Source: Thioalkalivibrio sp. XN8
GTDB lineage: Bacteria > Pseudomonadota > Gammaproteobacteria > Steroidobacterales > XN24
NCBI RefSeq assembly: GCF_011058255.1
Contig: NZ_JAALFH010000016.1
Span: forward strand, 1 to 64,000
Direction of reading: 5' to 3'
DNA: 64,000 bases
Shown here: positions 1-64,000 of the stretch, piece by piece
How positions within the stretch are numbered: position 1 is the stretch's first letter
Layout of the letters: each line of letters starts with the position of its first letter
Program-made: the position numbers and the translations under genes
The notes under the pieces: generated by a model
What the model was told of the DNA's origin: nothing
What the model saw: only the letters and a program-made list of their open reading frames with translations
The model's database searches: none

Positions 1-365
1 CGGCTCTGCCGCTGCCGGCGGCGGCGGAGGCGCGCCAGCTGGCCCGCAGCCTGCGACGCATCCTGTCCCGCGAAGTCGGCATCGTCCGCAGCGATCGCGG
101 GCTGGCAGCGGCCGCAGTGCGGCTCGAGTCCCTGCAGTCCCGGGCCGAGGCGCTGTTCCGGGCACACGGCCCCGCCCCCGCGCTGCTGGAACTGCGGCAC
201 CTGGCCTCCGTCGGCCTGCTGGTGGCCCGCAGCGCCCTGCTGCGCCCGGAGAGCCGCGGCGTGCACTACAACCGCGATCATCCCGAGCCGGGTTCGCACG
301 CCATGAGCACCGTGCTGCAGCCACAGTCCGCCGCGCTGCTGGTCGACCCGCGCGCCGTCGCCTGA
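1..365 (+). CDS. nadB: L-aspartate oxidase, C-terminal end (5' truncated by window)
   Basis: Only the last 120 or so codons are present; the frame is open from the first base and stops at TGA 363-365. L-aspartate oxidase is the flavoenzyme that makes iminoaspartate, the first step of de novo NAD synthesis. The visible part is the helical C-terminal domain: a helix around LARSLRRILSREVGIVRSD, then the family signature ESRGVHYNRDHPEPG, where Arg and His lie near the succinate/aspartate site. The N-terminal FAD-binding domain lies outside the window. The other de novo NAD gene seen here, nadC, is about 35 kb away, so the pathway is not clustered. Confidence 0.88.
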   Translation, partial: ALPLPAAAEARQLARSLRRILSREVGIVRSDRGLAAAAVRLESLQSRAEALFRAHGPAPALLELRHLASVGLLVARSALLRPESRGVHYNRDHPEPGSHAMSTVLQPQSAALLVDPRAVA

Positions 366-450
366 CCGCGCCCCGCGCGCCCGCCCCTCACGCGCCGGCG
401 ACGTTTGCGCTAGGCTCAGGCCCCGGATGCATTCTTGGGGGGGAACCGCG

Positions 451-909
451 ATGAGCACACTGAACGAGACTGAACAGCCGGCGGCGCAGGCGAAGAACCG
501 CGCCGAGCGACTCGGCGACCGGCTGGTGAGCGCCTTCCAGCTCGTGGCGCTGTTCGTGATCGGGGCGGCGATCTTCTGGTCCGCCGCGGCCTTCGTGCTG
601 GAGATGATCGCCGCGCGCGAGGCCACCCTGCACGACATCCTGCTGCTTTTCATCTACCTCGAGCTGGGCGCCATGGTCGGTATCTACTTCCGCACCGACG
701 AACTGCCGGTGGAATTCCTGCTCTACATCACGATCACGGTGATGACGCGGAAGCTGATCAGCGCCGAGGAGCTGAGCGAGTCGCGCATCCTCGTGACCAC
801 CGGCGCGGTGCTGATCCTGGCGGTCGCCGTGCTGCTGCTGCGCTACGGCGCGCATCGCTTCCAGTCGTCCTCGAGCCGGGCGGCCGAGCCCATCGACCTC
901 GAGCCCTAG
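451..909 (+). CDS. psiE: PsiE-family phosphate-starvation-inducible membrane protein
   Basis: A 152-residue inner-membrane protein with four predicted hydrophobic segments and the family pattern IYLELGAMVGIYF followed by ELPVEFLLYITITVMTRKLI, matching PsiE. Its molecular function is unknown; in Escherichia coli the gene responds to phosphate starvation. I chose ATG 451 because a G-rich ribosome site (439-445) lies just upstream and the protein then begins MSTLNETE; an in-frame ATG at 427 would add eight unlikely residues. Its stop overlaps by four bases the end of the gene on the opposite strand. No Pho box was recognised upstream. Confidence 0.85.
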   Translation: MSTLNETEQPAAQAKNRAERLGDRLVSAFQLVALFVIGAAIFWSAAAFVLEMIAAREATLHDILLLFIYLELGAMVGIYFRTDELPVEFLLYITITVMTRKLISAEELSESRILVTTGAVLILAVAVLLLRYGAHRFQSSSSRAAEPIDLEP

Positions 910-1520
910 AACAGGCGCAGCAGCACGAGGTGCGTCGGCACGAACACCAGCAGCAGGAAGCTCAAGTAAAGGAGCAGCAGGTAGGTCGCCGGACGGACGC
1001 GATGCTGCACCATCGCCGGGCCGAACACCCAGTTGATGTTTTTCTCCTTGCTGCTGAAGATGCGGCTCAGCGCCAGGATCACCGCCCCGGCGATCACGGA
1101 CCAGAACAGTGACTCCGGCGGATAGCCGTAGGCCGCCACCAGCCAGACCAGCACCAGCGGCAGCGGCACGTGGAACAGCGAAACGGTCCGCAGCCAGCGC
1201 GGGATGGAGGGATCGAACATGTATTCCGTCAGCCCGGTGATCCGGCGGCGCAACAAGAGGCGCGACGCGTAGTCCACGTTCCACAGGATCTCGGGCAGCA
1301 GCGCCATGCAGGCCAGCACCCCCGCCAGGAGGCCGCTTTCCAGCCACATCGCAGGCACGGCGCCGATGAACGCCACGTCCGAGAACCACAGGAAATTGGC
1401 CGGCCCGTGCCGCGGCCAGTAAATGATCATGAACGCCACGACCAGCACGGTGTAGACGATCTTGAACCACTCGGGAATCTCGGCCACCCGTCCTGCCCCC
1501 TCGCCGCCCTCGCGGAACAC
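906..1520 (-). CDS. Uncharacterised multi-pass membrane protein
   Basis: I do not recognise the family. The protein is about 200 residues with five or six hydrophobic segments, among them one at residues 20-38, one near 50-75 and a C-terminal pair rich in Leu and Phe ending LVLLRLF. Charged loops (RRRITGLTEY, SSKEKNINWV) are short. The start is uncertain: GTG 1520 gives the longest form, while GTG 1487, behind a GAGGGGGCAGGA stretch, gives a protein beginning at AEIPEWF. It runs convergently into psiE with a four-base overlap. No catalytic motif is visible. Confidence 0.6.
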   Translation of the reverse strand: MFREGGEGAGRVAEIPEWFKIVYTVLVVAFMIIYWPRHGPANFLWFSDVAFIGAVPAMWLESGLLAGVLACMALLPEILWNVDYASRLLLRRRITGLTEYMFDPSIPRWLRTVSLFHVPLPLVLVWLVAAYGYPPESLFWSVIAGAVILALSRIFSSKEKNINWVFGPAMVQHRVRPATYLLLLYLSFLLLVFVPTHLVLLRLF

Positions 1521-1575
1521 CGCCTAAGCTAACACCCGCAGGCGGCACCCCCAAGCCGGCCGGCCGCGCGCTGGC

Positions 1576-1581
1576 TATACT
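1576..1581 (+). promoter_or_regulatory. Possible -10 element (TATACT)
   Basis: TATACT stands out against a GC-rich background 33 bases before ATG 1615. It matches the sigma-70 -10 consensus at five of six positions, but no good -35 hexamer is visible at the right distance. It probably serves the coiled-coil gene and the UbiB-like gene behind it. Confidence 0.4.
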
Positions 1582-1614
1582 GGTTCCCCTGCCCGTCTTG
1601 CCGGATGCGAGCCC

Positions 1615-1953
1615 ATGACCGATTTCGTACGTTTCCTGGCTGCCTGGGCCCTGGTCCACGAGAGCGCGGACGAGGGCTGGAAAGCCGCCATCGCGCGCGG
1701 CCGGGACCAGGCGCCCGGCACCGGCGGCGGGCCGGAGGATTTCGTCGATGGCCTCGCCGCCCTGGTGGACGCGGAGAAAGAGCGCCTCAAGGCGGAACTC
1801 GCTGAACGCAGCGCCGGCGACCGCCCGGCCGGCGGCGGAGGCGACGTGGCGCCACAGCTGGAGGCGCTGGTGTTCGAGCTGGCCGAGCTCCGCGGCCGGG
1901 TCGAATCCCTGCAGGCGTCGATCGACGCCCTGCTGGCGCGTTCCGGCGACTAG
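1615..1953 (+). CDS. Small coiled-coil protein of unknown function
   Basis: A 112-residue soluble protein without signal peptide or membrane segment. The N-terminal third (FLAAWALVHESADEGWKAAI) looks like an amphipathic helix. A Gly/Pro-rich linker near residues 55-80 follows, and the last 30 residues (LEALVFELAELRGRVESLQAS) show heptad spacing typical of a short coiled coil. It ends three bases before the UbiB-like gene, so the two are probably co-transcribed and may work together. No family was recognised. The coiled coil could mediate self-association or binding to the downstream kinase, but that is inference. Confidence 0.55.
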   Translation: MTDFVRFLAAWALVHESADEGWKAAIARGRDQAPGTGGGPEDFVDGLAALVDAEKERLKAELAERSAGDRPAGGGGDVAPQLEALVFELAELRGRVESLQASIDALLARSGD

Positions 1954-1956
1954 GCT

Positions 1957-3315
1957 GTGGCGCGCCGCGGCCACACCATCGCCGCCGTCGCACTGGCACG
2001 CCTGGGGCGGGCGCTGTGGCAGTCCCGCTTCGGGCTGGTGCGCGGGCACGCGCGCCGGGTGATCTTCGCCCGCCAGGCGCGTCTCGCCTGCGAGGAGCTC
2101 GGGCCGGCTTTCATCAAGCTCGGCCAGCTGGCGTCGGTGCGACCGGACGTGTTCGCCCCCGAGACGGTGTTCGAGCTGGAGCGGCTCCAGGACCGCGTGC
2201 CGCCCGTGGCTGCCGCCGCCGTGCGCGCGACCATCACGCGCGAGCTCGGCGCCCCGCCCGAGCGGCTGTTCCGGGAGTTCGACCCCGAGCCGGTGGCCAC
2301 GGCCTCGATCGCCCAGGTGCATCGGGCCGTGCTGGCGCGGGACTATCGGCCCGTGAGCGGTGCGCCGCTGCCGGCCGGCACGCCGCTGGCGGTCAAGGTA
2401 GTGCGGCCGGGCGTCGCGCGGATGATCGAGGCCGACCTCGCCGTCGCGCGCCGCTGGGCGGAGCGGCTTTCGCGGCTGGGCCGGCTGGCTCGCTGGCGCC
2501 CGCGCGAGCTGCTGGACGAGTTCGGGGACACGCTGCGCAGCGAGCTGGACCTGCGCCACGAGGGCCGCGTCGCGGACCGCTTCGCGCGCGACTTCGCGGA
2601 CGATCCCCTGGTCGTCGTGCCGCGGGTCGCCTGGCCGCTGACCACGCGCCGGGTGCTCACCACCGAGCTGGTCGAGGGCTGGCGGCTGAACGAGCTGGGG
2701 GCGGCGGAGCGCGCCGGGATCGACGCCCGCGGCCTGGCGGCGCACGGCGCCGAGGTCTTCATGCGCCAGGTGCTGGTGCACGGCCGCTACCACGCCGACC
2801 TGCACCCCGCCAACCTGTTCGTAACGCCCGACGGACGGATCTGTTATCTCGATTTCGGCATCACCGGCCGCACCACGCCGGCGCAGCGGATCGCCATCGC
2901 GCAGGTGCTGGTCGCTACCGTCTACGGCGACGCCGACCGGGCGCTGAAGTATTCGCGCGCGCTGGGACTCGAGATCCCGCCTGCGCGCGAGGCGGCGGTG
3001 CGCGAACGCGTCGAACGCCTGATGCGCGCGCATCTCGCCGCAGCCGACCGGGCCGACGTGCGCGGCTTCGCCCTCGGCTTCCTCGAGATGCTGGCCGACT
3101 TCCGGATTGCGATCCCGGCGGGCTACGGCCTGCTGGTGAAAGCGCTGGTTACCGTCGAGGGCGTAGCGCGCGCCATCTATCCCGATATCGACATCGTCGA
3201 GGCCGCGAAGCCCTTCGCCACCCGGCTGATCGCGGCCCAGCTGGCGCGGCCCGAGCGCCTGCGCGAGCGGCTGCCGGCCGCTCTCAAGGCGGCGCTGCAG
3301 GAGTTAGCTGCCTGA
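1957..3315 (+). CDS. ABC1/UbiB-family atypical kinase-like protein
   Basis: A 452-residue member of the UbiB/ADCK family of atypical kinases, which support quinone (ubiquinone) biosynthesis or lipid homeostasis. Visible motifs are the inhibitory KxGQ element (FIKLGQ, residues 52-57), the Ala-rich loop that replaces the usual P-loop (PVATASIAQVH, 112-122), the nucleotide-binding Lys in AVKVVRP (147), the catalytic loop HADLHPANLF (279-288) and the metal-binding YLDFG (297-301). The GTG start at 1957 follows the previous stop by three bases. The usual UbiB C-terminal membrane helices are not obvious and no ubi genes are nearby, so it may be a UbiB paralogue rather than the canonical enzyme. Confidence 0.82.
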   Translation: MARRGHTIAAVALARLGRALWQSRFGLVRGHARRVIFARQARLACEELGPAFIKLGQLASVRPDVFAPETVFELERLQDRVPPVAAAAVRATITRELGAPPERLFREFDPEPVATASIAQVHRAVLARDYRPVSGAPLPAGTPLAVKVVRPGVARMIEADLAVARRWAERLSRLGRLARWRPRELLDEFGDTLRSELDLRHEGRVADRFARDFADDPLVVVPRVAWPLTTRRVLTTELVEGWRLNELGAAERAGIDARGLAAHGAEVFMRQVLVHGRYHADLHPANLFVTPDGRICYLDFGITGRTTPAQRIAIAQVLVATVYGDADRALKYSRALGLEIPPAREAAVRERVERLMRAHLAAADRADVRGFALGFLEMLADFRIAIPAGYGLLVKALVTVEGVARAIYPDIDIVEAAKPFATRLIAAQLARPERLRERLPAALKAALQELAA

Positions 3316-3337
3316 ACCGGCCCATGAAGGAACCGCA

Positions 3338-4399
3338 ATGAGACTCCTGCTGGTCCTCGTGGTCTTCGCGCTGATCTGGCTCGCTACCGCGCCGGTGCCG
3401 ATCGAGCCCGTGGCCTGGGAGGCGCCGCCGGCGCCGGCGCTGGAGGGCCCCTATGCGGTGAACGACCGGCTGGCCGAGGTCCGCCGCGTCGGCCGCGGCG
3501 TCGGCGCCGGGCCCGAGGATGTCGCGGTGACAGGAAACGGCACCGTGTACGTCGGCTACGACGACGGGCGCATCGTGCGTTTCGTGCCGGGCCGGGCTGC
3601 CCCCCGGCTGTTCGCCCAGACCGGCGGCCGGCCGCTCGGGCTGGAGTTCGACGGCGAGGGCCGCCTGGTGGTCTGCGACGGCTACCGGGGACTGCTGCGG
3701 ATCGACGCCGACGGTACCATCGAGGTGCTGGCCACCGCGGCCGAGGGGCTGCCTTTCGGTTTCACCAACGACCTCGACATCGCCGCTGACGGCACCATCT
3801 ATTTCACCGACGCCTCGTGGAAATTCGGCCCGGCCATGAAGGCGCGCGACGACCTCCTCGAGCACGGCGGCCACGGCCGGCTGCTGCAGTACGACCCGGC
3901 GACGGGCCGGGTGACGGTGCTGCTGGACGGCCTGCAGTTCGCCAACGGCGTGGCGCTGGCGCCGGACGAGCGCTCGGTGCTGGTGGTGCAGACCGGCAGC
4001 TACAACGTCTTGCGCTACTGGCTGGCCGGCGAGCGCGCCGGCACCCACGAAGTGTTCATCGACAACCTGCCGGGCATCCCGGACGGCATCTCCAGCAACG
4101 ACCGCGACGCCTACTGGCTGGCGCTGTTCACCGTCCGCAATCCGGCGCTGGACGCGCTCTCCGGCTACCCCTGGCTCCGCAAGCTGGTGTTCCGCCTGCC
4201 ACAGTTCATGCAGCCCCAGCCGGCGCCGCACGCCTTCGTGCTGGGCCTGTCGCTGGACGGCGAGGTGCTGCACAACCTGCAACACGAAGGCCCGGGCAGC
4301 TTCGCGCCGGTGACCAGCGTCACGGAAGCCGGCGGCCGCCTCTACCTGGGCAGCCTGACCAAGGACGCATTCGGCGTCTTCAACCTGCCAGCGCCCTGA
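3338..4399 (+). CDS. SMP-30/strictosidine-synthase-like beta-propeller protein
   Basis: A 353-residue protein with an N-terminal membrane anchor or signal (residues 2-17) followed by a six-bladed propeller of the SMP-30/gluconolactonase/strictosidine-synthase type. Diagnostic stretches are the GPEDVAV first blade, FTNDLDIAADGTIYFTDAS, LDGLQFANGVALAPD with the metal-ligand Asn, and the NLPGIPDGIS blade. The overall pattern resembles the eukaryotic APMAP group. Members are calcium-dependent esterases or lactonases, but the substrate cannot be read from sequence. AAGGAACCGC precedes the ATG. It follows the UbiB-like gene by 22 bases on the same strand. Confidence 0.78.
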   Translation: MRLLLVLVVFALIWLATAPVPIEPVAWEAPPAPALEGPYAVNDRLAEVRRVGRGVGAGPEDVAVTGNGTVYVGYDDGRIVRFVPGRAAPRLFAQTGGRPLGLEFDGEGRLVVCDGYRGLLRIDADGTIEVLATAAEGLPFGFTNDLDIAADGTIYFTDASWKFGPAMKARDDLLEHGGHGRLLQYDPATGRVTVLLDGLQFANGVALAPDERSVLVVQTGSYNVLRYWLAGERAGTHEVFIDNLPGIPDGISSNDRDAYWLALFTVRNPALDALSGYPWLRKLVFRLPQFMQPQPAPHAFVLGLSLDGEVLHNLQHEGPGSFAPVTSVTEAGGRLYLGSLTKDAFGVFNLPAP

Positions 4400-4414
4400 C
4401 GGCGCCGCCGGTCC

Positions 4415-6574
4415 TCAGCCGCCCAGCAGGCCCGCGAACACCCCGCGGCGCCACAGCAGGAACAGCAGCACCGCCAGCGCCACCAGGAACAGCCACGCCT
4501 TCCATGGCCGCTTCTTGTCGGCGAAGGGGTCGTACAGCGAGCGCTTCGAGCCGGCGGGCAGCTCGGCCAGGCCCGTGAGGGACTCGCCGAAAGGCAGGTT
4601 GATCCGCGCCCTGGCGTTCACCGCCCAGCCATTGGCGTCGAGCAGCGGACCGAGGTTGCGCCGCCTGAGCGTGAGCCAGGCCAGCAGCATGGACGGCCCG
4701 GAGATGATCGCCACCATCGCGACCACGACCAGCGGCAGCTGCCACCAGGCAAGGCTGAACAGGCCGGCAATGGCGGCCGCCAGCGCCGTGCCGATGGCGC
4801 CCACGGCGAGGCCGATGGCGGCGAAAATGCCGGCGAACTTGGCGATGTCGAAGGGCGGCGGCGCGGCCTGCCCGCCGTCGGCCTTGGCGGCGGCACCGGC
4901 GACATTGGCTGCCGCCTTGTTTTCCATGTCCTTGTCGCGCGAGGCGGCGAACTTGCGCAGCTGGTTCTCGACCATCGCGCCGACACGACGATAGGGCGAC
5001 CAGAACGCCTGGCGGATGCTGACCGGTTGCTCGACGACCTTCACCACGGTCGCCTTCCAGTCGAGCCCCTGGCGGTCGCAGAACATGCCGTTGCGCCCCG
5101 GCACCATGAGCTCGTCCACTTCGCCCCCGGTCAGTGCCGCGACGATCTCGATCGGACCGGCGCCGGCACGCACGCAGCTGCAGTACACGAGATAGCAGCC
5201 GCTGAACGGCGCCAGGGTGGCGTGCTTGGCCATGTTCGAGACGCGCATGACGAGCTCGCAGCTGCGCTGGTCGAGATACAGCGTGCCGGCCTGGAAGATC
5301 GCCTTGCTCTCGCCGCCGTAGAACTCGCTCATGGTGACGAAGTTGCGCAGCAGCGTGACCAGGTCGCGCTGGTAGCGCACCAGCCGTTCCACGGCATCGA
5401 TGTTCGCCGCGGAGGCGTCCGCCTTCAGGTCGCGCTCGATCAGCGCGGCGAGGCGCTCACGGGTGTCGCCGGAGACCACTTGCTCGAGCTGCGCCAGGTC
5501 GAGATCGTGCACCTGTGTGTCGGGACGGTCCGCCATCCAGACCCGGTAGGCATCGAACTTCGCCGACAGCTCCAGCCACTCCTCCAGCGTCAACGCCTCG
5601 CGCGCGCCGAGCAGCGGCTCGATCACTTCATCGTGCAGCTGCGCCACCTGTCCCGCCCACGCCGGGTTGACGCCCTTGGCAAGCGGCAGGGGTTTGTCGG
5701 CGCCGATTTCCGCCAGCGGCAGCGCCGCGACCTCCGCGTCGCCGGCGCCGATCACGCGCTCGCCGAGCGTCCCGTAGGCCGCCACTGGCGCATTCAGCCC
5801 TTCCACGGCCCGTGGATCGAAAGCCGCGAGGCGGCAGCGCGCAAAGTAGTCGTCTACCTTGGCCCGGACGGCCTCGAAGGCGTCGGCTGCTCCGGCCGTG
5901 GCTTCGCCCAGCGGCAGGATCAGTTCAGCCGACTCGGCGGCCCCCCGGCGCCATGCCAGCACCGCCTCGACCTGCTCGAAGAAGGCGTCCAGCGTCTCAG
6001 CCGTGATCCCGGGCTCGCCGCTCCGATCCGGCACGCCGCCCTGGGTGGCGACGATGTCGCCAATGACCTTGGCCAGCGCTTCGTCGCCGGCGACCCCCGC
6101 GGGCACCACCCCGTCCCCGTTGACGTGCGTGGGCGAGAACATTTTCGTCATGTCGGCGAAGTCATCGACCGCCAGGACGCCCGCCTCCGACTTGCCGAGA
6201 TAGCCGAGCACCTGCGTCGCCGCCGCCTTGAGCACCGCGCCCTCCTCGTGGCTGTCGTCGATGGCCTCGACCGGGAGCGCGCCGTCGCCGAACAGGGCTT
6301 GCGGATCCTTCACCATGCGGCAGGCCCACTGCACCGCGGCCACGATTTCCGGCACCCGGATCTGGCCGTCGCCGTCGGTGTCGAGCAGGGCCAGGGTGCG
6401 GGAATCGAACTCGAGGCCGGTGGTCGGGCAGCTCAGCGCCGTCCAGAGCTTGGGGTCGAGCTCGCCGAGGTGGCGCAGGTCCGCGCCGCTCTCGATCGAC
6501 ACCTGGTCGAAACCGCCGCAGCGGAAGAACCGCCAGGCATGCGTGCTGCCGGCGTTGCTGTTGTTATTCGCCAT
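4415..6574 (-). CDS. Large EF-hand-containing membrane protein of unknown function
   Basis: A 719-residue protein I cannot place in a named family. Near the N-terminus is a canonical EF-hand loop, DTDGDGQIRVPE (residues 65-76), with acidic ligands at positions 1, 3, 5 and 12, so calcium binding is likely. A long, mostly helical soluble region follows. Two adjacent hydrophobic stretches (from about residue 580) and a final segment near the C-terminus (AWLFLVALAVLLFLLW) anchor it in the membrane. An Asp-Pro-Phe-rich loop lies between them. It starts three bases after the cytochrome b561-like gene and is the last gene of the hemG operon, so a role alongside that redox pair is plausible but unproven. 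Confidence 0.65.
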   Translation of the reverse strand: MANNNSNAGSTHAWRFFRCGGFDQVSIESGADLRHLGELDPKLWTALSCPTTGLEFDSRTLALLDTDGDGQIRVPEIVAAVQWACRMVKDPQALFGDGALPVEAIDDSHEEGAVLKAAATQVLGYLGKSEAGVLAVDDFADMTKMFSPTHVNGDGVVPAGVAGDEALAKVIGDIVATQGGVPDRSGEPGITAETLDAFFEQVEAVLAWRRGAAESAELILPLGEATAGAADAFEAVRAKVDDYFARCRLAAFDPRAVEGLNAPVAAYGTLGERVIGAGDAEVAALPLAEIGADKPLPLAKGVNPAWAGQVAQLHDEVIEPLLGAREALTLEEWLELSAKFDAYRVWMADRPDTQVHDLDLAQLEQVVSGDTRERLAALIERDLKADASAANIDAVERLVRYQRDLVTLLRNFVTMSEFYGGESKAIFQAGTLYLDQRSCELVMRVSNMAKHATLAPFSGCYLVYCSCVRAGAGPIEIVAALTGGEVDELMVPGRNGMFCDRQGLDWKATVVKVVEQPVSIRQAFWSPYRRVGAMVENQLRKFAASRDKDMENKAAANVAGAAAKADGGQAAPPPFDIAKFAGIFAAIGLAVGAIGTALAAAIAGLFSLAWWQLPLVVVAMVAIISGPSMLLAWLTLRRRNLGPLLDANGWAVNARARINLPFGESLTGLAELPAGSKRSLYDPFADKKRPWKAWLFLVALAVLLFLLWRRGVFAGLLGG

Positions 6575-6577
6575 GAC

Positions 6578-7084
6578 TTACTCCCTGATGAAATCGAGCA
6601 GGTGCAGCGAGACGGTAACGACGTGCAGCACCACTAGCGCGATCATGCCCTGTGCGGCGAGGATGTGGTAGCCGCGCCAGGCCACGGCCTCGGGAGTTCC
6701 GGCCAGCACCAGCCAGGCCACGCCCGTGAGGCCCGCCAGCAGCGTCGCCAGCAGCAGCAGCCCCTCGACCAGCGCGAACAGGCCGCCGCCCTCCGCCGTC
6801 GGCAGCTCGCCGCGGAACACGCCGCGCAGCTCGCGCAGCGTCGGGCCCATGCGTCCCGACAGCCAGGGGAAGTAAACGCGCCAGCCGCCGCGGCGGCAGC
6901 AGGCCGCAAAGTAGGTCGCGGCGAGGACCGCGGCGAGCACGCCCAGCCCGATGTGGGCATAGTCGACCCAGCCGGCGTTGCGGGGCACCTGGCGCAACAT
7001 GTGGACCCATGGACTGGTCACGACCAGCCACACCACCAGCAGGGCCAGCAGGAGGTGCTGGCGGCGCCCCGTCCCGGCGCTCAT
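6578..7084 (-). CDS. Cytochrome b561-like four-helix membrane protein
   Basis: A 168-residue integral membrane protein with four hydrophobic helices. Histidines fall at places expected for bis-His b-type haem: WVHMLR, the Tyr-Ala-His of helix 2 (DYAHIGLG), RGYHILAAQG, and LHVVTVSLHLLDF in the last helix. This pattern fits the prokaryotic cytochrome b561 family, which moves electrons between quinol and soluble or periplasmic partners. It sits seven bases after hemG and three before the EF-hand protein, so it may exchange electrons between the flavodoxin-like HemG and the quinone pool. Haem ligation is inferred from position only. Confidence 0.65.
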   Translation of the reverse strand: MSAGTGRRQHLLLALLVVWLVVTSPWVHMLRQVPRNAGWVDYAHIGLGVLAAVLAATYFAACCRRGGWRVYFPWLSGRMGPTLRELRGVFRGELPTAEGGGLFALVEGLLLLATLLAGLTGVAWLVLAGTPEAVAWRGYHILAAQGMIALVVLHVVTVSLHLLDFIRE

Positions 7085-7091
7085 GGCCGCC

Positions 7092-7622
7092 TCAGGCCGC
7101 CGCCAGGTCGGCGAAGCGCTGGGCGAAGCGCTCGACCTCGTCCCAGTTGGTGTACTCCGCCTTGGTCTGCGGGTCGGTCGGACCCTTGGTCAGCCACATG
7201 ATGAAGCGGATGACGTTGCGGTCGAAGGCGCTGTAGCGCTGGTAGTCCAGGTCGCCGCCGAAAACGCCGAGCAGTTTCGGCTGCCACGGGCTCTTGGCGA
7301 CGAAGGCCTTGGTGTAGGGGTTGGTCTCGGGGGTGTTCTTGTGCGGCTTGCGGGCCACCAGGTTGATGGAGAAGAAGCCGCTCGGCTTCGCGTCCAGCTC
7401 GGCCTTGTGCCGCTCGATGAACTCCAGCACCGCGGGATTGTGCTTGCCGTTGCGGATGGCCGCGCCGATCAGCACCGCGTCATAGCCGGCCGGGTCCGCG
7501 CCCTGCGCGGCCGGCACCAGCTCGACCTCGTGGCCGCGGCTTTCCAGCGTCGCCTTGATGCGCTCGCTGATCTTGCGGGTGTGCCCGTAAACGCCGGCAT
7601 AAAGCAGCAGTGTCCTGGCCAT
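7092..7622 (-). CDS. hemG: Menaquinone-dependent protoporphyrinogen IX dehydrogenase (flavodoxin fold)
   Basis: A 176-residue HemG. The enzyme oxidises protoporphyrinogen IX to protoporphyrin IX, the penultimate step of haem synthesis, passing electrons through FMN to the respiratory quinone. The FMN-phosphate loop is at the N-terminus (LLLYAGVYGHTRKI), followed by the strongly conserved INLVARKPHKNTPETN segment and the WLTKGPTDP and YTNWDEVERFA stretches that match E. coli HemG. ATG 7622 gives the normal N-terminus; an in-frame ATG at 7643 would add seven residues ahead of the first beta strand. It is the first gene of a three-gene operon with a cytochrome b561-like protein and an EF-hand membrane protein. 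Confidence 0.93.
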   Translation of the reverse strand: MARTLLLYAGVYGHTRKISERIKATLESRGHEVELVPAAQGADPAGYDAVLIGAAIRNGKHNPAVLEFIERHKAELDAKPSGFFSINLVARKPHKNTPETNPYTKAFVAKSPWQPKLLGVFGGDLDYQRYSAFDRNVIRFIMWLTKGPTDPQTKAEYTNWDEVERFAQRFADLAAA

Positions 7623-7715
7623 CGTGGTCCATCCTGGCGCCAATCAGGCCTCGATTCTAGCGAATCGTCCCTGCGTCCTCGCCCGTATGTTCCACGACTC
7701 CCGGGGCGAAGTACG

Positions 7716-8912
7716 TCAGGCCGCGGCGCGCCCGAGCAGGGCCTCGGCCGCCGGCAGGCCGGCGCCGGCGTCCACGCCTTCTGCGCCGGCCAGGGTCGTG
7801 CCGAGCGCCTCGAGGCAGAGGCGGACGTTGTCCGGCCGCGCGGCGTAGCCCATCAGTCCGATGCGCCAGGCCTTGCCGGCCAGGGCGCCGAGACCGCCGC
7901 CGATTTCCAGGTCGAACTCGGCCAGCAGCCGCTGGCGCACCGCCGCCTCGTCCACGCCGACCGGCACGCGCACGGCATTCAGCTGCGGCAGGCGCCATGG
8001 CGCTGTCACCAGGAACTCCAGCCCCATGGCCTCGACCCCGGCGGCGAGTGCCGCGTGCATGCGCTGGTGCCGGGCCCAGCTGGCTTCCAGCCCTTCTTCG
8101 GCCAGCATCAGCAGCGATTCGTGCAGGCCGTAGAGCGCGTTGATCGGCGCGGTGTGATGGTAGGCGCGCTTGGGCGTGGCGTCGCCGCTGCCCCAGTAGC
8201 CCATCACCAGGTTGAGATCGAGGAACCAGCTCTGCACCCGGTGGGTGCGGCTGCGGATCCGCTCCACGGCGCGTGGCGAGAAGCTCACGGGCGAGAGTCC
8301 CGGCGTGCACGACAGGCACTTCTGGGAACCCGAATAGACGGCGTCCACGCCCCAGGCGTCGATCTCCACCGGGATGCCGCCCAGCGACGTGACGGCGTCC
8401 ATGATCACCAGGCAGCCGTATTCATGCGCCAGGCGGCACAGCGTCTCGGCGTCCGAGCGCGCGCCGGTGGAGGTCTCGGCATGCACGAAGGCCAGCACGC
8501 TCGCCTCCGGGTGCTCCTTCAGCGCCAGCGCCACCTTGTCCACGTCCACGGGGTGGCCCCACGGGTCCTCGACCACCACCGCCGTGGCCCCGCAGCGCTC
8601 CACGTTCTCCTTCATGCGGCCGCCGAACACGCCGTTGATGCAGACGATCACCGTGTCGCCCGGCTCGACCAGGTTGACGAAAGCCGTCTCCATGCCGGCC
8701 GAGCCCGGGCCGGAGACCGGGATGGTCAGCGGGTTCTCGGTGCGGAAGGCGTATTGCAGCAGTTGCTTGAGCTCGTCCATCATCGCCACGAACTGCGGGT
8801 CGAGATGGCCGATGGTCGGCCGGCCGAGCGCCTCCAGCACGCGCGGGTGGACGTCGGAGGGGCCCGGCCCCATGAGGGTCCGGTGCGGCGGCATGAAAGG
8901 CTTGAACTGCAT
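7716..8912 (-). CDS. Class V aminotransferase, alanine-glyoxylate / serine-pyruvate type
   Basis: A 398-residue PLP enzyme of the alanine-glyoxylate/serine-glyoxylate/serine-pyruvate aminotransferase group. It has the GPGPSDVHPRVL N-terminal substrate loop, SGPGSAGMET (residues 68-76) for cofactor phosphate, the MDAVTSLGG aspartate (172) that pairs with the pyridine nitrogen, and the Schiff-base lysine in SGSQKCLSC (198), followed by PGLSPVSFS. ATG 8912 is chosen because the protein then begins just before the MPPHRTLMGPGPS core; upstream in-frame codons lie over the divergent serine-hydrolase gene. Substrate choice among glyoxylate, serine, alanine or ureidoglycine is not decidable, and no purine-catabolism genes are near. 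Confidence 0.87.
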   Translation of the reverse strand: MQFKPFMPPHRTLMGPGPSDVHPRVLEALGRPTIGHLDPQFVAMMDELKQLLQYAFRTENPLTIPVSGPGSAGMETAFVNLVEPGDTVIVCINGVFGGRMKENVERCGATAVVVEDPWGHPVDVDKVALALKEHPEASVLAFVHAETSTGARSDAETLCRLAHEYGCLVIMDAVTSLGGIPVEIDAWGVDAVYSGSQKCLSCTPGLSPVSFSPRAVERIRSRTHRVQSWFLDLNLVMGYWGSGDATPKRAYHHTAPINALYGLHESLLMLAEEGLEASWARHQRMHAALAAGVEAMGLEFLVTAPWRLPQLNAVRVPVGVDEAAVRQRLLAEFDLEIGGGLGALAGKAWRIGLMGYAARPDNVRLCLEALGTTLAGAEGVDAGAGLPAAEALLGRAAA

Positions 8913-8948
8913 CCTGCTCAGGCTCCATCGATCGGGTAGTCGGGGCAG

Positions 8949-8954
8949 TATAAT
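8949..8954 (+). promoter_or_regulatory. Consensus -10 box (TATAAT) immediately before a start codon
   Basis: A perfect TATAAT ends seven bases before ATG 8962. A transcript from this box would begin at about 8961, that is at or next to the start codon, giving a leaderless or nearly leaderless mRNA. No clear -35 hexamer is seen at 16-18 bases upstream. Confidence 0.45.
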
Positions 8955-8961
8955 GCCGCCC

Positions 8962-10167
8962 ATGAAAACACACCGCCACGGCGCCGCGCTGCTCGCGGCC
9001 TCCGCCCTCCTCGCCCTGCCCGCTGCGGCCGACGACGCCGCGATGCGCAGCGCCTTGGAGCCCGTGAACACCCGCGGCACCGAGGTCTTCACCTGGGACC
9101 TGGAGCAGAAGAAAAGCGGCTTCCGCGCCATGGAAGCGCTGTTCCCGGCCCGCACGGTCACCGGCGCCGCCACGCCCTCGCCGTTGCCGGCCGGCGCGCC
9201 GTTGGCGGCCTACGAGCCGGGCGGCATCCAGGCCGGGCGGCTGGCCGGCTTCATGGCGGAGGAATACGTCGCCGGGCTGATCGTGGTCCACGACGGCAAA
9301 GTCCGGCTCGAGCGCTACGGCCTCGGCCAGTCGGCGGCCGACCGCTGGACCTCCTTCTCCGTGGCCAAGAGCATCACCTCCACGCTGGTCGGCGCGGCCA
9401 TCCGCGACGGCTATATCGAGGGCCTCGACACGGAGATCACGCGCTACATCGACGCCCTCGAAGGCACGGCCTACGACGGCGTCACCGTGCGCCAGCTGCT
9501 GACCATGACCTCGGGCGTGGCTTTCAACGAGGACTACGCCGATCCGGATTCCGACATCCGTCGCCTGTACCGCGAGCCGCCCGCCCCGGGGATCGACGCC
9601 TCGGTCGGCTTCATGCGCCACCAGCCGCGCGAGTTCGCGCCCGGTACGCAATGGCGCTACAAGACACCGGAAACCAACCTCGCCGGCCTGCTGGTGATGG
9701 AGGCGACCGGCAAGCCGCTGGCCGAGTACCTGGCGGAGAAGATCTGGCAGCCCTACGGCATGGAGCGCGACGCCACCTGGCTGGTCGACCACGTGGGCAA
9801 CGAGCAGGGCGGCTGCTGCCTGCAGGCGACGCTGCGCGACTACGCCCGCTTCGGCCGCTTCATCCTCGACGGGGCCCGCATCGAGGGCGAGTCCATCCTG
9901 CCCGCAGGCTGGCTGGCGGCAGCCACCAGCACCCAGGCCGACACCGGCTTCCCCGGCGGCTACGGCTACCAGTGGTGGCCGCTTGGGGACGGCACCTTCC
10001 AGGCGCGCGGCATCTTCGGCCAGTTCATCCACCTAGACCCCGAGCGGCGCCTGGTCGTCGCCATCGTGGCCGCCTGGCCGGGACCGCGGGAACCGGAGCG
10101 CCGCGCTGCCCAGATCCAGCTGGCGCGCGAGATCGCCGCAGCCATCGACGCGGAGGAGAGGAACTAG
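8962..10167 (+). CDS. Exported serine hydrolase, class C beta-lactamase / NylB-like family
   Basis: A 401-residue protein with a clear signal peptide (residues 1-23, ending PAAA|DD) and a penicillin-binding-type hydrolase fold. The nucleophile motif is SVAK (133-136). The second motif appears as YKTPETN (233-239), similar to the Tyr...Asn element of 6-aminohexanoate-dimer hydrolase relatives. TMTSGVAFNEDYADP is also typical of that group, as is the GYGYQWW region near residue 330. Likely activity is periplasmic esterase, amidase or peptidase; the true substrate is unknown and a beta-lactamase role should not be assumed. No Shine-Dalgarno is seen; a TATAAT lies just upstream. It ends three bases before the DUF808 gene. 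Confidence 0.82.
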   Translation: MKTHRHGAALLAASALLALPAAADDAAMRSALEPVNTRGTEVFTWDLEQKKSGFRAMEALFPARTVTGAATPSPLPAGAPLAAYEPGGIQAGRLAGFMAEEYVAGLIVVHDGKVRLERYGLGQSAADRWTSFSVAKSITSTLVGAAIRDGYIEGLDTEITRYIDALEGTAYDGVTVRQLLTMTSGVAFNEDYADPDSDIRRLYREPPAPGIDASVGFMRHQPREFAPGTQWRYKTPETNLAGLLVMEATGKPLAEYLAEKIWQPYGMERDATWLVDHVGNEQGGCCLQATLRDYARFGRFILDGARIEGESILPAGWLAAATSTQADTGFPGGYGYQWWPLGDGTFQARGIFGQFIHLDPERRLVVAIVAAWPGPREPERRAAQIQLAREIAAAIDAEERN

Positions 10168-10170
10168 GGC

Positions 10171-11087
<917 letters not shown>

Positions 11088-11100
<13 letters not shown>

Positions 11101-11984
11101 CCGGCGGCAAGCTCGACGAAGGTCGCTTCGCCGACCCCCTGGTCGACCACCGCGCCGGTGTCGTCCTCCAGCCGGTGGCGGCGCTCGAACTCGAGCCCGG
11201 CCCGGGTGGTGAGGAAGAGGCCGCCCGCCGTCTGCCAGCGCAGCTTGGCGCCGGCCCGCCAGGCGCGGACCTCGTAATCGAAGCTCGCCCCGTCGCGCTC
11301 GTCGCTGACCACGTGCCAGCGCGCGCCGGCCGGCGCGACCTCGCCGCCGACCTCGACGCCGCGGGCGACCTCCAGCATGGTCCGCGTGACGGGCCAGCCG
11401 AGCTCCAGCCGAAACCCCTCGTGCTCCCGCAGCAGGGCCAGCACGGGATAGGCCTGTTCCGTGCCGAAGGCGTCGTCATAGGCCACCCCCGCGCGCCAGC
11501 CCCAGCCGGCGCCTGCCGGCGCGTGTTCCCGCAACACCCGCCCGTGCAGCATCAGGTCATCGGCGCTCCCGCGTGACCAGAGTTCCTTGAAGACGTTCGA
11601 CGAAGCGGCAATCACCGGCCGGAGCTCGCCCGACCAGGCCATCGGCCCGTCGCCCCGCCAGGCCAGCGGCACTTCGAGGCGGTGCAGGTCGCGATTGCGC
11701 GTCGGCAGGCCGGTGTATTCGAAGCGCTGGTAGGCGTAGTCGAGCGCCCAGCGGAAATCGCCGTGGGACAGCCGCCGCGTCGCCGCGTGGAAGGCGATGC
11801 GGTTCTCGGCGCCCGACAGGCGCGCGGCGCCGAAATCGGCCGTGGCCAGGGCGCCGCGCGTGTATTCGAAAGACGGCGCCGGAGGCGGCATGGCGGTCGC
11901 GGCCACGGGCACGGAAGCGAACAGGACCAGCGTGGCGCCCACGACGCTGGCGATGCATCTGGTAGTGGACGGTCGGCTGGTCAT
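11088..11984 (-). CDS. Probable outer-membrane beta-barrel protein
   Basis: A 298-residue exported protein with a signal peptide (residues 1-31, ending AATA|MPPP) and alternating hydrophobic/polar strands rich in Tyr, Trp, Phe and Arg, ending in the aromatic residue expected for a BAM-assembled barrel (GYRW). It resembles DUF6268-type outer-membrane proteins, but I am not certain of the family. ATG 11984 is chosen because the signal sequence begins there. It lies 123 bases downstream of the TonB-dependent receptor on the same strand, with a strong hairpin between them, so co-regulation is possible but read-through uncertain. Confidence 0.62.
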
Positions 11985-12064
11985 CGGTCCTCGCTCCGCG
12001 CCAGGCCCCATGTTCCACGGAATGCACGGGCCGGGCAAACGGCAGGCGACCCTGCCGCCAGGGC

Positions 12065-12094
12065 CCGCGGGACGAGGCAAGCCTCGCCCCGCGG
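12065..12094 (-). terminator. Strong hairpin after TonB receptor gene, no U-tract
   Basis: A near-perfect inverted repeat: seven pairs (12065-12071 with 12088-12094), one A-C mismatch, then CGAGGC facing GCCTCG around a minimal loop. It starts 14 bases after the receptor stop on the minus strand. No run of U follows, so it may stabilise the 3' end or only partly terminate before the downstream outer-membrane-protein gene. Confidence 0.45.
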
Positions 12095-12107
12095 CCTGGC
12101 GCAGTAC

Positions 12108-14234
12108 TCAGAACTCGAAGCGGAAGCCGGCGAAGAACGTCTGTTCCGCAGCCGGCTCGATGCCGTCGTTACGGACCCGGCTGTAGTAGTCCTCGTCGAG
12201 GAGGTTGTTGATGCCGCCGAACAGTGTCCAGGCATCGGCCAGGCGATACTCGGCGTTCAGGTCCACCACCTCGTAGGCAGGAATCACGGCGTCGATCTGC
12301 GCGTCACCCGTGCCCCGCGGCAGGTTGGAGTCCTGCCAGAACTGCTCGTCGACCAGGGTCGCGATCAGGGCGACCTTCCAGCGGTCGTTGTCGTACATCA
12401 GGCCCGTGCGGACCAGGTACTCCGGGGCGAACGCCGGCGTATTGCCCACCAGGCTGGCAGTCACGCTCCGGGTGATCTCGGCATCCAGCAGCGAGCCGTT
12501 GACAAAGCCGAGCAGCCGGCTCGGCGACTGCCGGAGCGCGAAGAAATCGTACTCGACGCTGAACTCCAGGCCCTGGTGGCGGGAATCGCCGCTGTTGACC
12601 CGCAGCACGTCGCTGACGTTGACCTGGATCTGCTCGACCTTGTCCTCGACTTCGATCCGGAACAGGCTCACGTCCAGCACCAGCCCGGTGACCGGGCTGC
12701 TGCGCACGCCGAGCTCGTAGTTCATGGCACGGGAGACCTCGGGCGCATTCTCCGCGGCCAGCTCGGCACTCGGGTTGGCCAGGTCATCGAAGCGCTGCGG
12801 CCGGTAGGCCTCGGAGATATTGGCGTAGATCTCGCTGACCTCGCCCACCTGGTACATCGCCCCGAGGCCGAACAACACCTCGTTCTCGGTCTGGTCCACG
12901 TCGATCGGGTCGCGCGACAGGCCGGGCTGCTGCACGTTCTCGAACAGGTCATAGTTGACCCGCTCGAAGCGCGCGGCCGGGGCCAGGCTCAGGTTGCCGA
13001 AACGGAACAGGTTCTCCACGAACAAGGCGTTGTAGGTGATCACCCGGTCCTGGTCATACAACAGGTCCTCGGGCCGCTGTGTATTCGAGCGGATGTCCGG
13101 GCTGACATGCCGGGTGCGCGGGCTGTCCGTGCGATAGGCGGTCGTGCCGACGGTCAGGACGTGGTCCGCGCCCCAGCCGCGCGCGTAGCGCAGGTCGAGG
13201 CCGAAGGTCTTGAATTCCTGCTGGTCGATGTTGGTCGTGGCCGGCTCGTCGGCGGGATCGATGAAGGGCGCGGAGCGGCGGCTGAAGCGGTCCTGGTAGG
13301 AATGCCAGAGCCGGCCGTTCAGCGTCGCATCCTCGCCCAGCCGCTGGTCGTAGCTGAGCGTGGCGATCAGCCGGTCGATTTCCACCCGGTTGAACGGGGT
13401 CTTGGTCAGGTCGCGGTTGGCGGCGAATTCCGCCGAGTTCAGCCGCCCGGCCTCGCCGGAGTCCGACTGGTAGAGGTCGAGGTCGAACCCGATACGGACG
13501 TCGTCGATGCCTTCATAGGCCACGCCCAGATAGCCCGCATCCACCTCGAAGTCTTCATTCAGCCGCGGGCCGTCGGCCTGGCGACGGTCGTAGGTCGCCA
13601 TCAGCCCGAAGGTGCCGTCCCCCCACCTGGCCTGGTTGTGGGTGCTGTAGAACGCGTCCGTGCCGAAGCTGTGCTCGGTGGAGCCCCCGGCATCGGCCCC
13701 GGCGTCGGCGCGACGGGTGATGAAGTTGATGGTCGGGCCGATCTGCGGCCCGAACAGCAGGCCGGAACCGCCGCGCACGAACTCGACCCGCTCGACGCGC
13801 TGGGCCGGCGGCAGGTAATAGATCGTCGGGTAACCGAACAGGTCCGAGGCCAGCGGCACCGAGTCCTGGAAAAAGGCGACGAACTCCGATTCGTGCGGAT
13901 TGCCGAGGCCGCGATAGTTCACGTTGTAGATGCTCGGGATCTTCTGCTCCGACACGAACAGGCCGGGCAAGCGGGCGAACATCTGGCGCAGGTTGGGCTC
14001 GACGAAGGTCGGCTGGATTTCCAGGTCGATCGCCGTGGTCTTCTTCCCGGAAAAGACCATGCCGTCCTCGACTGAGGGCATGTTATCGGGCAGCAACGGG
14101 TCAATCCGGTTGTTGCCCGACACTTCCACCGTGTCGAGGTCTGCTGCGGGCTCACGGTCGTTTTCGACCGCCAGCAGCGCCGGCGAGCACAGCGCCAGCG
14201 CGAGGCCGGCGGCAAAAGTTTTCTGATAAGGCAT
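12108..14234 (-). CDS. TonB-dependent outer-membrane receptor, probably for a ferric chelate
   Basis: A 708-residue TonB-dependent receptor with a signal peptide (residues 1-22, ending ALLA|VEN). The plug domain contains LRQMFARLPGLFVSEQ, NVNYRGLGNPHESEF and VERVEFVRGGSGLLFGP with the NFITR end. The C-terminal half is a 22-strand-type barrel closing with FFAGFRFEF. The plug resembles the FecA/ferric-siderophore group, and the Fur-like box upstream supports iron as cargo; the exact chelate is unknown. An in-frame ATG at 14294 is rejected because ATG 14234 opens the signal peptide, behind AGGGGA. No N-terminal FecA-type signalling domain is evident, although an ECF sigma gene lies 0.8 kb away. 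Confidence 0.86.
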   Translation of the reverse strand: MPYQKTFAAGLALALCSPALLAVENDREPAADLDTVEVSGNNRIDPLLPDNMPSVEDGMVFSGKKTTAIDLEIQPTFVEPNLRQMFARLPGLFVSEQKIPSIYNVNYRGLGNPHESEFVAFFQDSVPLASDLFGYPTIYYLPPAQRVERVEFVRGGSGLLFGPQIGPTINFITRRADAGADAGGSTEHSFGTDAFYSTHNQARWGDGTFGLMATYDRRQADGPRLNEDFEVDAGYLGVAYEGIDDVRIGFDLDLYQSDSGEAGRLNSAEFAANRDLTKTPFNRVEIDRLIATLSYDQRLGEDATLNGRLWHSYQDRFSRRSAPFIDPADEPATTNIDQQEFKTFGLDLRYARGWGADHVLTVGTTAYRTDSPRTRHVSPDIRSNTQRPEDLLYDQDRVITYNALFVENLFRFGNLSLAPAARFERVNYDLFENVQQPGLSRDPIDVDQTENEVLFGLGAMYQVGEVSEIYANISEAYRPQRFDDLANPSAELAAENAPEVSRAMNYELGVRSSPVTGLVLDVSLFRIEVEDKVEQIQVNVSDVLRVNSGDSRHQGLEFSVEYDFFALRQSPSRLLGFVNGSLLDAEITRSVTASLVGNTPAFAPEYLVRTGLMYDNDRWKVALIATLVDEQFWQDSNLPRGTGDAQIDAVIPAYEVVDLNAEYRLADAWTLFGGINNLLDEDYYSRVRNDGIEPAAEQTFFAGFRFEF

Positions 14235-14264
14235 TGTGAAGAGTCCCCTTGGATTTGACCCGCG

Positions 14265-14283
14265 AATGCTAATGATTCGCATT
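14265..14283 (-). promoter_or_regulatory. Fur-like operator upstream of the TonB receptor
   Basis: The 19-base stretch aatgctaatgattcgcatt is an almost perfect palindrome: eight of nine position pairs outside the centre match except one on each half. It follows the AATGNTAATNATT pattern of gammaproteobacterial Fur boxes. It lies 31 bases upstream of the receptor start, where a bound repressor would block the promoter. This is a match by eye, not a scored one. Confidence 0.6.
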
Positions 14284-14327
14284 GGTCTTAGCAATAGGGA
14301 AAACCCCTACTCCGGGGACGCCCTTCG

Positions 14328-14789
14328 TTACAGCTTGCGCCCGAGCTTCTTCTCGGCCATCCGCTTCTCCCAGTCCTGGAAGGGAAAACGAACGATTTCA
14401 AAGGTGAAGAGCGCCTGGATCGCCAGGCCGGCGCCGATGCCGAGGAAGATCCAGTACAGGATCGGGCGATCGAAACCGAAGACGGCAAAGAACACCACGG
14501 CCATGACGACGTACGCGCCCAGCCCGTGGATGAACTCCTTCACGCCCTTGGCATACTCGATGGCTTCTTTTTCGTCCTGCTGCAGTTCAGCTTTTTCCGG
14601 CATGTCCGTTTCCTCCGAGATGAATGACGAGATATCCACCTCGAACACGGCCGCCAGTGACCGCGCAGTCTCCAGGCTGGGCTTCTGCCCGCGCTCGAGC
14701 CGCTGCACGGTCCGCACGCTGACATCCATCAGTTCGGCGAGCTGGTCCTGCGACCAGCCCCGCTGGAGGCGTAGCTTTCTGACAATCAT
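14328..14789 (-). CDS. XRE-family regulator with C-terminal 2TM membrane domain
   Basis: A 153-residue fusion. Residues 2-55 form a Cro/C1-type helix-turn-helix (LRLQRGWSQDQLAELMDVSVRT then VQRLERGQKPS). A short acidic linker (EETDMPEKAELQQDEKE) follows. The C-terminus is the 2TM domain: a helix starting IEYAKGVKEFIHGLGAY, two membrane segments at about 85-135, and a basic tail (WEKRMAEKKLGRKL). The protein is therefore probably a membrane-tethered DNA-binding protein. ATG 14789 opens the HTH directly; a longer frame upstream has no matching sequence. Its target is unknown; neighbours are a TonB receptor on the same strand and a divergent ECF sigma factor. Confidence 0.78.
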   Translation of the reverse strand: MIVRKLRLQRGWSQDQLAELMDVSVRTVQRLERGQKPSLETARSLAAVFEVDISSFISEETDMPEKAELQQDEKEAIEYAKGVKEFIHGLGAYVVMAVVFFAVFGFDRPILYWIFLGIGAGLAIQALFTFEIVRFPFQDWEKRMAEKKLGRKL

Positions 14790-15043
14790 GGCTGCATCCC
14801 GTGTTCGAGGCGGAGCGAGTCTTTCATCACCGGCAGGTCCGGACCACGACATCATGCCGCCACGAGCCCGACAGGGCCCCGACAAGGCCCCGACAGGCGT
14901 GCCGGCCGTCACTCACTCGACGGAGTTCCGCAGCGTGGAAGCCGGCCGGCGCCATTCTTCCAGAAACGCCCGCGCCGAAACACCGTCGCACGGCTCCGGA
15001 GACTTGCCGCCGCGATCGACGCCGGCACTGCGAACGGTTCGTC

Positions 15044-15679
15044 TTGACGATCGCTTCGGAGCGACAGGATACTGCACCCGAAGCTGCGGCCCTGGCGGAA
15101 CCTGACGACGTGGACGATGCCCCGATCACCCAGCTCCTCGGCCGCGCCGCGCGCGGCGACCGCGCCGCCGACGAGGCGTTGGTCGCCGCCGTAGTCGGCC
15201 AGCTTGAGCGCATCGCCCGCAACCAGCTGGAGGCCGGCAACCGCGGGGCGCTGGATGGGTTGACGGTGGAACCGCAAATGGTCGCGCACGACGCGATCCT
15301 GAAGCTGTTCGAACGGCCCGTCGAGTTCGAAAACCGGCGCCACTTCTTCGCCTACGCCACCCAGGTCATGGCGCGCGCGATCATCGATTACCAGCGCCAG
15401 CGCGGCGCCCAGAAGCGCGGTGGCGACTTCCAGCGCATCACCCTCTCCGCCGTGCACGACGACTCGCCGCTCGACTTGTTCGAAGTGCCGGAGGCATTGA
15501 ACGAACTGCAGGCGCAGGATCCGCGCAAAGCCGAGCTGGTCGGGCTGCGCGTGTTCTGGGGCGCGACCATGGAAGAAGCCGCGGACCTGCTGGAGATTTC
15601 GCTGGCCACGGCGGAACGGGACTGGCGCTTCGCGCGGCGCTGGCTGGCCCAGCGTCTGGACCGCCTCACGCCCGACTGA
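15044..15679 (+). CDS. ECF-type RNA polymerase sigma factor
   Basis: About 190-210 residues, matching the ECF group often found next to Hanks-type kinases (TIGR02999-like). Region 2 runs from ITQLLGRAARGDRAADE through AHDAILKLFERP and FFAYATQVMARAIIDYQRQ. Region 4 is LVGLRVFWGATMEEAADLLEIS with the recognition helix LATAERDWRFARRWL. The start is unsure: TTG 15044 is used here, and GTG 15110 would give a 189-residue protein of typical family length; no strong ribosome site favours either. No anti-sigma factor is adjacent. It converges on a Ser/Thr kinase-TPR gene, a pairing seen in other genomes that suggests kinase-controlled sigma activity. Confidence 0.8.
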   Translation: MTIASERQDTAPEAAALAEPDDVDDAPITQLLGRAARGDRAADEALVAAVVGQLERIARNQLEAGNRGALDGLTVEPQMVAHDAILKLFERPVEFENRRHFFAYATQVMARAIIDYQRQRGAQKRGGDFQRITLSAVHDDSPLDLFEVPEALNELQAQDPRKAELVGLRVFWGATMEEAADLLEISLATAERDWRFARRWLAQRLDRLTPD

Positions 15680-15720
15680 TTCGCCGGGCCGCCGTGCTTG
15701 CGATGCCGGCTCGGCGGGGT

Positions 15721-18570
15721 TCAGCGAGCGTCGCGCCGATCCGCTTCGACCCGTGCCTGAAAGCTGGCCTGCAGCGCCGTCCAGCGAGAATCCCGCCGCA
15801 GCAACGCCAGATCGGGATCCTTGAGCATGCCGAAGTGCCAGCCTTGGTTCTCGATCCCGGACTGCAGTGCCACGATCGCCGCCTCCGGCCGATTCATGCG
15901 GGCAAGAACGGCAGCGCGCGAGGGTACAGTCGCGGCGTAATCCAGCACGGCGCAGGGCTTGTCGAGCGCGCACTCGTCGTCCTGCATCGCAGCCGCCAGC
16001 CACTGCTCGGCCTCATCCGTAGCGCCGCGATCCGCCGCCAGCAACGCCAGTGTCAGCTTCGCCTTGGCCCGCTCGCCGCGCGACGGCGCTGCGTCCCCGG
16101 CCACGTCCAGCGCGCGGCGTGCCGCCTGACCGGCTGCGCCGACGTTGGCGATGCCGCGATAGGCCATGGCGAGATTACGGTAGAAACCGGCCCGTTGTCG
16201 GTCGGCGAGGTCCGTGGTCCGCTCGGCATGCTCGACCACGGCTTCGAAGTACGGCAGGGCCCGCGCCGGCTCACCCTGCAGCAGCTGCAGAAAGCCCAGC
16301 TCGAAATCCCTCATCGTGACCTGGAAGCTGTCCTCGCCGCGGTTCTCGACCAGGATCTCGCGCGATTCGGCGAATGCCTGCGCGGCCGCATCGTAGTCCC
16401 CGAGAAGCTGCAACGACTGGCCCAGCTTGAGCAGGCTGTCGGCCACCGTCGGGTGTCGCTCGCCCAGGCCGGCCCGGTCGATCTCCAGGGCCCGCTCGGC
16501 ATGCACCTGCGTCGCGGTCCTCCGCCCGAGGCGCTGGTAGGCGTTGGCCAGGTTGTTGTGCAACGTGCCGAGGTAGGGATGCGTCGGCGGCAGTTCCTGT
16601 TGCACCGCGGCGAGGACCTGCTCGAAGGAATCAGCCGCGCCGTCGAGATCGCCCTGCCGGTACTGGACCACGGCCATGTTCGCACGCAGCACGTTGAGAC
16701 GCTGCTGCGCGACGAGACTGTCTTCCGCCGGATCCGCGGCCAGTCTCTCGGTAATGGCCAGCGCGCGACGGTAGGCCTCGACCGCCTCGTCGAAGCGCTC
16801 GGTTCGGGACAAGACGATGGCCAGCTGGTTCAGCGCGAAACCGCCTTCCTGGCTGTCCATCATCCCTGCGGCTTCGAGCCCGTCCAGCGCCTCCCTGAAC
16901 CAGCGCTCGGCCTCAGTCAGATCACCGCGTTCGCGATGCACGGCGCCCAGCTGACCCAGCATCCGGGCGAGCCGGCGCGGGTCGGTCAAACCTGCCGCGC
17001 GGTGCTCGTCGATGCCCTGCGAGACCAGTGCCTGGGCGCCGTCCAGGTCGCCCAGCGACCGGTAGATCTCGCCGAGCGACTCGAGCAGTCGAACGCGCAC
17101 CGCCGGAGCGTCTTCCAGCTCATCGATTCTTTGGCGTCCGCGATCGAGTAACTCGCGTGCCGAGGGATCGGAACCGGCGTTCTCGCGCGGGTCGGCAGCG
17201 GAGAACAAGCCGACCATGAACCGCAGCGACTCCTCGGCCGTGGCCCGCTGCCGCTCTGACTCGGCCTGGGCGACGCGCGCTTCGAGCAGCCCGTAGGTCG
17301 CGGTCACCGCGCCCGTGACGATGGCAAGGCCGGCCGCAACGGCGACCGCCACCGGCCAGCGATGCCGCCGCACGAACTTGCCCGCCCGGTAAGTCAGCGA
17401 CGGCGGCTGGGCCAGCACCGGCTCGTTCGCGAGGTAGCGCCTCAGGTCGGCCGCAAGCTCGGCTGCGCTGCCGTAACGCCGCTCGCGGTCCTTGGCCAGC
17501 GCCTTGAGCAGCACCGAGTCGAGATCGCCCTTCAGCCGGGCGCGCCAGGTCTGCGTGGTCGCGTCACCGGTCGTGGCGTCCGCCGGCGGCAGCTGGCTGG
17601 GCCGCGGCGTGTCGCCCTCGCGGATCTGCCGGCACATCGCCACGAAGCCCAGCGCGCGCAGCTCCCGGCCGGTGATCGGCAGCGTCCCGACCAGTAGTTC
17701 GTAGAGCACCAGGCCCAGGGAGTAGACGTCCGAGCGCGTGTCGATGTCGATTTCGCCCAGCGCGGCCTGCTCCGGGCTCATATATTCCGGCGTGCCGATC
17801 AATTCACCGAGCCGGGTCATTTTCGTCCGGTCCTCGGCGTCCCCCTCCAGCACCCGCGCGATGCCGAAGTCGATCACCTTCGGCACCGCCTGTCCACCCT
17901 GGTCGACGACCAGGATGTTCGACGGCTTCAGGTCGCGGTGGATCAGCCCCTTGCGGTGGGCGTGCTGCACGGCCTCGCAGACCGGCAGCAGCAGCTCGAT
18001 GCGCTCGGCCAGGCCGAGCTGCCGCGCGGCCGCCCACTCGGTGATAGGCACGCCCTCGATGTACTCCATCGCGAACCACGGCCGACCGTCATGCAGGCTG
18101 CCGGCGTCGAACACCCGCGCGATGTTCGGGTGCTCGAGGACCGCCAGCGCCTGGCGCTCGGCCCGGAAGCGGGCCAGCGCCTCCTGACTGTCCAGGCCCC
18201 GCCGGGTCAGCTTCAGCGCCACCCGCCGCTGCACCGGCTCGGACTGCTCCGCGAGGTACACCCGCCCCATGCCGCCCTGGCCGATCAGCCGGATGAGCCG
18301 GTACCGCCCGACCATCTCGGGATCGCCGGGCAGGTCATCAGCCAGGTCGACGATCGAGGCGGCGATACCGCCGCGGCCGGCGACCGAGTCCAGCGCCCGT
18401 TCGTCACGCGCGAGCCGGTCGCTCGGCTCGAGCATGCGAACCAGCTCAGCATGCAGCTCGGGCTCAGCGGCGGCCAGCGCCGCGAGCCGGACCTCGCGGG
18501 TCTCCGTCGACAGCGCCTCCAGCTCGTGGAACAGCGCTTCAAGGCGGCGGAAAAAATCGCTGGAGTTCAT
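15721..18570 (-). CDS. Membrane-anchored Ser/Thr protein kinase with TPR sensor domain
   Basis: A 949-residue Hanks-type kinase. The cytoplasmic kinase domain (about 90-380) has all key motifs: Gly-rich loop GQGGMG (97-102), VAIK-type Lys120 (RVALKL), catalytic loop HRDLKPSN (211-218), DFG 234-236 and GTPEYMSPEQA (259-269). One membrane helix (405-428) is followed by an extracytoplasmic region of tetratricopeptide repeats, several with the GDLDGA, RRALAI and LANAYQRLG spacing. An N-terminal helical stretch (1-85) precedes the kinase. It probably senses an envelope signal through TPR-protein contacts. It lies 57 bases downstream of the exporter/LolA-like/barrel cassette and faces the ECF sigma gene. 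Confidence 0.92.
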   Translation of the reverse strand: MNSSDFFRRLEALFHELEALSTETREVRLAALAAAEPELHAELVRMLEPSDRLARDERALDSVAGRGGIAASIVDLADDLPGDPEMVGRYRLIRLIGQGGMGRVYLAEQSEPVQRRVALKLTRRGLDSQEALARFRAERQALAVLEHPNIARVFDAGSLHDGRPWFAMEYIEGVPITEWAAARQLGLAERIELLLPVCEAVQHAHRKGLIHRDLKPSNILVVDQGGQAVPKVIDFGIARVLEGDAEDRTKMTRLGELIGTPEYMSPEQAALGEIDIDTRSDVYSLGLVLYELLVGTLPITGRELRALGFVAMCRQIREGDTPRPSQLPPADATTGDATTQTWRARLKGDLDSVLLKALAKDRERRYGSAAELAADLRRYLANEPVLAQPPSLTYRAGKFVRRHRWPVAVAVAAGLAIVTGAVTATYGLLEARVAQAESERQRATAEESLRFMVGLFSAADPRENAGSDPSARELLDRGRQRIDELEDAPAVRVRLLESLGEIYRSLGDLDGAQALVSQGIDEHRAAGLTDPRRLARMLGQLGAVHRERGDLTEAERWFREALDGLEAAGMMDSQEGGFALNQLAIVLSRTERFDEAVEAYRRALAITERLAADPAEDSLVAQQRLNVLRANMAVVQYRQGDLDGAADSFEQVLAAVQQELPPTHPYLGTLHNNLANAYQRLGRRTATQVHAERALEIDRAGLGERHPTVADSLLKLGQSLQLLGDYDAAAQAFAESREILVENRGEDSFQVTMRDFELGFLQLLQGEPARALPYFEAVVEHAERTTDLADRQRAGFYRNLAMAYRGIANVGAAGQAARRALDVAGDAAPSRGERAKAKLTLALLAADRGATDEAEQWLAAAMQDDECALDKPCAVLDYAATVPSRAAVLARMNRPEAAIVALQSGIENQGWHFGMLKDPDLALLRRDSRWTALQASFQARVEADRRDAR

Positions 18571-18627
18571 CTGCTCACCCTCCCGGAGGCCGGCCCGACC
18601 ATCCTACGACTCGCCGGACGCCCGTCG

Positions 18628-19953
18628 TCAGAACGAGGCGGTCAGCCGCAGCCAGGCGCGGCTCTGATCGCGGAACTGGCCGAACAGTTCGTCGGGCTGG
18701 CCGTGGAGCCAATCGATGCCGGCGCCCAGGCGCAGCGTATCATTCAACGCCCATTCCACCGACGGCCGGAAGGCCCCGTCGCCGTCGGCGAGTGAGCCGA
18801 TCCACTCGGCGCGCAAGATGATGGTGTCCTGCAGCAGGCTTTTCTGCACCCGCACGGTGCCGATCCAGTCGGTTTGCGGCCTGACCAGGGCTGCATCGCT
18901 GGCGCCCTCCTTCAAGTGGTCGATGCCGAACTGGGCATTGACGAACAGGCCGTCCTCACCGCGCCAGTCGAGACCGATGCCGGCGAGCGTGCGCGCCTCG
19001 CGGTCGATGAGCAGTCCGGCGCTCCCGCTGCGATTTACTGGCTGGTCCGGAATGTGCGCCAGTTCAGCGCGCCAGACGAACGCCCCGGCCGAGGCTTCGA
19101 AGGTCGCGCCGAACAGGCTGCGCCGCGGGTAGTCCAGGCGCACGGTGCCATCGGGCTGGGGCGTGAAACGCGGTTCGGTGTCCGGTCCGTCCAGGACCAG
19201 CACGCTGAAGCTGCCGGCAGCGAGGCCACGGCTGAACCGCAGTCCGATTGTGGCATCGCTGGGAGCGTGGCCGCGATCGGCAACAACCAGGGGCGGCGCG
19301 ACGGCGTCCAGGGGGAGACCCGCACGGCTCCGCGGCGCCAGCGGCGAGAAGGTATCCCCAGGGTTCGGCAACTGGTCGACGGTGTCGTCCAGGGCCACCG
19401 CGAAATCGAACCAGCCGTCCAGGGCCCGCTGCCGAACCCGCACCCCCCAGCGCGAGATCCGTTCCGGCCGGACCTCGGTCAGCACGAAATCACGCAGGCG
19501 CACCGGCGCGAACCGGTCGGTAACCCGCAAGCCGTCGAGCACGCCCCAAGCCACCACCTGCTTGCCCAGCACGATCTGTTGACCGGCGTGCTGACGGCTG
19601 AGCGTGGCCGCATCGATCTCCAGCCTGGCATGCTCGCTGTCGATCAGCGGACGGGACGCCGGCGCGAACGTTCGCACCGTGCCAAGACCGGTATCGTCGT
19701 CGGCCAGCTCCAGCCGGGCGCCCAGCTCCGCCTGCCACCGGTCGCCGAAGCGCCAACGCCATTCCGAGCTGGCACTGAGTCGGGCCAGGGATACTTCGCC
19801 GTCGTCGGTCCGCACCGCACTCCACAACGCCAGCTGGTGCCGCTGGCTTTCGAGCCGCGGTGCGGCCTCGGCCAGCGCGGCCGCGAGCAGCAGCGGCATC
19901 AGCGCCAGCGACCCCGCGCGACGAATCGATGCGTCACGTGTCCTTCGGACCAT
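18628..19953 (-). CDS. Outer-membrane beta-barrel protein, DUF1302-like
   Basis: A 441-residue exported protein, signal peptide about residues 1-30 (ending AEAA|PRL). The mature part is a series of short amphipathic strands and ends with an aromatic residue (RLTASF), as expected for a barrel inserted by BAM. The pattern QIVLGKQVVAWGVLDGLRVTD and the VRLRDFVLTEVRPERIS stretch resemble DUF1302/AlgE-like barrels found beside MMPL exporters. The start at ATG 19953 follows GGCAGAGGG; an upstream frame to 20070 would run into the previous gene. It is 22 bases downstream of the LolA-like gene and likely forms the outer-membrane part of the same transport unit. Confidence 0.72.
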   Translation of the reverse strand: MVRRTRDASIRRAGSLALMPLLLAAALAEAAPRLESQRHQLALWSAVRTDDGEVSLARLSASSEWRWRFGDRWQAELGARLELADDDTGLGTVRTFAPASRPLIDSEHARLEIDAATLSRQHAGQQIVLGKQVVAWGVLDGLRVTDRFAPVRLRDFVLTEVRPERISRWGVRVRQRALDGWFDFAVALDDTVDQLPNPGDTFSPLAPRSRAGLPLDAVAPPLVVADRGHAPSDATIGLRFSRGLAAGSFSVLVLDGPDTEPRFTPQPDGTVRLDYPRRSLFGATFEASAGAFVWRAELAHIPDQPVNRSGSAGLLIDREARTLAGIGLDWRGEDGLFVNAQFGIDHLKEGASDAALVRPQTDWIGTVRVQKSLLQDTIILRAEWIGSLADGDGAFRPSVEWALNDTLRLGAGIDWLHGQPDELFGQFRDQSRAWLRLTASF

Positions 19954-19975
19954 GGTCTTGAACCCTCTGCCGGAA

Positions 19976-20782
19976 TCAGGGCAGGCGCGGCGCGCCAAAA
20001 GCGAGGGTCTCGGCGTCGAACACCTCGAGGCCGATCTCCGGGACGTGGCGCAACTCGCTGAAGTAGACATCGGTGCGGTGGCGCTTGAGGTGGTTGACGA
20101 CGGTGAACTGCATCGCCGTCCAAATACCTTCGATGCGCTGCTGATCCAGTACTTCGACGCGCTTGAGCGGATCGCCGTGCGGATCGAGATACTCGATCTC
20201 GATCGGAATCAGGGTGTCGGGATCGACGACTGCGGTAAAGGCGGAATAGCCGAGCTCACGCGCGGTGTCCGCGTCGGGCGCATGCCCCTTCAGCACCGGC
20301 CAGCGGCGCCCGTCGCGCTCCACCTGCTCGAGCGGATCGAAGCGCCAATCATCGAGCCCGAAGCTGAAATTGTCCTGGATGTCACCGTAGGACAGGTCCG
20401 TACCGAGGAAGTACTCGGCGCGTTGCGAGGCCGGAATCCGCCGCACCCGCTCGGTCGCCGGCAGGTAAAGCCAGCTCTCGTCAACGCTCTGCTGATGCGT
20501 ATGGGTCACGAACGAGGTGCCCTGGATCGCCGCCGGCGCAGTGAAGTAAATGAGCAGGCGCTCGGTACCGTCGAGGTCGGCATGGGCCACTTTTGCGACC
20601 CGCTCCCGCTGCTTCCCGGACTTGTTGGTCAGGGTGAAGTTCATGATCCCGACGCGGCCTTCGCTGGACGGCCGCGTGGCGATCCGCTCGGCCAGGGCCC
20701 GGGCGTCCGGATCGTCCGCGCGTACGTGGCCATGGGCCAGGGCGAGCGCGAGGAACAGGAGGCAGAGCATTCCGTTACGCAT
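19976..20782 (-). CDS. Periplasmic outer-membrane lipoprotein-sorting-like protein (LolA fold)
   Basis: A 268-residue exported protein with signal peptide residues 1-22 (AHGHVRA|DD). It carries the MNFTLTNKSGKQRERVAKV, ERLLIYFTAPAAIQGTSF, ESWLYLPATERVRRIPASQR and YFLGTDLSYGDIQD stretches typical of the LolA-like family encoded next to RND/MMPL transporters (PF17131 type), not of the housekeeping LolA. The fold binds acyl chains, so it probably shuttles a lipid or lipid-like molecule across the periplasm. It overlaps the exporter stop by eight bases, indicating translational coupling, and precedes the outer-membrane barrel gene. Confidence 0.82.
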   Translation of the reverse strand: MRNGMLCLLFLALALAHGHVRADDPDARALAERIATRPSSEGRVGIMNFTLTNKSGKQRERVAKVAHADLDGTERLLIYFTAPAAIQGTSFVTHTHQQSVDESWLYLPATERVRRIPASQRAEYFLGTDLSYGDIQDNFSFGLDDWRFDPLEQVERDGRRWPVLKGHAPDADTARELGYSAFTAVVDPDTLIPIEIEYLDPHGDPLKRVEVLDQQRIEGIWTAMQFTVVNHLKRHRTDVYFSELRHVPEIGLEVFDAETLAFGAPRLP

Positions 20783-23123
20783 GAGCGAGTCTCCAGCGAC
20801 GAAACTGCACGGACAGCGCCAGTGCGGGGGGTACGAGAATCAGGGCGCCGAGCATCGAGCCGACCGCACCGGCGCCGACCAGCAGGCCGAACCAGCGCAG
20901 CGGCGGCGCCGAGCTCAATCCGATCACGCCCAGCGCGAGAACCAGCGCGAGGCCGGAAATCAGGCAGGCGCGACCGATCACCGGGTACTCGCCCTCGAGC
21001 GCCTCGAACAGCGGCACCCCGGCCTGGAGCTTCTGTCGCAGGTGACTGATCAGGTGGATCCCGAAATCCACCCCCAGGCCAGTCGCGATGGCGGCCGACA
21101 TCGAGGTCGCCGGCGCGATATCGATGCCTGCCACGCCCATCAGCGCATAGACGAACAGCACGCCGACGGCCACCGGCACCATCGCCAGCAGCGCCGGAGC
21201 GACGTTGCGAAAGGCCAGCACGGCGATGGCGAAAACCAGCACCATCGCCAGCGCGAGGCCGCGGAAGTGATGGTCTGCCAGGTGCTGCATCCAGCCTTCA
21301 TTCACGGCGACCCGGCCGCTGATCTCGGCGCCCAGGCCGGTCTCCGCCGACCAGTCGCGAACCAGCGCCTGGAGCGCATGCACGGTCGGCTGGGTGCTGC
21401 TGAATCGATCGGTGTCCAGGCGCGCCCTAATCAGGGCGTGCTGATGGTCGTAGTCGATGAGGTGATGAAAATCGTCCGGCTCGCCGCCCGCCTCATAGAG
21501 GAACAGGTACTGCGAAGGCGCATCCTCGATGCGAGGCAGCGCGCCCGGCGGTGCGTCCGTCAGCACCGAGTGCATGTGCGAGATGTAGTCCGGGATCGCC
21601 GCGACGCGCACGACGTGATCGAGCGCCGCGATGCGCTGCGACAGCTGGTCGAGCTGAGCCAGCGCGTCGGCACGCATCAGGTCGCCCGGCGATTCGGCGC
21701 GCACCACCACGTCGAGGAAGTTGAACCCCCCCAGTGAGCGGCCCAGGGCCTGGTCCGCGAGGCGCACCGGGTCTGCGGCCTCGAAGTAGCGCTGGCGCTC
21801 GTAGTCGAAGCGAGCCTGGCCCGCCAGGGCAATCAGCGACACCACCACCAGTCCCATGCCGCCGATCGCGAGGATGGGATGCGCCAGGCAGGCGCGCGAG
21901 CGGCGCGCGATCAGCGCCTCGATATGGCTGGCCACGGCCAGCCGCGGGCGCCCCGTCCGCGGCTTCAGGTCGAGCAGCAGCATCACCGCCGGCAGCACGG
22001 TCAGCGTCAGCACACCGGCAGCCAGCACGCCGACGGCAGCGAACAGGCCGAACTCACGGATCGGCTGCATGGCCGCACCGAACGCCAGCCCGACCAGGCC
22101 GGCCATGGTGGTCACACTGGTCAGCATGATCGGGCGCCAGGTCCTGGCGATCGCGTCGCGCAACGCCGTGCGGGCGTCGGCATCCGGGTGCTCCGCCCGA
22201 TAGCGCAGGTAGAACACGTTCAGGTGCAGGCTGTCGGCTACCGCCATCGCCATGATGACTACCGGCAACGCCGTCGTGATCAGGTAATAGCGGGCCCCGA
22301 GCCAGCCCATCAGCCCGATGGTGACCAGCGCCGAGGCGGCAATCACCACCAGCGGGCCGATGAACCCAGCCGGCGTGCGCAGGCCGACGACCAGGACCAG
22401 CAGCACCGCCAGGATCGCCGCCGGAATCAGGACCCGCGTGTCGGTGTCGACCGTCTCGGCGAGCCTGGCGTTCATGCCGGCCACCCCGGCCACGTGCACC
22501 GTCGTCCCCGGCGGCGCCTCGGCCTCGCCAATGGCGCGAATCGCTGCATACACCTCCCCGGCATGGTTCGGGTCGTCGACCGGAACGATCAACGTCAAGG
22601 CGTGTCCGTCCGGCGCGCCCAGCAAACCCTGCAGCATCGGCATGGCCCCGAAGCGCTCCAGCGCCAGAGCCGCCTCGGCCTCACCGATCGGGCCTTCAAC
22701 CAGGATGGGCTCGACCTGCAGGTCGCCAGCGATGCCCTGGATGGCCTTCTCCCCGGCGATGCTGAACAGGTCGCCGCGACGCACGCCCGGCACCTGCTCG
22801 AAGGCCTCGTGGATGCGCCGCAGCGCCGCGAGCGCATCGGGCCGGAACAGCGACCGGCCGGTATCGTCGATCATGGCCACGACGATAGGGTCCTCGATGC
22901 CGAACAGCTCGCGGGCCCGGTCGCGCTGCTTGGCGGCCGGGTGATCGCTGGGCACGAAGGCGTCGACCGCAGGTTCCTTGACCAGCTGCCCCAGGCCCAG
23001 GCCGGCCACTGCGATCAGCAGCAGTGCCACCACGAGGGTGCGTCGCGGCGCTCGCAGCACTGCATCGATCAGCGTGTCCAGGGGCTCGGGCAGGGAACCG
23101 GAACGAACAATGGATGAGTTCAT
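20775..23123 (-). CDS. RND/MMPL-family inner-membrane exporter
   Basis: A 782-residue transporter with the duplicated RND plan: helix 1 (RTLVVALLLIAVAGLGLGQLV), a large periplasmic loop, a five-helix block from about residue 215, helix 7 near 415, a second periplasmic loop and a second five-helix block ending near the C-terminus. The GLGVDFGIHLISHLR stretch in the second half and PVVIMAMAVADSLHLNVFY in the first carry the acidic residues expected for proton relay. It resembles MMPL lipid exporters such as the hopanoid transporter HpnN, though no hopanoid genes are present. First gene of a cassette with the LolA-like and barrel genes, giving inner-membrane, periplasmic and outer-membrane parts. 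Confidence 0.88.
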   Translation of the reverse strand: MNSSIVRSGSLPEPLDTLIDAVLRAPRRTLVVALLLIAVAGLGLGQLVKEPAVDAFVPSDHPAAKQRDRARELFGIEDPIVVAMIDDTGRSLFRPDALAALRRIHEAFEQVPGVRRGDLFSIAGEKAIQGIAGDLQVEPILVEGPIGEAEAALALERFGAMPMLQGLLGAPDGHALTLIVPVDDPNHAGEVYAAIRAIGEAEAPPGTTVHVAGVAGMNARLAETVDTDTRVLIPAAILAVLLVLVVGLRTPAGFIGPLVVIAASALVTIGLMGWLGARYYLITTALPVVIMAMAVADSLHLNVFYLRYRAEHPDADARTALRDAIARTWRPIMLTSVTTMAGLVGLAFGAAMQPIREFGLFAAVGVLAAGVLTLTVLPAVMLLLDLKPRTGRPRLAVASHIEALIARRSRACLAHPILAIGGMGLVVVSLIALAGQARFDYERQRYFEAADPVRLADQALGRSLGGFNFLDVVVRAESPGDLMRADALAQLDQLSQRIAALDHVVRVAAIPDYISHMHSVLTDAPPGALPRIEDAPSQYLFLYEAGGEPDDFHHLIDYDHQHALIRARLDTDRFSSTQPTVHALQALVRDWSAETGLGAEISGRVAVNEGWMQHLADHHFRGLALAMVLVFAIAVLAFRNVAPALLAMVPVAVGVLFVYALMGVAGIDIAPATSMSAAIATGLGVDFGIHLISHLRQKLQAGVPLFEALEGEYPVIGRACLISGLALVLALGVIGLSSAPPLRWFGLLVGAGAVGSMLGALILVPPALALSVQFRRWRLAHA

Positions 23124-23279
23124 GGCGAATCTGCTCTTCGGTCGAACGGGCCTGTCCTGTCATACGGAACCAGTGCCGCAAAACCCGTCACCGAGCGCGC
23201 GGAAACGCAACGCCGGGAAGTCGCAGAATTCATACAATCAAGCGGTTACGTGACTTTATCCCGCCAATCAGGCGGTCGG

Positions 23280-24161
23280 TCAGGCCGGCTTTCCCAGGCG
23301 CCCCCGGATAGCACGGGCGAAACGTCCCGCCGCCTCCGGGTCGTGGCTGAGGAACATCAGGGGCTCGAAGACCTCGAGCTCCATGAGCAGGAACTGCCCG
23401 TCCTTGATCACGCCGTCCACGCGGGCATAGACCGGCAACGACGGCGCCGCCAGGGCGCAGGCCCGCGCCTGCGCCACCAGCGCCGGCTCGACCTCGACGC
23501 GCTCCGTGGTGCCGCCGAAGCGGAACTGCACCCGGTAGTCGCCGGGCTTCGCCCGCTTGCGGACCGCGTGGCTGAAGACCCCGTCGAAGAACAGCAGCGA
23601 GAGCTCGCCGGCGAAGATCTCGGGCAGGAAGGGCTGCACCATCAGGCCGCGGTCGGCGAGCGTTTCGTCGATCTGGGCCTGGTAGGCCGCCGCCTCCACC
23701 ACACGGAAGCGATGAGTGCGGTAGGCGCCGCCCGAGACCGTCGGCTTGACCACGATTTCGTCCCAGCCGCGCGCACGGGCCAGCGCCGCGACGTCGGCCC
23801 GCTCGCCACGCCCGATGAAGATGGTCGGCACCAGCGCCACGCCCGCTGCCTCCAGGTCCTGCAGGTAACGCTTGTCGAAGTTCCAGTCGAGGATGTCGCC
23901 GGCGTTGCAAATGAGCACGCCGCTGGCGATGCGCGCGTCGAGCCAGGGGCGAAACTCCTCCGCGCGCTCGTAGTAATCCCAGGGCGTGCGTATGACCAGC
24001 GCTTCGAAGGCCGTCCAGTCGATCGCCGGGTCGTCCCAGATGGCCGGCACCGGGGTGATGCCGAGTTGCTCCAGTTCCCGGGCCAGCAGGCGGTCGTCCT
24101 CGAAGAGGTCGGGGTACTCGGCGCAGGTGACAAGAGCGACGCGGCGGTGGGAGGTTTTCAT
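23280..24161 (-). CDS. ATP-grasp domain enzyme (RimK-like), substrate unknown
   Basis: A 293-residue ATP-grasp ligase-type protein. Visible features are the N-terminal Rossmann-like lobe (VALVTCAEYPDLFEDD), the RTPWDYYE loop, FDKRYLQDLEAAGVALVPT, the nucleotide-binding lysine in EIVVKPTVSGGAYRT and a downstream metal site with Arg/Asp/Glu in YARVDGVIKDGQFLLMELE. It is close in outline to the stand-alone ATP-grasp proteins related to glutathione or cycloserine-type ligases. It would join a carboxylate to an amine or thiol with ATP hydrolysis. No biosynthetic partner gene is nearby. ATG 24161 is preferred to the adjacent TTG codon. Confidence 0.78.
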   Translation of the reverse strand: MKTSHRRVALVTCAEYPDLFEDDRLLARELEQLGITPVPAIWDDPAIDWTAFEALVIRTPWDYYERAEEFRPWLDARIASGVLICNAGDILDWNFDKRYLQDLEAAGVALVPTIFIGRGERADVAALARARGWDEIVVKPTVSGGAYRTHRFRVVEAAAYQAQIDETLADRGLMVQPFLPEIFAGELSLLFFDGVFSHAVRKRAKPGDYRVQFRFGGTTERVEVEPALVAQARACALAAPSLPVYARVDGVIKDGQFLLMELEVFEPLMFLSHDPEAAGRFARAIRGRLGKPA

Positions 24162-24237
24162 CAACTGGTCATCGCCCCTTCCGAACCAGGCTTGTTCCTA
24201 TATATGACGAGAATCGATGCCTCCACATCTGGTCTGC

Positions 24238-24801
24238 TCAGGATGCGAGCGCTCCCGCTCCCAAACCGATCGTCAGACCCCATAGGGCCACGGTGAAAAC
24301 ACCGAACAGGACGATCCCCTGGTGTACGCGTTCGTTCGAGGAAACCGCACCCAGGGCGCCGATCAGTACTGCGCTCACGTGAACCAGCCGGGCTGGGTGA
24401 TTCAGCGCCATGTCGAGGTTCAGCGACGCATTCAGTCCCGCACTCAATCCCCAGACGGAAAACCCCGAAAAGAGCGCCACTCGGGCGTGAAAATAGTGTT
24501 CCCTCCAGGACTTGACCTGCTCCGGATTCTCTGGAATCAGAGCGACCGCCATGAAGTAGATCAGGCCCGGAAGCGAGAGCGCCAGAACGAAACGTGGAAA
24601 GGTCCATTCGACGACCTCCCGGTATGACCAGAACGCCCAAAAACTCGCGGCCACGGTCGCGAGCATGAGCAGGCTCATGACGAGGTGCACCCAGTACCTG
24701 CGCGACGGATCGATCGCCGCCCGCAGGCCCCCGAGAATGCGAAGCGCGGCCAGAGAGTAGAGGAGCCCGAAAGCTATGGCCAGGTACTCGAACAGGGTCA
24801 A
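24238..24801 (-). CDS. Uncharacterised six-helix membrane protein with TTG start
   Basis: A 187-residue membrane protein with about six hydrophobic segments (TLFEYLAIAFGLLYSLAAL, a segment near residue 45, FPRFVLALSLPGLIYFMAVAL and others). I recognise no family; the PENPEQVKSWREHYF loop is its most distinctive part. TTG 24801 is the likely start because AGAGGT stands six bases before it; ATG 24837 would add 12 residues with no ribosome site. GC content is lower than the surroundings (35 of 60 bases in 24541-24600), shared with the MAPEG gene upstream on the same strand, which suggests common, possibly acquired, origin. Confidence 0.6.
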   Translation of the reverse strand: MTLFEYLAIAFGLLYSLAALRILGGLRAAIDPSRRYWVHLVMSLLMLATVAASFWAFWSYREVVEWTFPRFVLALSLPGLIYFMAVALIPENPEQVKSWREHYFHARVALFSGFSVWGLSAGLNASLNLDMALNHPARLVHVSAVLIGALGAVSSNERVHQGIVLFGVFTVALWGLTIGLGAGALAS

Positions 24802-24873
24802 GGGGCTACCTCTGCCGGGGTCTAACACCAGAGCCAAGCCGCGCCGAGAAGCGGCGTCGGCTCGAAGGGATTG

Positions 24874-25263
24874 TCAGGCGCCACCTGCGGCTGACCGGAA
24901 CAGGATATAGGCAGCCGCCACCAAATACGCCGTGAACGTTAATGCCATGCCACTGACCCGGAAGGCAAACACCTCCGCTTCACGCGATACACCGAATGCG
25001 TGCAGGACGCGACCGGCAAGCAGCATGAGGCCAATGGCGTGAGTCAGCAGGGCCGGCGAGCCCGAGATTTCAGCCCCAGCCAGAAGCAGAAGGCCCAGCG
25101 GCGCGTACTCGGCAAAATTGGCATGGGTACGTATGGCGCGGAGCATGAGCGGGTTACCGCCATCACCGAGGGCCAGCTTGTACCGCCTGCGCAACCGCAG
25201 CGTGCGAACGCTAAGAGCAACGAACAGTAGCGCGAGCAGCGCGGTGTAGAAAGGCCAGATCAC
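24874..25263 (-). CDS. MAPEG-family membrane protein
   Basis: A 129-residue four-helix protein of the MAPEG family (membrane-associated proteins in eicosanoid and glutathione metabolism). The family core RAIRTHANFAEYAPLGLLLL is clear: Arg, His-Ala-Asn-Phe, Glu-Tyr and Pro form the glutathione site in eukaryotic relatives. The later helix carries AGRVLHAFGVS. Bacterial members often have uncertain activity, so glutathione transferase or peroxidase function is only inferred. It lies in a locally lower-GC stretch with the membrane protein downstream. The 157 bases before its start hold no gene I can support. Confidence 0.85.
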   Translation of the reverse strand: MIWPFYTALLALLFVALSVRTLRLRRRYKLALGDGGNPLMLRAIRTHANFAEYAPLGLLLLAGAEISGSPALLTHAIGLMLLAGRVLHAFGVSREAEVFAFRVSGMALTFTAYLVAAAYILFRSAAGGA

Positions 25264-25420
25264 GACTCACCTCCGATGATGGCTGACTCGCTGTGGGCGT
25301 ACCAAACGCCGCACAAAATCGGCGAGCTCGATAGGCGGTACCGGCTCGAGCTCTGCAAAGCCATGAACTTCCACCCGCGGCAATCTTGGCCCATTCCTCC
25401 ACGAGGCCTGTCAACCGGGT

Positions 25421-27229
25421 TTACTTCCCGCGTTTCTTCGGCAGGTACAGGTCCGTCAGTGTCCCCTCGAACGCCTCGGCCGCCATGGCGACGGTCTCGG
25501 ACAGGGTCGGATGCGGATGGATGGTGAGGCCGATATCGGCGCCGTCGCAGCCCATCTCGATGGCCAGCGCGGCCTCGGAGATCAGGTCGCCGGCGTTGGT
25601 GCCCACGATGCCGGCCCCGATGAGCCGCCCGCTCTTCGGCTCGAACAGCAGCTTGGTGACGCCCTCGTCCCGGCCGATGGCGAGTGAGCGGCCCGAGGCG
25701 GCCCAGGGGAACACGCCCTTCTCGTACTCGACACCGTCGGCCTTGGCCTTCGTCTCGGTGAGGCCGACCCAGGCGACCTCGGGATCGGTGTAGGCGACCG
25801 ATGGGATCACGCGCGCGTCGAAGGCGCTCTTCTCGCCGCTGGCGACCTCGGCCGCGACCTTGCCTTCGTGCGTCGCCTTGTGGGCCAGCATGGGCTGGCC
25901 GACGATGTCGCCGATGGCGAAGATGTGCTTGACGTTCGTGCGCTGCTGGCGGTCCACGGGGATGAAGCCGCGCTCGACCTTGACGCCCGCAGCCGCGGCG
26001 TCGATCGCCTCGCCGTTGGGCTTGCGCCCCACGGCGACCAGCACGCGGTCGTAGGTCTGCGGCTTGTCCGGCGCGTTCTTGCCCTCGAAGCTCACCTTGA
26101 TGCCGCCCTTGAGCGCCTTGATCCCGGCGACCTTGGTCCCGGTCATGATCGCCGCGTAGCGCGCCTTGATGCGCTTCTCCAAGGGCCGCACCAGGTCGCG
26201 GTCGGCGCCGGGCATCAGGGTGTCGGTCAGCTCGACCACGCTCACCTTCACGCCGAGCGCGTCGTACACGCAGGCCATCTCGAGGCCGATGATGCCGCCG
26301 CCGATGACCAGCAAACTCTTCGGCAGCTCGTCCAGCGCCAGCGCGCCGGTGGAATCCATCACCCGCGGGTCGTCGGGCATGTCGGGCAGCGCCATGGACT
26401 CGGAGCCGGCGGCGATAATGCACTGGCGGAAGCTGAGTTCCTGCTCGCCGTCGGCGCCGTCGAGTTGCAGAGTATGCGGCCCGGTGAACTTCGCCGTGCC
26501 GTGCAATACCTTGACCTCGCGCTGCTTCGCGATGGTGTCGAGGCCCTTGGTCAGGCGCCCGACCACGCCCTCCTTCCAGCTGCGCAGCTTGTCGAGCTCG
26601 ATCTTCGGCGTGCCGAAGACGATGCCGTGCTCGGACATGTGCGCGGCTTCCTCGATCACCTCGGCGGCATGCAGCAATGCTTTCGAGGGAATGCAGCCGA
26701 CGTTCAGGCACACGCCGCCGAGCGTGTCCCAGCGCTCGATGAGCGTCACGTCGCGGCCGAGGTCGGCGGCGCGGAACGCCGCCGTGTAGCCGCCCGGACC
26801 GGCGCCGAGTACCAATAGATCGGTATCGTAGTCGCCTTCGGACTCTTCCTGTTCCTCGTCCTTTTCCTCGCCCTCCGGGCGCCCGACCGCGGCGGCCACC
26901 CCCCCCACCTCCGGCGCCTCGCGCCCAGGCTCCGGCGGCGCCTCCTCGGACTCCGGCTCGGACTCTTGGGCCTCGTCCGACTTCTCTTCCTCGACGGCCA
27001 CGACCGCGATGAGGTCGCCCTCCGACACGCGGTCGCCCTTGCCCACCTTCAGCTCGACGATCTTGCCGGCATGCGTGGCCGGTACGTCCATCGAGGCCTT
27101 GTCGGTCTCGAGCGTGACCAGGCCTTCGTCCACCGCGACGCTGTCGCCCTCGCCGACCAGCACCTCGATGATCTCGACGTCGGTGAAGTCGCCGATGTCG
27201 GGGACGCGGATTTCCTTGTTGCTGCTCAT
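25421..27229 (-). CDS. lpdA: Dihydrolipoyl dehydrogenase with N-terminal lipoyl domain (PDH E3)
   Basis: A 602-residue E3 subunit. Residues 1-80 form a lipoyl domain with the lipoylated Lys in ETDKASMDV, followed by a long Glu/Pro linker (about 80-135). The flavoprotein core has the FAD motif LVLGAGPGGYTAA, the redox disulfide LNVGCIPSKALL, the NAD motif LLVIGGGIIGLEMA and the C-terminal dimer-interface HPHPTLSE carrying the catalytic His-Glu pair. It reoxidises dihydrolipoamide with NAD+ in the pyruvate dehydrogenase complex. It follows aceF by nine bases, the third gene of aceE-aceF-lpdA. A lipoyl domain on E3 is known in some Proteobacteria (the P64k type in Neisseria) but is not universal. 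Confidence 0.95.
   Translation of the reverse strand: MSSNKEIRVPDIGDFTDVEIIEVLVGEGDSVAVDEGLVTLETDKASMDVPATHAGKIVELKVGKGDRVSEGDLIAVVAVEEEKSDEAQESEPESEEAPPEPGREAPEVGGVAAAVGRPEGEEKDEEQEESEGDYDTDLLVLGAGPGGYTAAFRAADLGRDVTLIERWDTLGGVCLNVGCIPSKALLHAAEVIEEAAHMSEHGIVFGTPKIELDKLRSWKEGVVGRLTKGLDTIAKQREVKVLHGTAKFTGPHTLQLDGADGEQELSFRQCIIAAGSESMALPDMPDDPRVMDSTGALALDELPKSLLVIGGGIIGLEMACVYDALGVKVSVVELTDTLMPGADRDLVRPLEKRIKARYAAIMTGTKVAGIKALKGGIKVSFEGKNAPDKPQTYDRVLVAVGRKPNGEAIDAAAAGVKVERGFIPVDRQQRTNVKHIFAIGDIVGQPMLAHKATHEGKVAAEVASGEKSAFDARVIPSVAYTDPEVAWVGLTETKAKADGVEYEKGVFPWAASGRSLAIGRDEGVTKLLFEPKSGRLIGAGIVGTNAGDLISEAALAIEMGCDGADIGLTIHPHPTLSETVAMAAEAFEGTLTDLYLPKKRGK
27160..27217 (-). repeat. 58-bp near-identical repeat, lpdA copy
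   Basis: This segment, coding the start of the lipoyl domain of lpdA, matches 28465-28522 in aceF at 56 of 58 bases, the two differences being silent third-position changes. It marks duplicated lipoyl-domain DNA. Confidence 0.75.
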
Positions 27230-27238
27230 GGTGCGCCC

Positions 27239-28534
27239 CTAGGCCAGCAGCCGGTCGGTGTCGGCCAGCAGCTCGGCCAGGTAACGCGTGAAGCGCACTG
27301 CGGCGGCGCCGTCGATGACGCGGTGGTCGTAGGACAGCGACAGCGGCAGCATCAGCCGCGGCACGAACTCGCCGTCCTGCCATACGGGCTGCATCTGGTG
27401 GCGCGACACGCCGAGGATCGCCACCTCGGGCGCGTTGATGATGGGCGTGAAGAAGGTGCCGCCGATGCTGCCCAGGCTGGAGACGGTGAAGTTTCCGCCC
27501 TGCATGTCGGCCGCGGCGAGCTTGCCCTCGCGCGCCTTCTCCGACAGCTCGCCGAGCTCGCGCGCCACCTGGAACAGGCTCTTCTTCTCCAGCTCCTTGA
27601 TCACCGGCACCACCAGCCCGCCCGGCGTGTCCACCGCGAAGCCGATGTTGTAGTAGTGCTTCACCACCAGCTGCTTGCCGTCCGGATGCAGCGAGGCGTT
27701 GAACTGCGGGAACTCTCTGAGCGCCTTGACGCAGGCTCGCAGGATGAACGCCAGCGGCGTAAGCTTGGCGCCTTCCTTCTCGGCGTCGGCCTTGAGGTCC
27801 TTGCGAGCGCGCTCGGTCTCGGTGATGTCGGCCTCGTCGAACTGGGTGACGTGCGGCAGGTTGACCCAGGAGGCGTGCAGCCGGGGCCCGGAGATGCGCT
27901 GCACGCGCGACAGTTCCTTGAGCTCGGTCGGGCCGAACTTGGAGAAATCCACCTCGGGCACCGAGGGCAGTCCCGCGCCCGCGCCGCCGCCCTGCAGCGC
28001 CTGCTTCACCCAGGCCTTGACGTCGTCATGGGTGATGCGGCCCTTGACGCCGCTGCCCTTCACCTGCGCCAGGTTCACACCCATCTCGCGCGCGAACTTG
28101 CGCACCGAGGGACCGGCATGGACTTCGGCGCCGGGCTGCGGGGCCAGGTCCGGCGGCGCGTAGCCCGTCCGGCCGCGCGTCTCCTTCCGCTCGGCCTTAG
28201 CGTCCTTCTCGGCCTGCTCGCTCTTCTCGGGTTCTTGTTTCTTGCCGGCTTGCTCGCCCTCGGGGGGCTTTTCTTTCTCGCCACCCTCGTGCTCGCCGCC
28301 CTCCAGCACCACGATGACGTCGCCTTCGGACACGCGATCGCCCTTGCCGACCTTGACTTCGGCAACCGTGCCGCCGGAGGGCGCCGGCACGTCCATCGAA
28401 GCCTTGTCGGTCTCCAGCGTGATCAGCGGGTCCTCGGCGGCGACCGTGGCGCCCTGCTCGACGTGCACCTCGATAATCTCGACGTCGGTGAAGTCGCCGA
28501 TGTCGGGGACGCGGATCTCCTTCCCGCCGGCCAT
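27239..28534 (-). CDS. aceF: Pyruvate dehydrogenase dihydrolipoyllysine-residue acetyltransferase (E2)
   Basis: A 431-residue E2, with a single lipoyl domain (residues 1-80, Lys in ETDKASMDV), a charged Glu/Lys/Pro linker, the peripheral-subunit-binding domain (GPSVRKFAREMGVNLAQVKGS onward) and the catalytic acyltransferase domain ending with the active-site SYDHRVIDGAAA motif (His and Asp). It transfers the acetyl group from lipoamide to CoA and forms the core of the complex. ATG 28534 starts two bases after the aceE stop. With one lipoyl domain it is shorter than E. coli AceF (three), but E3 carries another. Confidence 0.95.
   Translation of the reverse strand: MAGGKEIRVPDIGDFTDVEIIEVHVEQGATVAAEDPLITLETDKASMDVPAPSGGTVAEVKVGKGDRVSEGDVIVVLEGGEHEGGEKEKPPEGEQAGKKQEPEKSEQAEKDAKAERKETRGRTGYAPPDLAPQPGAEVHAGPSVRKFAREMGVNLAQVKGSGVKGRITHDDVKAWVKQALQGGGAGAGLPSVPEVDFSKFGPTELKELSRVQRISGPRLHASWVNLPHVTQFDEADITETERARKDLKADAEKEGAKLTPLAFILRACVKALREFPQFNASLHPDGKQLVVKHYYNIGFAVDTPGGLVVPVIKELEKKSLFQVARELGELSEKAREGKLAAADMQGGNFTVSSLGSIGGTFFTPIINAPEVAILGVSRHQMQPVWQDGEFVPRLMLPLSLSYDHRVIDGAAAVRFTRYLAELLADTDRLLA
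28465..28522 (-). repeat. 58-bp near-identical repeat, aceF copy
   Basis: Partner of the repeat in lpdA; codes the same first residues (EIRVPDIGDFTDVEIIEV) of the lipoyl domain. Confidence 0.75.
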
Positions 28535-28536
28535 GC

Positions 28537-31203
<2,667 letters not shown>

Positions 31204-31227
31204 GTTCGCGGGCTCCCCTCGGGGCGG

Positions 31228-31255
31228 GAGCGACCGGGGCCTCCAGGGGTCGCTC
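31228..31255 (-). other. Inverted repeat in the aceE 5' leader
   Basis: GAGCGACC (31228-31235) pairs perfectly with GGTCGCTC (31248-31255) around a 12-base loop, 25 bases before the aceE start. It could be an operator for a dimeric regulator or an RNA hairpin in the leader. The rest of the 180-base divergent region holds a weak TACGAT near 31278 for the plus-strand gene and an AAGGATAAGGA ribosome site. Confidence 0.35.
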
Positions 31256-31383
31256 GGGTGAATATTCGCGGCCTTGCTGCTACGATGACGCCCCGCAAAA
31301 ACAGGGACCAGACACGTCGCGACCGTCGTTGTTTTGCGCCGGTTATCTTCGGTTCTAGCGCCCCTCCAGGTCAAGGATAAGGA

Positions 31384-32892
31384 ATGACCAGTCTGCTGCC
31401 GGAAGGCACCCTGCCCCGCCTCGTGCGACGTCGTGACCCGAAAGCGCTGCCGCAGCTCGACCACCTCCTCGTGCTGCTGCCGGCCGGCGCCGCCCGCGGC
31501 GCGTGGCAGGCGGTGCCCGGCGGCGATGCCCTGGCCGCCGCAGCACGGCGCCGCAAGCTGACCAAGGCGGGCGCCGTCTTCACTCTTCATCTCGATTCGC
31601 CGTGCCCGGTCACGGTCGCCACGCTGGACCCCGCGGCCGCGGCGTTCGCGCGGCTGTCGGTCGCGCGCAAGGCGGCGGCGGAGATCCGCTCGCACCGCCC
31701 GGCCAAGGTCGGCGTGATGACGGCGGGCGCCCCGGCCGCGGCGGCGCCGGGCTGGCTCGAGGCCGGCATCGCCGCGCTGCTGGCGGCCGAAGGCGAAATG
31801 CCGAAGTTTCGCCGCAAGGCGGAGCCGGGCCACTCGCGGCTGTCCACCATCACGCTGCTCGACGAGGCGCCGGACCTGGACCTGAAGCGGCTGCGTGCCG
31901 AGGCCGAGGGCAATCATCTCGCCCGCTGGCTGGCCGCGCTGCCGCCCAACCGGCTGGATGCGGCCGGCTATCGCAGCCTGCTCGAAGAACTGGCCGGCCG
32001 CGAAGGCTGGGAGATGAGCTTCCTCGGCGAACGCGAACTGGCGGAGCTCGGGGCCGGCGCTTTCCTCGCCGTGGCCCAGGCCAACCCGCATCGCGACGCC
32101 GGCATCGCCCGGCTGCGCTACCGGCCGCGCGGCGCCGACCCGGCTGCAGCGCTGGCGCTGGTCGGCAAGGGCATCTGCTTCGACACCGGCGGCACCAACC
32201 TGAAGCCGTTCCGCGCCATGCTCGACATGCAGGAAGACATGCAGGGCAGCTCGGTCGCGCTCGGCACCCTGCTCGCGCTGACGCGAGTCGGCTTCGACCA
32301 GCCGGTGGACTGCTGGCTGGCGATCACCGAGAACCGCATCGGCCCGGCGGCCTACAATTCGCGCGACGTGGTGACCGCCCTCAACGGCACCACCATCGAG
32401 GTGATCCACACCGACGCCGAGGGCCGCATGGTGCTGGCCGATACCCTGGCGCTGGCGGCGCGCGAACAGCCGGCGCTGGTCATCGACTACGCCACCCTGA
32501 CCGGCGCCTGCGTGGCGGCGCTGACGCATCGCTACAGCGGGGTGTTCGGCAACCGCCCGGCGCTGCTCGAGCGCGCGGTCGCGGCCGGGCGCGACTCCGG
32601 CGAGCGGGTCTGGTCCTTCCCCATGGACGAGGACTATGACGAGGCGCTCGAAAGCCGGGTCGCCGACGTGCAGCAGTGCTCGCTGGACAACGACGGCGAT
32701 CACATCCTCGCCGCGCGCTTCCTGCAGCGCTTCGTGCCGGACGAGCTGCCCTGGCTGCACGTCGATCTCGCCGCCGGCCACCACAAGGGCGGCCTCGCCC
32801 ACGTGCCGACCGCCCAGACCGGCTTCGGCGTGCGCCTGACGCTGGCGATGCTGCTCGACCACGACCTGGGCGCCCCGGAGAGCGAAGCATGA
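31384..32892 (+). CDS. Leucyl aminopeptidase family (M17) peptidase
   Basis: A 502-residue M17 metallopeptidase. The C-terminal catalytic domain holds the two-metal site: LVGKGICFDTGGTNLKP (Lys and Asp ligands), ENRIGPAAYNSRDV and HTDAEGRMVLAD, the family signature (NTDAEGRL elsewhere). The N-terminal domain is divergent from PepA. The change of the usual Asn to His in the signature, and Thr-Asn where PepA has Leu-Ser, suggest a distinct subfamily. It probably cleaves N-terminal residues from cytoplasmic peptides. It overlaps pyrC by four bases (ATGA) and heads a three-gene run with pyrC and rnt. Confidence 0.88.
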   Translation: MTSLLPEGTLPRLVRRRDPKALPQLDHLLVLLPAGAARGAWQAVPGGDALAAAARRRKLTKAGAVFTLHLDSPCPVTVATLDPAAAAFARLSVARKAAAEIRSHRPAKVGVMTAGAPAAAAPGWLEAGIAALLAAEGEMPKFRRKAEPGHSRLSTITLLDEAPDLDLKRLRAEAEGNHLARWLAALPPNRLDAAGYRSLLEELAGREGWEMSFLGERELAELGAGAFLAVAQANPHRDAGIARLRYRPRGADPAAALALVGKGICFDTGGTNLKPFRAMLDMQEDMQGSSVALGTLLALTRVGFDQPVDCWLAITENRIGPAAYNSRDVVTALNGTTIEVIHTDAEGRMVLADTLALAAREQPALVIDYATLTGACVAALTHRYSGVFGNRPALLERAVAAGRDSGERVWSFPMDEDYDEALESRVADVQQCSLDNDGDHILAARFLQRFVPDELPWLHVDLAAGHHKGGLAHVPTAQTGFGVRLTLAMLLDHDLGAPESEA

Positions 32893-33923
32893 GACTGACC
32901 CTGCGTCGTCCCGACGACTGGCACCTGCACCTGCGCGACGGGGAATTGCTGCGCGCCGTCCTGCCCTACACCGCGGCCCGCTTCGCCCGCGCCATCGTGA
33001 TGCCCAACCTCTCGCCCCCGGTGACGACGACCGCGGCCGCCCTCGCCTATCGCGACCGCATCCTGGCGGCGCTGCCGGCGGGCAGCGACTTCCAGCCGCT
33101 GATGACGCTGTATCTCACGGACAACACTCCGCCCGAGGAGATCCGCCGGGCCCGGGACAGCGGCGCGATCGCGGGCGTGAAGCTCTATCCGGCCGGGGCG
33201 ACCACCAACTCGGATTCCGGCGTCACCGACATCTGGCGCTGCGAGGCCGCGCTGGCCGCCATGGAAGAAGCGGGAATGGTGCTGCAGGTCCACGGCGAGG
33301 TCACGCACGCCGAGGTGGACGTGTTCCACCGCGAGCGCGTGTTCATCGAGAACATCCTCGCACCGGTGGTGGAGCGCTTCCCGCGGCTCAAGGTCATTCT
33401 CGAGCACGTCACGACCGCGGACGGCGTGGACTTCGTGCGCGGGGCGCGCGACGGCGTGGCGGCCACCATCACGCCCCAGCACATGATGCTGAATCGCAAC
33501 GCGCTGTTCGCCGGCGGCCTGCGCCCCCATCACTACTGCCTGCCGGTGCTCAAGGCCGAGCGCCATCGCCAGGCCGTGCTGGATGCCGCCGTCAGCGGCA
33601 GCGCGCGCTTCTTCCTCGGCACCGACAGCGCGCCGCATACCCGCGGCAGCAAGGAGTCGTCCTGCGGCTGCGCCGGCATCTATTCCGCGCCGGTAGGCAT
33701 CGAGATCTACGCCGAGCTGTTCGAGCAGGCCGGCGCCCTGGACCGGCTGGAAGCCTTCGCCAGCGAGTTCGGGCCGCGCTTCTACGGGCTGCCGCTGAAC
33801 GAGGACCGGATCGTGCTCGAGCGGCGTCCCTGGCAGCCGCCCGCGGAGTACCGCGTCGGCGCCGACACCCTGGTGCCGTTCCGCGCCGGCGAGACCGTCA
33901 GCTGGTCGCTGGTGAGCGCGTGA
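32889..33923 (+). CDS. pyrC: Dihydroorotase
   Basis: A 344-residue class II dihydroorotase, catalysing ring closure of carbamoyl-aspartate in pyrimidine synthesis. The zinc-binding DWHLHLRDG is at residues 9-17. The lysine that becomes carboxylated is in VKLYPAGATTNSDSGV (about 98). Further ligands lie in LQVHGEV and ILEHVTT, and the catalytic Asp in FFLGTDSAPH. Length equals E. coli PyrC (348). Its start overlaps the M17 peptidase stop, and its stop overlaps the rnt start (GTGA). Confidence 0.96.
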   Translation: MRLTLRRPDDWHLHLRDGELLRAVLPYTAARFARAIVMPNLSPPVTTTAAALAYRDRILAALPAGSDFQPLMTLYLTDNTPPEEIRRARDSGAIAGVKLYPAGATTNSDSGVTDIWRCEAALAAMEEAGMVLQVHGEVTHAEVDVFHRERVFIENILAPVVERFPRLKVILEHVTTADGVDFVRGARDGVAATITPQHMMLNRNALFAGGLRPHHYCLPVLKAERHRQAVLDAAVSGSARFFLGTDSAPHTRGSKESSCGCAGIYSAPVGIEIYAELFEQAGALDRLEAFASEFGPRFYGLPLNEDRIVLERRPWQPPAEYRVGADTLVPFRAGETVSWSLVSA

Positions 33924-34570
33924 GCGACGTCCCGGAAGAACCCGGGAGCCCGCCGGCCGGGCTGATGGCCGGCCGCTTCCGTGCTTTCCTGCCGGTCGTG
34001 GTCGATGTCGAGACCGGCGGCTTCAATGCCCGCACCGATGCCCTGCTGGAGATCGCCGCGGTGCTGATCGAGCCGACCGAGGACGGAAGCTTCGCGCGCG
34101 GCGAGGACTGGCGCTACCACGTCCAGCCCTTCCCGGGCGCCAATTGCGACCCTGCCTCGCTGGAGGTCAACGGCATCGATCCCTGGCATCCGCTGCGGCC
34201 GGCCCTGCCCGAGCGCGACGCCCTGCAGCGGATTTTCCGCGAGGTCCGCACGGCCGTCCGGCGGCACGGCTGCACCCGGGCCATCCTGGTGGGTCACAAC
34301 TCCTTCTTCGACCTTAATTTCCTCAACGCCGCGGTGGAGCGCTGCGGCATCAAGCGCAACCCCTTCCATCCCTTCTCCAGCCTCGATACGGCGACGCTGG
34401 GCGCCGTGGCGTATGGCCAGACCGTGCTGTCGCGCATCGTCGAGGCCGCCGGGCTGGAATGGGACAGCAGCTCGGCGCACTCCGCCGGCTACGACGCGCG
34501 CATTACCGCCGACGTGTTCTGCACCATCGTCAACCAGTTCCGCGACATCTACGAGTCGCGGCAGGGTTGA
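33920..34570 (+). CDS. rnt: Ribonuclease T
   Basis: A 216-residue DEDD-family 3'-5' exoribonuclease acting in tRNA and stable-RNA end trimming. The Exo I motif is VVDVETGGFN, Exo II lies in GHNSFFDLNFLN, and Exo III with its His is HSAGYDARITADVF. Length matches E. coli RNase T (215). The GTG start at 33920 overlaps the pyrC stop by four bases. In many gammaproteobacteria rnt sits beside pyrC or grxD, as here on both sides. Confidence 0.96.
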   Translation: MSDVPEEPGSPPAGLMAGRFRAFLPVVVDVETGGFNARTDALLEIAAVLIEPTEDGSFARGEDWRYHVQPFPGANCDPASLEVNGIDPWHPLRPALPERDALQRIFREVRTAVRRHGCTRAILVGHNSFFDLNFLNAAVERCGIKRNPFHPFSSLDTATLGAVAYGQTVLSRIVEAAGLEWDSSSAHSAGYDARITADVFCTIVNQFRDIYESRQG

Positions 34571-34588
34571 GGCCTGCAACCGGGCGAG

Positions 34589-34912
34589 TCAGGCCTTGGC
34601 AGCCGACTCGTCCAGCAGCTTCTTCAGCTCGCCCGAGTGATACATCTCGACCACGATGTCGCAGCCGCCGATCAGCTCGCCGTTGACGTAGAGCTGCGGG
34701 TAGGTGGGCCAGTTGGAATAGGCCTTCAGCCCTTCCCGGATCTCAGGATCCTCGAAGATGTTGAAAGAGGCGAAGTCGGCGCCGCAGGCCCGCAGCGCAG
34801 CCACTGTCTGCGCCGAGAAGCCGCACTGCGGAAAGTCCGGCGTCCCCTTCATGAACAGCAGCACCGGACTCGACTCCAGCGTCTGCTTGATCCGCTCGTT
34901 GATGGCTTCCAT
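34589..34912 (-). CDS. grxD: Monothiol glutaredoxin, Grx4 type
   Basis: A 107-residue CGFS-type glutaredoxin that binds and transfers [2Fe-2S] clusters with glutathione. The cluster ligand is Cys30 in PQCGFSAQ; conserved glutathione contacts are KGTP, WPTYPQLYV and GGCDIV. ATG 34912 is used; a GTG two codons upstream (34918) would add Met-Ser and is nearly as well placed behind AGGAG. It is convergent with rnt and 30 bases downstream of sodB on the same strand, so the two may be co-transcribed. Confidence 0.95.
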   Translation of the reverse strand: MEAINERIKQTLESSPVLLFMKGTPDFPQCGFSAQTVAALRACGADFASFNIFEDPEIREGLKAYSNWPTYPQLYVNGELIGGCDIVVEMYHSGELKKLLDESAAKA

Positions 34913-34942
34913 CGACACTGTTCTCCTGCTTGATGTTCCGGC

Positions 34943-35521
34943 TCATTCCAGGTTCGACGCGACGAAATCCCAGTTCACCAGTTGCCAGAAGGCTTCCAGG
35001 TACTTGGGGCGCGCGTTCCGGTAATCGATGTAGTAGGCATGCTCCCAGACGTCGCAGGTGAGCAGCGGCTTGCTGTCGCCGGTGATCGGCGTTTCGGCGT
35101 TGCTGGTCTGCACGATGGCGAGCTTGCCGTCGGGCTGCTTCACCAGCCACGCCCAGCCGGAGCCGAACAGGGTCACGGACTTGTCCGAGAACTGCTCCTT
35201 GAACGCCGCGAAGGAACCAAAGGCGGCGTTGATGGCCTCGGCCAGCTTGCCGGTCGGCTCGCCACCGCCGTTCGGCGCCAGGCAATGCCAGTAGAAAGTG
35301 TGGTTCCAGACCTGGGCCGCGTTGTTGAACACGCCGCCCGTGCTGCCGCGGACGATGTCTTCCAGCGACTTGTCGGCCCACTCGGTCCCTTCGATCAGGG
35401 GGTTGAGCTTGTCGACGTAGGTCTTGTGGTGCTTGCCGTAGTGGTACTCGAGTGTCTCTTTCGAAATATGCGGCTCGAGCGCATCCATGGCATAGGGCAA
35501 GTCAGGCAGGGTGTGCGCCAT
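34943..35521 (-). CDS. sodB: Superoxide dismutase, iron type
   Basis: A 192-residue cytoplasmic Fe-SOD. Metal ligands are the His in [11 protein letters not shown] (26), the His in [10 protein letters not shown] (about 73), and the Asp and His in [14 protein letters not shown] (about 156 and 160). [10 protein letters not shown] and LAPNGGGEP are characteristic of the iron rather than the manganese enzyme. GAGGAG precedes ATG 35521. Its leader contains tandem GTTATAC elements and a hairpin. grxD follows 30 bases later. Confidence 0.96.
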
Positions 35522-35560
35522 TGCGTACTCCTCGAAACTGTATCGCGCTGGATGAATGAA

Positions 35561-35599
35561 GGGGCTTGCAGCCCCATACGTATAACCCGAAGTATAACA
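35561..35599 (-). promoter_or_regulatory. sodB promoter and leader hairpin
   Basis: On the minus strand an extended -10 (TG-n-TATACT, 35599-35591) stands in the first of two GTTATAC copies 12 bases apart (35592-35598 and 35580-35586). Next comes the hairpin GGGGCT-GCA-AGCCCC (35575-35561), which would lie near the 5' end of the transcript, about 40 bases before the ATG. The tandem repeat may be an operator. Confidence 0.45.
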
Positions 35600-35651
35600 G
35601 AGCCCCTCCGCCGGGCAGGGCGCGCCGGGGCCGGAACGCGGCCTGCCGGGC

Positions 35652-35657
35652 TATACT
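35652..35657 (+). promoter_or_regulatory. Possible nadC -10 element (TATACT)
   Basis: TATACT, 27 bases before the nadC ATG, in a GC-rich setting; a GAAGGAA ribosome site follows. No clear -35 is seen. Confidence 0.4.
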
Positions 35658-35684
35658 TCCGCCGCCCGCTGCGAAGGAACAAGC

Positions 35685-36539
35685 ATGCGCCCGCCCCAGC
35701 TCCCCGCCGACCTGGACGACGTCGTCGCCCGCGCCCTCGCGGAAGACGTGGGCCCCGGCGACGTCACCGCCGACCTCGTACCCCCGGGCTGCCGGGCCGA
35801 AGCCACGGTCATCACCCGGGAGGACGCCGTGCTGTGCGGGACGGCCTGGTTCGAGCGGGTTTTCGCCATGCTGGACCCAGCGGTTTCGATCGCCTGGCAG
35901 GCCGCGGACGGCGACCCGGTCGCGGCCGGGGCCGAGCTCTGCCGGCTCGCGGGGCCGGCGCGGCCGCTGCTCAGCGGCGAGCGCACGGCGCTGAACTTCC
36001 TCCAGTCGCTGTCGGGCACCGCGACCCTTGCCCGGCGCTACGCCGACGCCGTCGCCGGCACCGGCTGCCGCGTGCTGGACACGCGCAAGACGGTGCCGGG
36101 GCTGCGCTCGGCGCAGAAATACGCCGTCGCCTGCGGCGGCGCCGCCAACCACCGGCACGGCCTCTTCGACGCGCTGCTAATCAAGGAGAACCACATCATC
36201 GCTGCGGGCGGCCTGGACCAGGCGCTGCGGGCGGCCCGCGCGCGGCATCCCGGGCTCACGCTGGAGATCGAGGTGGAGTCACTGGTGGAACTCGACCTCG
36301 CCCTCGCCGGCGAGCCGGACATCATCATGCTGGACAACTTCGACCTGGCCGCGCTGCGCGAAGCCGTGGTCCGCACGCACCGCGCCCCGGGGGCCATCCG
36401 CCTGGAGGCCTCCGGGAACGTTTCGCTGGCCACGGTCCGCGCTATCGCCGAGACCGGCGTGGACTACATCTCGGTGGGCGAGCTGACCAAGAACCTGCGC
36501 GCGGTGGATCTCTCGATGCGCTTCCGGCTCGAGGCCTGA
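35685..36539 (+). CDS. nadC: Nicotinate-nucleotide pyrophosphorylase (carboxylating)
   Basis: A 284-residue quinolinate phosphoribosyltransferase, making nicotinate mononucleotide from quinolinate and PRPP in de novo NAD synthesis. The N-terminus has LAEDVGPGDVTADLV; the catalytic barrel has ERTALNFLQSLSGTAT, LDTRKTVPGLRSAQKYAV, CGGAANHRHGLFDALLIKENH and the C-terminal SGNVSLATVRAIAETGVDYISVG. All the Arg/Lys/His substrate residues are present. GAAGGAAC precedes the ATG. It is divergent from sodB and alone on its strand; the following 278 bases are non-coding. Confidence 0.96.
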   Translation: MRPPQLPADLDDVVARALAEDVGPGDVTADLVPPGCRAEATVITREDAVLCGTAWFERVFAMLDPAVSIAWQAADGDPVAAGAELCRLAGPARPLLSGERTALNFLQSLSGTATLARRYADAVAGTGCRVLDTRKTVPGLRSAQKYAVACGGAANHRHGLFDALLIKENHIIAAGGLDQALRAARARHPGLTLEIEVESLVELDLALAGEPDIIMLDNFDLAALREAVVRTHRAPGAIRLEASGNVSLATVRAIAETGVDYISVGELTKNLRAVDLSMRFRLEA

Positions 36540-36662
36540 AACCGGCCCCCGAATCCCTGTTGCGGCGCACAACCCGGGATTGCCCGGGGCCTCGCACCTG
36601 ACCGGCCCGGGGCACCGCGGACTATGGCCGGCCGCCGCCGCCGCGCTGCCCCTCGGCGTTGA

Positions 36663-36677
36663 TTTTGCAGCGCAAAA
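36663..36677. promoter_or_regulatory. Perfect dyad TTTTGC-N3-GCAAAA upstream of fadE
   Basis: A six-base perfect inverted repeat with a three-base spacer, 41 bases upstream of a good promoter for fadE. Its symmetry and place suggest an operator for a dimeric regulator of fatty-acid metabolism, but it does not match the E. coli FadR consensus by eye. Confidence 0.35.
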
Positions 36678-36717
36678 ACCGAATCCCAACGGCTGTTTGA
36701 ATCGAAGACCTGTTTGC

Positions 36718-36746
36718 TTGCAGGGCCCCGTTTGAGTGGGTTATAA
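36718..36746 (+). promoter_or_regulatory. Predicted sigma-70 promoter for fadE
   Basis: TTGCAG (36718-36723) and TTATAA (36741-36746) are separated by exactly 17 bases. Transcription would start near 36753, about 65 bases before the fadE ATG. Confidence 0.5.
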
Positions 36747-36817
36747 GCGAATGATGCGGCGCGGCAGATGCGGTGCAAAGCCAGCTGCGCCCGGCTCCCG
36801 ACATGGCGGAGGACACC

Positions 36818-39235
36818 ATGACTGCTCTGACTATCCTGTTACTTACCCTGGTCGTCGCCGGCACGCTCGCCTACCTGCGCAGCAGCCTGACGGTCTGGAC
36901 CGGGGCCCTGGCGGCGCTGCTGCTCGTGATCCAGCTGGCCGGCGGCGGCCTGTCCCCCGCCCCCTGGATCGTGTTCGCGGTGGCGGCCGGACTCCTGAAT
37001 CTCAAGCCGCTGCGCCGGACCCTGCTGAGCCGGCCGCTGCTGAAGTGGTTCAAGTCCGTCCTGCCGCCGATGTCCCAGACCGAGAAGGACGCCATCGACG
37101 CCGGCACGGTGTGGTGGGACGCGGAGCTGTTCACCGGCCGCCCGAACTGGAACGCCCTGCTGCGCACGCCGCGGGCCGAGCTGACCGACGAGGAGCAGGC
37201 CTTCCTTGACGGCCCGGTCGAGGACCTCTGCCGCATGCTCGACGACTGGAAGATCAACCACGAGCTGGACGACCTGCCGCCGGAGGTCTGGGACTTCCTC
37301 GGCAAGCACCGCTTCTTCGCCATGATCATCCCGAAGGAATACGGCGGGCTCGATTTCTCGGCGCGCGGCCAGTCCGAGGTGGTGATGAAGATCGCCAGCC
37401 GCAGTGTGGCCGCCGCGGTGACCGTCATGGTGCCGAACTCCCTCGGCCCCGGTGAGCTGCTGATGCACTACGGCACGCCGGAGCAGAAGCAGCACTTCCT
37501 GCCGCGGCTGGCCGACGGCCGCGAGATCCCCGCCTTCGCCCTGACCGGCCCCTGGGCCGGCTCCGACGCCGGCTCGATGCCCGACGAGGGCGTGGTCTGC
37601 AAGGGCGAGTACAAGGGCAAGGAAGTGCTCGGCTTCCGCGTCAACTGGGCCAAGCGCTACATCACGCTGGGCCCGATCGCCACCATTCTCGGCCTCGCCT
37701 TCAAGGCGCGTGACCCCGACGGGCTGCTGGGCGGCAAGAAGGAGCTGGGCATCACCTGCGCCCTGATCCCGACCGACACCCCCGGAGTGGAGATCGGCCG
37801 CCGCCACAACCCGGCCGGCGCCTTCCAGAACGGGCCCAACAGCGGCACCGACGTGTTCGTGCCGATGGAGTGGGTGATCGGGGGCCAGCCCCAGGTCGGC
37901 AACGGCTGGAAGATGCTCATGGACTGCCTGTCGGTGGGCCGCGCCATCTCCCTGCCGGCGCTCGGCACGGCCGGCGGCAAGACCGCGGCGCGGATGACCG
38001 GCGCCTACGCGCGGGTGCGGCGCCAGTTCAAGATCCCGATCGGCCGCTTCGAGGGCATCGAGGAGCCGCTGGCCCGCATCGCCGGCGTCACCTACCGGAT
38101 GGATGCGGCGCGCGTCCTGACCGCCACGGCGCTGGCGCTCGGCGGCAAGCCGTCGGTGCTCTCCGCGATCCTGAAGTACAACAACACCGAGGGCATGCGC
38201 CAGGCGATCAACGACGCCATGGACGTCCACGCCGGCCGCGCGGTCTGCCTGGGGCCGAAGAACTACCTCGCCCAGACCTACCAGACCGTGCCCGTCGCGA
38301 TCACGGTGGAAGGCGCGAACATCCTGACGCGCAGCATGATCATCTTCGGCCAGGGCGCCATCCGCTGCCATCCCTACGTGCTGAAGGAAATGCTGGCCGC
38401 CGCCGACACCGACGAGACCGCCGGGCTGAAGGCCTTCGACGAGGCCTTCTTCGCCCACGCCGGGTTCACCATCAGCAACCTGGTGCGCTCCTTTGTGCTG
38501 GCCGTCACCGGCGCGCGCTTCGTCAAGGCGCCCGACCTCGGGCCGACCGCGCCCTATGCCCGCAAGCTGACCCGCATGAGCGCCTCCTTCGCCCTGCTGG
38601 CGGACGTCGCCATGCTGACTTTGGGCGGCGACCTGAAGCGGCGCGAGAAACTCTCCGGCCGCTTCGCCGACATCCTCAGCCACCTCTACATGGCCTCGGC
38701 CGTGCTGAAGCGCTTCGAGGACGACGGCCGGCCCGCCGCTGACCTGCCGATCGTGCGCTGGGCGCTGGACGATTCGCTGGCCATCATCGAGGAACGCCTG
38801 GACGGCATCCTGCGCAACTTCCCGGTGAAGGGCGTGGGCGGCTTCCTGCGGCCCTTCGTGCTGCCGCTCGGCCGCCGGTTCCGGCCGGCCTCGGACCGGC
38901 TCGGGCACGAGGTGGCGAAACTGCTGCTCAGCCCCTCGGAGACGCGCGACCGGCTCACCGCCGGCATGTTCTACGAACTGAACGCGGACGACCCGCTCGG
39001 CCTCATGGAACTCGCGCTGCAGAAGGTCATCGCCGCGGAGCCGATCGAGCGCAAGCTCGGCACCAGCGTCACTGCCGCGAACCTGGAGCGGGTGCTCGCG
39101 AAGGGCCTCGCCGAAGGCCTCATCAACGAACTCGAGGCCGAGGAAATGCGCGAGGCCATGGCCCTCACCGCCGAGGCCATCGCCGTTGACGACTTCCCCG
39201 GCCGGCCGCGCCAGGCGGGACAGCAGGCCGCCTGA
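36818..39235 (+). CDS. fadE: Acyl-CoA dehydrogenase, FadE type
   Basis: An 805-residue membrane-associated acyl-CoA dehydrogenase that performs the first step of fatty-acid beta-oxidation. Two N-terminal hydrophobic segments (residues 3-20 and about 24-60) precede the dehydrogenase core, which shows KEYGGLDFSARGQSEVV, ALTGPWAGSDAGSMPDEG, the NGPNSGTDVFVPMEWVIGG flavin/substrate region and VCLGPKNYLAQTYQTVPVAITVEGANILTRS, all typical of FadE. The C-terminal domain of about 200 residues is also of FadE type. ATG 36818 is selected because GGAGGA stands five bases before it. It is monocistronic and convergent with nnrU. Confidence 0.93.
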   Translation: MTALTILLLTLVVAGTLAYLRSSLTVWTGALAALLLVIQLAGGGLSPAPWIVFAVAAGLLNLKPLRRTLLSRPLLKWFKSVLPPMSQTEKDAIDAGTVWWDAELFTGRPNWNALLRTPRAELTDEEQAFLDGPVEDLCRMLDDWKINHELDDLPPEVWDFLGKHRFFAMIIPKEYGGLDFSARGQSEVVMKIASRSVAAAVTVMVPNSLGPGELLMHYGTPEQKQHFLPRLADGREIPAFALTGPWAGSDAGSMPDEGVVCKGEYKGKEVLGFRVNWAKRYITLGPIATILGLAFKARDPDGLLGGKKELGITCALIPTDTPGVEIGRRHNPAGAFQNGPNSGTDVFVPMEWVIGGQPQVGNGWKMLMDCLSVGRAISLPALGTAGGKTAARMTGAYARVRRQFKIPIGRFEGIEEPLARIAGVTYRMDAARVLTATALALGGKPSVLSAILKYNNTEGMRQAINDAMDVHAGRAVCLGPKNYLAQTYQTVPVAITVEGANILTRSMIIFGQGAIRCHPYVLKEMLAAADTDETAGLKAFDEAFFAHAGFTISNLVRSFVLAVTGARFVKAPDLGPTAPYARKLTRMSASFALLADVAMLTLGGDLKRREKLSGRFADILSHLYMASAVLKRFEDDGRPAADLPIVRWALDDSLAIIEERLDGILRNFPVKGVGGFLRPFVLPLGRRFRPASDRLGHEVAKLLLSPSETRDRLTAGMFYELNADDPLGLMELALQKVIAAEPIERKLGTSVTAANLERVLAKGLAEGLINELEAEEMREAMALTAEAIAVDDFPGRPRQAGQQAA

Positions 39236-39255
39236 CCGCGCCCGTCCCGCCGGTC

Positions 39256-39288
39256 CGGCATGCCGGTCGCTAGCCGACCGGCATGCCG
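39256..39288. terminator. Perfect 13-14-bp inverted repeat between fadE and nnrU
   Basis: CGGCATGCCGGTC (39256-39268) pairs without mismatch with 39276-39288, and G39269/C39275 can add a pair, leaving a five-base loop. It lies between convergent genes and covers the last codons of nnrU. No U-run follows on either strand, so bidirectional termination or blocking of antisense read-through is likely but not certain. Confidence 0.5.
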
Positions 39289-39836
39289 AACAGCAGGGCG
39301 TGACCGCCGCGGATCAGCGCCATCCAGGCGGCGACGCCGACCAGTACCGCCACCAGGTCGAAGACCGGCCCGTTCCGGCCGGCCTTCGGCTGCCAGGGCC
39401 GGCGCCAGGCAGCCGCCAGCACGACCAGCGACCACACGAGGAAGCTGCCGAACAGGATAACGTCGGCGACCCGCCCGTTGGCCAGCAGGTGAACGGCGGC
39501 CCAGAGCACCACCGCGATCAGCATGGGGTGGCGCAGGCCGTCGCGGATCTTGCCCGGCAGGTAGGCGGCGATGAACAGCACCAGCGCGGGCGCCATCACC
39601 AGCGTCGCCGCCATGCGAGTCCAGGGCGGCGACTGCCATAGCACGGCGCTGGTCCAGCGCACCTGGTCGTAGCCGATGATCAGCAGCACGAAGCCGACGA
39701 TCGCGGGCACCGAGTACGCCGCCTTCCAGCCCCACACGCCCATGCGGTCCATCATCGACTGGCGGAAATCGGGCGCGACCACCCGGACCAGGTGAATGCT
39801 GAAGAACAGCAGCAGGCCGAGAATCAGCAAGGTCAT
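39270..39836 (-). CDS. NnrU-family membrane protein
   Basis: A 188-residue integral membrane protein of the NnrU family, first linked to nitrite/NO metabolism in denitrifiers and related to isoprenylcysteine-methyltransferase-like membrane proteins. Family features are the first helix FFSIHLVRVVAPDFR, the YSVPAIVGFVLLIIGYDQVR segment and AYLPGKIRDGLRHPMLIAVVLWAAVHLLANG with the RHPM motif. No denitrification genes are nearby, so the role here is unknown. ATG 39836 is used; two codons upstream an in-frame TTG exists. The last codons form part of a long inverted repeat. Confidence 0.85.
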   Translation of the reverse strand: MTLLILGLLLFFSIHLVRVVAPDFRQSMMDRMGVWGWKAAYSVPAIVGFVLLIIGYDQVRWTSAVLWQSPPWTRMAATLVMAPALVLFIAAYLPGKIRDGLRHPMLIAVVLWAAVHLLANGRVADVILFGSFLVWSLVVLAAAWRRPWQPKAGRNGPVFDLVAVLVGVAAWMALIRGGHALLFGMPVG

Positions 39837-39882
39837 GAGCAAGCTCCGACAGGCAAAGCCGGAAGCTTAGCAGGCGTGGCGG

Positions 39883-42576
39883 CTAGCGCGCGCCGCGCGC
39901 GGCGAACTCCGGGTCCATGATCCGGCGCGGCTCGCCCACGCCGTAGCCCTGGGCGTAGTCCACGCCCATGCCGCGCAGCATGGTGATGAGTTCCTTGGTC
40001 TCGACGAACTCGGCGATGGTCTGCTTGCCGGTCAAATGCCCGATCTCGTTGATCGAGCGGACCATTTCCCGGTCGATGGGGTCGTGCAGGATTTCCTTGA
40101 CGAAGCTGCCGTCGATCTTGAGGAAATCCACCGGGAAGTGCTTCAGGTAGCCGAAGGACGACAGGCCGGTGCCGAAGTCGTCCAGCGCGAACTTGCAGCC
40201 GAGCTCCTTGAGCGAGTTGATGACCCGGTTGGCCTGCGAGTAGCTGGCAATAGCCGCCGTCTCGGTGATCTCGAAGCAGATCTTGGAGGCATCCAGGCCG
40301 CTGTGCTCGAACTGCTCGATGACGAAGGGCAGGAACTTGTCGTCGCACAGGCTCTGGCCCGACAGGTTGATGGAGCACATGGCGAGGCGCTCGCGCTCGT
40401 CCGCCTCGGAGACCAGCCAGCGCAGCGCGTTGGTGATCACCCAGCGGTCGATGTTCGGCGTCAGGCCGTAGCGCTCGGCGGCGTTGATGAAGACGTCGGG
40501 CGCGATGATCTGGCCCTGCTCGTCGCGCATGCGCAGCAGCAGCTCGTAGTGGGCGCCCCGGGGCTCCCCCTGCAGCGGCATGATGGGCTGGCGGAACAGC
40601 TCGAAGCGGGACTCCTCGAGCGCATTGTTGATGCGCGCGGCCCACTGCATCTCGCGCCGCCGGCGCATCAGGTCGATATCGTTCTCCTGCCAGGTCTGCA
40701 CGCGGTTCCGGCCGGATTCCTTGGCCGCCGCGCAGGCGCTGTCGGCCGCGGTCAGCAGCTCCGCGACGCTGGCGGTTTCCGGCACGATCGGGACCACGCC
40801 GATGCTGGCGCCGAGGCGGAAGGTCCGGTCCTCCCAGATGAAGCGGAACTCCTGCACCGCCTTCAGCAGCGCCTCGGCCGTGTTGATCGCCTCCTCCAGC
40901 GTGCAGTTCTCGAGCAGCACGCCGAACTCGTCGCCGCCGAGGCGCGCCAGGGTGTCGCGCCAGCGGATCTTGGACTTCAGCAGCGCGCCCAGCTGGCCGA
41001 GCAGGGCGTCGCCGGCCATGTGGCCGCAGGAGTCGTTGATGATCTTGAACTGGTCGAGATCCATGTAGCACAGGGCGTACTGGGCCTCGCGCGCGCGGCC
41101 CATCTTCAGCGCCCGCTCCAGCCGGGCCTCGAACTCGCGGCGGTTCACCAGGCCGGTGAGCATGTCGTGGCTGGCGTGATAGGACAGCCGCCGGTTCAGC
41201 TCCCGCGCCTCGCTGACGTCATGGAACACCAGCACGCCGCCGATCACCTGGCCCACATCGTTGCGGATCGGGGCCGCGGAACTCTCGACGTACAGCTCGT
41301 TGCCGTCGCGCCGGATCAGCAGCGTCGGGCGCATGGTCTTGTACAGCCGGTCGCGCCGGATCGCGACCGACAGCGGGTTTTCCATCGGCTCGCAGGTTTC
41401 CTCGTGGAAACTGCGGAAGATCTCGTCCACGGCGCGGCCGGCCGCGGCGTCCAGGCTCCAGCCGGTCAGCTCCTGGGCGATGGGATTGAGATATTCGATG
41501 CGGCAGTCCGAATCGGTGGTGATGACCCCGTCACCGATCGACTGCAGCGTGATCTGGGCGTTCTGCTTCTCGCGGAACAGGGCCTCCTCGTAGAGCTTCT
41601 GGTCGGTGATGTCGAGCTCGACGCCGACCAGGCGCAACATGCGGCCCTCCTCGTCGATCATCGCCTTCGCCCGGCTCATCACCCAGCGCCAGTCGCCCGA
41701 GCGGTGCCGCATGCGATGGACGCTTTCGAACAGCTCGGTCTTGCCCTCGAGATGGTCGCGGATCTTGCCCTGCACCCGCACCATGTCCTCCGGATGGACG
41801 AGCTGGCGCCAGTCCGGCATGTCCTCGTCCGGCTCGTCCTCGCCGTAGCCCATCATCACCTTCCACCGCGGCGAAAAGCGGATGGTGTTGCTCTCGACGT
41901 CGAAATCCCACACGCCGTCGTTGGCCGCGTAGCGGGTCAGTTCCTCGCGCTCCTCGATGTCGTCGAGCTCGCGGTTGAGTTTCAGGCGCGTCAGCGCGGC
42001 CGACAGGCTCGCGCCCATCAGCTTCAGCAGCAGGTAGACGTCGACGTGCCAGTCGTTGACCGGCCGCGCCGACAGCACGCCGAGCACACCCCCGAGCTTG
42101 CCGCCGATGTCGAGCCCAGCGAACAGCGCCGCACCCGCCGCCATCTCCCGCATCAGGTGGGATTCTGCCTCCAGCTGCGCCGGGAGCCGGCCGGCGTCAC
42201 GGATCTCCACCAGGCGCATGTGGCCCAGCTTCCCGCGCAGCCAGTCGAGCTCGTCGATCCGCACGCCCTTGAGGCGCTCGGGACAGCAGCCGGCCAGCAC
42301 GGTGGAGGCGTGGCTGACCTCTTCCACCGCCGAGCCGTCGAGGGCCAGGAGGGCGAAGCACACCGAGTCGGCGCCAATGGCCTCCCGGATGGTCTCGAGG
42401 GACTCGCTGAGGATCTGCTCGGCCGTCTCCGGCTCCAGGTTGAGCAGGTCGACGGCGACCTTGGTGATGGCGGGGTTGAGGCCGATGCGCGAAGGCGTGG
42501 CGCGGCCCTTGCGGAGAGCGCCGCCCAGATCGGCGGCGATCCGGGACACCGGCTCTGGCGTTGGTTCTTCGCTCAT
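39883..42576 (-). CDS. Bifunctional-looking GAF-PAS-PAS-GGDEF-EAL cyclic-di-GMP protein
   Basis: An 897-residue cytoplasmic signalling protein without membrane helices. Order: GAF-like domain (about 50-200), PAS (210-325), PAS (335-457), GGDEF (465-630), EAL (645-885). The diguanylate cyclase site is intact (LGGDEFG, 547-551), with the product-inhibition site RWRD (538-541) exactly five residues before it. The phosphodiesterase domain has ELL (678-680) in place of EAL but keeps the metal/catalytic residues: INLSGQ, EITETAA, DDFGTG, KIDGSFV, AEFVET and the final YAQGYGVGEP. Both activities may therefore operate. ATG 42576 starts behind a weak ribosome site. It is divergent from the host-attachment-family gene. 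Confidence 0.93.
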   Translation of the reverse strand: MSEEPTPEPVSRIAADLGGALRKGRATPSRIGLNPAITKVAVDLLNLEPETAEQILSESLETIREAIGADSVCFALLALDGSAVEEVSHASTVLAGCCPERLKGVRIDELDWLRGKLGHMRLVEIRDAGRLPAQLEAESHLMREMAAGAALFAGLDIGGKLGGVLGVLSARPVNDWHVDVYLLLKLMGASLSAALTRLKLNRELDDIEEREELTRYAANDGVWDFDVESNTIRFSPRWKVMMGYGEDEPDEDMPDWRQLVHPEDMVRVQGKIRDHLEGKTELFESVHRMRHRSGDWRWVMSRAKAMIDEEGRMLRLVGVELDITDQKLYEEALFREKQNAQITLQSIGDGVITTDSDCRIEYLNPIAQELTGWSLDAAAGRAVDEIFRSFHEETCEPMENPLSVAIRRDRLYKTMRPTLLIRRDGNELYVESSAAPIRNDVGQVIGGVLVFHDVSEARELNRRLSYHASHDMLTGLVNRREFEARLERALKMGRAREAQYALCYMDLDQFKIINDSCGHMAGDALLGQLGALLKSKIRWRDTLARLGGDEFGVLLENCTLEEAINTAEALLKAVQEFRFIWEDRTFRLGASIGVVPIVPETASVAELLTAADSACAAAKESGRNRVQTWQENDIDLMRRRREMQWAARINNALEESRFELFRQPIMPLQGEPRGAHYELLLRMRDEQGQIIAPDVFINAAERYGLTPNIDRWVITNALRWLVSEADERERLAMCSINLSGQSLCDDKFLPFVIEQFEHSGLDASKICFEITETAAIASYSQANRVINSLKELGCKFALDDFGTGLSSFGYLKHFPVDFLKIDGSFVKEILHDPIDREMVRSINEIGHLTGKQTIAEFVETKELITMLRGMGVDYAQGYGVGEPRRIMDPEFAARGAR

Positions 42577-42820
42577 GCAGGATCCAGACAATGGGCCTTA
42601 ATTAGCGATCGTAAGTTGTTGTTCCGGCCAAGCTCTCAAACACAAGGCATTCTGGACATGATGCCTGGAGAATACAAGATGTTGTAGTCGGGCCCCGGGG
42701 ACCGCATGTACGCCCGGGCGCTGGCAATCGCTCCGGCCGGCAACTAGGCTGAGGTTACGAGGGTCCCGGTCGCCCGCCCTTTCCGATCGCAGGGTGACCA
42801 TGCGGCAAGGAGAACGCAAC

Positions 42821-43258
42821 ATGAGCGATGCCTGGGTCGTGGTGGCCTCCAGCACCCATTGCCGGATCTTCTCCCACCACAAGCACAACGCGCCGCTCGA
42901 AGAACTCGAGGACCTGGTGCATCCGAAGGGGCGCCTGCAGGACCAGGAGCTGACGACCGACAAGCCGGGGCGCGCCTTCGACAGCATGGGCTCCGGCCGC
43001 CACAGCATGGGCCAGACGGTCAGCCCGACGGAGCAGGAAAGCATTCGTTTCGCCAAGGAAGTCGCCGAGCGGCTCGACGCCGGGCGGATGGCCAAGGCCT
43101 TCGACCGGCTGGTGGTGGTCGCCGACCCGCGCTTCCTCGGCTACCTGCGCCAGGAGCTGTCGCCCGCGACGCGCCACTGCGTGGCCAAGGAGATCCCGAA
43201 GAACCTGGCTGATGCCGACCCGGCCAGCATCCGGGAGGCGCTGCCGTTCAGGATCTGA
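42821..43258 (+). CDS. Host-attachment-family protein (COG5622-like)
   Basis: A 145-residue soluble protein of the family annotated 'protein required for attachment to host cells', named from Agrobacterium; related to the RF1/baeRF nuclease-like fold. Visible family parts are WVVVASSTHCRIFSH at the N-terminus, LVHPKGRLQDQELTTDKPGR, FAKEVAERLDAGR and LVVVADPRFLGYLRQEL with the closing CVAKEIPKNL. A strong AAGGAGAA precedes ATG 42821. No signal peptide is seen, so direct adhesion is doubtful; a nucleic-acid or translation role is possible. The 244-base region upstream, shared with the GGDEF-EAL gene, holds no gene I can support. Confidence 0.8.
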   Translation: MSDAWVVVASSTHCRIFSHHKHNAPLEELEDLVHPKGRLQDQELTTDKPGRAFDSMGSGRHSMGQTVSPTEQESIRFAKEVAERLDAGRMAKAFDRLVVVADPRFLGYLRQELSPATRHCVAKEIPKNLADADPASIREALPFRI

Positions 43259-43273
43259 GGGCCTGCGCGCGCC

Positions 43274-43489
43274 TCAGTGGAGTTCGCAGTCCGGCGGGGC
43301 GCTCTGCTCCTCGCCGCCGAGCGCGAGGTTGACCGCCTCGCCGACACAGTGCGGGCAGACGGTGAGATAGACGCCCTGGTCGTCGACGTTGACCTCGAAG
43401 CTGACCGAGTGGTCACCGATGAAGACATCGATCTGGCCCTCGTCCTGGAGTTCCCGGATTGCCTCGGCAAGCTGCTTCCAGCGTGTCAT
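43274..43489 (-). CDS. Small protein with a CPHC motif, function unknown
   Basis: A 71-residue acidic protein. It begins with an amphipathic helix (RWKQLAEAIRELQDEG), then beta-rich sequence (IDVFIGDHSVSFEVNV, GVYLTVCP) and a CPHC motif (residues 45-48), with another Cys near the end (PPDCELH). The Cys pair could bind zinc or be redox-active; with only three cysteines a classical zinc ribbon is not complete. I recognise no family. It is convergent with the host-attachment-family gene; the stop codons of both lie inside a short inverted repeat (CTGAGG/CCTCAG, 43255-43277). Confidence 0.6.
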   Translation of the reverse strand: MTRWKQLAEAIRELQDEGQIDVFIGDHSVSFEVNVDDQGVYLTVCPHCVGEAVNLALGGEEQSAPPDCELH

Positions 43490-43567
43490 CTCTCACTCTC
43501 CCCTGCTGCGTCGCGCCTCTGGCCGCCATTGTACGGTGCCGGCGCCCGGCTGGCGCACCCTGCAGCG

Positions 43568-43604
43568 CCAAAAAACATGGGCGCCGCCCGGCAGGGTGGC
43601 GCCC
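43568..43604 (-). terminator. Rho-independent terminator after the FKBP gene
   Basis: On the minus strand GGGCGCC (43604-43598) pairs with GGCGCCC (43585-43579) around a 12-base loop, followed after AT by six T residues (43575-43570). It begins 19 bases after the FKBP stop and should separate that gene from the small CPHC gene. Confidence 0.8.
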
Positions 43605-43623
43605 GTAGTTTTCTCCGCCGAGC

Positions 43624-44127
43624 TTACTTGATCTCGAGTACTTTGACGTCGAAATGCAGCTGCTCGCCGGCCAGGGGGTGATTGAGGTCGAGCACGACGG
43701 TCTCGTCCTTCAGTTCCTTGACCTGGGCGTGGATCGGCTGGCCCTGCTGGTTCTGCCCGACCAGCCGGGCGCCGACGTTGCGGGCGTCTTCCGGGATCAT
43801 GGCCAGCGGGACTTCCTGGTAGCCTTCCTCGCGGACCGGGCCGTAGCCTTCCTCGGCGGTCAGCGTGACCTGCCGCGTCTCGTCCACCGTCATGCCGGCG
43901 AGCTGGGCCTCCAGCGCGGGCAGGATCTGCTGCTCGCCCTGGACGTAGGTCAGCGGCTCGGCGCCGACGTTGGTGTCGGCCGTGGAGCCGTCGTCCAGCT
44001 TCAGGGTGTACTCAATGCTGACGGTGCTGCCGTCCTTGATCACGGGGACTTCCTCCTGCGCCTGCAGCGACGCTCCGGTAACTAAAAACAACGCCGCCGC
44101 TGCGGCTGCGGGCAACCTGGACAACAT
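43624..44127 (-). CDS. Periplasmic FKBP-type peptidyl-prolyl cis-trans isomerase
   Basis: A 167-residue exported FKBP. Residues 1-23 form a signal peptide (LFLVTGASLQA|QEE). The mature protein has the SlyD-like FKBP arrangement: SIEYTLKLDDGSTADTN, GEQQILPALEAQLAGMTVDE, EEGYGPVREEGYQEVP before the inserted flap, and the closing LDLNHPLAGEQLHFDVKVLEI. This order, with the flap interrupting the fold, is typical of SlyD/FkpB, but the export signal and lack of a His-rich tail set it apart from cytoplasmic SlyD. It probably helps fold envelope proteins. A good terminator follows; proA lies 63 bases upstream on the same strand. Confidence 0.88.
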   Translation of the reverse strand: MLSRLPAAAAAALFLVTGASLQAQEEVPVIKDGSTVSIEYTLKLDDGSTADTNVGAEPLTYVQGEQQILPALEAQLAGMTVDETRQVTLTAEEGYGPVREEGYQEVPLAMIPEDARNVGARLVGQNQQGQPIHAQVKELKDETVVLDLNHPLAGEQLHFDVKVLEIK

Positions 44128-44190
44128 GTGTTCTCCGGGGGGGTCGGTGGGGTTGAACGCGCACCCTACCACAGGGCGGGGGGGGCTTGC

Positions 44191-45486
44191 CTACGGCCGG
44201 ACCTGCCCGGCGCCGCGGACCTGGTACTTGTAACTGGTCAGCTGTTCCGCCCCCACCGGGCCGCGGGCATGGATTCGTCCGGTCGAGATGCCGATCTCGG
44301 CGCCCATCCCGAACTCGCCGCCGTCCGCGAACTGGGTCGAGGCATTGTGCAGCACGATGGCGCTGTCGACCTGGTCGAGGAAGCGCGCGGCCCGGGCCGG
44401 ATCGGCGGTCACGATCGCCTCCGTGTGCCCGGAGCCGTAGCGGGCGATATGGGCCATGGCCTCGTCCAGGCCGTCCACCACTCGCACCGCGATGATGGCG
44501 TCGAGGTACTCGCGCGGCCAGTCCGCCGGCTCGGCCGGGCGCACCCGCGCATCGGCGGCCTGGGCCGTCGCGTCGCCGCGGACTTCGCAGCCGGCGTCCA
44601 GCAGGGCCGCGAGCAGCGGCGCCAGGTGCGTGCCGGCGCAGGCGCTCTCCACCAGCAGCGTCTCGGCGGCGCCGCAGATGCCGGGGCGCCGCAGCTTGGA
44701 GTTGAGGACCACCCGCCGCGCCATCTCCAGGTCGGCGGCCCTGTCGACGTAGACGTGGCAGACCCCCTCGAGGTGCCCGATGACCGGCACGCGCGCGTCC
44801 CGCTGCACCCGCTCGATGAGCCCGCGCCCGCCGCGCGGCACGACCACGTCCACGCAGCCGCCAAGGCCGCCGAGCAGCTCGCCCACGGCCGCCCGCTCGC
44901 GGGTCGGCACCATCTGGATGGCGGCCTCCGGCAGCCCGGCGGAGCGCACCGCCTCCTCGAGACAGGCATGGATCTGGGTACTGGAGGCGAAGCTCTCCGA
45001 GCCGCCGCGCAGGATCACCGCATTGCCCGACTTGAGGCACAGGGCGCCGGCATCCGCGGTCACGTTGGGGCGGCTCTCGTAGATGATGCCGATCACGCCG
45101 AGCGGCACGCTGACCCGGCGAATCACGAGCCCGTTCGGCCGGGTCCACTCGGCCAGCACGCGCCCCAGCGGGTCGGGCAGCGCGGCGATCGCCTCGAGCC
45201 CGGCCGCCATCGCTTCGACACGCTCGGGATCGAGGCGCAGGCGATCCACCAGGGCCGCCGACAAGTCGCGCTCGCGGGCCGCCGCCACATCCTCGGCATT
45301 GGCTGCGAGAATCGCCGGCGCCCGCCGGCGCAGCAGCGTGGCGGCCGCCTCCAGGGCATCGTTCCGTTGCGCGCCCGTGCTGCGGGCCAGGCCCGCCGCC
45401 GCCGCCCGCGCCTGCCGGCCGAGGCCGGCCATCAGCTCGGCCACCGCGCCCGAGCCCTCGAGTCCCAGCAAGTCAACCATGCTCAT
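44191..45486 (-). CDS. proA: Glutamate-5-semialdehyde dehydrogenase (gamma-glutamyl phosphate reductase)
   Basis: A 431-residue NADPH-dependent enzyme, second step of proline synthesis. Recognised parts are [36 protein letters not shown], the VPRGGRGLI and [14 protein letters not shown] stretches, the catalytic cysteine region [15 protein letters not shown] and the [26 protein letters not shown]-terminal signature. Its start overlaps the end of proB by 14 bases, so the two are translationally coupled. Confidence 0.96.
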
Positions 45487-46618
45487 TCACCATTGCCAGG
45501 TCGTTCCGGTGCACCAGTTCCTCCCGTCCCCGGTAGCCCAGCACCTGCTCGATCATGCTGCTCCGCAGCCCGATGATCCGGCCGGCCTCGGCCGAATCGT
45601 AAGCCGACAGCCCCCGGGCCAGCACCCGGCCCGACTGGTCTTTCACCAGCACCAGGTCGCCGCGCTCGAAGCGCCCGCTGACGCTCACCACGCCGGCCGG
45701 CAGCAGGCTCTTGCCGTGCGCCAGCGCCGCCGCGGCGCCCGCGTCCACCACCAGCTCGCCACTCGGCTTGAGCGCGCCCGCAATCCACTGTTTCCGCACC
45801 CGGGCCGGCGAGGCGGCGGCGACGAACCAGGTACAGGGCGCACCTTCCTCGAGCGCCTGCAAGGGGTGCCGGACCCGGCCGGAGGCAATCACCATGTTGC
45901 AGCCGGCGGCCAGGGAAATCCGTGCGGCCATGAGCTTGGTGATCATCCCGCCCGAGCCGACGTCCGTGGCCGATTCGCCCGCCATGGCCTCGATCTCGGG
46001 GGTGACGGCGTGGATCTCGGGTACCAGCCAGGCGTCCGGATCGCGGGCCGGGTCGGCCGTGTAGAGGCCGGCGATGTCCGACAGCAGCACCAGGCAGTCG
46101 GCGCTGGTCATCTGGGCGACCCGCGCCGCCAGGCGATCGTTGTCGCCGTAGCGGATCTCCTCGGTGGCCACGGTGTCGTTCTCGTTGATGACGGGCACCG
46201 CGCCGAGTCCGAGCAGCGTCTCGAGGGTGCCGCGCGCATTGAGGTAGCGGCGGCGCTGCTCGGTGTCCCCCAGCGTCAGCAGGACCTGGGCCACGGGGAT
46301 GTCGTGGCGCCCCAGCGCTTCCTGCCAGGCGTGTGCCAGGCGCACCTGGCCGGCCGCGGCGGCCGCCTGGCTTTCCTCCAGTCGCAGGGGGCCGGCCCGG
46401 AGACCCAGGTGGCGCCGCCCCAGGGCGATGGCCCCGGAAGAAACCAGCAGCACTTCCTGGCCGCGGCGGCGGAGGCGCGCGATGTCCTCGACCAGGCCCT
46501 CGAACCAGGGACGGTCGAGGCTGTTGGTGGCGCGGTCCACGAGCAATGCCGAGCCGATCTTGATCACGACCCGGCGTGCCGCGACCAGGCGGCTGGGGCT
46601 GCTGTCGACTCGATCCAT
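45473..46618 (-). CDS. proB: Glutamate 5-kinase with PUA domain
   Basis: A 381-residue enzyme phosphorylating glutamate, the committed and usually proline-inhibited step of proline synthesis. The kinase domain has [30 protein letters not shown], the [21 protein letters not shown] glutamate loop and [15 protein letters not shown]. The C-terminal PUA domain begins near residue 285 ([20 protein letters not shown]). ATG 46618 is preferred because AGGA lies five bases before it; ATGs at 46624 and 46639 are in frame. proB follows the ribbon-helix-helix gene by 60 bases and overlaps proA. Confidence 0.96.
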
Positions 46619-46678
46619 CGTCATCCTGCCGGACAGCATGACCGTTGCAGCGCATCATGTGAAGCCCCGCCCGGCGCC

Positions 46679-46867
46679 TCAGTCGTCGCCGGATTGATCT
46701 TCGCCCCGCGCCCCGGCCGCCGGCATCCGGCCCGCCGCGCGCAGCTGCTGCCGGAGCAGGTAGTCGATCTGGGCGTTCAGGCTGCGGAGATCGTCGTCCG
46801 CCCAGCGCCGGAGGGCGGCGAGGATCTCCGGGTCGAGGCGCAGCAGGAACGCGTCGCGCTTGGCCAA
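46679..46867 (-). CDS. Arc-like ribbon-helix-helix small protein
   Basis: A 62-residue basic protein. Its first 45 residues fit an Arc/MetJ ribbon-helix-helix: a beta strand KRDAFLLRLDP, helix A ILAALRRWADDD and helix B SLNAQIDYLLRQQLRAAG. The C-terminal tail is disordered and acidic (GARGEDQSGDD). The start is TTG 46867, one base after the SPFH stop, so its translation is probably coupled to SPFH. Such small RHH proteins recur next to SPFH genes in other bacteria as far as I recall. It could be a repressor of the pair or a non-DNA-binding partner. No toxin gene is beside it. Confidence 0.7.
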   Translation of the reverse strand: MAKRDAFLLRLDPEILAALRRWADDDLRSLNAQIDYLLRQQLRAAGRMPAAGARGEDQSGDD

Positions 46868-46868
46868 G

Positions 46869-47810
46869 CTAGTTGTAAAGCGTCCCGGTGTTCACGACCG
46901 GCTGCGTGTGCGTGTCGCTGCACAGCACCACGAGCAGGTTCGAGACCATCGCCGCGCGCCGCTCGTCGTCGAGCTCGACGATCTGGTCCCGCGCGAGATG
47001 GTCGAGCGCCATCTGCACCATGCCGACCGCCCCCTCGACGATCTTGGTGCGCGCCGCAACGACGGCCTGCGCCTGCTGCCGTTGCAGCATGGCCGCGGCA
47101 ATCTCGGAGGCGTACGCCAAGTGGCTGATGCGCGCCTCTATGACCTCGACGCCCGCCTTGTCGAGCCGCTCCTGGATGTCTTCGCGCAGCTGCGCCGAGA
47201 TCCTGTTGGTGTCGCCGCGTAGCGACACCTCGTGATCTTCGCTGTCGTAGGGATAGCGGCTGGCCATGATGCGCAGCGCGGCCTCGCTCTGCACGGCGAC
47301 GAAATCCTCGTAGTCGTCGACTTCGAACAGCGCCTCAACCGTGTTGACCACGCGCCAGACCACCACGGCGGAAATGTCGATAGGGTTACCGTCGCGGTCG
47401 TTGACCTTGGAAGGCCGACCGTGGGTGCGGCTGCGCTGCTGCACGACTTGCCCGACGGAGTCTTTTTTCTCCGGGGTCGAAAGAGCGCCGGTTTCGAAGT
47501 TGCGTACGCGCAGCGACAGCTTTTTCTTGCTGAAGAAGGGATTGACCCAGAAGAAACCGGACTCGCGCACCGACCCCTTGTACTCGCCGAAGAGCAGCAG
47601 GACCCGGGAATCGTTGGGCGCGATCGCCATGAAGCCGAAGCCCATGACGAAGCCGACCGCCAGGATCACGATGCTGCTCGCGATGTGCCAGCCGGAGGCG
47701 CCGGCGTGCAAGGCATAGAAAAAATACCAGGGACCGGCGATCACCAGCGCGACGGTGACGACCAGCGGCAGCCAGCCCGACAGCGGGCGATACTCTCTTT
47801 CCTGAACCAT
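46869..47810 (-). CDS. SPFH/band-7 domain membrane protein
   Basis: A 313-residue protein with two N-terminal membrane segments (about residues 13-33 and 41-64) and then an SPFH (stomatin/prohibitin/flotillin) domain: [56 protein letters not shown] and the helical [41 protein letters not shown]. Such proteins oligomerise into membrane microdomain scaffolds or cage-like rings. A possible extended -10 (TG-A-TATCAT) lies about 45 bases upstream, separating it from the leuB end. One base after its stop begins a ribbon-helix-helix gene. Confidence 0.9.
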
Positions 47811-47888
47811 GGCTCTCTCCCTCGCAGAGCGGATGATGTCAGGATGATATCACTTTGCTATCGGCCGGTGCCACCCCCTCGGCGAGCC

Positions 47889-48971
47889 TCAGGCGATTGC
47901 CCGCGCCGGTCCCTCGCTGATCGCGGCCGCGATCGCCGCCCCGACCGCCCGCGTCGGGCTGCCGCGCTCCCGGCCCACCACGTCCACCGTGCCGATGCCC
48001 CGCCCCAGCGCCTCGTACGTCGCCTGCTCGACCGCCCGGGCCTCGGCCTCGAGCCCGAGCGAGTGGCGCAACAGCATGGCGGCGCTCAGGATGGTGCCGC
48101 AGGGGTTGGCAATGCCGCGCCCGGCGATATCGGGCGCCGAGCCATGGATCGGCTCGTACAGGCCCGGACCGGACGCCGCCAGCGAGGCCGACGGCAGCAT
48201 GCCGATCGAGCCGGCGAGCACCGAGGCCTCGTCGGTCAGGATGTCGCCGAACATGTTCTCCGTGACCACCACGTCGAAGCGCCGGGGATCCTGCAGCAGC
48301 TGCATCGCCACCGCGTCCACCAGCGCGTGCTCCAGCTTCACGTCCGGGAATTCCTCGCGCCCGAGCCGGGTCGCGATCTCGCGCCACAGGCGCGAGGTCT
48401 CCAGCACGTTCGCCTTGTCTACCGAGGTCACGACCCCGCGCCGCGCGCGCGCCGTCTCAAAGGCCAGCCGCAGCACGCGCTCGATCTCCTCGCGGGTGTA
48501 GCTGCAAAGGTCGGAGGCCCGGTCCGCGTCGCGCTGCTTGGCGCCGAAATAGATCCCGCCGGTCAACTCGCGGACGAACAGTATGTCCACGCCATCGAGC
48601 AATGACTCCTTCAGGGGCGAGGCGCCGTACAGGGCCGGCAAGGTCATGACCGGCCGCAGGTTCGCGAACACCCCCAGCGCGCGGCGCAGCGCCAGCAGGC
48701 CCTGCTCGGGCCGGACCGGCGCGGACGGGTCGGACCACTGCGGTCCGCCGACGGCCCCGAGCAGGACCCCGGCGCTGGCCTGGCAGAGGGCCGTCGTCTC
48801 CGCCGGCAGCGGCTGCCCGGTGGCGTCGATAGCGCCGCCGCCGATCAGTCCCTCGCGGAACTCGAAGTCATGGCCGAAGGTGTCCGCCACCGCCGCCAGC
48901 ACCACCCGCGCCGCGGCGACGATCTCCGGCCCGACGCCGTCGCCGGGCAGGAGCGCAATCAGGCGCGACAC
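47889..48971 (-). CDS. leuB: 3-isopropylmalate dehydrogenase
   Basis: A 360-residue NAD-dependent enzyme, oxidising and decarboxylating 3-isopropylmalate in leucine synthesis. It has [19 protein letters not shown] at the N-terminus, the substrate arginines in [12 protein letters not shown] and [11 protein letters not shown], the metal-binding [22 protein letters not shown] and [20 protein letters not shown]. The start is GTG 48971, overlapping the leuD stop by 13 bases. It is the last gene of the nine-gene ilv-leu operon; SPFH follows after 78 bases and seems to have its own promoter. Confidence 0.96.
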
Positions 48972-49546
48972 GCGGCCCGGTCCTCATAAGCCTGGATGGC
49001 CGGAACCTGGCTCAGCAGCCAGCCGAGCGGGTCGATGCCGTTGAGCAGGCAGTGGCGGGCGAAAGGCTCGACCTCGAAGCCGGCCTCGCGTCCCGCCGCC
49101 ATGCGCACGGTGCAGTCGCGCAGGTCGATGCCGATCTCGGCGCCGGGATGCGCCAGCAGCCAGGCGTGCGAGTCCGCGTCGATCACCACGGGCAGCAGGC
49201 CGTTGCGCAGCGCGTTGCTGCGGAAGATGTCGGCGATCTCGGTGCTGATCACGGCGCGGAAGCCGTAGTCCAGCAGGGCCCAGGGCGCGTGCTCGCGGGA
49301 GGAGCCGCAGCCGAAATTGCGTCCCGCCACCAGGATCCGGGCGCCCTCCGCCCCGGGCCGGTTGAGAACGAAGTCCTCGCGCGGCCGGTTGGCCGCGTCG
49401 CGCCGCCAGTCGGCGAACAGGTGCCGCCCGAGGCCGTCACGCTGGGTGGTGGTCAGGAAGCGCGCCGGGATGATCTGGTCGGTGTCGATGTTGTCCACCG
49501 GCAGCACCACGGTGCGCGAGCTCAGCACGGTGAAAGGCTCGATCAT
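48959..49546 (-). CDS. leuD: 3-isopropylmalate dehydratase small subunit
   Basis: A 195-residue swivel-domain subunit of isopropylmalate isomerase. The [18 protein letters not shown]-terminus, the [17 protein letters not shown] signature and [21 protein letters not shown] are all present. Length equals the usual 200. ATG 49546 overlaps the leuC stop (ATGA). It must pair with LeuC for activity. Confidence 0.96.
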
Positions 49547-50964
49547 GCGATGCGCCTCCCTTCTTCCAGCAGCGGCCGCGGGTCCGCGACCTTGCCGGTG
49601 ATGGCGGAGGCCGCCGCCGTCAGCGGGCTGGCCAGCAGGGTGCGGGCGCCCTGCCCCTGCCGGCCCTCGAAGTTGCGGTTGCTGGTGCTGACCACGTACT
49701 GGCCGGCGGCCGCGCGGTCGCCGTTCATGGCGATGCACAGCGAGCAGCCGGACTGGTGCCACTCGGCGCCGGCGTCGCGGAACACGCGGTCCAGGCCCTC
49801 GGCCTCGGCGGCCGCGCGGACCTGCTGGCTGCCCGGCACGATCATGGCGCGCACGCCCGGCGCCACCCGGCGGCCGCGCAACACGGCAGCCGCGGCCCGG
49901 AGGTCGCTGAGGCGCGAGTTGGTGCAGCTGCCGATGAACACCACCTGCACCGGCTGGCCGGCGATCGCCGCGCCGGCGCTGAGGCCCATGTAGTCCAGCG
50001 CCTTGCGGTGGCCCGCGCCGGCCGGCGCGGGGATGCGGCCGCTGACGGGCATCACCATCCCCGGGTCGGTGCCCCAGGTGACCTGCGGCTCCAGCGCGCC
50101 GACGTCGATGGTGACGCTGCGGTCGTACTCGGCCCCGGGATCCGAGTTGAGTTCGCGCCATTCGACCACCGCCCGCTCCCAGGCCTCTCCCTGCGGTGCC
50201 ATCGGGCGGCCCGCCAGGTATTCGAAGGTGGTCTCGTCCGGCGCCACCATGCCGGCCCGGGCGCCGGCCTCGATCGCCATGTTGCACAGGGTCATGCGCT
50301 CTTCCATCGACATGGCGCTCACCGCCTCGCCCCGGAACTCGATCACGTGGCCGGTGCCGCCGTCCACGCCGATCCGGCCGATCACGCCCAGGATCACGTC
50401 CTTCGCGGTCACGCCCGGGCCCAGGCGGCCCTCGAGCTCGACCAGCAGCGTGCGCGGCAGCCGCTGCAGCAGGCACTGGGTGGCCAGCACGTGGCCGACC
50501 TCGGTGGTGCCGATGCCGAAAGCCAGCGCCCCGAAGGCGCCGTGGGTGGTGGTGTGGCTGTCGCCGCAGACGATGGTCATGCCCGGCTGGGTCGCGCCCT
50601 GCTCCGGGCCGATGACATGCACGATGCCGCGGCGCGCGCTGTTGACGCCGAACAGCCGCACGCCGGAGCGGCCGCAGTTCTCGCCCAGCGTGCGCACCTG
50701 GTAGCGCGCCGCGTGGTCCATCTCGCCGAGCCCGCTGGCCCAGCTCGCCTCGGCGGTCGGAACGGAATGGTCCACCGTGGCCAGGGTGCGGTCGGGCCGG
50801 CGGACCTTCAGGCCGCGCTCGCGCAACGCCGCGAAGGCCTGGGGGGAAGTCACCTCGTGCACCAGGTGCAGGTCGATATAGAGGACCGCCGGTGTCGCCG
50901 CGGTCTCCGGCACCACTACGTGCCGGTCCCAGACCTTGCGGAACAGCGTGCGGGGCGCCGTCAT
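49543..50964 (-). CDS. leuC: 3-isopropylmalate dehydratase large subunit
   Basis: A 473-residue aconitase-family subunit that isomerises 2- to 3-isopropylmalate with a [4Fe-4S] cluster. Cluster ligands are in [14 protein letters not shown] and in [10 protein letters not shown]. Other marks are [47 protein letters not shown] and the [22 protein letters not shown] close. ATG 50964 overlaps the ilvE stop by four bases; a longer in-frame start at 51021 would lie well inside ilvE. Confidence 0.96.
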
Positions 50965-51920
50965 ACGGCCACCGAGGCGATCGGCGTCACCGGCGCCGAG
51001 ACCGGCTGCAGCCAGCCCCACTCGTCAACGGTCTCGGCCGAGAACAGGCCGAAGAAGCGCCGCTGGACCTCCGCCGTGACGGGGCCGCGCTTGCCGCTGC
51101 CGACGGCGATGCGGTCGACCGAGCGCACCGGGGTGACTTCGGCGGCGGTGCCGGTGAAGAACACCTCGTCGGCGAAATACAGCATCTCGCGCGGCATCGG
51201 CTGCTCGTGGACCTCGTAGCCGGCGGCGCGCGCCAGCGTGATCACGGTGTCGCGGGTGATGCCGGCGAGGATCGAGCAGGCGGCCGGCGGCGTGTAGATC
51301 TTGCCGTCCTTGACGATGAAGATGTTCTCGCCCGCGCCCTCGCCGATCATGCCGTCGGTGGTCAGCCCGATGCCCTCGGCGTAACCGTGGCGCTTCGCCT
51401 CCATGCTGATCAGCTGGCTGGAGAGATAACCGCCGGAGGCCTTGGCGCCGGAGGGAATGGTGTTCGGCGCCACCCGGTTCCAGGACGAGACGCACACGTC
51501 CACCCCGTTCTCCAGGCCCTCGGCACCCAGATAGGCGCCCCACTCGATGGCGGCGATGATGACCTCGACCGGCGAGTCGGCCGGCGCGGTCAGCCCGAGG
51601 CCGGCATAGCCGCGGAACACCAGCGGGCGCAGGTACGCGCCCTGCAGGTCGTTGGCCAGTACCGCCTGGTTGCAGGCCGCCTCGATCTCTTCCTGGGCGT
51701 AGGGAATGGCGAGGTGATAGATCTTGGCCGAGTTGTACAGCCGGGAAATGTGCTCGCGCAGGCGGAAAGAGCGCGGGCCGTCCGGCGTGCGGTACACGCG
51801 GATGCCCTCGAACACCGACGAGCCGTAGTGCAGCCCGTGGGACAGTACGTGAACGGTCGCGCTCTCGCCGGGAACCATCCTGCCGTTCTGCCAGATGTAG
51901 CGCGGAAACTTCGGTGCCAC
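50961..51920 (-). CDS. ilvE: Branched-chain amino-acid aminotransferase
   Basis: A 319-residue class IV PLP aminotransferase performing the last step of leucine, isoleucine and valine synthesis. Features are [22 protein letters not shown], the PLP lysine in [47 protein letters not shown] and the [11 protein letters not shown] phosphate loop. The start is GTG 51920 behind GGAG. It is placed between leuA and leuC in the operon, 37 bases after leuA. Confidence 0.95.
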
Positions 51921-51957
51921 TTGAATACTCCGTTGCCGTTGGGCGTGTACGTCGGGA

Positions 51958-53497
<1,540 letters not shown>

Positions 53498-53508
<11 letters not shown>

Positions 53509-54589
53509 AGTGCAGCTCCCCGATCGGGAAGTACGGCATCGCTTTCGGCTGGTGCCGCGGCCGCTCGTCGGCCAGCGCCCGCATCAGCGTCGCGGCCTCG
53601 ATGTTGCCGCCGGTCAGCACCACGCCGATGCGCCGGCAGGGCTGCCCGGCGCAGTAGCGGATCGCCCCGGCCAGCGCCGCGGCGGCCGCGCCTTCGGCCA
53701 TCTGGTGCACCGTGCCGGCGTAGACGCCGATGGCTGCCTGGATCTCGCGCTCGGACACCAGCAGCATGTCGTCCAGCCGCTCCCGCAGCACCGCCAGCGT
53801 CTGGCGGACCGGCACCCGCACGGCCAGGCCGTCGGCCAGGGTATCGACCGCGGCGAAGGGATGGTACTCGCCGGTGTGCCAGGCGTGGTGCATGGCGGGC
53901 GCGTTCTCGGCACAGACGCCGATGACGCGCGTCGCCGGGCTCTGCGCCTTGACGACGGTCGCGACCGCGGCCGCCACGCCGCCGCCGCCCACCGGCACGA
54001 ACACCGCGTCGAAGGGCTCCGCCGCCTGGGCCAGCATCTCCAGCGCGATGGTGCCGGCGCCCGCGACCATGTCGGGGTCGCGTACCGTGTGGACCAGGCG
54101 GGCGCCGGTGCGGGCAGCGTGCTCCTCCGCCGCGATCATGGCGGCGTCGAAGTCGTGGCCGGACTCGATCACCCGCGCGCCCTGGGCGATGATCGCGGCG
54201 TGCTTCTCCGGGCTGATGCCGCGCGGCACGAACACCGTGCAGCAGACGCCGTGGCGCCGGGCCGCGTAGGCGATGGCGTGGCCATGGTTGCCGCGCGTCG
54301 CGGTGACCAGGCCCCGGCTGCGCTCGTCCGCCGCCAGCCGGGCCAGCAGGTTCATGGCGCCCCGGATCTTGCAGGAGCCCACGTCCTGGGCGTTCTCGAG
54401 CTTGACGAAGACCTCGCAGCCGAGCCGCGCGTCCAGCGTGGGATGGTGCAGCAGCGGCGTCGGCTGGAGCTGGCCCTCCAGCACCGCCATGGCGGCCTGG
54501 ATGTCGGCCAGCTCGGCCAGCGGCCGCTCGGCTGCGGCCGCGGGCGGGTTCGGCGCCGCCGGCGGCGCGATGGTGTCGGCGGTCAGCAT
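53498..54589 (-). CDS. ilvA: Threonine ammonia-lyase, short form without ACT domain
   Basis: A 363-residue PLP enzyme that deaminates threonine to 2-oxobutyrate for isoleucine synthesis. The Schiff-base lysine is Lys74 in GSCKIRGAMN; the Asn and cofactor loop are in TRGNHGHAIAYAARR and VPVGGGGVAAAVA. There is no C-terminal ACT regulatory domain, unlike the 514-residue E. coli IlvA, so it resembles the catabolic or serine/threonine dehydratase group in size. Its place between ilvM and leuA argues for a biosynthetic role. The alternative name tdcB is possible. ATG 54589 overlaps the ilvM end by seven bases. Confidence 0.88.
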
Positions 54590-54852
54590 GCTACGCTCCC
54601 CCCCAGCGCCGCCGGCGCCTCGGCGGCCGTCAGGCACGCCACGCTCCGCACGTCGTACAGTTTCTGGATCTGGCGCGTCAGCGTCTCGACCGAGCGGCCT
54701 GCGGAATGGATGTCCACCGTCACCTCGACGTGCTGTTCGCCGGTGTAGGCGTTCATGGAGGTCACGGCGAAGCCGCGCCGCTCGATGAGGCCGAGCAGCC
54801 GGATCAGGGCGCCCTCGACCTGGTGTAGATTCATCTGCAGCGTGTGGTTCAT
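54583..54852 (-). CDS. ilvM: Acetolactate synthase small regulatory subunit
   Basis: An 89-residue ACT-domain protein, the size of IlvM (E. coli 87). The ACT pattern is LHQVEGALIRLLGLIERRGFAVTSMNAY, then VTVDIHSAGRSVETLTRQIQKLYDV. It activates and tunes IlvG. ATG 54852 overlaps the ilvG stop (ATGA), the usual strict coupling of the two subunits. Confidence 0.93.
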   Translation of the reverse strand: MNHTLQMNLHQVEGALIRLLGLIERRGFAVTSMNAYTGEQHVEVTVDIHSAGRSVETLTRQIQKLYDVRSVACLTAAEAPAALGGSVAC

Positions 54853-56504
54853 GCGCTCAACTCCTCCATCATCACGTCGTTACTCTGGCCCGGCGGCACC
54901 AGCGGCCAGACATTGCTCTTCGGATCGATGCAGACATGGGCCAGCAGCGGGCCCTCGGTATCCAGCAGCCTGCGGATCGCGCCCTCGACCTCGTCGCGCC
55001 GCGTGATGCGGAAGGCCGGGATGCCGAAGGACCGCGCCACCTCGACGAAGTCCGGGTTGTCGGACAGGTCGACCTCGCTGTAGCGCTCCCCGTGGAACAG
55101 CTGCTGCCACTGGCGCACCATGCCCAGCGAGGAGTTGTCGACCAGCAGGATCTTCAGGTCCAGGCCGTAGCGCTTGATGGTCTGCAGTTCCTGGATGTTC
55201 ATCATGATCGAGCCGTCGCCGGAGACCGTGACCACCCGGGCGCCCGGCCGCGCCAGGCAGGCGCCGATGCCGGCCGGGATCCCGTAGCCCATGGTGCCCA
55301 GCCCGGCGCTGGTCAGGTGCTGCTCCGGGCGGTCGAAATGGCAGTGCTGCGCCACCCACATCTGGTGCTGGCCGACGTCGCAGGCGATGGTCACGTCCGG
55401 CGCCTCCTCGGTCAGGCGGCGCAGCATGTGGGGCACGTAGATGTCGTCGCCCGGCGCGTCGTAGCGCCAGGCGTGCTCGACCTTGCGCGCGGCGCACCAC
55501 TGCTGCCACGGCGCGATGTCCAGCCCGGTGGGCATGGCGGCCAGCGACTCCACCAGGTCGCCCAGCAGCCCGGCGTCGGCGAAGCGCAGCTTGCCGATCT
55601 CGCTCGGGTCGGCGTCCATGTGGATCACGCTGGCCTTCGGGGCGAAGCCGTCCAGCTTGCCCGTCGCGCGGTCGTCGAAGCGGGCGCCGACGCAGATCAG
55701 CAGGTCCGACTCCTGGATGGCGCGGTTGGCGGCCCGGTTGCCGTGCATGCCCAGCATGCCCAGGAAGTTCTCGTCGCGCGTGGACACCGAGCCGAGGCCT
55801 TTCAGGGTGGTGACCACGGGGATGCCGCTGGCCCGGGCATAGGCGCGGAAGGCGTCCACCGCGCCGGCGATCGGAATCCCGCCGCCGCCGTAGAGCACCG
55901 GCCGCTGCGCGCCCAGGATCAGCTCACGCGCGGCCTGCACCTGCGCGGCGTCCGGCACCACGCGCTTCGGCCGGCGGGTCTCGTAGATCGGCGCGTGCGC
56001 CGGCACGGCGTTGGCAATATCCTTCGGCAGGTCCACCAGCACCGGCCCGGGCCGGCCCTCGGCCGCGATCTGGAACGCCAGCGCGATGGTCTTGGGGATG
56101 TCCTCGGCGCGCCGGACGATGAAGCTGTGCTTGACGATCGGCATGGTGATGCCGAAGACATCGACCTCCTGGAAGGCATCGGTGCCCATCACGGTGGTCG
56201 GCACCTGGCCGGTGATGACCACCAGCGGCACCGAGTCCATGAACGCGTTGGCGATGCCGGTGACCAGGTTGGTGGCGCCGGGGCCGGAAGTCGCCATGCA
56301 CACCCCCGGCCGGCCGGTGACGCGGGCGTAGGCGTCGGCCGCCAGCGCCGCGCCCTGTTCGTGCCGGGCCAGGATGTGCTTGACGGAGGAGTTCAGCAGC
56401 GCGTCGTAGACGGGCATGATGGCCCCGCCCGGGTAACCGAAGATGATCTCGACGCCCTGCTGTTCCAGGGCGCGGACCACCAGCTCAGCGCCCTTGCTGC
56501 TCAT
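54849..56504 (-). CDS. ilvG: Acetolactate synthase large catalytic subunit
   Basis: A 551-residue thiamine-diphosphate enzyme forming acetolactate or acetohydroxybutyrate, the shared first step to valine/leucine and isoleucine. It shows [20 protein letters not shown], the catalytic Glu in [31 protein letters not shown], and the ThDP/metal motif [17 protein letters not shown] 56504 overlaps the ilvC stop by four bases. The partner small subunit ilvM follows at once. No frameshift as in E. coli K-12 is present. Confidence 0.95.
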
Positions 56505-57505
56505 GCGGCGTCCTGCTGTTCCGTACGCAGCCAGGACATGCGGGCCCGCAGCTCGCGCCCGACCTGCTCGATCGGGTGCGCCATGTCGGCGGCCATCATC
56601 GCCTTGTAGCGCGGCATGCCGGCCTCGTACTCGGCGCGCCACTCGCGGGCGAAAGTGCCGTCCTGGATCTCCTTCAGCACCGTCCGCATGCGCTCGCGGG
56701 TGCTCTCGTCGACCACGCGCGGGCCGCGGGTCAGGTCGCCGTACTTGGCGGTGTCGCTGACGAACTGGTGCATCTTCGCCAGCCCGCCCTCGTGCAGCAG
56801 GTCCACGATCAGCTTCAGCTCGTGCATGCACTCGAAGTAGGCGACCTCGGGCTGGTAGCCCGCTTCCACCAGGGTCTCGAAGCCCTGGGTCACCAGCTCG
56901 GTCACGCCGCCGCACAGCACCGCCTGCTCGCCGAACAGGTCGGTCTCGGTCTCCTCGGCAAAAGTCGTCTCCAGCACGCCGCCGCGGGTGCCGCCGATGC
57001 CGTGGGCGTAGGCCAGGGCCCGCGCCTTCGCCCGGCCCGTCGCGTCCTGCGCCACCGCCATCAGGCAGGGCACGCCGCGGCCTTCCTCGTACTGGCGCCG
57101 CACCAGGGCGCCCGGCCCCTTGGGCGCGACCAGGATCACGTCGATGCTGTCCGGCGCCTGGATCGAGCCGTAGTGGATGTTGAAACCGTGGGCGAACAGG
57201 ATCGCGGCGCCGGGCTTCACGCTGCTCTCGATGTCCCGCCAGACCCGGGGCGCCGCCATGTCCGGCACCAGGATGGCGACGATGTCGGCGCCCGCAGCGG
57301 CCCGGGCCGGGGGCGCGACCTTGATGCCGTCCGCCTCCGCCCGCTGCCAGCTCGGGCCGCCCGGCCGCAGCCCGACGGTCACGTCGATACCGCTGTCGCG
57401 CAGGTTGAGGGCGTGCGCCCGGCCCTGGCTGCCGTAGCCGATGACGGCGATGCGGCTCACACCCGCCTTGCCCTGCTCAACATCCGATTCGACGTAGATC
57501 TTCAT
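56501..57505 (-). CDS. ilvC: Ketol-acid reductoisomerase, class I
   Basis: A 334-residue short-form (class I) enzyme, reducing and rearranging acetolactate with NADPH and magnesium. The Rossmann loop is [18 protein letters not shown]; the metal-binding acidic residues lie in [18 protein letters not shown] and the knotted C-terminal domain with [15 protein letters not shown]. Glu and Asp ligands are present. ATG 57505 is the first start after the attenuator. First structural gene of the operon. Confidence 0.96.
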
Positions 57506-57550
57506 GCTCGATACCTTTCCTCAAGTCAAAAATTCCGCGGCCCAGAAAGC

Positions 57551-57586
57551 GAGAACCCCGCAGCCGTTTCCGGTTGCGGGGTTCTC
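57551..57586 (-). terminator. ilv operon attenuator terminator hairpin
   Basis: GAGAACCCCGCA (57586-57575 on the minus strand) pairs perfectly with 57562-57551, and four inner pairs close a GAAA-type tetraloop, giving a 16-bp stem. It is followed by a U/C-rich run (GCUUUCU) rather than a pure U tract. It begins 32 bases after the leader-peptide stop. The segment ACCCCGC (57582-57576) can instead pair with GCGGGGT (57634-57628) inside the leader-peptide end, forming an antiterminator. Confidence 0.75.
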
Positions 57587-57617
57587 TGGTTCGGTTCTCT
57601 GCCTGCTTTGCGCCTAC

Positions 57618-57773
57618 CTACACCATGACCCCGCTCTTCCCGAGTACGAGAATGACGATAAGGAGGCCAAGGAGGGCGCTGACTGCGTTGACCGGCAGGC
57701 GCTCAGGGGCACGGGCCAGGGCGATCGGCCGCTGCCTCGTGTTGTTCCTGCGCTGTGGCTTGCCGTGGGTCAT
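57618..57773 (-). CDS. ilv operon leader peptide
   Basis: A 51-codon frame between the operon promoter and the terminator hairpin. Its last part reads LPVNAVSALLGLLIVILVLG then KSGVMV and stop; 15 of the last 26 residues are Leu, Ile or Val, with a nearly unbroken run at 57674-57642. This is the design of the IlvL/IlvGMEDA and leu leader peptides, where ribosome stalling at scarce charged tRNA decides termination. The N-terminal half is basic (KPQRRNNTRQR). ATG 57773 has no good ribosome site, so the true start could differ; the hydrophobic end and the stop are firm. Confidence 0.75.
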   Translation of the reverse strand: MTHGKPQRRNNTRQRPIALARAPERLPVNAVSALLGLLIVILVLGKSGVMV

Positions 57774-57814
57774 TGTTTCGATAACGCTTGTTGCGCTGCA
57801 ATCAGCTTGGGCGG

Positions 57815-57845
57815 ATTCTATGCATAATGTTTTCGGCAGTGTCAA
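57815..57845 (-). promoter_or_regulatory. Promoter of the ilvCGMA-leuA-ilvE-leuCDB operon
   Basis: On the minus strand a perfect TTGACA (57845-57840) is followed by TAGAAT (57820-57815) with a 19-base spacer. The region is AT-rich. Transcription would begin near 57807, about 35 bases before the leader-peptide ATG. The spacer is longer than ideal. Confidence 0.6.
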
Positions 57846-57910
57846 CAGTTTTTTTAATCGGCTCCCGGCCACGGCCCCGCCTCGCCTCCGAAGCGGACCC
57901 GGGCGCACCT

Positions 57911-57916
57911 TATATT
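57911..57916 (+). promoter_or_regulatory. Possible ilvD -10 element (TATATT)
   Basis: TATATT lies 19 bases before the ilvD ATG, with GAGG between (57921-57924). It gives a short leader. No clear -35 is seen; the element is divergent from the operon promoter about 65 bases away. Confidence 0.4.
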
Positions 57917-57935
57917 TGCAGAGGCGGTTTTTGCC

Positions 57936-59606
57936 ATGAGTGACGAGCGGTCCCGCAAGTATTCCAGCCCCGTGGTCGACGGCGTGACCCGCGCGCCGAG
58001 CCGCGCCATGTTGCGCGCCGTCGGCTTCACGGACGCCGATTTCGGCAAGCCCCAGGTAGGCATCGCGTCCACCTGGGCCGAGCTCACCCCCTGCAATGTC
58101 CACATCGGCCAGCTGGCCCGCGAGGCCGCCGCGGGGGCGCGCGCCGCCGGCGGTAAGCCCGTGATTTTCAACACCATCACGGTCTCCGACGGCATTTCCA
58201 TGGGCACTCCGGGCATGCGCTACTCCCTGGTCTCGCGGGAGGTGATCGCCGACTCGATCGAGACCGTGGTCGCGGCCGAGGGCTTCGACGCCTTCGTGAC
58301 CATCGGCGGCTGCGACAAGAACATGCCCGGCTGCGTCATGGCCATGGCGCGGCTGGACCGTCCCAGCGTGTTCGTCTACGGCGGCACCATCCGCCCGGGC
58401 GCCGGGCACACGGACATCGTCTCGGTGTTCGAGGCCGTCGGCGGCCACGCCCGCGGCACGGTCTCGGATGCGCAGCTGCTCGAGGTCGAGCGCACGGCCA
58501 TCCCCGGGCCCGGCTCCTGCGGCGGCATGTATACCGCCAACACCATGGCCTCGGCAATCGAGGCGCTCGGGCTGAGCCTGCCCAACAGCTCGGCCCAGGA
58601 GGCGGTCGGCGACGCCAAGGCCGAGGACTGCCGGCGCGCCGGGGCGGCGGTGCTGGAGCTGCTGCGCCGGGACATCAAGCCCTCCGACATCCTCCGCCGC
58701 GAGGCCTTCGAGAACGCCATCACCGTGACCATTGCGCTCGGCGGCTCCACCAACGCCGTCCTGCACCTGCTGGCCATCGCCGACACCGCCGGCGTGCCGC
58801 TGGAACTCGAGGACTTCACGCGGCTCGGGGCGCGCGTGCCGGTGCTGGCCGACCTCAAGCCGAGCGGCAAGTACCTCATGTCCGAGCTGATCGCCATCGG
58901 CGGCATCCGCCCGCTGATGAAGATGCTGCTGGATGCCGGGCTGCTGCACGGCGACTGCCTCACGGTGAGCGGCCGGACCCTGGCCGAGGACCTGGCCGAG
59001 GTGGCGCCCTACCCGGCCGGCCAGGACGTGGTGCGCGGGCTCGACCGGCCGATCAAGCCGGACAGTCACCTCGTGATCCTGCGCGGCAACCTCGCGCCGG
59101 ACGGCGCCGTCGCCAAGATCACCGGCAAGGAGGGCGAGCGCTTCGTCGGCACCGCCCGGGTATTCGACAGCGAGCAGCGGGCGCTGCAGGCGATCCTCGA
59201 CGGCCGCATCGCCGCCGGCGACGTGGTCGTGATTCGCTACCTGGGGCCGAAGGGCGCGCCCGGGATGCCGGAAATGCTGTCGCCGACGTCGGCCATCATG
59301 GGCAAGGGCCTGGGCGACTCGGTGGCGCTGATCACCGACGGCCGGTTCTCCGGCGGCAGCCACGGCTTCGTGGTCGGCCACGTCGCGCCCGAAGCCGCCG
59401 CGGGCGGTCCGCTGGCGGCCGTGCAGGACGGCGACGAGATCGAGATCGACGCGCGCGAGCGCGCCCTGACCCTGCGCGTCGGCCCGGCGGAACTGGCGCG
59501 GCGGCTGGAGGATTGGCGCCCGCGCGACGGAGAAAAACGCGGCACCGTGCTGGAGAAGTACGCCCGCCTGGTGCAGTGCGCCTCGAAAGGCGCGGTGCTG
59601 AGCTAG
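57936..59606 (+). CDS. ilvD: Dihydroxy-acid dehydratase
   Basis: A 556-residue iron-sulfur enzyme for the third common step of valine and isoleucine synthesis. Cluster cysteines are in [19 protein letters not shown] and [15 protein letters not shown]; the substrate/metal end has [23 protein letters not shown]. Length matches the IlvD/Edd short type with a [2Fe-2S] cluster. It is divergent from the rest of the pathway genes; its own leader shows no Leu/Ile/Val peptide. The end overlaps the convergent methyltransferase-like gene by four bases. Confidence 0.96.
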
Positions 59607-60064
59607 AGCCAGCGGCGCACCCGCTGCCGGTAGGCCTCGTACTCCGCCCCGAACAGGGCCGCCAGGGCCCGCTCCTCCGGCACGATCTGCCAGCGATTCA
59701 TCGCCAGCACGAAGGCGGGCACGACCAGCGCCGCCGGCCAGGAGCCGAGCCAGACGGCCCACGAGACGAGCGCCAGCGCCAGCGCGAGGTACATCGGGTT
59801 GCGGCTGTAGCGATAGATCCCGGCGGCCACCAGCCGGGTGGCGCGTTCCGGCTGCAGCGGGTTGACCGTGGTCTCGTACCGCGCAAAGACCCGGACCCCC
59901 GCCAGCCCGACCAGCCCCGCGGCCAGCAGCACCACGCTGGCCGCCAGCAGCTGGCCCGGGAAGCCGACCCGCAGGCCCGGCGTGGCGAGCGCGAGCCCGC
60001 CCATCGCCACGGCAGCGAGGAGAAACACCGCTACCGGGGGAATCCTCAACTCGAGCAGCTGCAT
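59603..60064 (-). CDS. Isoprenylcysteine-carboxyl-methyltransferase-like membrane protein
   Basis: A 153-residue protein with four hydrophobic segments and the ICMT/PEMT methyl-transfer signature: [22 protein letters not shown] followed by [25 protein letters not shown], where the Glu pair and the RNPMY motif bind S-adenosylmethionine. In bacteria the substrate of these small enzymes is mostly unknown and may be a membrane lipid. It is the last gene of the transporter operon, 13 bases after the symporter. Confidence 0.82.
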
Positions 60065-60077
60065 CCGCCCTGCTCCT

Positions 60078-61538
60078 TCAGACCGCGACGAAGCGGTCGA
60101 CGTGGCCGCGCGGCTGCGCGGCCGTCAGCAGCGACACCGCCAGCAGCACGGGGAGGTGGACCGCCAGGCCGAGCAGGCCCTCGTGCAGGTCCCATGGCCG
60201 CAGCGCCGGGTTGAAGAAGAACCACAGGGTCGCCAGCCCGCCCGCCACCAGCCCGGCCAGCGCCCCGGCCGTGGTTGCCCGCCGCCAGAACAGCGCCGCC
60301 AGCACGGTCGGCGCCAGCTGCACGATCACGCCGTAGGACGTCAGCAACAGCAGCACCAGCGACATGCCCTCGGTGACGGCGAAGCCGTAGGCGACGATCC
60401 CCGCCAGCAGCACGCCGATGCGGATCAGCCGGCGCTGGAGCTGGTCGTCCATGGGCAGGAAGGGCTTGACGCCGTCCTCCACGGCCACCGACGCCGTGGC
60501 ATGCAGCACGGCGTCGCCGGTCGACATCGAGGCCGACAGCGCGCCGGCGCAGAACAGGCCGACCACCAGCAGCGGCAGCTGCACGTCGAGAATGAGCTGC
60601 GGCAGGATGAAGTCCGGCTGCTCGAGTCCCGGCAGGTAGAGCACGCCGGCGAAACCGATGAGCATGACCGGCACCAGGAACAGCTGGAAGGTCGGGAACA
60701 GCACCACCGTGCGGCGGAGGATGCGGTCGTCGCGCGCCGTGAAGGCCTTCATGAACAGGTGCGGCCACAGCGTCAGGCCGATGGCGCTGACCAGGATGGC
60801 GCTGCTGTAGCCGCCCCAGCTCCAGGGCGCGCCGCTGCCGGTGAGGCCGGGCAGTTCGAGCAACTCGGGCCGCTCGAGCAGGATGCCCTCGAACATCGGG
60901 CCGATGCCGCCATGCAGCGCATGGGGCAGGTACAGCCCCAGCGACCAGGCAATCACCAGCATGAAGATGCCCTGGAAAGTGTTGGTCCAGCCGACGCCGG
61001 TGACGCCGCTCACCAGCACGTAGGTCAGCACGATGCCATAGGCCAGCGCCGCGCCGGCCCACAGGGGGACATGGCCCTCCGTCACCACCTCGATGACGAT
61101 GCCCGCGCCGCGGATCTGCAGCGTGATATAGGGCAGCAGCGCGATCACGCTGAGGCTGGCGACCAACAGGGACAGGAAGCGCGACGGGAAGCGCCCGGTG
61201 AGGAACTGCGCCTGGGTGACGTAGCCCAGCCGCCGGCCGATGCGCGCCACCCGCGGGCCGATGAAATACCAGGGCGCGATGCCCAGCACCCCGTAGGCCA
61301 GGATGTAGAAGACGGCCGCCCCGCGCGAGTAGGCCCAGCCGGGCCCGCCGAGAAAGGCGAAGGCGGAGAACACGGTGGCGCCGGTGATGAAGTACATCAC
61401 CAGCAGGCCGAAGTCGCGATCGCCGGCGACGAAGCCGGTGACGGTACGGGAGCTGCGCCGGCCGGCGCGGAGCCCGATCCACAGCGTCACCCCGAGGTAG
61501 GCAGCGACGATCAGCGCGACCCAGTGCCAGCGCTCCAT
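60078..61538 (-). CDS. Sodium:solute symporter (SSS family)
   Basis: A 486-residue LeuT-fold transporter with about 13 membrane helices. Family marks are VTGFVAGDRDFGLLVMYFITGATVFSAFAFLGGPGWAY in the first helices, GRFPSRFLSLLVA, and SASMSTGDAVLHATASVAVEDGVKPFL in helix 8, where Ser residues at the sodium site are expected. It belongs to the branch of SSS proteins accompanied by a small membrane protein, as here. Cargo unknown; a monocarboxylate or amino acid is possible. Start and preceding stop share one base (TGATG). Confidence 0.85.
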   Translation of the reverse strand: MERWHWVALIVAAYLGVTLWIGLRAGRRSSRTVTGFVAGDRDFGLLVMYFITGATVFSAFAFLGGPGWAYSRGAAVFYILAYGVLGIAPWYFIGPRVARIGRRLGYVTQAQFLTGRFPSRFLSLLVASLSVIALLPYITLQIRGAGIVIEVVTEGHVPLWAGAALAYGIVLTYVLVSGVTGVGWTNTFQGIFMLVIAWSLGLYLPHALHGGIGPMFEGILLERPELLELPGLTGSGAPWSWGGYSSAILVSAIGLTLWPHLFMKAFTARDDRILRRTVVLFPTFQLFLVPVMLIGFAGVLYLPGLEQPDFILPQLILDVQLPLLVVGLFCAGALSASMSTGDAVLHATASVAVEDGVKPFLPMDDQLQRRLIRIGVLLAGIVAYGFAVTEGMSLVLLLLTSYGVIVQLAPTVLAALFWRRATTAGALAGLVAGGLATLWFFFNPALRPWDLHEGLLGLAVHLPVLLAVSLLTAAQPRGHVDRFVAV

Positions 61539-61750
61539 CAGTCGTCTCCCGCGCGGCTCTCGAAATGGTCCAGCACCAGCAGCGCGGCCAGGCCGATGAG
61601 GATCCAGAGGATGTACCAGGCCAGGGCGCGCGGCAGGCCGAAGACCAGCGGGCCCGGCTCAGCGACCAGCAGGGCGCCGGGCCAGGTGACCGCCAGCGCG
61701 AACAGCACGAAGACCGCGGCGACAGCGAGGCGGACCCGGGACAGGCGCAC
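61538..61750 (-). CDS. Small two-helix membrane protein paired with the symporter
   Basis: A 70-residue protein with two hydrophobic helices (residues 7-31 and 40-60) and the linking WPGALLVAEPGPLVFGLPRALAWYILWI, resembling the DUF3311/YhdT-like small proteins found before SSS transporters. GTG 61750 is the likely start, eight bases after the ATPase stop; it is too short to stand out by length alone. Its stop overlaps the symporter ATG. It probably stabilises or forms a complex with the symporter. Confidence 0.75.
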   Translation of the reverse strand: MRLSRVRLAVAAVFVLFALAVTWPGALLVAEPGPLVFGLPRALAWYILWILIGLAALLVLDHFESRAGDD

Positions 61751-61758
61751 GGCCGGCT

Positions 61759-63632
<1,874 letters not shown>

Positions 63633-63633
<1 letters not shown>

Positions 63634-64000
63634 CAGCGGTCCTTCGGGTCGAGCGCGTCGCGCAGGCCGTCGCCGACGAAGTTGAAGCAGAACAGCGTCA
63701 GCGCCAGGAAGGTCGCAGGGAACACCAGCATCCAAGGCGCCGTGCCCATCTCCTGCGCCCCCTCGTTCACCAGCGCGCCCCAGGAAGTCATCGGCTCCTG
63801 CACGCCGAGGCCGAGGAAGCTCAGGAAGCTCTCCACCAGGATCACCTGGGGGATGGTGAGGGTGACGTACACCACCACCACGCCGAGCAGGTTGGGCACG
63901 ATGTGGCGGCGGATGATGTTGAAGGAGGCCACGCCCTGCGCCTCCGCCGCCTCGATGAATTCCTTGTGCTTCAGCGACAGCGTCTGGCCGCGCACGATGC
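63633..64000 (-). CDS. oppC: Oligopeptide ABC transporter permease, OppC type (truncated by window edge)
   Basis: The 3' 368 bases of an inner-membrane permease; the start lies past position 64000. The visible part has the inner-membrane-protein coupling loop EFIEAAEAQGVASFNIIRRHIVPN, which contacts the ATPase, and then helices LLGVVVVYVTLTIPQVILVESFLSFLGLG and WMLVFPATFLALTLFCFNFVGDGLRDALDPKDR, a standard OppC/DppC ending. It overlaps the fused ATPase start by one base; OppB and a binding protein are expected beyond the window. Confidence 0.92.

Follow-up and report, generated by a model that had tools for sequence, protein, structure and literature searches.

How the nine genes of branched-chain amino acid biosynthesis lying side by side in Thioalkalivibrio sp. 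XN8 are controlled is the question raised by the DNA in front of them. The 64,000-nucleotide stretch that was analysed (hereafter the window) carries these genes on its minus strand, from ilvC to leuB, preceded by a short open reading frame rich in Leu, Ile and Val codons and by a hairpin with a GAAA loop. A first-pass annotation had read this arrangement as an attenuator, and our analysis indicates that it is very probably a ribosome-mediated transcription attenuator placed before a nine-gene ilv-leu operon. The coordinates of all the elements are given in Table 1.

Table 1. Elements of the leader locus and genes of the ilv-leu operon in the window.
Feature	Position	Strand	Basis
-35 TTGACA	57845-57840	minus	sequence
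-10 TAGAAT	57820-57815	minus	sequence
Promoter TTGACA-19 bp-TAGAAT (putative)	57815..57845	minus	sequence and family conservation
Leader ORF, 51 codons, MTHGKPQRRNNTRQRPIALARAPERLPVNAVSALLGLLIVILVLGKSGVMV plus stop	57618..57773	minus	ATG 57773-57771, TAG 57620-57618
Regulatory codon run, 10 of 11 codons Leu/Ile/Val	57642..57674	minus	sequence; codon choice unlike operon genes
Segment 2 GCGGGGT, predicted antiterminator 5' arm, within last leader codons	57628..57634	minus	sequence, conservation
Segment 3 ACCCCGC, common to predicted antiterminator and terminator	57576..57582	minus	sequence, conservation
Segment 4 GCGGGGT, terminator 3' arm	57561-57555	minus	folding, conservation
Terminator hairpin, GAAA loop	57551..57586	minus	folding, family alignment
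Interrupted T-tract TTCTCGCTTTCTGGG, overlapping outer stem	57541..57555	minus	4 T in first 8
ilvC start ATG	57505	minus	sequence
ilvC, ketol-acid reductoisomerase	56501..57505	minus	NCBIfam
ilvB/ilvG-type acetolactate synthase large subunit	54849..56504	minus	NCBIfam NF006524 (acetolactate synthase 2)
ilvM-like ACT small subunit	54583..54852	minus	NCBIfam, best match below curated cut-off
ilvA-like threonine dehydratase	53498..54589	minus	NCBIfam, best match below curated cut-off
leuA, 2-isopropylmalate synthase	51958..53508	minus	NCBIfam
ilvE, branched-chain transaminase	50961..51920	minus	NCBIfam
leuC	49543..50964	minus	NCBIfam
leuD	48959..49546	minus	NCBIfam
leuB	47889..48971	minus	NCBIfam

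A check of the sequence located the promoter, the leader ORF, the codon run, GCGGGGT, ACCCCGC and the terminator exactly where they had been claimed, segment 2 lying 8-14 nt upstream of the leader stop codon. The terminator stem, described before as being of 16 bp, had to be corrected, as it folds into 12 pairs, an A.C mismatch and three more pairs around the GAAA loop (15 pairs in total). The statement that all the parts are in working order was also too strong: the parts are present, but the U-tract is interrupted and the promoter has a spacer of 19 bp. The scan program used, which accepts spacers of 16-18, predicted no promoter on the minus strand, and no Shine-Dalgarno sequence was seen by eye before the leader ORF. 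All seven members of the family match TTGAC[AT]-19-TA[AG]A[AC]T at this place. The conserved 19-bp spacer (window 57815-57845) may point to an activator or to a special control of initiation.

Regarding the folding, the segment 57592-57545 gave -30.8 kcal/mol (z = -6.4), a value that none of 200 shuffles equalled, and the competing antiterminator stretch gave -24 kcal/mol (z -2.7). With these two energies, switching would be decided by which segments are synthesized first, the usual situation in attenuators. The combination of elements is also rare in the window: when leader-like frames were defined by a 12-codon window with at least eight Leu, Ile or Val codons, eight were found on both strands of the 64 kb, and the 2-3-4 repeat set accompanied only one of them, the 51-codon leader before ilvC.

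The leader, its Leu/Ile/Val run and the 2-3-4 repeat set are kept in the seven family genomes analysed, neither the codons nor either stem having been lost in any of them. Leaders of the family have 48-69 codons and end in the run followed by G-[KNT]-[SR]-G-V, after which ACCCCGC...GCGGGGT is found. The same leader end is shared by L007 and by L017 (CP070833.1, Gammaproteobacteria bacterium isolate bin107). Behind the leader, the order ilvC-ilvB-ilvM-ilvA-leuA-ilvE-leuC-leuD-leuB is the same in the genome studied and in the six others, four genera together, being readable in G004 only as far as a contig end inside leuB. G001 has leuA as two matching pieces, residues 176-247 being absent, a gap that is either real or due to the assembly. 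The conservation of the run, of both pairings and of the nine-gene order thus bears out the attenuator reading. In the family alignment of the terminator, 92 of 100 cells are paired, against 35-50% in slid controls, a comparison in which the structure taken from the window's own sequence favours the native alignment; three pairs have both sides changed, a number reached by 21 of 500 shuffles. The seven pairs of the segment 2:3 core are formed in all seven sequences (49 of 49 cells) and are invariant, so covariation was rejected as evidence for this pairing. The flanks of the antiterminator are able to pair in each species, and this was likewise discarded as evidence because 1681 of 5040 swapped permutations were as good as the native one. 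As a consequence, the case for the antiterminator rests on the conservation of the repeat set and on its place at the leader end.

On these grounds we infer the following control. RNA polymerase would start near 57808 and a ribosome would begin the 51-codon leader. A shortage of charged Leu-, Ile- or Val-tRNA would make the ribosome stall in the codon run and leave segment 2 free to pair with segment 3, in such a way that the terminator would not form and ilvC to leuB would be transcribed. A ribosome reaching the stop at 57618 would instead cover segment 2, so that segment 3 would pair with segment 4 and transcription would end near 57545. As to the geometry, a ribosome whose footprint extends some 12 nt past the A-site codon would leave GCGGGGT free when stalled in the run ahead of its last codon, and would cover it when placed at the stop codon.

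One element that counts against this control is the T-tract. After the terminator core (TTCTCGCT), T occupies four of eight positions here, three of eight in L003, five of eight in L004 and all eight in the other four family members. In the order to which the family belongs, T-tails were read in 74 of the 80 sequences described below (after the last G[CT]GGGG, a motif that may not always mark the terminator), and 54 of them have seven or eight T, only six having four or fewer. In addition, the scan program predicted no terminator on the minus strand. These data would agree with an attenuator that worked in the ancestor and whose U-tract eroded in this genus, leaving a leaky hairpin with poor termination or with a requirement for NusA, NusG or Rho, and a mostly constitutive expression. 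However, the stem is stronger here than in the four members with a full U-tract (-30.6 vs -21.1 to -24.5 kcal/mol), T is found at seven of the first 12 bases past the core, and synonymous variation in the run and the tail of the leader, as described below, is still low. We therefore regard such a decay as unlikely, and a functional attenuator as the better explanation of the locus.

Codon choice in the leader is peculiar. In the 15-codon runs of the seven family leaders, the 39 Leu codons are 25 CTC, 14 CTT and not a single CTG, whereas CTG makes up 69% of Leu codons in the operon genes (84% in the window). Similarly, ATT accounts for 16 of 21 Ile codons in the runs vs 8.6% in the operon genes, and GTA for 11 of 22 Val codons vs 6%, all these counts being drawn from related and not independent species. 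Outside the run the leader uses CTG normally (seven of 10 Leu codons). Synonymous differences in the run and tail amounted to 0.11, 0.28, 0.16 and 0.11 in four pairs of genomes, compared with 0.29, 0.32, 0.39 and 0.57 for ilvC, although the comparison is small, each pair having only 2 to 5 synonymous changes. The N-terminal part of the leader evolves fast (pN 0.12-0.35). Both observations point to selection on the RNA rather than on the peptide.

The same data bear on the idea that the product of the ORF is a small membrane peptide with a function of its own and that the hairpin is a separate terminator of the 5' UTR. The seven family leaders do have, by eye, a basic N-terminal part and a hydrophobic stretch, and a leader peptide acting in trans, peTrpL, has been described (PMC7298713). 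However, it is the N-terminal part that changes rapidly, and in the run and tail conservation extends to the synonymous sites; the run has its special codon choice, GCGGGGT falls within the last codons of all seven family leaders, and distant leaders have, by eye, little in common beyond the Leu/Ile/Val run and a G-rich end. A membrane peptide of this kind is consequently very improbable. Still less credible is a T-box, a riboswitch or a protein-binding leader instead of a ribosome sensor, for although strong hairpins precede amino acid genes in those systems too, the leader codons are conserved, and a T-box or riboswitch identity was rejected after Rfam searches at gathering score gave no family, T-box included, either in the 64-kb window (with the Thr, Leu, His and Trp leaders also covered) or in 20 related loci, the best match below threshold in a low-threshold search of the 500 bases 57400-57900 being Thr_leader (16.7 bits, E 1.5). 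As neither the window nor the 20 related loci match Rfam, the loci found could serve as the basis of a family.

Turning to the genes that the attenuator would control, seven of the eight gene junctions overlap by 4 to 13 bases, leuA and ilvE being separated by a gap of 37 bp, and these overlaps suggest that the nine genes form one transcript. The gene ilvD is divergent from the operon and lies outside the attenuator. About 20 bases before its start, the motif ATATAAGGTG (window 57906-57915, minus strand) is present in four of the seven family members and could belong to the ilvD promoter. After leuB a protein is encoded that is weakly HflK-like, scoring under the cut-off of the model (window 46869-47810); in L097 and L098 the HflK-like match comes about 1.5-1.7 kb further on, and the stretches from the other four family genomes gave no match.

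It had been claimed that the whole pathway except ilvD would be placed under one leader peptide. Second copies of ilvC, ilvB, leuA, ilvE and ilvA were searched for in the genome. For ilvB, leuA and ilvE no second match of similar strength was detected (the best others were partial, with 34%, 32% and 31% identity, respectively), and ilvA gave a single match at E 1e-60 or better. Nine genes do stand behind the leader, but the claim goes too far, given that a second ilvC, 55% identical, is located on contig C34 (G000:C34:29163-30098; L002; L103:5113-6108). No leader-like ORF was found in the 450 bases upstream of this copy, and the surrounding 10 kb contained none of the remaining operon genes used as queries. 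The second ilvC is present in all seven family genomes, the G001 copy having an in-frame TGA. If the attenuator works as proposed, a single leader would gate nearly the whole branched-chain pathway in this bacterium.

The distribution of the leader was studied in 196 genomes of the order, where at least 109 ilvC rows outside the family showed 61% identity or more. Upstream DNA was analysed for 80 of these orthologs and for 16 less similar ilvC rows (51-57%); four of the 96 matches begin elsewhere than at the start codon and were retained in the counts. A strict test, consisting of a leader and a perfect repeat set of at least six bases, was positive in 22 of the 80 orthologs, one of the 16 less similar ilvC, all seven family members and two of 800 block shuffles. 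In the only less similar ilvC retrieved in this way (L226), the supposed leader looks by eye like the terminal part of a small subunit of acetolactate synthase and not like a leader. A looser test, with a leader having at least six Leu/Ile/Val codons in 12 and a terminator hairpin with at least five T of eight, gave 57 of 80, one of 16, six of seven and none of 240 shuffles, respectively. When at least seven such codons were required the numbers were 48, one, six and one, and with at least eight they were 34, none, six and none. This leaves 23 of the 80 orthologs negative in the loosest test and 58 in the strict one, which speaks against the attenuator reading.

Among the named loci, leader and terminator were found in 25 of 72 (seven of the 79, L018 to L096, being left out), some of the 72 belonging to the same genomes as the order set; one of the 25, L030, looks false by eye and was retained in the counts. 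In the 2 kb downstream of ilvC, these 25 loci have leuA in 19 cases, ilvB in three, and ilvE and leuC in three, indicating that the ilvC leader is wider in range than the nine-gene operon. The codon bias is weaker in this wider set than in the family, with CTG in 50 of 139 Leu codons (420 of 806 in ilvC), CTT in 37 of 139 (44 of 806) and CTA in 15 of 139 (9 of 806), and the exclusive use of CTC and CTT is restricted to the family.

When all 42 tRNA places of the assembly were read, tRNA-Leu genes with the anticodons GAG, CAG, TAG, CAA and TAA appeared once each. A tRNA-Ile(GAT) was not seen among them, which indicates that the assembly lacks part of the tRNA set. Theory holds that a codon choice of this type can heighten the sensitivity of an attenuator (PMC1183508). 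On our reading, tRNA-Leu(GAG) would be a candidate sensor. Alternatively, the bias may serve to hold the run in an unfolded state by means of C/T-rich codons. A broader proposal is that these loci constitute a lineage-wide family of attenuators, not listed until now, in which the leader responds to single tRNA isoacceptors: the Leu codons of the family run, all CUC or CUU, would be read mainly by tRNA-Leu(GAG), which has a single gene copy, its charging would gate the Ile, Val and Leu pathway, and the cis element would have been kept while the operon behind it turned from ilvC-leuA types into one of nine genes. We put this forward tentatively, the balance leaning somewhat against it. The codon choice of the leader offers a clean test of selective-charging theory, as formulated in PMC1183508, in GC-rich bacteria.

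Whichever reason lies behind the bias, the attenuator reading is well supported. The switch would be of an ordinary, textbook kind, placed before an unusually complete operon and belonging, as a widespread member, to the known class of ilv/leu leader-peptide attenuators. In E. coli and S. typhimurium, the leu and ilv attenuators comprise a leader ORF with codons for the product, alternative 2:3 and 3:4 hairpins, an intrinsic terminator and a downstream biosynthetic operon, the E. coli leaders being shorter than 51 codons. The survey of proteobacterial amino acid operon attenuators by Vitreschak et al. in 2004, cited in PMC1262725, probably treats gamma-proteobacterial ilv and leu leaders. Our literature search retrieved no title dealing with ilvC leaders of this lineage, which says little as most subscription papers fall outside its coverage.

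In its leader run, its 2:3 and 3:4 hairpins, its terminator and the biosynthetic operon behind them, the locus resembles the attenuators that E. coli and S. typhimurium have for leu, ilvGMEDA and ilvBN. It differs from them in that ilvC comes first, in that ilv and leu genes are joined in a single nine-gene operon, and in its interrupted U-tract. The attenuators of these three operons in both species are named in PMC1183508. The Caulobacter ilv leader, as described in PMC4117421, also presents Ile and Val codons in tandem ahead of genes for acetolactate synthase, but it belongs to a two-gene operon of an alphaproteobacterium. Finally, the ilv-leu operon of S. aureus shares with the present locus a single leader containing Leu and Ile codons ahead of a joint ilv-leu operon, and differs in the phylum, in the gene order, in an antiterminator predicted to pair with the poly-U tail and in the additional action of CodY, according to the account in PMC5794164.
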